Below are positions 1-21,194 of a DNA stretch of 21,194 bases, in pieces; the first letter of the stretch is position 1; each line of letters begins with the position of its first letter. The DNA is from a virus. Location of the stretch: IMG/VR virus record IMGVR_UViG_3300031607_000025, positions 1 through 21,194 of that record. One strand, written 5' to 3'. Both the position numbers and the translations under genes were made by a program. The notes beneath the pieces are model-generated. The model was given only the letters and a program-made list of their open reading frames with translations, was not told the origin of the DNA and did not search any database.

Positions 1-796
1 TAACCTCAACTTTTTGTGCTGAGGTTAAAGTAAAACTGTTATAGATTTCGTTTTCTGTAAGGTAATAATTTTCAAAAAAATATTCGTGATTGTCCTGGAC
101 TACTTTATAAGGATCAATGTCAAAATCAGCATCGAGTGGATGCACTTTTCTCATGGTAGTATGTCCATGCTTTTTATCTAAAATAGCATGGCATCGATCA
201 GTAATACAATAATCTACAAAAAGCTGAGGTAGCTTTTGTTTTTCTTTACGGACATCGAGGAACAATGCTAGTAAATTGTCTGCTACTTCTTCAGCTAGCA
301 TTTTAAAATCTTTTTCAAAAAACTCTTCAATGTCTTCTGGCAATTCTATTTCAGGATTTTCTGTTTTAGGTTCAAACCCTAAATCGCCTTGCATTTTTTT
401 AGTAAGATCTCGCATGATCTCTTCACTAACCATTTTAAGTTTTTCTTCAAACTTTTTGTTTTTAGATTTTTTGTCAATGACATAAGCTTTTCTTCGAATA
501 GGCCTCATTAAATATTCACCAACAATTTGTTCTATTTTAGTTTGAATAAGCGGATAAACTACATACTCTACTCCAAGATCAGTTCCGTTTGGACAGGTAA
601 TTCTCTTTATTTTTTTTTGCTCTTCTTCATTAAGCTCACAATTGTATGCTCTAAAATACTTGAGCATGTTGTCTTTTTCATCATTAAAATTGTCGGACAA
701 AGAAAATGTAGCGTATTGTTTAACGTGAGACATGTGCCACTCTTTGTCTTTTTTAGACTCGGGAATGGTTTGATCAGGTAGAGATAGCAGACTCAT
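1..796 (-). CDS. Phage portal protein, 3' part cut by the window edge
   Basis: An open frame runs from an ATG at 796 to the left edge with 265 complete codons and no stop. It begins MSLLSLPDQTIPES. The early part (about residues 20-105) has a segment of mixed charge and then YVVYPLIQTKIEQIVGEYLMR, a layout I associate with N-termini of portal proteins of large Bacteroidota phages. The next stretch is Lys/Glu-rich. Portal proteins form the dodecameric ring at one capsid vertex through which DNA is packaged. The gene starts 22 nt after the terminase large-subunit stop on the same strand, and terminase-portal is a very common phage gene order. The call rests on gene order and general appearance rather than on a catalytic motif, because portals have none. 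The leader is A/T-rich with no Shine-Dalgarno site. A different head protein is possible. Confidence 0.6.
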   Translation of the reverse strand, partial: MSLLSLPDQTIPESKKDKEWHMSHVKQYATFSLSDNFNDEKDNMLKYFRAYNCELNEEEQKKIKRITCPNGTDLGVEYVVYPLIQTKIEQIVGEYLMRPIRRKAYVIDKKSKNKKFEEKLKMVSEEIMRDLTKKMQGDLGFEPKTENPEIELPEDIEEFFEKDFKMLAEEVADNLLALFLDVRKEKQKLPQLFVDYCITDRCHAILDKKHGHTTMRKVHPLDADFDIDPYKVVQDNHEYFFENYYLTENEIYNSFTLTSAQKVEV

Positions 797-818
797 ATTT
801 GAATTTTATTTAAATGTA

Positions 819-2990
819 TCAATTATTATTTATATTCCTTTTATGTTCTTCAATAGTAAAAGCAAAAATGTCATTTCCATATCGTTCTAAAACTTCTTCA
901 CGTTCTTTTTTTACTTTGTTAACTGCAGCAGTTTGGCTTTCTAAATATTTTCTTTTTTCTTCCCCAACTAAATCATATTCAGGGTCAAAGATAGACTCTT
1001 TGCTTGAGAAATCATTATGATCATCACCTTGGTATGCTTGGCCATAAGTTACAAATTTATATTCTCCGTTTTCTATTACCCATGTACCCATATCATTTAT
1101 GACGTCACCGTCGTCGTGCGAATCTTCTATACCGTCAGATATTTCTCCAAACATTTCAAGCTTGTAGAACATACACATTGCGTAAGCAGAACCTAAATCC
1201 GAGTTATTTTCACCAAATTCTATTAAGTGATCAAGTATTTCTTCAAACCAGATGTTGTTCCAATTTTGATTAACCTCAGCTTTAAGAAGTCTTGTGGCAA
1301 AATTAAACGCATATTGATTAGGCATTTTTAAACCGTACTGGTTAACTGCTCTAGAGTTATAACCATGTTCTCCTAAATCTGGCCTAGCTTTAAGATGTTT
1401 TTCACCGTTAATATCTAAGAAATAATTTTTAATCGAAATTTTAGTATGTTCTAAAAGCATTTCAGAATCATAATAAACTGCCAGTCGAAATGTATTAGAA
1501 TAAAACTCATCATCATTATCTGAACTGCCTCTATCTAAAATATAAGCTATAGGAAGATCATATTCTTTGTTTGGGCCACTAAACAATCGATACACAATAC
1601 TTGCTCCAAGAGAACCTGTTCCTTCAGCAACATCATCATCGTAACTATCTGTTCCAATGATGTCAGGATTAAAAGGTAATCTTGAGTGATCAATTGGATC
1701 TAGTATTTTATTAATAGTTCCAAGGTCATTGTCTTCAACAAATTTTATTTTAGAACCACGATTGAAATGTACTTTGTCAATCTCTTTTAAATTTTTTGCT
1801 CGAGAAACAAGAGATTTAGTTTGGCTATCATTTGTTTCCCATTCTAGTCGTCCAATAGTTTTTGGATAAGGACAATTATCCAAATTATTTTTTTGAGCGT
1901 TAAGCTTTTTACGGTTAAGTAAACCTCCTGAGTTTTTAATAAAGATGTCAGACTCTTTAACTGGATATGATTGTATATGCTTTACGTAACCTTCAGAACC
2001 TTCTTTTTCTTGACGTTCTTTTATAATATAGTCAAGAGCTGCTTTTTTATTTGTTCGGCCAGTTTTAAAATCAAAAAAAGAAATCTTTTTGCCTGTTTTT
2101 TCATCTGGAATATTATCACCAGGATAGAAGTCAGTAGAAGAAACAAATATTTTTTTAAGATTGTATTTTTCAGGGTTGTTCCACATTATTTTGTAGCCTT
2201 TAGAACCCTTGTTTATTTCTCCACCGGTACCGTAAATTAAAGGAGTTCCAAATTGATTTGCTCCATCTTTAAAACAAGGTTCAGTAGATTTGTAAGCTGC
2301 AATAATATCTTCAAAAAGACCTGCTTCTTCAAACACTACCATTGACAAACTTTTACCTTCAAAACCTGTAGGTTTAGCGTACATCGTTTTCATGTACATT
2401 GAAGACTGAAGGCCGCCTTCTTTCTCTTGCTTGTTTTCAGTGTGTTTGTAACTGAGTCGAATTTCGTCACTGTTTTTAGTACTAACAGAAGATCGATATT
2501 CTTCTCTTACATTTTCAATTAAATATTTTACTTTCTCGTAAAAATCTTGAGCTTTATCATCTTGCCCAGCAGCTACACCAAGCTTGTTTCCGCGATAAAA
2601 AAGCAGTTCATAATAACAAGCTGATGCTCCATACCAAGACAAACCAACTCGTCTAGGTTTACCTACAATTAGACCATGGCTGTTTTTAGCATCGTCAAGT
2701 TCATTATATAAAGTTCTGTCAAGTTCTCTATAAAACGGAGAGCCCATGGTTTTTCTGGTTGCCCCAGGTACCATAAGTTCAATGTTACACATGTTTAAAT
2801 AGAAATAATGTACACCTGTAATTTTAGGCATAAAGTTTCTAGGCTTAAAACCTGTCAAACATTTATGATCTTGATCATCCCAAAAATCATCATAAGAAAT
2901 AGTGCCTGGATTATAATCAGGAATCTCCATATTCTCCAAAGGCTTATAGAGCTGTCCGTCAAATTTGTTCCAGTCAATATTTACTTTCAT
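819..2990 (-). CDS. terL: Terminase large subunit (DNA-packaging ATPase/nuclease)
   Basis: 723 aa, long for the family (usually 400-700). Packaging motors of this type pump phage DNA into the prohead and cut it. The ATPase half has a deviant Walker A, GKPRRVGLSW at 110-119, with the lysine at the start of the loop and no GK[ST]. I recall lambda gpA having a similar KxxRVGxS form. A Walker B, MVVFEEAG at 217-224, ends in acidic residues. YGTGGE at 253-258 may be the coupling motif. The nuclease half has IIGTDSYDDD at 445-452, giving the first RNase H-fold aspartate. A candidate second acid lies in YYDSEMLLE (506-514) and a late acid in NNSDLGSAYAM (595-605). The last 40 residues are charged and probably helical. 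It lies between a 207-aa gene and the portal gene. The leader AATTAAAACGAAT precedes the ATG. Confidence 0.9.
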   Translation of the reverse strand: MKVNIDWNKFDGQLYKPLENMEIPDYNPGTISYDDFWDDQDHKCLTGFKPRNFMPKITGVHYFYLNMCNIELMVPGATRKTMGSPFYRELDRTLYNELDDAKNSHGLIVGKPRRVGLSWYGASACYYELLFYRGNKLGVAAGQDDKAQDFYEKVKYLIENVREEYRSSVSTKNSDEIRLSYKHTENKQEKEGGLQSSMYMKTMYAKPTGFEGKSLSMVVFEEAGLFEDIIAAYKSTEPCFKDGANQFGTPLIYGTGGEINKGSKGYKIMWNNPEKYNLKKIFVSSTDFYPGDNIPDEKTGKKISFFDFKTGRTNKKAALDYIIKERQEKEGSEGYVKHIQSYPVKESDIFIKNSGGLLNRKKLNAQKNNLDNCPYPKTIGRLEWETNDSQTKSLVSRAKNLKEIDKVHFNRGSKIKFVEDNDLGTINKILDPIDHSRLPFNPDIIGTDSYDDDVAEGTGSLGASIVYRLFSGPNKEYDLPIAYILDRGSSDNDDEFYSNTFRLAVYYDSEMLLEHTKISIKNYFLDINGEKHLKARPDLGEHGYNSRAVNQYGLKMPNQYAFNFATRLLKAEVNQNWNNIWFEEILDHLIEFGENNSDLGSAYAMCMFYKLEMFGEISDGIEDSHDDGDVINDMGTWVIENGEYKFVTYGQAYQGDDHNDFSSKESIFDPEYDLVGEEKRKYLESQTAAVNKVKKEREEVLERYGNDIFAFTIEEHKRNINNN

Positions 2991-3008
2991 ATTCGTTTTA
3001 ATTAAAAT

Positions 3009-3044
3009 GTAAAGACACCAACATTTTCATATTGATGCCTTTAC
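3009..3044 (-). terminator. Imperfect hairpin between the 207-aa gene and terL
   Basis: GTAAAG (3009-3014) pairs with CTTTAC (3039-3044), and the inner bases add CA and CAA pairs with two mismatches. Read on the minus strand, the stem is followed by ATTTTAATTAAAA, a weak U-rich tail. It fills the short gap after the 207-aa gene and before terL. It could be a leaky terminator or an mRNA-processing stem. No clear promoter lies between it and terL, so full termination here would silence terL. Confidence 0.45.
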
Positions 3045-3069
3045 GGGAAACAAAGAAGACTCTTAGTAA

Positions 3070-3693
3070 TCATCGTATTTCCGTATAAAATGAGCTTTTC
3101 TTTTCAAGTTTTTGTTCAATTCTTGAAAGTTTATATCCGTTTTTAACTGGTGATTTTTCATAAACTTCTTTGCCTTGAATTTGCTTTTCGTACTCTTTGA
3201 TGTCGGTGTTAATAACACGAAGCATAGCCGCTATTTTAGCAGGGCTTTCGTAAATTATCTCTTCACCTTTTTTATTCTTTAGACCTTTACCGTATTTTTC
3301 TTCAGATTCTTTAAACCTTTCAAGCATTGACACTTTTCTTTGGTAGTGGATTTGGCCTTCTACTAAAGTAGGATCATATTGGAGGTCAGAATATTTTTTG
3401 AGTGCAAGTTGTATTTTTTCTTGAGGCCAATCCCAAACTTTACGTTTGCCAGTAACTTCTTCTTGAGCTTTAAAAGGTCGATCTTTGTCGCTGTAAAATC
3501 TTACTGGAGATAAATAATCAACTGTAAGAGCAATAGCAGTCAAGCAATGTATTCCAGGGAATTCTGATCGTTTTTTAAAACGTAAATCTTCATCAATTAA
3601 TATTTCACGAAAAGCTTTGATTGACAAAATGCCATCATTTTCTTCTTCTATCTCTAAAAGACCTGTCTTGATATTAATTTTTGTTAAATACAT
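3070..3693 (-). CDS. Unknown 207-aa protein upstream of terL
   Basis: I do not recognise this protein. It begins MYLTKINIKTGLLEIEEEND and is rich in Lys and Glu throughout. Residues 100-205 look helical and strongly charged, with KMLERFKESEEKYGKGL-like stretches. There is no signal peptide, membrane segment or Cys cluster. A short beta-rich start followed by a helical remainder would suit a head or packaging accessory, and its place directly before terL supports that only by context. It begins 17 nt after a perfect terminator-like hairpin (3710-3739). The plus-strand sequence CAAATGTA at 3699-3706 reads TACATTTG on the minus strand, a TAnnTTTG box, but it sits only 5 nt from the ATG. A leaderless transcript would be needed for it to be used. 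Confidence 0.75.
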   Translation of the reverse strand: MYLTKINIKTGLLEIEEENDGILSIKAFREILIDEDLRFKKRSEFPGIHCLTAIALTVDYLSPVRFYSDKDRPFKAQEEVTGKRKVWDWPQEKIQLALKKYSDLQYDPTLVEGQIHYQRKVSMLERFKESEEKYGKGLKNKKGEEIIYESPAKIAAMLRVINTDIKEYEKQIQGKEVYEKSPVKNGYKLSRIEQKLEKKSSFYTEIR

Positions 3694-3709
3694 TATAGCA
3701 AATGTAAAT

Positions 3710-3739
3710 AAAAAGAGGTAGCGTTAGCTACCTCTTTTT
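3710..3739 (-). terminator. Perfect 13-bp hairpin with a U tract, usable on both strands
   Basis: The arms AAAAAGAGGTAGC (3710-3722) and GCTACCTCTTTTT (3727-3739) are exact reverse complements around a GTTA loop. Either strand gives a GC-rich stem followed by a run of T, the classic intrinsic terminator. On the minus strand it lies 3 nt past the stop of the 107-aa gene, so it should end or weaken transcripts of the chaperonin operon before the 207-aa gene and terL. Confidence 0.85.
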
Positions 3740-3742
3740 CAA

Positions 3743-4066
3743 TTAATGATATTTTTTATTGTTTCGGTATTTTATTGCATATCTTTCAATCTGCCTTTTA
3801 CCAAGGAATATTTGATATCGATCGTTCATTATTCCTACAATTTTCTGGTATGAATCCTTTGGATAAAGCTTTTTGAGAAAGGTGCGAAGAAATCCAACTT
3901 TGTAAATTGTATTGTCCTTCTTTGTTTCCATGAATTTCTTCGGCACCGTTAACTTTAACTTAGAGGATTGTTCTTCAACTTTAATTTTACGGATTTCATT
4001 TTCGCTTAACCAATTAAGCATATCCGGATCTTTAATAGTTGCGTTTCTATCCTCGCTTGTTATCAT
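3743..4066 (-). CDS. 107-aa HTH-like protein, possible small terminase subunit
   Basis: No confident family match. The N-terminal 50 residues are charged and include ML-NWLSENEIRKIKVEEQ. The C-terminal half (about 57-105) reads as several short helices, with SYQKIVGIMNDRY, then LGKRQIERYAIKYR. This has the size and spacing of a helix-turn-helix whose second helix is basic. Small terminase subunits are short HTH proteins normally found just upstream of the large subunit. This gene is two genes upstream of terL, so that role is a reasonable guess but only by inference. Its ATG overlaps the TGA of the upstream gene as ATGA (4063-4066), which implies translational coupling. A strong terminator follows its stop. 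It could equally be a transcription factor. Confidence 0.7.
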   Translation of the reverse strand: MITSEDRNATIKDPDMLNWLSENEIRKIKVEEQSSKLKLTVPKKFMETKKDNTIYKVGFLRTFLKKLYPKDSYQKIVGIMNDRYQIFLGKRQIERYAIKYRNNKKYH

Positions 4067-4446
4067 AGTCTTTTCTCTTTTGATTTTTTAAGCTGTTTCA
4101 CTTCTTTGTCAAAAGCTACTTCTTTCTTAATAGCTTCTATGTCCTTCTTTTCTTCTTCAAATTTACGAACAAGCAATGGCATTATCTTAGGAGTAGTACC
4201 ACCAAAATCTCTTTCAATTCTTTTGAAAATTTCTTTGTCTAAATTATCAACAATCTCATTGTTTCCGTTGATTCTTTTTCGGAGGTGATTTTCAAGCTCG
4301 TCTTTGTAGCTTAAACTAACCAATCCTTCTTTTTGTTTTTTAGAGACTTCTCCAAAAAAACCATGCATTTGCTCACTTCCCATTTGGATAATCTGCTGAG
4401 CAGATATGATAGATTGAGTTGACATATTTTCTAATTTTTTAGCCAT
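4063..4446 (-). CDS. Unknown 127-aa charged, probably coiled-coil protein
   Basis: I do not recognise this protein. It begins MAKKLENMSTQSIISAQQI, followed by a Gln/Ser-rich helix (about 8-35). The C-terminal third (about 90-127) is almost entirely Lys and Glu with EEEKKDIEAIKKEVAFDKEV, which suggests a coiled coil and an extended basic tail. There are no Cys residues and no membrane segment. It is sandwiched between the KTSC gene (3-nt gap to its start) and the HTH-like gene, which it overlaps by ATGA, so the three are co-translated. Size and context would allow a packaging or head-assembly accessory, but nothing in the sequence proves it. Confidence 0.72.
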   Translation of the reverse strand: MAKKLENMSTQSIISAQQIIQMGSEQMHGFFGEVSKKQKEGLVSLSYKDELENHLRKRINGNNEIVDNLDKEIFKRIERDFGGTTPKIMPLLVRKFEEEKKDIEAIKKEVAFDKEVKQLKKSKEKRL

Positions 4447-4448
4447 AT

Positions 4449-4676
4449 TTATTTTTTTATCCTGACATCAAGACCAGGTGTTTTCTTATTAAAATTTTTG
4501 TGTAAGTGAGAACCAATGCTTGGTGCTTCAATTAATTTGTCAAATTGCTTTGCTGTTACAGGAGAATAAACATATGTACTGCCATTACTTCTAAAAGTAA
4601 CATACATAATATTTTTTTCTTTGTCAAAAGCTACTTGCTTAGTTTGACTGCTTTTATCTGTATTGATTGTGACCAT
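4449..4676 (-). CDS. KTSC-domain small protein
   Basis: 75 aa. From about residue 14 onward it matches the KTSC domain as I know it: an AFDKEKNIMYVTF strand pair, a GSTYVYSPVTAKQFDKLIEA segment, then SIGSHLHKNF. The domain is small, is found alone in many phages and bacteria, and has also been seen attached to lysyl-tRNA synthetase. Its biochemical role is not established, so no function is assigned. The ATG shares one base with the GroEL stop (TAATG at 4674-4678), so it is translationally coupled to the chaperonin gene. The two could be needed together during head assembly, though that is only inference from coupling. Confidence 0.85.
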   Translation of the reverse strand: MVTINTDKSSQTKQVAFDKEKNIMYVTFRSNGSTYVYSPVTAKQFDKLIEAPSIGSHLHKNFNKKTPGLDVRIKK

Positions 4677-6322
4677 TAGTAAGGTTGTTGAGGTTCTTTT
4701 TTATACACATCTGTATCTACAATAACACATTCTGTAGTAAGGATCATTCCCGCAATCGATGCTGCAGCTTCTAAAGCAACTCGAGTTACTTTTACTGGAT
4801 CAATTACACCTTCTTCAATCAAATCTTCAGAATATTTTTCGGTTTTAGCGTTTATTCCATGATTGAAATTATCAGTAATAATATCAATTACGTCTGGAGA
4901 AACTTTAATACCTACGTTTTCTATAATTTGAAAGAAAGGTTGCTGAATTGCTTTCATCAAGATTTGAGAACCGTATTCTTTACTTGGATTTTTTGATTTG
5001 AAACCAAACTCCATTTTTGATAAAGAAAGCAATGCAGCACCTCCTCCAGGGATAATTCCTTCTTCATTTGCAGACTTAACTGAATACAAAGCATCTTGAA
5101 CCCTTCCTTGTTTCTCTATATACTCAGAATCTGAATTAGCGCCTATGTTTATATAAGCAATACCATCTGACAATCTGGATATACGTGTTTGCAGTACTGA
5201 CTTCTCATAAGACTGCGTAACGGATTTAAGTTTTTCTCTCAAATTGTTAGCACGATCATCCATTTCTTTTTCTACACGTATCTCTTCTTCTTCATCTAAT
5301 CCAAAAGCTCCTTTTATAGAAGACATTTGTTCACCAATGGTGACTTCTTTAGACTGAGGCAGACTGCTTAAGATTTCTTCTTTAGGAAGATCTTCAAATT
5401 GTAAAGCATCGTTTTCTAGAAATGGTGATTTTCCTAGAACTGCGCCCAAATCTTTAAGTAGTTCTTCTTGATCATTTCCAAAGCCTGGAGAATTTGCCAC
5501 ACAACATTTGAATCCAGCTCTTTGCACATTTTGAATAAGCATGTCTGATATCATTGGGTCTATTCCGGGAGTGATAATCAACAATGCTTTGCTGTTTTCT
5601 GCGCACTGATTAAGAAGATACTCTAAGTTGTCATTCATCTTGTTGATCTTCTTATTGGTCATAAATACATATGGCTCTTCTAAAATACAAGTGTCATTTT
5701 CGTGGTTATTTACATAGTACTTAGAACGGTAACCCATTGGCAAAGCCATACCTTCAATAGCTGTCATGTGCGTTGTACCATCATACGATCTTTTGATGTT
5801 TACGATACCTTGTCTTCCAGCAACTTTAAATGCTTTTGTAACTATATCCGCAGCTTCATCATCGTAATTAGATGATACCAATGCTACTTTTCTAAGCATA
5901 TCAAGGTCATTTTCAATGGGCCTTGATAATTCAGCTAGCTTACCGACTATTGTTTGAACTGTTTCGTCAATACCTCTTTTGATATCTAGAGCATTTAATT
6001 CCTCTGGGAATTCAATGCCCATGTTCAATATAGCTTCAGCTATTACTGTGGCAGTTGTAGTACCATCTCCAGCTTTATCATCTGTGTTGTTTGCTATATC
6101 CTGCAATGATTCTATAGCAATCATTTCAATAGGATCTTTTGAAGCTATTTGCCCAGCGACGGTAACACCATCTTTAGTAGAAAACGGTCTGTTTTCTTGA
6201 GCGTTTCTGATCAATACATTTCGGCCACTAGGTCCTAATGTAACTTTTACTGCTTTTGCAATAATTTGTGCACCCGCAAGTAATTTCTTACGGGCATCCA
6301 AAGAATATTGTGTTTCTTTCAT
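4676..6322 (-). CDS. groEL: Phage-encoded GroEL-type chaperonin
   Basis: 548 aa, the same length as E. coli GroEL. The equatorial domain has VTLGPSGRNV (27-36) and the nucleotide-binding AGDGTTTAT (85-93). The apical domain has the PGFG turn (279-282). GRVQD-ALYSV at 406-415 keeps the ATPase aspartate (D410, equivalent to E. coli D398), followed by EEGIIPGGGAAL (420-431) and DPVKVTR (508-514). It refolds substrate proteins inside an ATP-driven double-ring cage. The Gly-Gly-Met tail typical of bacterial GroEL is missing and the protein ends KKEPQQPY. No GroES gene is visible in the window, so it may borrow the host co-chaperonin or work alone, as reported for Pseudomonas phage EL. The start lies 1 nt after the stop of the 262-aa gene. 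Capsid folding is the likely use. Confidence 0.96.
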   Translation of the reverse strand: MKETQYSLDARKKLLAGAQIIAKAVKVTLGPSGRNVLIRNAQENRPFSTKDGVTVAGQIASKDPIEMIAIESLQDIANNTDDKAGDGTTTATVIAEAILNMGIEFPEELNALDIKRGIDETVQTIVGKLAELSRPIENDLDMLRKVALVSSNYDDEAADIVTKAFKVAGRQGIVNIKRSYDGTTHMTAIEGMALPMGYRSKYYVNNHENDTCILEEPYVFMTNKKINKMNDNLEYLLNQCAENSKALLIITPGIDPMISDMLIQNVQRAGFKCCVANSPGFGNDQEELLKDLGAVLGKSPFLENDALQFEDLPKEEILSSLPQSKEVTIGEQMSSIKGAFGLDEEEEIRVEKEMDDRANNLREKLKSVTQSYEKSVLQTRISRLSDGIAYINIGANSDSEYIEKQGRVQDALYSVKSANEEGIIPGGGAALLSLSKMEFGFKSKNPSKEYGSQILMKAIQQPFFQIIENVGIKVSPDVIDIITDNFNHGINAKTEKYSEDLIEEGVIDPVKVTRVALEAAASIAGMILTTECVIVDTDVYKKEPQQPY

Positions 6323-6323
6323 G

Positions 6324-7112
6324 TTATACTTGTTGATTGCTTAATATTACTCCTAAAAAATACTTTGCTTCACACGCGTGTGTGTAAGCTTGAGTTCTAG
6401 CGATTGCTGCTAGTCTTGGGTTTTCTGCTGTAAAACCCTTCATGTCTACAGTATCAATCCAATCAATTACTTCTTGCAGATCCGCGCGAAGCTCGATAGC
6501 TGCTTTAAAAGTGTCTAGTAACTTAAATCTATGGCATACTGCCGCAAAGTGAGTGCTTTCATCTTTTTCAGCAGTTTTAGGAATATCAGCTCTAGACTGA
6601 ATCTCTTTTTTCTCGTCTTTGCTGTACGGTGACTCTACAGATAATGCAGCAAGCATTTTACCAAGCCAAGCTTTAGCCAAAAAGATGCTATCGTCTGGAC
6701 TTGTATCAACTCTATCATGAACTTTAGCAAACTCAAATATTCTGTCTAAAGCCAAACGCTTTTCTTTGACCTCTTCAATGAATTTTTTTCTATTCAATGC
6801 TTCTTCAGGTTCAATACCTACCATACCAGGACTTTTAGCTTCTTCTTCAGATTCATCGTCAGAATCTGTAAGTTGTTTATCTTTAGACTCTGGCTCTTCA
6901 GCTTTTAAATTAGCTATCTCTTCTTTAGCTTTAGCTTCAGAAATTTCTTCCATACGATCACTAATTGCAGCATACACTGTTTTGCGATCACCTTCAGCTT
7001 GCTCTGCAACTGATAACGATTGTAAAAAATCGATACTTTTTGACTCTTTAAGTTTTACTTGAAACTCTTTTACTGTAAGATCTTTAAAATCTTCTACGCT
7101 TAATTTTGACAT
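6324..7112 (-). CDS. 262-aa protein: acidic linker plus helical C-terminal domain
   Basis: The N-terminal 60 residues are charged and helical. Residues 65-95 are a strongly acidic, low-complexity linker with DSDDESEEE. From about 143 onward a compact, likely all-helical domain follows: AKAWLGKMLAALS, HFAAVCHRFKLLDTFKAAIELRADLQEVIDWI, and a last helix NPRLAAIART...EAKYFLGVI. This last helix pattern (R-x-AAIART then a second hydrophobic stretch) reminds me of the helical-hairpin proteins annotated as Acb2/Tad1, small phage anti-CBASS or anti-Thoeris cyclic-nucleotide sponges. The similarity is from memory and weak. An alternative is a scaffold or virion protein, given that it sits directly before groEL with 1 nt between them. 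No membrane segment or metal site is seen. Confidence 0.75.
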   Translation of the reverse strand: MSKLSVEDFKDLTVKEFQVKLKESKSIDFLQSLSVAEQAEGDRKTVYAAISDRMEEISEAKAKEEIANLKAEEPESKDKQLTDSDDESEEEAKSPGMVGIEPEEALNRKKFIEEVKEKRLALDRIFEFAKVHDRVDTSPDDSIFLAKAWLGKMLAALSVESPYSKDEKKEIQSRADIPKTAEKDESTHFAAVCHRFKLLDTFKAAIELRADLQEVIDWIDTVDMKGFTAENPRLAAIARTQAYTHACEAKYFLGVILSNQQV

Positions 7113-7123
7113 TGTTTTTAATT

Positions 7124-7423
7124 TTAAATGTTAGTACTGTCCTCATCTGTTCTGATGAGGTATTTGTGCTTATCGTTTACAACTTCAAAATTTCCGATAT
7201 TTTTAATTTCAATTCTATCAGCTATATCTGACATGTAATAAAGCACATTACCTTCTACTTCCTGAGAAAGATTTTTCCCAGCCTTTCTTATAATACCTAC
7301 GTACACAGGCATAGTTTCTATAATGCGTGTGTCAAAGTTTTTTTCTTTTTTCTTAAAGTAATCTGGCAGTCTTTCTACCAGGTAATCTTCATCGTTAATA
7401 ATGATGCCATTTAGTTTTTCCAT
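7124..7423 (-). CDS. Unknown 99-aa protein
   Basis: Not recognised. It begins MEKLNGIIINDEDYLVERLPDYF and has alternating short hydrophobic and charged segments such as YVGIIRKAGK and IEIKNIGNFEVVNDKHKYLI, suggesting a small mixed alpha/beta fold. It has no Cys, signal peptide or membrane segment. The start is set by an A-rich leader, AATTAAAAACTAAATAAAC, which closely resembles those before the 65-aa gene at 8024 and terL. The minus strand upstream also has TATAAT at about 7442-7447, possibly a -10-like box. It belongs to the leftward operon, 11 nt before the 262-aa gene. Confidence 0.7.
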   Translation of the reverse strand: MEKLNGIIINDEDYLVERLPDYFKKKEKNFDTRIIETMPVYVGIIRKAGKNLSQEVEGNVLYYMSDIADRIEIKNIGNFEVVNDKHKYLIRTDEDSTNI

Positions 7424-7563
7424 TGTTTATTTAGTTTTTAATTATACTCTTATTCATTCCCCCGCTACTATTCGCTATTACTCTTCTATCCCTTACTCCA
7501 ACTAGAAGAATGCATTAGAGGTAATTTCTGGACTGTAACTCAGTATGAGATCGTAATGAAAAT

Positions 7564-7731
7564 TCATTTGTCTTTTTTTTCGTAAACATTTACAACTCTA
7601 CTTTCTGGAGCCAATTCCCAATCTTCATAATCATCTATCTCTCCTACAGGCAAATAACACACACTGCAAAATACCGCACCAGTATTATCTATATCAGTCT
7701 CCCCTTTTTCTTTACAAACACACGTACTCAT
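7564..7731 (-). CDS. 55-aa Cys-rich protein, putative zinc ribbon
   Basis: This short frame encodes MSTCVCKEKGETDID... with cysteines at 4, 6, 22 and 25 (CxC, 15 residues, then CxxC). That is the arrangement of a small zinc ribbon or zinc finger. The second half is acidic (GEIDDYEDWEL) and it ends EKKDK. The ATG at 7731 overlaps the TGA of a 29-aa frame upstream (ATGA), and its own TGA overlaps another short ATG at 7567. Four ordered cysteines in 55 residues, together with overlap coupling at the start, make chance less likely. Without a relative I cannot name a target. Such proteins often bind nucleic acid or a protein partner. Confidence 0.6.
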   Translation of the reverse strand: MSTCVCKEKGETDIDNTGAVFCSVCYLPVGEIDDYEDWELAPESRVVNVYEKKDK

Positions 7732-7817
7732 TGCTTTTTTGATTTTATCCTCTGTTGATAAAAATTTTTTATTGCCTTATCAAATTGGCTCAACCCCTTT
7801 TTTGAATAATAAAACAT
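7728..7817 (-). CDS. 29-aa mini-protein coupled to the Cys-rich gene
   Basis: The frame encodes a basic peptide beginning MFYYSKKGLSQFDKAI and ending RIKSKKQ. Its ATG is 9 nt downstream of the 65-aa gene stop, and its TGA overlaps the ATG of the 55-aa gene (ATGA, 7728-7731). The composition, with Tyr/Phe near the start and a basic end, is compatible with an amphipathic peptide. It may be a real micro-protein or a leader that only delivers ribosomes to the next start. No family is recognised. Confidence 0.4.
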   Translation of the reverse strand: MFYYSKKGLSQFDKAIKNFYQQRIKSKKQ

Positions 7818-7826
7818 AGTTTCTGG

Positions 7827-8024
7827 TTAGTCTTTTAATTGCTTAAGTCTCTCCTTTAAACAAGTCCCGTAAGTTGTCATAGCATCAAATTGTACATTAA
7901 GCAAAGCCTGTTGCTCTTTTGAAATCTCCAAAAACTTAACAGAAGATTTAAACACAGAAAGCTTATGAGTCTTGTCTGCTAATTCTTCTTTCTCTTTCTC
8001 TAATCTTTTAATAAAATCTGACAT
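7827..8024 (-). CDS. 65-aa helical protein, unknown function
   Basis: The protein runs from MSDFIKRLEKEKEELADKTH to LKERLKQLKD and looks entirely helical, with heptad-like leucines at both ends. A small coiled-coil or helical hairpin is likely. A longer in-frame reading from an ATG at 8072 exists, but it would overlap the end of the 95-aa gene. The inner start at 8024 is preferred because it has the leader AATTAAAACTAAATATT, nearly identical to the one before the 99-aa gene. It lies 19 nt downstream of the 95-aa gene stop. Nothing indicates function. Confidence 0.68.
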   Translation of the reverse strand: MSDFIKRLEKEKEELADKTHKLSVFKSSVKFLEISKEQQALLNVQFDAMTTYGTCLKERLKQLKD

Positions 8025-8043
8025 AATATTTAGTTTTAATTGT

Positions 8044-8331
8044 TTACTGTGGTGGTGGCGGTGGCGGAACAAACTCCTGAGCCGGTGATGCCGGCACAGG
8101 TGGTGGCAATGGCACTTCAGGTGCTTTCAATAACTCATCCCTGCTCTCAACATTACTCCTTAAACTACTGAAGCCTACCTGATATATCACACATCTTACT
8201 CCATCCCTCCGCTTGTACAACTCCAAAGCATTCTTATACATCATCTGCTTAACATACACCTTATCCCACTTCCTAGACACTAAAGTAACTTGCTCCGTTT
8301 CATGTATGCCGACTTTCTTCTTCTTTGCCAT
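8044..8331 (-). CDS. 95-aa protein with proline-rich C-terminal tail
   Basis: First gene of the leftward operon. The first 65 residues are basic (MAKKKKVGIHETEQVTLVS, then KRRDGVRCVIYQVG) and could form a small alpha/beta domain. The last 30 residues are proline-rich and low in complexity, ending FVPPPPPPQ with PLPPPVPASP before it. Proline-rich tails often bind partners or act as flexible spacers on virion proteins. The DNA encoding the tail is a run of GGTGGTGGCGGTGGCGG on the minus strand. No relative is recognised. The start is preceded by AATATTATATTAGCACC. Confidence 0.68.
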   Translation of the reverse strand: MAKKKKVGIHETEQVTLVSRKWDKVYVKQMMYKNALELYKRRDGVRCVIYQVGFSSLRSNVESRDELLKAPEVPLPPPVPASPAQEFVPPPPPPQ

Positions 8332-8417
8332 GGTGCTAATATAATATTCTTTGCGACATTATGACGTAACACTCTCAAAAAAAATTCAAAAAATTTTCAG
8401 GATTTGTATGGACAGGT

Positions 8418-8470
8418 GGTTAATAGCCAATTAGCCCCGCCCTCTTTCCCGTTTTCGGGTACGGGGGGCT
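8418..8470. other. GC-rich structured islet in the divergent intergenic region
   Basis: The region 8332-8536 lies between the leftward and rightward units and holds no gene. Within it, GGTTAAT (8418-8424) can pair with ATTAGCC (8430-8436) with one G-U pair. AGCCCC (8433-8438) can instead pair with GGGGCT (8465-8470), enclosing a second stem CCCG-TTTT-CGGG (8448-8459). The first two pairings share bases 8433-8436 and exclude each other. The local GC content is far above the flanks. It could be a structured leader RNA, a switch, or a protein-binding or replication site. Confidence 0.45.
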
Positions 8471-8488
8471 CGTTGTAAAAACACAAAA

Positions 8489-8519
8489 AAGAGAGTCCGA
8501 TATCGTATCGGTATCTCTT
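8489..8519 (-). terminator. Hairpin terminator facing the leftward operon
   Basis: AAGAGA (8489-8494) pairs with TCTCTT (8514-8519), and CCGATA (8497-8502) with TATCGG (8506-8511), separated by a 2x2 internal loop and closed by TCG. Read on the minus strand, the stem is followed by TTTTTTGTGTTTTT, a good U tract. On the plus strand it would lie in the 5' leader of the 106-aa gene. It would stop leftward antisense transcripts from the island entering the 8331 operon. Confidence 0.6.
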
Positions 8520-8536
8520 AATCATTTAAATATAAC

Positions 8537-8857
8537 ATGATGAACAAGTCAATCAACGCGCAAGTACAAGCCTTAGCTTTAACTAAGAATCCACATGCTA
8601 TTAAACTATGGTGGAACAATTTGTCTACACCTCAGAAAGCTTTAGCTATTGCATCTATAGGTGCTTTATCATCAGCTTCAGTGTACTACTTTGTAGTTGC
8701 TGGTACTGTTTACACGACAACTCAAGTTGTAGCAGGCACAGTTTACACAGCTTTAGCTTGGGGAGCTCTAACTTATACTATTAGTAAGAGCGTCCTTGAC
8801 ACTAAATCAATATCAGACAACTACGAATCAGAAGAGGACTACGATATCAACGCGTAG
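8537..8857 (+). CDS. 106-aa membrane protein with an internal repeat
   Basis: Residues 1-33 are polar and include LWWNNLSTPQK. Two hydrophobic segments follow, about 35-58 and 62-84, enough for two membrane passes. The end (90-106) is acidic with YESEEDYDINA. VVAGTVYT occurs at 53-60 and again at 64-71, an 11-residue tandem duplication spanning the loop and start of the second segment. Small two-pass membrane proteins in phages include holins and superinfection-exclusion or immunity proteins. No motif chooses between them. It is the first gene of the rightward three-gene island. The 95-bp repeat begins 10 nt after its stop (TAG). Confidence 0.75.
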   Translation: MMNKSINAQVQALALTKNPHAIKLWWNNLSTPQKALAIASIGALSSASVYYFVVAGTVYTTTQVVAGTVYTALAWGALTYTISKSVLDTKSISDNYESEEDYDINA

Positions 8858-8867
8858 AAAACACATT

Positions 8868-8962
8868 AAAAAGCAAACACGTCTTAAAGAGTTTCTGGCG
8901 TGTCTAAACAAAGAAGCCTCTGTATCTATTAATCAAGTATAAACAAAGTCCTGGTAACAGGC
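8868..8962 (+). repeat. 95-bp direct repeat, copy 1 (intergenic leader)
   Basis: This block is identical, base for base, to 9376-9470, 508 bp away. It ends 9 nt before the ATG of the 130-aa gene, exactly as copy 2 ends 9 nt before the ATG of the 146-aa gene. It contains ACACG/CGTGT arms (8877-8881, 8899-8903), the sequence TTAATCAAGTATAAAC, and a CCTG-GTAA-CAGG hairpin (8950-8961) with a GNRA-type loop. A shared promoter or translation leader is likely. Confidence 0.95.
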
Positions 8963-8971
8963 GTATTTACT

Positions 8972-9364
8972 ATGAGCAGTCTATCTATTTCCGTTGACCT
9001 GTATAATGTCTCGCTGCATGAGGCAGCTAGTGAGCACATGGATATCCCTTATCAGATCTATGATGAGGTATTGTCAGAACCTTGCGTACGTTTGGCGTAC
9101 ATGCAAGAGCTCCACAATTGGGCTTTCTCCGATTGTCTTAGGAGCATCGGCCTTGTTGTCAAGGTCTATGCTCCTTCTCGTTTTACCAAGAGCCAGCTTA
9201 GTAGCTTCTATGAAATGGACTATTGCGAGCGCCAGATAAAACATATCTATAGCTGTATACATGCGGGCATTCATCCCGATGATCTTGCCATAGAGTGGCT
9301 TGCCTCCGTACGCAAGTACGACGACATTGAAGTATGGTTCAAGGGTGTCAAGCTGTTTCAATAG
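8972..9364 (+). CDS. Unknown 130-aa protein, GC-rich outlier
   Basis: Not recognised. It begins MSSLSISVDLYNVSLHEAAS and contains five cysteines scattered without an obvious metal-binding spacing. A central segment reads as helices, with YAPSRFTKSQLSSFYEMDYCERQIKHIY, and it ends EVWFKGVKLFQ. No membrane segment is seen. By hand count, three 60-base stretches of this gene are 45-52% G+C, well above its surroundings, and it uses codons such as GCC, CGC and TAC that are rarer nearby. This suggests acquisition from another source. An antisense open frame of 104 codons overlaps it but has no leader of its own. The gene sits between the two 95-bp repeats, so recombination between them would delete it cleanly. 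Confidence 0.75.
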   Translation: MSSLSISVDLYNVSLHEAASEHMDIPYQIYDEVLSEPCVRLAYMQELHNWAFSDCLRSIGLVVKVYAPSRFTKSQLSSFYEMDYCERQIKHIYSCIHAGIHPDDLAIEWLASVRKYDDIEVWFKGVKLFQ

Positions 9365-9375
9365 GCTTACAAACA

Positions 9376-9470
9376 AAAAAGCAAACACGTCTTAAAGAGT
9401 TTCTGGCGTGTCTAAACAAAGAAGCCTCTGTATCTATTAATCAAGTATAAACAAAGTCCTGGTAACAGGC
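9376..9470 (+). repeat. 95-bp direct repeat, copy 2 (intergenic leader)
   Basis: Perfect copy of 8868-8962. It starts 11 nt after the stop of the 130-aa gene and ends 9 nt before the next ATG, so it makes up nearly the whole intergenic space. The absence of any mismatch over 95 bp implies recent duplication, gene conversion, or strong selection on both copies. Confidence 0.95.
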
Positions 9471-9479
9471 ATCAAGATT

Positions 9480-9920
9480 ATGAGTAATTCAAGAACAAGA
9501 CGACCAAGAGTAAGAAGAAGAGTACATGTATTACATGACGACGCTGTTATCTACTCACTAGAAGAGACTAAGCGTAAGCCAAGAGTAACTGCCAAGACAT
9601 TGGTAACACTCAAGGACAACAAGCGACTGCTATCTAAACTCGGTTATACCGATGATGAGGTCTCTGCCATCAACACGCTGATACCTAAGCGTAAGATTTG
9701 GAGAATGTTTATCAAGTCTCTAAACAAAGGCAATGTATTCCACTACAGGAATAACAACCTCAGCGATGTGCAACATCTGGACACTACACCATTTAATAAG
9801 CCAGTGAACCTTGACAAGGCTTTCATAAGACGTCAATGGGAATCTGCTAAGAACTATGGTAAACGTGTAAATAGAAACACCCAAGCGGGAGCTCAGGTGT
9901 CTAGTCTTCAAGTTGCGTAG
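9480..9920 (+). CDS. Unknown 146-aa basic protein
   Basis: The N-terminus is extremely basic: MSNSRTRRPRVRRRVHVL has eight arginines in eighteen residues. Further basic patches occur at KRKPRVTAKT and IPKRKIWRMFIKSLNKG. The rest is polar with short helices such as NKRLLSKLGYTDDEVSAINTL. Such a composition points to nucleic-acid binding, but I see no known fold. There are no cysteines and no membrane segment. It is the last gene of the three-gene island, using the second 95-bp repeat as its leader. It ends (TAG) 65 bp before the end of the convergent winged-helix gene. That gap holds only weak inverted repeats and no clear terminator. Confidence 0.72.
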   Translation: MSNSRTRRPRVRRRVHVLHDDAVIYSLEETKRKPRVTAKTLVTLKDNKRLLSKLGYTDDEVSAINTLIPKRKIWRMFIKSLNKGNVFHYRNNNLSDVQHLDTTPFNKPVNLDKAFIRRQWESAKNYGKRVNRNTQAGAQVSSLQVA

Positions 9921-9985
9921 ACATACCAACAATCATCTTAACATGATAGTGACTAGTAAGTCAATGAAGTGAGACAAAGATAATA

Positions 9986-10381
9986 CTATCTGTCAAACTG
10001 ACCCATATTAACGGGAGTTTCTGTCTTTATTTTAAATAAACGATAGAAGCAATCTAGCTGCCTTCTCGTATTGTACCCGATCATAACAGGATTAACATAA
10101 TGATCCTGTCCATCGTGTACTATGAAGCCAGCCTTGACTAACTCCGATCGAGACCTATAGAATGCATGTTTGTGCTTGAAGCCGAAATCCTCGTGGTTAC
10201 CTGTAACGATGAGGTTTTCTACTTCTAAACCAGCACCTACCTGCTCTATAATATCTATCAATAAGTCATGAGACTTAGGACTAAGCTTACGCAAAGCTTT
10301 AATGCTACTCATAGGTAGCTCGAACTTTCGTACTCTAGTCTTATAGTCTCTGGAAATAAGTCTCTTTATCGTCTCTATCAT
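9986..10381 (-). CDS. RepL-like winged-helix protein (replication initiator or regulator)
   Basis: 131 aa. The core, about 25-100, reads as a winged helix: SSIKALRKLSPKSHDLLIDIIEQV as the first helices, then KHAFYRSRSELVKAGFIVHDGQDHYVNPVMI as recognition helix and wing. The last part has the pattern I associate with plasmid RepL/RepA-type winged-helix proteins (FYRAxxELxxKGFI...YxINP). Such proteins bind DNA repeats at origins or repress their own promoters. Upstream of its start lie a TAnnTTTG box and then five identical-arm palindromes, obvious candidate binding sites. Its N-terminus is basic (RLISRDYKTRVRKF). The leader CTTAACTAAATTAAATT precedes the ATG. Function as initiator versus repressor cannot be decided from sequence alone. 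Confidence 0.75.
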   Translation of the reverse strand: MIETIKRLISRDYKTRVRKFELPMSSIKALRKLSPKSHDLLIDIIEQVGAGLEVENLIVTGNHEDFGFKHKHAFYRSRSELVKAGFIVHDGQDHYVNPVMIGYNTRRQLDCFYRLFKIKTETPVNMGQFDR

Positions 10382-10423
10382 AATTTAATTTAGTTAAGAT
10401 TAATTGTTAAGTCTACGCATCGA

Positions 10424-10431
10424 CAAAGATA
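10424..10431 (-). promoter_or_regulatory. Candidate Bacteroidota-type -7 box for the winged-helix gene
   Basis: CAAAGATA on the plus strand reads TATCTTTG on the minus strand, matching TAnnTTTG. A possible TTTG -33 element is at 10455-10458, 23 nt upstream, slightly wider than usual. The palindrome array begins 11 nt beyond that, so a bound protein could control this promoter. The predicted leader is about 35 nt. Confidence 0.4.
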
Positions 10432-10469
10432 GAATTATATGTCAATAATCCTATCAAAATGTCGAATTA

Positions 10470-10612
10470 TGTAACAAAAGTTGTTACATAATGTGTAACA
10501 AAAGTTGTTACATAGTTGAAAAATGTGTAACAAAAGTTGTTACATTTTAACACTTTTCGTGTAACAAAAGTTGTTACATAGTTGAAAGCAGAATGTAACA
10601 AGAATTGTTACA
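10470..10612. repeat. Array of five 19-bp palindromes
   Basis: TGTAACAAAAGTTGTTACA occurs at 10470-10488, 10494-10512, 10526-10544 and 10560-10578, and TGTAACAAGAATTGTTACA at 10594-10612. All ten 8-bp arms are exact and only the 3-bp centre differs in the last copy. Start-to-start distances are 24, 32, 34 and 34 bp. GTTGAAA occurs in two spacers. Exact dyads at near-regular spacing indicate dimeric protein binding. The array lies between two divergent genes. Confidence 0.95.
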
Positions 10613-10694
10613 CTTTTTAGGCCTTTTTTGAGGCTTTATAGGGCTTTCGAGCGTTTTTGTCTACAATATGTATAGGGAAGCTTCTAAAAACATG

Positions 10695-10724
10695 TGTAAC
10701 TTTTCTGTAAAATTTGTGTGTAAC
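10695..10724 (+). repeat. Two TGTAAC half sites
   Basis: TGTAACTTTT occurs at 10695-10704 and 10719-10728, 24 bp apart. The first six bases equal the palindrome arm but no second arm follows. The 24-bp distance repeats the spacing of the first two palindromes. They may be weaker sites for the same protein. Confidence 0.55.
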
Positions 10725-10772
10725 TTTTTACTATAATATTTACACAGAGTTTGTAAAAACATATTGTAAACA

Positions 10773-10810
10773 CTTGAGGGATATTTCTTGAGAGACATCT
10801 TGAGGAACAT
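10773..10810 (+). repeat. Short CTTGAG direct repeats
   Basis: CTTGAG starts at 10773, 10787 and 10799. The last two extend to the 12-bp tandem CTTGAG-AGACAT and CTTGAG-GAACAT. They lie in the AT-rich gene-free stretch just upstream of a candidate promoter. They could be iterons or activator sites. The copy number is small, so chance cannot be excluded. Confidence 0.4.
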
Positions 10811-10826
10811 TCTGATAATACGTTTG
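10800..10826 (+). promoter_or_regulatory. Candidate rightward promoter
   Basis: TACGTTTG (10819-10826) matches TAnnTTTG, with a TTG at 10800-10802 as a possible -33 element 16 nt upstream. Transcription would start near 10833 and give a leader of about 140 nt before the 153-aa gene, including the hairpin at 10905-10929. Confidence 0.4.
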
Positions 10827-10904
10827 AATAATACTTGCATACATACGGTTAAAACTTGTTGTGTGTAAGAATTGTAATATTGCTAAATACTGCTGTATTA
10901 CATA

Positions 10905-10929
10905 CTGTGGTGAGATAGTCTTACTACAG
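10905..10929 (+). other. Leader hairpin, 10 bp with two G-U pairs
   Basis: CTGTGGTGAG (10905-10914) and CTTACTACAG (10920-10929) form a 10-bp stem around ATAGT if two G-U pairs are allowed. G-U pairs work only in RNA on the plus strand, which favours an RNA structure over a DNA operator. It lies 42 nt before the 153-aa gene start. Confidence 0.45.
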
Positions 10930-10971
10930 TAGATAATCGTTAATAAATTTAAGTTTTAAAACAAGGAAATT

Positions 10972-11433
10972 ATGGAAGGTACTGTAAACATTAAGGAAGT
11001 TGTAATAGGTTATAAGATCACATCGTTTGACTATGGCAAACGAATGTGTAATGTTACTATCTATATTGATAGGAAACACACTGGTAAGGGTGAGGAGAAG
11101 AATTTTAAGGGAGTTAAGGTTTCTTCTTTGTTAGCTTGGAGGTTGGAGAATCAACCTAAGAGATTTCCTATTAAGAAGTGGGTAGTAGGATTAAACGGGA
11201 GTATAAACAGGAGAGAGAATCCTTATCAAGTAATTAAGTATACTGATAAGGTTACTGGCAAGGCTGAGTTATTAATTGCACCAGTGGAGCAGCGTAGCAG
11301 GTACATACCTGTAACGTATGATGCATTTGGTAATAAGTTAGAGGGAAAACCTGTAAACAGATTTCATAAACGTGAGTATTATTTACGTTGGAGAAATTTA
11401 GTAAAGCAATCACGTAGGACTGTGAATGCTTAA
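10972..11433 (+). CDS. Unknown 153-aa basic protein, first gene of the rightward unit
   Basis: Not recognised. The first half alternates short strands (NIKEVVIGYKITSFDYGKRMCNVTIYIDRK), suggesting a small beta-rich domain. The second half is strongly basic and ends LRWRNLVKQSRRTVNA. It has no membrane segment. The start follows AACAAGGAAATT, one of the few purine-rich leaders here resembling a Shine-Dalgarno site. Being the first gene downstream of the palindrome-bearing control region, it is probably expressed early and perhaps controlled by the divergent winged-helix protein. A long inverted repeat follows its stop. Nucleic-acid binding is plausible from charge alone. Confidence 0.75.
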   Translation: MEGTVNIKEVVIGYKITSFDYGKRMCNVTIYIDRKHTGKGEEKNFKGVKVSSLLAWRLENQPKRFPIKKWVVGLNGSINRRENPYQVIKYTDKVTGKAELLIAPVEQRSRYIPVTYDAFGNKLEGKPVNRFHKREYYLRWRNLVKQSRRTVNA

Positions 11434-11443
11434 GTATAATAAC

Positions 11444-11484
11444 AGTAATATAATTCTCCCCCTTGAAGGGGGGAGAATATTACT
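11444..11484 (+). terminator. Long inverted repeat after the 153-aa gene
   Basis: AGTAAT (11444-11449) and ATTCTCCCCC (11453-11462) pair with GGGGGAGAAT and ATTACT (to 11484), leaving a 3-nt bulge and a loop of about 6 nt. The stem is very stable but the downstream plus strand is ATTAAAAAAAA rather than a U run. It may end transcription weakly or protect the 3' end of the message. Confidence 0.5.
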
Positions 11485-11504
11485 ATTAAAAAAAACAAGA
11501 AGTT

Positions 11505-11645
11505 ATGATATCAATATCTATGTTAATGAATACTATGAGAGTATATAGATGTGGAGCTGGTGAAGCTCAGACATTTTTACGATCACCATGTGATGTACCA
11601 TTTGAATTCTCAAGTGGATTACGATATACACCACACAATCAATAA
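11505..11645 (+). CDS. Possible 46-aa small protein
   Basis: The frame begins MISISMLMNTMRVYRCGAGE and ends RYTPHNQ. It is preceded by AACAAGAAGTT, the leader motif seen before several genes here, and it sits in an otherwise empty 295-bp gap between the 153-aa and 244-aa genes. It has two cysteines and a cluster of four methionines near the start, so the true start could be one of the internal ATGs (11520, 11526 or 11535). No relative is recognised. The rest of the gap (11646-11687) shows nothing. Confidence 0.4.
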   Translation: MISISMLMNTMRVYRCGAGEAQTFLRSPCDVPFEFSSGLRYTPHNQ

Positions 11646-11687
11646 TCAAAACACATAAACAACAATCGTACATACACGATGAATTAC

Positions 11688-11728
11688 TAATCAAGTTTAA
11701 AGCTGGCGAGCATTATACGCTACACACT
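11688..11728 (+). promoter_or_regulatory. Leader related to the 95-bp repeat
   Basis: TAATCAAGTTTAAA starts 41 nt before the ATG at 11729. In both 95-bp repeats TAATCAAGTATAAA starts 42 nt before the ATG. A short stem TGGCG/CGCTA (11704-11708, 11718-11722) follows, analogous in position to the CCTG-GTAA-CAGG hairpin. A shared promoter or translation signal with diverged structure is likely. Confidence 0.4.
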
Positions 11729-12463
11729 ATGGAAATAACAATCAAGATTGAACAAGACAGGATAGGCATACAATTCTCGGGATTACAAGTAATATTATCT
11801 CCGAACGAATTAAAAGAAGATTCTAAACAATTAGAAGAAATACTATCTTACATACTGTCTAAGACTTCTGCTGATAGGCAAAATTTGGACGCACAGAGCG
11901 TTTCTACTATAACTGATACATTCATATCAATAGGCATGAGATTATTCGAATACGTCAAAATAAACGAGCAAATAAGTTTATCTTTTGAGTTAGACGATAA
12001 GTTTGAACTTAAAATCAGTATTGATAATGTATTAGGCTATATAAACATTCCTGCATTTATGGATCTACATAAAGATTTCAACGAGGCAATAGAAGAGGTT
12101 AAGAAAATGTTTTCTAAAACTAAAGACAGTGTTCCTAAATGGATGTTGTATTTTGATGAAAACAATGAAGATCAGGAAGAAGATGTATTGCCTAAAGACT
12201 TTACAAATCCGCTTAAAAAACGACGTGATCCTGGCATGATTGAAATTCAATTTGATGAAAGGCCAACGGTCAGACAATTAGCTTATAAAATAGCTAAGCC
12301 TTTTGATAGAGTATTGCAGTACGTTGCTTTAATACGATCAAACAACGGGCAACGAAAAGTTACCGTTGCAGCTGAAAGCACTTTAAAGGCTCATGAAGTT
12401 TATAAAATATGCCTAGCATACAATTTAAAAGCAAATATTAATTTTGCTGATTCAATACTTTAA
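11729..12463 (+). CDS. Unknown 244-aa protein
   Basis: Not recognised. The first 20 residues form beta strands (MEITIKIEQDRIGIQFSGLQ), followed by helices (NELKEDSKQLEEILSYIL). A second strand-rich part lies at about 83-105 (ISLSFELDDKFELKISIDN). Residues 145-155 are an acidic linker (ENNEDQEEDVLP) and the C-terminal 70 residues (PTVRQLAYKIAKPFDRVLQYVALIRSNNGQRKVTVAAE) look like a separate small domain. Repeated-strand N-terminus plus acidic linker plus C-domain suggests a two-domain soluble protein. No catalytic or metal motif is visible. Its leader resembles the end of the 95-bp repeats. The 63-aa gene follows after 9 nt. Confidence 0.75.
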   Translation: MEITIKIEQDRIGIQFSGLQVILSPNELKEDSKQLEEILSYILSKTSADRQNLDAQSVSTITDTFISIGMRLFEYVKINEQISLSFELDDKFELKISIDNVLGYINIPAFMDLHKDFNEAIEEVKKMFSKTKDSVPKWMLYFDENNEDQEEDVLPKDFTNPLKKRRDPGMIEIQFDERPTVRQLAYKIAKPFDRVLQYVALIRSNNGQRKVTVAAESTLKAHEVYKICLAYNLKANINFADSIL

Positions 12464-12472
12464 AACAATAGT

Positions 12473-12664
12473 ATGAATTTACATGTTGAATTTTCCAATT
12501 ACTTACCAGATAAGCAGATCTCCAACAAGCTTAAAAAAATAGCAAAGCTTTTAGAAGAAGGTTATACTGAAGGCAGACAAATGCCAGCAGAAACTAATTG
12601 GAAGATCGACTTACCTCACTGCAAAGAGCAATTAATAATTGCCGGCAGTAAAATTAATGAATAA
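12473..12664 (+). CDS. Small 63-aa conserved-looking protein
   Basis: Begins MNLHVEFSNYLPDKQISNKL. The centre, KIAKLLEEGYTEGRQ followed by TNWKID, resembles a recurrent motif of tiny phage and mobile-element proteins in which a helix ending I-x-EGYTSG is followed by P...W-x-L. I know of no established function for that family. There is one cysteine and no membrane segment. It starts 9 nt after the 244-aa gene, and its stop is 16 nt before the next start, so all three are co-transcribed. Confidence 0.65.
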   Translation: MNLHVEFSNYLPDKQISNKLKKIAKLLEEGYTEGRQMPAETNWKIDLPHCKEQLIIAGSKINE

Positions 12665-12680
12665 TCTAAAACAAGAAATC

Positions 12681-12995
12681 ATGAAAAATCCATTAAAAAA
12701 AGGCAGTATCGTAGCAATGACAACATCAAAACTAAGCTCTTACATACTTGGTGATATCCATTTTGTATTAAAAAGCTCAGCAGACATAACAGCTAGAGCA
12801 GAAGCAAAAATATCTAACAAGCTTACTGGAAGAGCTGAGTCTTCAGTCATTGAAGATCGCCACAATCGTACAGAAGAGACTCAAAAGACTATCATCATTG
12901 CTAGTTCAATGTTGTACAATGAACTAAACAAAGCTTTCACATCACCAGATGATGATAGCGCACAAGCCGCATATGAATCAGAAGTAAACTCATAG
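12681..12995 (+). CDS. Unknown 104-aa protein
   Basis: Begins MKNPLKKGSIVAMTTSKLSS. The longer in-frame reading from 12639 is rejected because it overlaps the 63-aa gene, and because AACAAGAAATC, the local leader motif, stands right before the ATG at 12681. The protein is Ser/Ala-rich with long helices (FVLKSSADITARAEAKISNK and KTIIIASSMLYNELNKAF) and an acidic end. This hints at a helical, possibly oligomeric, small protein. It has no cysteines and no membrane segment. Two bases separate it from the following membrane-protein gene. Confidence 0.68.
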   Translation: MKNPLKKGSIVAMTTSKLSSYILGDIHFVLKSSADITARAEAKISNKLTGRAESSVIEDRHNRTEETQKTIIIASSMLYNELNKAFTSPDDDSAQAAYESEVNS

Positions 12996-12997
12996 TC

Positions 12998-13363
12998 ATG
13001 AAGAAATCAACTAAAGGGGGATTAATATTCCTATTGATAATTATAGCATCGTTTATAATCGGTAGCTATATACTTACAGCAACATTTTTTGGAGTTCTAA
13101 CTTTAATAGGTTTGGTAGTACTTATCGAATCTATTGGACCGCTAAGGTGGTTAGTCTCCAAAAGCTCAAGAATAATAGATGTAGTTATTTTCTCATTTAC
13201 CGTATTGGCAATGGCCCAATACGGTCTTAATGTATCAGCAGCGCTTACTGTAGCTGGTGTAGGATTTACTTTAGTATATGCTCCGTATTTACGTGAGCAG
13301 ATTACAGAAGAACCTAAGAAAAAACAACGTAACAATTACAGTCAAAACTTTAATAGAAAATAA
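12998..13363 (+). CDS. 121-aa integral membrane protein
   Basis: After a short basic start (MKKSTKGG) there are four hydrophobic stretches at about 8-27, 28-46, 59-75 and 79-96, followed by a basic cytoplasm-like tail (EEPKKKQRNN). The first two are separated only by a polar turn. By the positive-inside rule both ends would be cytoplasmic. Phages encode such proteins as holins, membrane-remodelling factors or exclusion proteins. No holin signature, lysin neighbour or cysteine is seen here. Its TAA is followed immediately by the ATG of the JAMM-domain gene (13364). Confidence 0.75.
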   Translation: MKKSTKGGLIFLLIIIASFIIGSYILTATFFGVLTLIGLVVLIESIGPLRWLVSKSSRIIDVVIFSFTVLAMAQYGLNVSAALTVAGVGFTLVYAPYLREQITEEPKKKQRNNYSQNFNRK

Positions 13364-13816
13364 ATGAAAACTTATAAAGCTAATATTCCAAATTATTCAA
13401 TCAAGAAGAATAAAACAGATATCAAGAAAGTCAAGATTACATTAAGCTCTGAAGCAAATAAATATATTCGTGAATTTTATTACGAAGATATTGACGTTTA
13501 TGAGAGTTTTTATTTACTGTGCTTAAATAACGCTAACAATACTATTGGCTACGTTAAAATTAGTCAAGGAGGAATTACATCTACAGTTGTGGACGTTAGA
13601 GTTGTATTAAAATATGCAATAGAATCTCTAGCTACATCTGTAATACTTGCACACAATCATCCAAGCGGAACGCTTAAGCCAAGTCAAGCAGACAAAAATA
13701 TTACTGACAAGCTAAATAAAGCTTTGAGTTATCACGATATTAAACTGCTTGATCATTTGATATTAGCTCCAGATCCAAACTCTTATTTAAGCTTTGCAGA
13801 TGAAGGCCTGGTTTAG
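13364..13816 (+). CDS. RadC-like JAMM/MPN-domain protein
   Basis: 150 aa, essentially a single domain. The JAMM zinc-site pattern is complete: E47 in VYESFYLL, H97 and H99 in LAHNHPSGT, and D110 exactly ten residues after H99, with S101 in the usual position. The domain matches the C-terminal part of RadC proteins, and the N-terminal HhH region of full-length RadC is absent. RadC-type domains are common on mobile elements and phages of Bacteroidota. Their role in DNA metabolism is unsettled, and related JAMM proteins are metalloproteases. The ATG follows the membrane-protein stop with no spacing. The stop is 92 nt before the next gene, which has its own promoter-like box. Confidence 0.9.
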   Translation: MKTYKANIPNYSIKKNKTDIKKVKITLSSEANKYIREFYYEDIDVYESFYLLCLNNANNTIGYVKISQGGITSTVVDVRVVLKYAIESLATSVILAHNHPSGTLKPSQADKNITDKLNKALSYHDIKLLDHLILAPDPNSYLSFADEGLV

Positions 13817-13866
13817 AATAATAGACCTTCTTTTCATTATTGCTATCTATCTGACATTGATCTTAT

Positions 13867-13874
13867 TATATTTG
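13867..13874 (+). promoter_or_regulatory. Candidate promoter for the 118-aa gene
   Basis: TATATTTG fits TAnnTTTG. A TTG lies 24 nt upstream, wider than ideal. The 12-bp perfect palindrome ATTGATATCAAT (13879-13890) overlaps the expected start of transcription and could be an operator. The leader would be about 28 nt. Confidence 0.45.
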
Positions 13875-13908
13875 TATAATTGATATCAATAATTTTAAAC
13901 TTAATGTT

Positions 13909-14265
13909 ATGGCAAAAATGGAAAGAAAGGATTATGAAGCAGATGCAATTGTATCTCCTTCAAATCCTACAGTTAAACGTGTAAACACACAAAACAGTCC
14001 GTATTCTACACAAGCGACTGGGCATGATCTTCCCAATTCAAAGCTTATTCCTTTGAATAGTGAAAATTTAGATGCTCTCGTTACTGGCACCAGAGTATTA
14101 GACGGACAGCTTGAAAAAACTGTAAAGACAGTTAACAAAACAAGCAATGTTTTAGATGATGCTGTTATCAGCTACATTGATAGTTACACTGGTGAAGAAG
14201 TTACTAAAACTTACACAAAAAACGAATTGCTAGCATCTTCGACTATATTTTTAGCGAAGGTTTAG
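13909..14265 (+). CDS. Unknown 118-aa protein in its own transcription unit
   Basis: Begins MAKMERKDYEADAIVSPSNP. Residues 1-55 are polar and rich in Ser, Thr, Asn and Pro and look unstructured. Residues 56-118 are more ordered, with KTVKTVNKTSNVLDDAVISYIDSYTGEEVTKTYTKNELLA. It has no cysteine or membrane segment. A promoter-like box upstream and a strong terminator 20 nt after the stop make it a one-gene unit, unusual among its neighbours, which suggests distinct regulation or a high copy number. The function is not known. Confidence 0.72.
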   Translation: MAKMERKDYEADAIVSPSNPTVKRVNTQNSPYSTQATGHDLPNSKLIPLNSENLDALVTGTRVLDGQLEKTVKTVNKTSNVLDDAVISYIDSYTGEEVTKTYTKNELLASSTIFLAKV

Positions 14266-14285
14266 TAATTTACTTAACAACAATC

Positions 14286-14317
14286 AAAGGGCGTTCTTTA
14301 CACAGAACGCCCTTTTT
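14286..14317 (+). terminator. Intrinsic terminator
   Basis: AAAGGGCGTTCT (14286-14297) and AGAACGCCCTTT pair perfectly around TTACAC, and the stem runs into TTTTTATTTTAT. It follows the 118-aa gene by 20 nt and precedes the 138-aa gene by 13 nt. It should end the upstream transcript. A promoter for the next gene is not evident. Confidence 0.92.
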
Positions 14318-14330
14318 ATTTTATAAAACA

Positions 14331-14747
14331 ATGGGAAATAAATCAGTATTTCATTCAGTAATTAACAATAGATTATTTGAATTGTACGCAGAAGGAAATT
14401 CTTATTCTACAATTAAAGAAGCAATCTCAGACGAATTTCAAGTTGACTTTACAAATAAAGAACTTGGAGAAAAAATGGGAGAGATTAAAAAACAAATGGG
14501 CTGTGCTACTCAATTCCAAATGGGATATGAGTATGCTAAAACCAAGTTTTCAGTTATATTAGAACAGACAGAAACTAAATGTCAAAAGCAATTAATTAAA
14601 GAAAAAGAGCAAAGCTATTTTAAAGGCCATTACGAATGTAAAGGATCTTTAGAGCATCGACACAAGCAAATAGTAAATAGATATATAGCAATATTTATTA
14701 TTATTTATTTAGTGCTTAACATTACTTATTACGCAATTTTTAATTAA
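14331..14747 (+). CDS. 138-aa protein with a C-terminal membrane anchor
   Basis: The N-terminal 50 residues (LFELYAEGNSYSTIKEAISDEF...NKELGEKMGEIKK) look like a helix-turn-helix-style helical domain. The middle is charged with four cysteines (58, 84, 103 and one nearby context only). The last 20 residues (about 118-135, YIAIFIIIYLVLNITYYAIF) form one hydrophobic helix at the extreme end, so this would be a tail-anchored protein with the soluble part in the cytoplasm. A DNA-binding domain tied to the membrane could position phage DNA, but that is inference. The gene starts right after a terminator. The next gene starts 8 nt after its stop with an AACAAGGTT leader. Confidence 0.68.
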   Translation: MGNKSVFHSVINNRLFELYAEGNSYSTIKEAISDEFQVDFTNKELGEKMGEIKKQMGCATQFQMGYEYAKTKFSVILEQTETKCQKQLIKEKEQSYFKGHYECKGSLEHRHKQIVNRYIAIFIIIYLVLNITYYAIFN

Positions 14748-14755
14748 ACAAGGTT

Positions 14756-15748
14756 ATGAGAAATATCAAGAATATTATTGACGAGATCACAAAGGAGATT
14801 CAAGAAACATCTTACAAGCTGTTTTGGGATTACAATTCAGAATTAAGTATAGATCAAATCTCTAAAATAATTAGAGGGAATTTATGTGAAGTGCAAGCAG
14901 AAATATTTGATTTAAATATTGATTCTTCATTTGATGGCCAAAGACAATTAAGATCTGAAATAGTTGAAAAATACATAGATAAATTATCAAAATTTATGGT
15001 TGATACTTCGAATGTTTCAGAGGTTATTGATCAATTAGAAGATATGGGATATGAAATAGAATATCCTATGTTAGATGAAAATTTAGAAGAGCTCATAGAG
15101 CTTACACAAAAAGTTGTTGCAAATTACTACACAGGCTATACAATGGCCTCTGGTAGTTGGAATTGGACAGAAGCTGAAATTAAATCAGAAAGAATTAAAA
15201 TTAAAAAACACCTCAACATATTTGATAATTCAAATTATGATGAGGCTATTGATTCTATGATTGAAAATGCTACACATGGTGGCGAATTACTTGTGTATTT
15301 TGAATTAGAAATCAAAGATTTTATAGATACTGATGAGGTTTTAAGCATACAGTTTAAAAACTATCAGATTGGAATTATTGATCATGTTCAAGGAAGCGGA
15401 GATATACTTGAAACAGATATTCAAAGTACACTTATTGTTCCTTTTAATTTAGATAATCTTTATCTAGAAAAGGAGATTAAATACAACTGGACGTATTCTA
15501 TTGCTGGCATGGTATCTAATTGGGCTGACAGCACTAAAGTAGAACTTACATCTGCTAATGTAGGAGATATAAGAAAGAGTGTTAATGCAGAGATTCAGCA
15601 AGCTGAAGCAAAATACAATCAGACTTACAAAGAAGGAGGTTGTACGCTTGGAGATATGGATATTTACAGACATCGAAACGTGACCTATATAAACAATTAT
15701 CCTTGTGGAAATAAGTGTAAGGATTGTGGTAATTTCTGGATAGATTAA
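14756..15748 (+). CDS. Unknown 330-aa acidic protein with a Cys-rich tail
   Basis: Not recognised. It is highly acidic, with long helices through residues 1-120 (IIDEITKEIQETSYKLFW, QLRSEIVEKYIDKLSKF). A mixed region follows, and a strand-rich part at about 180-245 includes GELLVYFELEIKDFID. The C-terminal tail has CGNKCKDCGNFW with cysteines at 317, 321 and 324, and nearby histidine and tyrosines. Three close cysteines could make a partial metal site or a surface for a partner. The acidic character recalls DNA-mimic proteins but that is only a composition argument. The leader is AACAAGGTT. Confidence 0.75.
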   Translation: MRNIKNIIDEITKEIQETSYKLFWDYNSELSIDQISKIIRGNLCEVQAEIFDLNIDSSFDGQRQLRSEIVEKYIDKLSKFMVDTSNVSEVIDQLEDMGYEIEYPMLDENLEELIELTQKVVANYYTGYTMASGSWNWTEAEIKSERIKIKKHLNIFDNSNYDEAIDSMIENATHGGELLVYFELEIKDFIDTDEVLSIQFKNYQIGIIDHVQGSGDILETDIQSTLIVPFNLDNLYLEKEIKYNWTYSIAGMVSNWADSTKVELTSANVGDIRKSVNAEIQQAEAKYNQTYKEGGCTLGDMDIYRHRNVTYINNYPCGNKCKDCGNFWID

Positions 15749-15750
15749 TT

Positions 15751-15927
15751 ATGCAAAAATATAGAATTCAGTTATACCTTGAAAAAGGTTATCCAGATTG
15801 GCAAGGCCAAACATACGATGAAGATATGTACATTGTTGTAGACAAATTCAACATCGATGCGTTAGGGGAGTTTATGCCTATAAAAGAAGCTTTAAAAAAT
15901 AAAAATGAATTAATAAATCAAGTATGA
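15751..15927 (+). CDS. 58-aa small protein
   Basis: The frame runs from MQKYRIQLYLEKGYPDWQGQ to NKNELINQV. A strand-turn-strand start (KYRIQLYLEKG) and a short helix at the end suggest a compact fold. The ATG lies 2 nt after the stop of the 330-aa gene, and its TGA overlaps the ATG of the 133-aa gene as ATGA (15924-15927), so it is tightly embedded in the operon. Tryptophan 17 and the DWQGQTYDEDMY stretch look like real coding sequence. The function is unknown. Confidence 0.62.
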   Translation: MQKYRIQLYLEKGYPDWQGQTYDEDMYIVVDKFNIDALGEFMPIKEALKNKNELINQV

Positions 15928-16325
15928 AATATTTGCAAGATTATATGGAAGACAGACAAACAAAGGCATTTGAACAAGCGAATGCCTTTTTTGCTTTTAG
16001 TAAAAAACAATTAAAAGAAGGCTTTAAAAAACATTCTGAAGCTGATCATTTTACTAATCTTGGAAACGGTCTTGTTTGTAATGCAGACAAAGCTGAATGG
16101 CTTTTGAAAGAACTTGACAAAATATACAATGATTCTCTTCAGCAAGACATTAAAGAAAACACTTTAGAAGGTATTATTCTTAGAGAACTAGCAAATCATG
16201 AAGCATATTTTACAGGAGATATAGAATCAACATGGGATGCAGTTAAAAACTATCCTGGTATTAAAAAAGAATTTGTTGAAAAATTATTTATAAACAAGAA
16301 TTTTAAAATCGAAGAAAATGTATAA
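15924..16325 (+). CDS. 133-aa conserved-looking protein of unknown function
   Basis: Begins MKYLQDYMEDRQTKAFEQANAFFAFSKKQ. The signatures FFAFSKKQLKEG, NLGNGLV near 46-52, and ILRELANHEAYFTGD near 86-100 match, from memory, a family of small hypothetical proteins of Bacteroidota phages and mobile elements (RELANHE plus an acidic end). I cannot give a function or a secure family name. It is predicted mostly helical and cytosolic. It overlaps the preceding 58-aa gene by ATGA and the following frame by 8 nt, so all are co-translated. Confidence 0.75.
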   Translation: MKYLQDYMEDRQTKAFEQANAFFAFSKKQLKEGFKKHSEADHFTNLGNGLVCNADKAEWLLKELDKIYNDSLQQDIKENTLEGIILRELANHEAYFTGDIESTWDAVKNYPGIKKEFVEKLFINKNFKIEENV

Positions 16326-16665
16326 AACAATAATATCAAAAAGAGACATAATGCAAAAAGTCTATACTAAAGATGAGCTTAAAAATATAGACAGTGCAAT
16401 ACCGATACAAAATTGGAAAGATTTTTCACCAGTTGATCATGTTATGAATTACAATGAACCAAACACTTATGGTAAAATTGAAAATCTTAACGAAATTGGA
16501 GAACAACGTCTAATAAAGTTATATCATCAAACAAAAATAAATTGGAAAGATTTTTCTAGTATTCGTAATATTATAGAAGTTTTTGAAAAAAATGAAGATT
16601 CAGAAGCTATTGAAGCTTTATCTATGCTTAAAGAGTATTTAAGATATCACGAACTTAAAGATTAA
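16318..16665 (+). CDS. 115-aa protein with a repeated NWKDFS motif
   Basis: NWKDFS occurs twice, in IQNWKDFSPVDHVMNY (about 31-46) and KINWKDFSSIRNIIEV (about 74-89), so the protein probably contains two diverged copies of a unit of about 43 residues. The rest is helical (SEAIEALSMLKEYLRYHEL). There is no cysteine and no membrane segment. The first ATG overlaps the previous stop by 8 nt. A second ATG at 16351 (MQKVYTKDEL) is a reasonable alternative start. I recognise no family. Confidence 0.7.
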   Translation: MYKTIISKRDIMQKVYTKDELKNIDSAIPIQNWKDFSPVDHVMNYNEPNTYGKIENLNEIGEQRLIKLYHQTKINWKDFSSIRNIIEVFEKNEDSEAIEALSMLKEYLRYHELKD

Positions 16666-16704
16666 ATAAATTAATTATAAATATAAATTTTAAAAATCAA
16701 GGTT

Positions 16705-17031
16705 ATGAAACAAGTAAGTTTTAAGAATTGGAATTGCAAAGTAGTTAAAAAAGAATATCGTAACAAAGCGACAGCTCTTCTACTTGTAGATGCATCAGAT
16801 GATTCACCGATAGCTACAGCTACGGTGAATTTAACAGAAGAAAGTATAGATTTTAGAAAGTATATAGTATCAGAAATTCTTCCTAAAAATGTAGCATACA
16901 TTAAAACATGGAGTGAAAACGAAGGTATGCTAGAAGCTTTAGAAGAAGCTGGTATTGTAAAAGATTTAAAAATAAAAGTTCCAGTAGGTCCTTATGGTTC
17001 TACTGCAACTCAAGTAGAAATCTTAATATAA
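16705..17031 (+). CDS. 108-aa protein resembling a small mobile-element family (DUF4313-like)
   Basis: Begins MKQVSFKNWNCKVVKKEY. The stretches TALLLVDASDDSPIATATVNL (about 23-43) and TWSENEGMLEALEEAGIV (about 68-85) resemble proteins often found on Bacteroidota conjugative elements and phages that I recall under DUF4313. The match is from memory and the biochemical role of that family is not known. It is preceded by ATCAAGGTT. Its stop codon TAA is followed immediately by the ATG of the helicase-methyltransferase gene, so the two may be functionally linked. Confidence 0.72.
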   Translation: MKQVSFKNWNCKVVKKEYRNKATALLLVDASDDSPIATATVNLTEESIDFRKYIVSEILPKNVAYIKTWSENEGMLEALEEAGIVKDLKIKVPVGPYGSTATQVEILI

Positions 17032-19623
17032 ATGTCTAATATTGCTCCAAATAAAAAAGAGCAGTTTTTGTTTGATTTTCACGAAGAGGAAATGACCTCT
17101 AAAAAAACAGAAAACGTTATCGATGTTCCTTACATAAAAGGAGATCTTGATAACATCAAAGAAATGCTTTCTGAATTATACGATAGTCAACAAGAAGATG
17201 TTCTACGTATTGAAGAGCGTTTCAGAGTAGGTAAAGGTTATTTATGTACAAATGGTACTGGTACTGGCAAAACATTTGTTGGTCTTGGTACTGTTAAAAG
17301 ATTCTGTGCTAAAGGCTGCAGAAACATATTGATCATTACTCCTACTGAAACGAAATGTCTCGATTGGATAGAAGAAGCTAAGCATCTTAACTTAAATCTA
17401 TATATGCTTCAAAGTATTGAAGATAGTGGATTTGATATAAGAGTAACTACTTATGCAAACTTTTATCAGAACGAGACTTTAGACAATGTAGTATGGGATT
17501 TAATTATTTATGATGAATCGCATTATTTAAATCAAAATTCTAAGGGTCAAGCAACGTCTTATCTGCAAAAACATAAAGTAGTTTCAAACCTGCCTTCTGC
17601 AGTAAAAGAGAAAGCTTATGACATTATTGGAGATCGACCTGTATATAATCCAGCTAAAGATGATTATGAATTATATCATTGGCAATTTGATGCTTGGAAG
17701 AATCAGATGAAAACTTTCACTTATGATACTGTAGTAAAAACTAAAGTATTGTTTTTGTCTGCTACTCCATTTGCTTATCATAAATCAATATTGTATGCTG
17801 ATGGTGCTTTATTTGATATTGAAGAAACAATAGAAAAGGAAGAACCTTCAGGAAGATATAATGAAGCTTCTGGTTTTAATAAGTTTCTAACGGAACATTT
17901 TGGATATAGGATGAGGTACAACAAATGTACTATTCCAGAGACTGGTGTAGATCAAAGTTTGTTAGAACGAAACTTTTTTGAAACTCATGTTGAGAAAGGC
18001 ATAATGTCAACTAGAATATTAGAGCTTAAGCATGATTATTCAAGAGAATTTGTGCTTGTAAGTTCTAATTTAGGAAACTTTATCAACAGCGGCATAGAGA
18101 TGTGGTACAACAAGTATGTGTACGAAAAGTACAAATACATGGAACGATTGATCATCAAAAAGAAATACAATTACATTTATGTCAATCAGCTTTTAGAAGC
18201 AATAAAAGCTAAGGAAATACTTGACAGAATCCAGCAGCATTTAGACTTGGGGAGAAAAGTAGTTGTGTTTCATAGTTATAATCATTCTACTGTAGAGCAT
18301 CCATTTAGATTTGATGCAGATAAACTGACAAAAAAAGACGACAAAGGATATGTTCAACCATTAAAAAGAGAAATAAATGAGTGGTACAGTGAATATCCAG
18401 AATATGCTAATCTTTCTTTAGAAGGTTTAAATAATTGCCGAGCAACAATTAAAGAACGGTTTCCAGATATGCTAGAGTTTAATGGAACGATTAGCAAAAA
18501 GAAAAAGAAGAAGAACAAAGAATTGTTTAACGATGATAATTCTGGATATGATTTAATTGTTATACAGTCTAAAGCAGGTAAAGAAGGCATCTCTTTGCAT
18601 GACAATCAAGACGGTAAGCCCAGAGTATTAATTAATCTTTCATTGCCAGTAGCGCCTACTGAAGCAATTCAGACAGAAGGTAGAATATACAGAAGCGGAC
18701 TAAAGAGTAACGCGATGTTTGAATACCCTGTGATACATACAAACTTTGAAAAGATAGCATTTGCAACTAAAATTGCTGAACGTGCTAAGACTGCAGAGAA
18801 TCTTGCAATGGGTAACCTTGCTAGAGATTTAGAGACAGCGTTTAAAGAAGGTTATGTGAATGCTACAATGGATAAGCCTAATCTTCAACAAGGTGTAGGC
18901 GGTAAAGAAAGTGATAGAGCTTTAATAGAAATATCAGATTTTGATAAAGCAAAGACCTATTATTTTTCTAGAGGTAAAAAGAATGCCAAAAATAAATCGG
19001 CAGAAGGCAAAGATTATTTTGCTACTCCTGAACCATTAGGTTATAAAATGGTTCAATGGCTAGATCCTCAACCAGACGAAGATGGTTTAGAACCTTCAGT
19101 TGGCCACGGTGCAATCGGAAGATGGTTCCCAGGTACTACAAGTAATGTATATGTGGAGCCGAGCTTAGAGTTGTTTTCTCAAATGACTATTAATTGTGTA
19201 GGCAGACACGAGAATATGGAATTTGAAGAATTGCCATTGGTAAACAAGTTTGATTTTATAGCTATGAATCCACCGTTTGGAAAGAATAGCAGACAAGCTG
19301 CTGAACATATTCAAAAAGCTTTATTGCATATGAGGCAAAGATCTAGGAAAGGAGCAAGGTTACTTGCTATTGTTCCTAATGGAGCTTCAATGTCTAACAA
19401 TTTAATCAAGCTTATGGAGCATAAAAAATTTGCTAATTTTAGGCTTACTGGAGAAATGCTTTTGCCTGCTGTTACTTTTAATCGTGCAGGCACTGGTGTT
19501 ATGTGTAAGATAATTCGCATCGAACATGTAAACACAGGAAATGACTATTGTCGTGAAATTGATTTGACTCATTGTAAAGACATTGGGGAATTTTTTGATG
19601 AAATAGAACACATCGATTTTTAA
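17032..19623 (+). CDS. Helicase-methyltransferase fusion protein
   Basis: 863 aa. The N-terminal superfamily 2 helicase has Walker A GTGTGKT (75-81), DEAD-type box DESH (161-164), SAT (243-245), GKEGISLHD (516-524) and motif VI Q-x-EGRIYRSG (547-556). The C-terminal domain is an N6-adenine-type DNA methyltransferase: FATP near 663-666, SAM-binding LEPSVGHGAIGRW (686-698), and catalytic NPPF (746-749). A Lys-rich run lies at 489-496. ATP-driven movement along DNA coupled to base methylation is the obvious reading. I see no nuclease motif, so self-protection or anti-restriction is more likely than restriction. P1 DarB also joins these activities but is far longer and, as I recall, in the opposite order. 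Modification regulating transcription or packaging is also possible. Confidence 0.92.
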   Translation: MSNIAPNKKEQFLFDFHEEEMTSKKTENVIDVPYIKGDLDNIKEMLSELYDSQQEDVLRIEERFRVGKGYLCTNGTGTGKTFVGLGTVKRFCAKGCRNILIITPTETKCLDWIEEAKHLNLNLYMLQSIEDSGFDIRVTTYANFYQNETLDNVVWDLIIYDESHYLNQNSKGQATSYLQKHKVVSNLPSAVKEKAYDIIGDRPVYNPAKDDYELYHWQFDAWKNQMKTFTYDTVVKTKVLFLSATPFAYHKSILYADGALFDIEETIEKEEPSGRYNEASGFNKFLTEHFGYRMRYNKCTIPETGVDQSLLERNFFETHVEKGIMSTRILELKHDYSREFVLVSSNLGNFINSGIEMWYNKYVYEKYKYMERLIIKKKYNYIYVNQLLEAIKAKEILDRIQQHLDLGRKVVVFHSYNHSTVEHPFRFDADKLTKKDDKGYVQPLKREINEWYSEYPEYANLSLEGLNNCRATIKERFPDMLEFNGTISKKKKKKNKELFNDDNSGYDLIVIQSKAGKEGISLHDNQDGKPRVLINLSLPVAPTEAIQTEGRIYRSGLKSNAMFEYPVIHTNFEKIAFATKIAERAKTAENLAMGNLARDLETAFKEGYVNATMDKPNLQQGVGGKESDRALIEISDFDKAKTYYFSRGKKNAKNKSAEGKDYFATPEPLGYKMVQWLDPQPDEDGLEPSVGHGAIGRWFPGTTSNVYVEPSLELFSQMTINCVGRHENMEFEELPLVNKFDFIAMNPPFGKNSRQAAEHIQKALLHMRQRSRKGARLLAIVPNGASMSNNLIKLMEHKKFANFRLTGEMLLPAVTFNRAGTGVMCKIIRIEHVNTGNDYCREIDLTHCKDIGEFFDEIEHIDF

Positions 19624-19625
19624 TC

Positions 19626-19653
19626 AACGCCCTCTAATCGGAGGGCGTTTTTA
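19626..19653 (+). terminator. Intrinsic terminator after the helicase-methyltransferase gene
   Basis: AACGCCCTC (19626-19634) and GAGGGCGTT (19641-19649) are exact complements around TAATCG, followed by TTTTAATTT. It lies directly after the TAA at 19621-19623, so it ends the long transcript there. The 79-aa gene begins 12 nt further on, with no evident promoter between. Confidence 0.92.
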
Positions 19654-19664
19654 ATTTAAAATTT

Positions 19665-19904
19665 ATGAAAGTATTTATAGTTTACAAGACAGACTCCTGG
19701 CACAGCTTTGCCAGTAGAGATTTAATTGGAATAGCTACAAGCAAAGATGAATACATAAACATTTGTCAAGCTCAAGCGAAAAAAGAAAATAAAATTATTA
19801 CAACTGATGATATCTTTAACCTCAGCAACATAATGCAAACTCAAGGTTGTCTATTAGAAGGAGAACTTTACGTAGAGGAAGTATCAACAAACATGTTACT
19901 ATAG
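19665..19904 (+). CDS. 79-aa conserved-looking small protein
   Basis: Begins MKVFIVYKTDSWHSFASRDLIG and continues with a helix (KDEYINICQAQAKKENK), then NLSNIMQTQG and LLEGELYVEEVSTNMLL. I associate this strand-helix-strand pattern, with SWHS-ASRDLIG near the start and QTQG in the middle, with small hypothetical proteins of Bacteroidota phages. No function is known to me. It is soluble, with one Cys in ICQAQ and another in GCLLEG. It follows the terminator and opens a run of small, tightly packed genes. Confidence 0.7.
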   Translation: MKVFIVYKTDSWHSFASRDLIGIATSKDEYINICQAQAKKENKIITTDDIFNLSNIMQTQGCLLEGELYVEEVSTNMLL

Positions 19905-19906
19905 TT

Positions 19907-20119
19907 ATGAAAAAAGAAACAAAAGGAAGAAAAAGACAGCCAACAGGAGCTTATTTTAAGTTTCATGTAAGTACTCAAGGAACCGTTGTAAGAAATTTAC
20001 AAGGTATTGATATTCCAAAATACATATTGTTTTGGAGATATGGATTTAGAGATATAGAACAAATTAAAAAGCACAAAGAATTTACTGTGAATTTAAGACC
20101 TAGAAGATATGGTTACTAG
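19907..20119 (+). CDS. 70-aa basic small protein
   Basis: Begins MKKETKGRKRQPTGAYFKFH, with seven Lys or Arg in the first eleven residues, followed by hydrophobic strands and an end of NLRPRRYGY. The longer in-frame reading from 19847 is rejected because it would overlap the 79-aa gene, and because ATG at 19907 stands 2 nt after that gene's stop. The charge suggests nucleic-acid or ribosome contact. There is no recognised domain. Its last 11 nt overlap the start of the 142-aa gene. Confidence 0.62.
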   Translation: MKKETKGRKRQPTGAYFKFHVSTQGTVVRNLQGIDIPKYILFWRYGFRDIEQIKKHKEFTVNLRPRRYGY

Positions 20120-20537
20120 AAAAGATTATACTGTAAAGTTTAGAGACTATGGAAACATTACTGTTCCTAAAGGAACTCGTGTTACTCATGAGACTGCGTT
20201 AGGTTTTGACAGAAATTATAATTTTGTTGCCGAGCTTGATTGGGTAACAAAGTTTTATCCTACAATAGACAACATTCTTAAAATGGATCTTGAAAATTAT
20301 GGTTTGAATATTCCAGAAGAATATTTGAATAAAATTGAAAAAGAACATTTGAATAAAAATGAAGATATTTACGGAAACAAAGGAGCTGTTTGGTCCGACG
20401 AAATACACATAAGTATTTCAGGACAAAGTACAACGCTTTGTGGTACTCCAATGCTTGCCTTTAATTGGGCAAGCATTGAAAATTTAAGTCATGTGTCTTG
20501 TCCAAAATGTATAGATAAAAAAAAGAACAATGTCTAG
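20109..20537 (+). CDS. 142-aa protein with a C-terminal Cys cluster
   Basis: The N-terminal 45 residues look beta-rich (YTVKFRDYGNITVPKGTRVTHETAL). The C-terminus has TTLCGTPMLAFNW, then SHVSCPKCID: cysteines at 111, 131 and 134, with H128 as a possible fourth ligand. CGTP...CPKC is the spacing of a treble-clef or zinc-knuckle fold seen in many small phage proteins. Function is unknown. It overlaps the 70-aa gene by 11 nt and the following 69-aa gene by 8 nt, so the three are coupled. Confidence 0.72.
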   Translation: MVTRKDYTVKFRDYGNITVPKGTRVTHETALGFDRNYNFVAELDWVTKFYPTIDNILKMDLENYGLNIPEEYLNKIEKEHLNKNEDIYGNKGAVWSDEIHISISGQSTTLCGTPMLAFNWASIENLSHVSCPKCIDKKKNNV

Positions 20538-20739
20538 CCAACAACGCGCTAGAATTTACTTAGTACACGGTAAACAAGTTGCAATAATCAAATCGAATAG
20601 ATATACATACAATGTCCGATTTGTTAAGTCAGGTAAGTTTAGGGAAATATATAAGCATCTAGTAATTAGATGGGAGCCTAAACCTAAAAAGACTATTAAG
20701 GTTAAAAAAATTAAATCACAAACAAAGCTAGACTTTTGA
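20530..20739 (+). CDS. 69-aa basic protein whose stop codon lies in a hairpin
   Basis: Begins MSSQQRARIYLVHGKQVAII, with alternating strand-like segments (YTYNVRFVKSGKFREIY, HLVIRWEPKPKK), and ends with a Lys-rich tail (KTIKVKKIKSQTKLDF). It looks like a small all-beta, nucleic-acid-binding type protein, but no family is assigned. The TGA stop (20737-20739) lies at the top of a long hairpin (20726-20749), so the last codons are inside the stem. It overlaps the upstream gene by 8 nt. Confidence 0.68.
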   Translation: MSSQQRARIYLVHGKQVAIIKSNRYTYNVRFVKSGKFREIYKHLVIRWEPKPKKTIKVKKIKSQTKLDF

Positions 20740-20749
20740 AAGTCTAGCT
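20726..20749 (+). other. Perfect hairpin enclosing a stop codon
   Basis: AGCTAGACTT (20726-20735) and AAGTCTAGCT (20740-20749) are exact complements around TTGA; the TGA stop of the 69-aa gene begins in the loop. It is followed by AAATATTTACG, not a U run. Terminating ribosomes would unfold it, so it may work as a translation-dependent switch or an RNA end-protecting stem. Confidence 0.7.
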
Positions 20750-20762
20750 AAATATTTACGTT

Positions 20763-21194
20763 ATGAAAGATATGAGCATTAAAGATTACTTAGAAATGTT
20801 GAATTGGGACACTAAACTTTGGACTATTTTATCCAAAGAAGAAGTAAAGCCTTTACAAGAAATTAAAGGTCACCAAAATTACATTTATACTATTTCTCCT
20901 AGAGGTGAGAAATCGTTTGGCAAAGGCGCTAAGGTTGTTAAAATAGAATGGATGAATAAACATCTTGAGACAAAAGAAGAAGCACCAGAAGTACCAGAAA
21001 ATAAATCTGATATTCAAAAAGTTGCTGATGTTTCGCCAAATGTTGATATACCGACTGTTTCTAAACTCGATACAAAAGATAAGTTTAAGTCTAGACTTGA
21101 ATTTCTTCAAAAGAATGGCTTGGAATATCATGAGATTGACGATACTCCATCTATAATTACTCCAGACGGTAAAGTATTTACTGGTAAAGAGTTG
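20763..21194 (+). CDS. Unknown protein, 3' end cut by the window edge
   Basis: From the ATG at 20763, 144 codons run open to the right edge. It begins MKDMSIKDYLEMLNWDTKLW. Residues 71-96 form a Glu/Pro-rich linker with KEEAPEVPENKSD, and the last part (FKSRLEFLQKNGLEYHEIDDTPSI) has helix then strand. A second ATG four codons in (20772) is an alternative start. It lies 13 nt past the hairpin at 20726-20749. No cysteine or membrane segment is visible, and there is no match I can name. Confidence 0.65.
   Translation, partial: MKDMSIKDYLEMLNWDTKLWTILSKEEVKPLQEIKGHQNYIYTISPRGEKSFGKGAKVVKIEWMNKHLETKEEAPEVPENKSDIQKVADVSPNVDIPTVSKLDTKDKFKSRLEFLQKNGLEYHEIDDTPSIITPDGKVFTGKEL

Follow-up and report, generated by a model that had tools for sequence, protein, structure and literature searches.

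We consider it likely that a gene for a 130-aa protein is an accessory insertion in a small-gene operon of a crAss-like phage, where two copies of the leader of the neighbouring 146-aa gene flank it, and that it is gained and lost by recombination. The evidence is a perfect 95-bp repeat (hereafter R, with copies R1 and R2) on both sides of the gene, together with a natural contig in which the gene and one repeat are missing exactly as recombination between the copies would leave it.

The repeat, the operon and the slot in related phages

The window, i.e., the whole stretch of 21,194 nucleotides that was analysed, is an IMG/VR virus record (IMGVR_UViG_3300031607_000025), an environmental contig of an uncultured crAss-like phage. 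Its terminase large subunit, which adjoins a GroEL-like chaperonin with a helicase/methyltransferase-like protein further right, matched many crAss-like records with 24-26% identity over 81-84% (E down to 4e-30). A related terminase is the criterion for Crassvirales, and judged by this sequence the phage is a distant lineage of that group. The relatives used for comparison were G008/L019, G011/L023 and G015/L030 (about 82.5 kb each) and L020 (12 kb); their terminase identities lie at 66-82%.

R1 and R2 are the maximal identical stretch (95 of 95 bases, 508 bp from start to start), and a perfect match of this length rules out a chance origin. R1 starts 10 nt past the stop codon of the 106-aa ORF and R2 starts 11 nt past that of the 130-aa ORF, and both stop 9 nt short of an ATG, so that R almost fills the two intergenic gaps (95 of 114 and 95 of 115 bases). 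The coordinates and the layout agreed with a preliminary description of the locus. No other repeat near R in size was found in a scan of the window. Both gaps belong to one small plus-strand operon, which is bounded by a divergent conserved leader at its start and by a minus-strand regulator-like gene (9986-10381) past its end (Table 1). The first operon gene encodes a protein that, judged by eye, is probably membrane-spanning, and the last one possibly has homologs in L030 and L020 as well.

Table 1. Features of the repeat locus and corresponding sites in related phages
Feature	Position	Strand	Remarks
Leader/promoter region of operon	window 8400-8536	+	CCCC...GGGG hairpin, word AAAAAAGAGAGTCCG; conserved in four relatives, promoter role inferred
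106-aa protein, first operon gene	window 8537-8857	+	homolog at same place in G011
R1 (repeat copy 1), 95 bp	window 8868-8962	+	5′ of 130-aa gene; identical to 9376-9470
130-aa accessory gene	window 8972-9364	+	between R1 and R2; codon-usage outlier, no relatives found
R2 (repeat copy 2), 95 bp	window 9376-9470	+	5′ of 146-aa gene; identical to R1
146-aa basic protein, last operon gene	window 9480-9920	+	54% identical homolog in L019; intact in both alleles
Operon-leader site	L019 2545-2700	-
Operon-leader site	L030 2783-2930	-
Operon-leader site	L020 3095-3260	-
Operon-leader site	L046 12316-12433	-
Palindrome array	window 10463-10620
Palindrome array	L019 784-880
Palindrome array	L030 1237-1331
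Palindrome array	L020 1320-1416

The set of genes between the leader and the last gene is different in each relative phage. Hence, the slot is variable across the whole group, but the relatives lack R, and R is therefore not the general cause of this variability. Several other features were observed around the operon. In five related phages the operon leader carries GGTGGTTAATAG, the hairpin and an invariant AAAAGAGAGTCCG; it has no Rfam match and may be a promoter specific to the phage, or an RNA element. Arrays of 3-5 short palindromic units (TGTAACAAAAGTTGTTACA in the window, other words in each relative) lie 5′ of the homologs of the 131-aa gene at 9986-10381, and look like putative operators or origin iterons diverging along with their binding protein. 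The leaders of two adjacent small genes of L020 (2394-2445 and 2722-2785, minus strand; TCTAAAGYCCGAYGCCAAGG) are roughly similar to each other, and could stem from an older R-type repeat whose copies have diverged. On the left of the operon, a 95-aa minus-strand gene (window 8044-8331) has a codon-usage z of -6.8 and a third-position G of 0.42, and its protein has a proline-rich tail (PLPPPVPASPAQEFVPPPPPPQ).

One-repeat and two-repeat forms of the locus

When IMG/VR was searched with two different parts of R, the same three contigs were found both times, each 99.9% identical to the window. Two of them (3300031211_000352 and 3300031392_000015) share the R-gene-R layout with the window. The third (3300031222_000261) carries a single R and an intact 146-aa gene but lacks the 130-aa gene, which is thus present in three contigs and absent in one. 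This contig opens with 32 nt identical to the left flank of R1, and past R the sequence is that of the right flank of R2; i.e., the junction is the exact product of R1 x R2 recombination, with 508 bp lost. The preliminary description had predicted such a loss of repeat plus gene with the downstream reading frame intact, and this natural one-repeat allele, with its exact deletion, is what is expected of a repeat-bracketed gene.

The single-repeat allele sits at the head of a 20-kb contig that carries private SNPs elsewhere, and hence represents a separate haplotype of the same virus. Exactly 127 nt lie between the end of the contig and the base at which the two forms part. JGI uses metaSPAdes for its assemblies, with k-mers of up to 127 (PMC10604447; PMC9710083), and a contig end one k-mer before the divergence points to a branching node in a k=127 assembly graph. 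Both alleles therefore probably coexist in sample 3300031222, if it was assembled with k=127. Since R is shorter than this k, the single-repeat junction needs reads crossing R. The single-copy form is known from one contig only, with R at its very end behind the 32-nt left flank, and its junction is possibly a PCR chimera carrying this deletion.

Other variation was also observed between near-identical contigs. Their SNPs cluster at window positions 6621-7334, 14430-14981 and 18150-18949, a pattern that recombination with slightly diverged strains would be expected to leave. At 7808-8000, two contigs that are 99.3% identical next door (3300005929_000242 and 3300025352_000019) have different sequence where most of the 65-aa gene 7827-8024 would be, which is another small-gene replacement near the R locus.

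Origin of the 130-aa gene, role of R and rival explanations

The codon usage of the 130-aa gene (z -10.6, third-position A of 0.12) was the most deviant among the 28 window genes tested; the neighbouring genes of the operon had z values of -2.0 and -5.9. No relatives of the gene or its protein were found in any collection searched, bacterial genomes included, and the gene was absent from all relatives with the same slot. A structure prediction without alignment gave a mean pLDDT of 36 and was unusable. The deviant codon usage and the lack of detectable relatives make the gene probably a recent insert. In addition, the matching gene of L019 and L030 has a start context (TTCAAGATT-ATG) that is similar to the spacer 3′ of R2 (ATCAAGATT-ATG) but not to the spacer 3′ of R1. 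Together with the codon usage and the lack of relatives, this likeness suggests that R is native to the 146-aa gene, with R2 probably the native copy of the leader, that the 130-aa gene probably arrived later and that the single-copy form is probably the empty site. No outgroup carries R, so the repeats themselves do not show whether the gene was inserted or deleted.

Our preferred reading is that homologous recombination or strand annealing between R1 and R2 would remove 508 bp (the gene and one repeat), and that the same process in reverse, with a molecule that carries the gene plus its leader, would add them back. As the leader supplies the sequence just 5′ of each start codon, the remaining genes would keep their translation start either way. 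The operon would probably be transcribed from its conserved leader at 8400-8536, rather than from promoters within the repeats. A search of five related records for recombination proteins of the ERF and RecT families gave no match; a RadC-like protein, which may or may not take part, is encoded at 13364-13816.

Signals were sought within R itself. Its predicted minimum-energy fold consists of a 7-bp stem that includes ACACG/CGTGT and closes a 13-nt loop, plus the CCTG-GTAA-CAGG hairpin, the two stems pointed out in the preliminary description. This fold was no more stable than those of shuffled sequences (z -0.6 to -0.1), and the stems are therefore no evidence for a selected RNA structure. 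A scan against Rfam gave no match in R at gathering thresholds, only chance-level matches outside it. Neither a sigma-70-like nor a Bacteroidota-like promoter (TTTG/TAnnTTTG) was found on the plus strand of R, although R may carry a phage-specific promoter. No terminator was found either; the 4-bp GTAA hairpin and the 7-bp stem lack a T run. Hence, the earlier proposal of R as a shared promoter was not borne out. A translation-leader role is plausible, judged from position only, and R probably serves the gene behind it as an untranslated start region. Two further candidates were discarded. The word TAATCAAGTWTAAA, which occurs in R and also 5′ of the 11729 gene, gave 4 matches against 2.4 expected, which is not significant. 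A 38-aa ORF through R2 (9334-9450) has a by-eye likeness to a small conserved protein of the relatives (motif EAIAWL); as a coding remnant it was rejected, its Smith-Waterman scores being no better than those of shuffles.

Neither the near-identical 50-kb contig G007 nor the four more distant relatives contained R, and no copy outside this locus was found in the about 73 kb of the ~82-kb genome that is covered by the window, the G002/G003 extensions and G007 (an estimate from alignments). Its core had no exact match in the GTDB genomes (one exact-pattern scan), and a distant blastn search of the region against phage records gave no match. The genes behind R were always those of the 130-aa and 146-aa proteins. 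These results bear in two directions on the earlier suggestion that R lets genes be swapped generally as cassettes: the copy number of R does vary, as expected, but R occurs at one locus only and before the same genes only, and a general swap element is thus not what was found.

In a simpler scenario, the 95-bp leader was duplicated in front of an existing gene by an error of replication or repair, and the contig with one repeat is a deletion product, either rare or technical. That R was found only twice in all the sequence searched, with no other gene behind it and without a structural or promoter signal, would fit such a local duplication. We nevertheless regard it as unlikely, as the bracketed gene is a codon-usage outlier, which points to joint insertion of gene and repeat, and as the single-copy allele heads a long contig with its own SNPs. 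There is a slight chance that R is a dedicated landing sequence, with a 508-bp gene-plus-leader circle exchanged at a high rate at the slot, in which case members of the population would toggle accessory genes on and off while the operon is kept intact. Still less probable is a PeSL-like role, in which R, as a promoter plus stem-loop, would be a mobile regulatory cassette under selection for swapping accessory genes in a fixed slot. R is intergenic, its copies are identical, the gene content of the slot varies among relatives, and two adjacent genes of L020 follow leaders that are roughly alike (AAAGYCCGAYGCCAAGG; a weak and tentative likeness); however, R carries no recognised promoter or terminator, occurs in none of the four more distant relatives though their slots vary too, and has only ever bracketed one gene. 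Finally, site-specific or transposon-type mobility (integron cassette, target-site duplication, att sites or a diversity-generating retroelement) is very improbable despite the cassette look of a gene with flanking repeats, given that R has no attC core sites (GTTRRRY/RYYYAAC, zero on both strands), that none of the window proteins tested could be recognised as a recombinase, transposase or reverse transcriptase, that 95 bp far exceeds the length of a target-site duplication, and that no terminal inverted repeats were found in the repeat scan of the window.

With the gain and loss of the 130-aa gene by recombination between leader copies as the favoured explanation, a small foreign-looking gene has been caught both present and absent in natural populations, with exact repeats explaining the switch. 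The locus illustrates how phages gain and shed ORFans in small-gene operons, and it can be tracked through metagenomes by read mapping, with no need of phage culture.

Comparison with known systems

PeSL elements of T4-like phages were reportedly described by Arbiol et al. in 2010 and Comeau et al. in 2014 (both cited in PMC4503421). A PeSL consists of an early promoter and a stem-loop, and such elements are densely packed in regions where genes are shuffled. R is like them in that short intergenic repeats beside accessory genes give homology for gain, loss and exchange, and unlike them in that it has no recognisable promoter or terminator and is found in two copies at one locus, not in many copies beside different genes. 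The SAS elements of cluster K mycobacteriophages are 13 bp long, are present in 11-19 copies per genome and are conserved across the cluster (PMC3203893). R shares with SAS/ESAS the placement just before phage start codons, and some SAS/ESAS have an inverted repeat (PMC3203893), but R is 95 bp long and occurs in two copies in one virus population; the fixed distance that characterizes SAS/ESAS, here 9 nt, holds for R at two genes and at none elsewhere in the searched sequence. R also differs from an integron gene cassette by its lack of attC core sites. In cyanophage S-PM2, a spontaneous deletion of 9.5 kb in an ORFan region was described in a paper whose text mentions no repeats (PMC4503421). 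ORFan genes are lost in part of the phage population in both cases, whereas here the loss is of 508 bp and occurs between perfect repeats. The best reading is that, although R itself is not a PeSL, the locus resembles in its effect the PeSL shuffling of T4.
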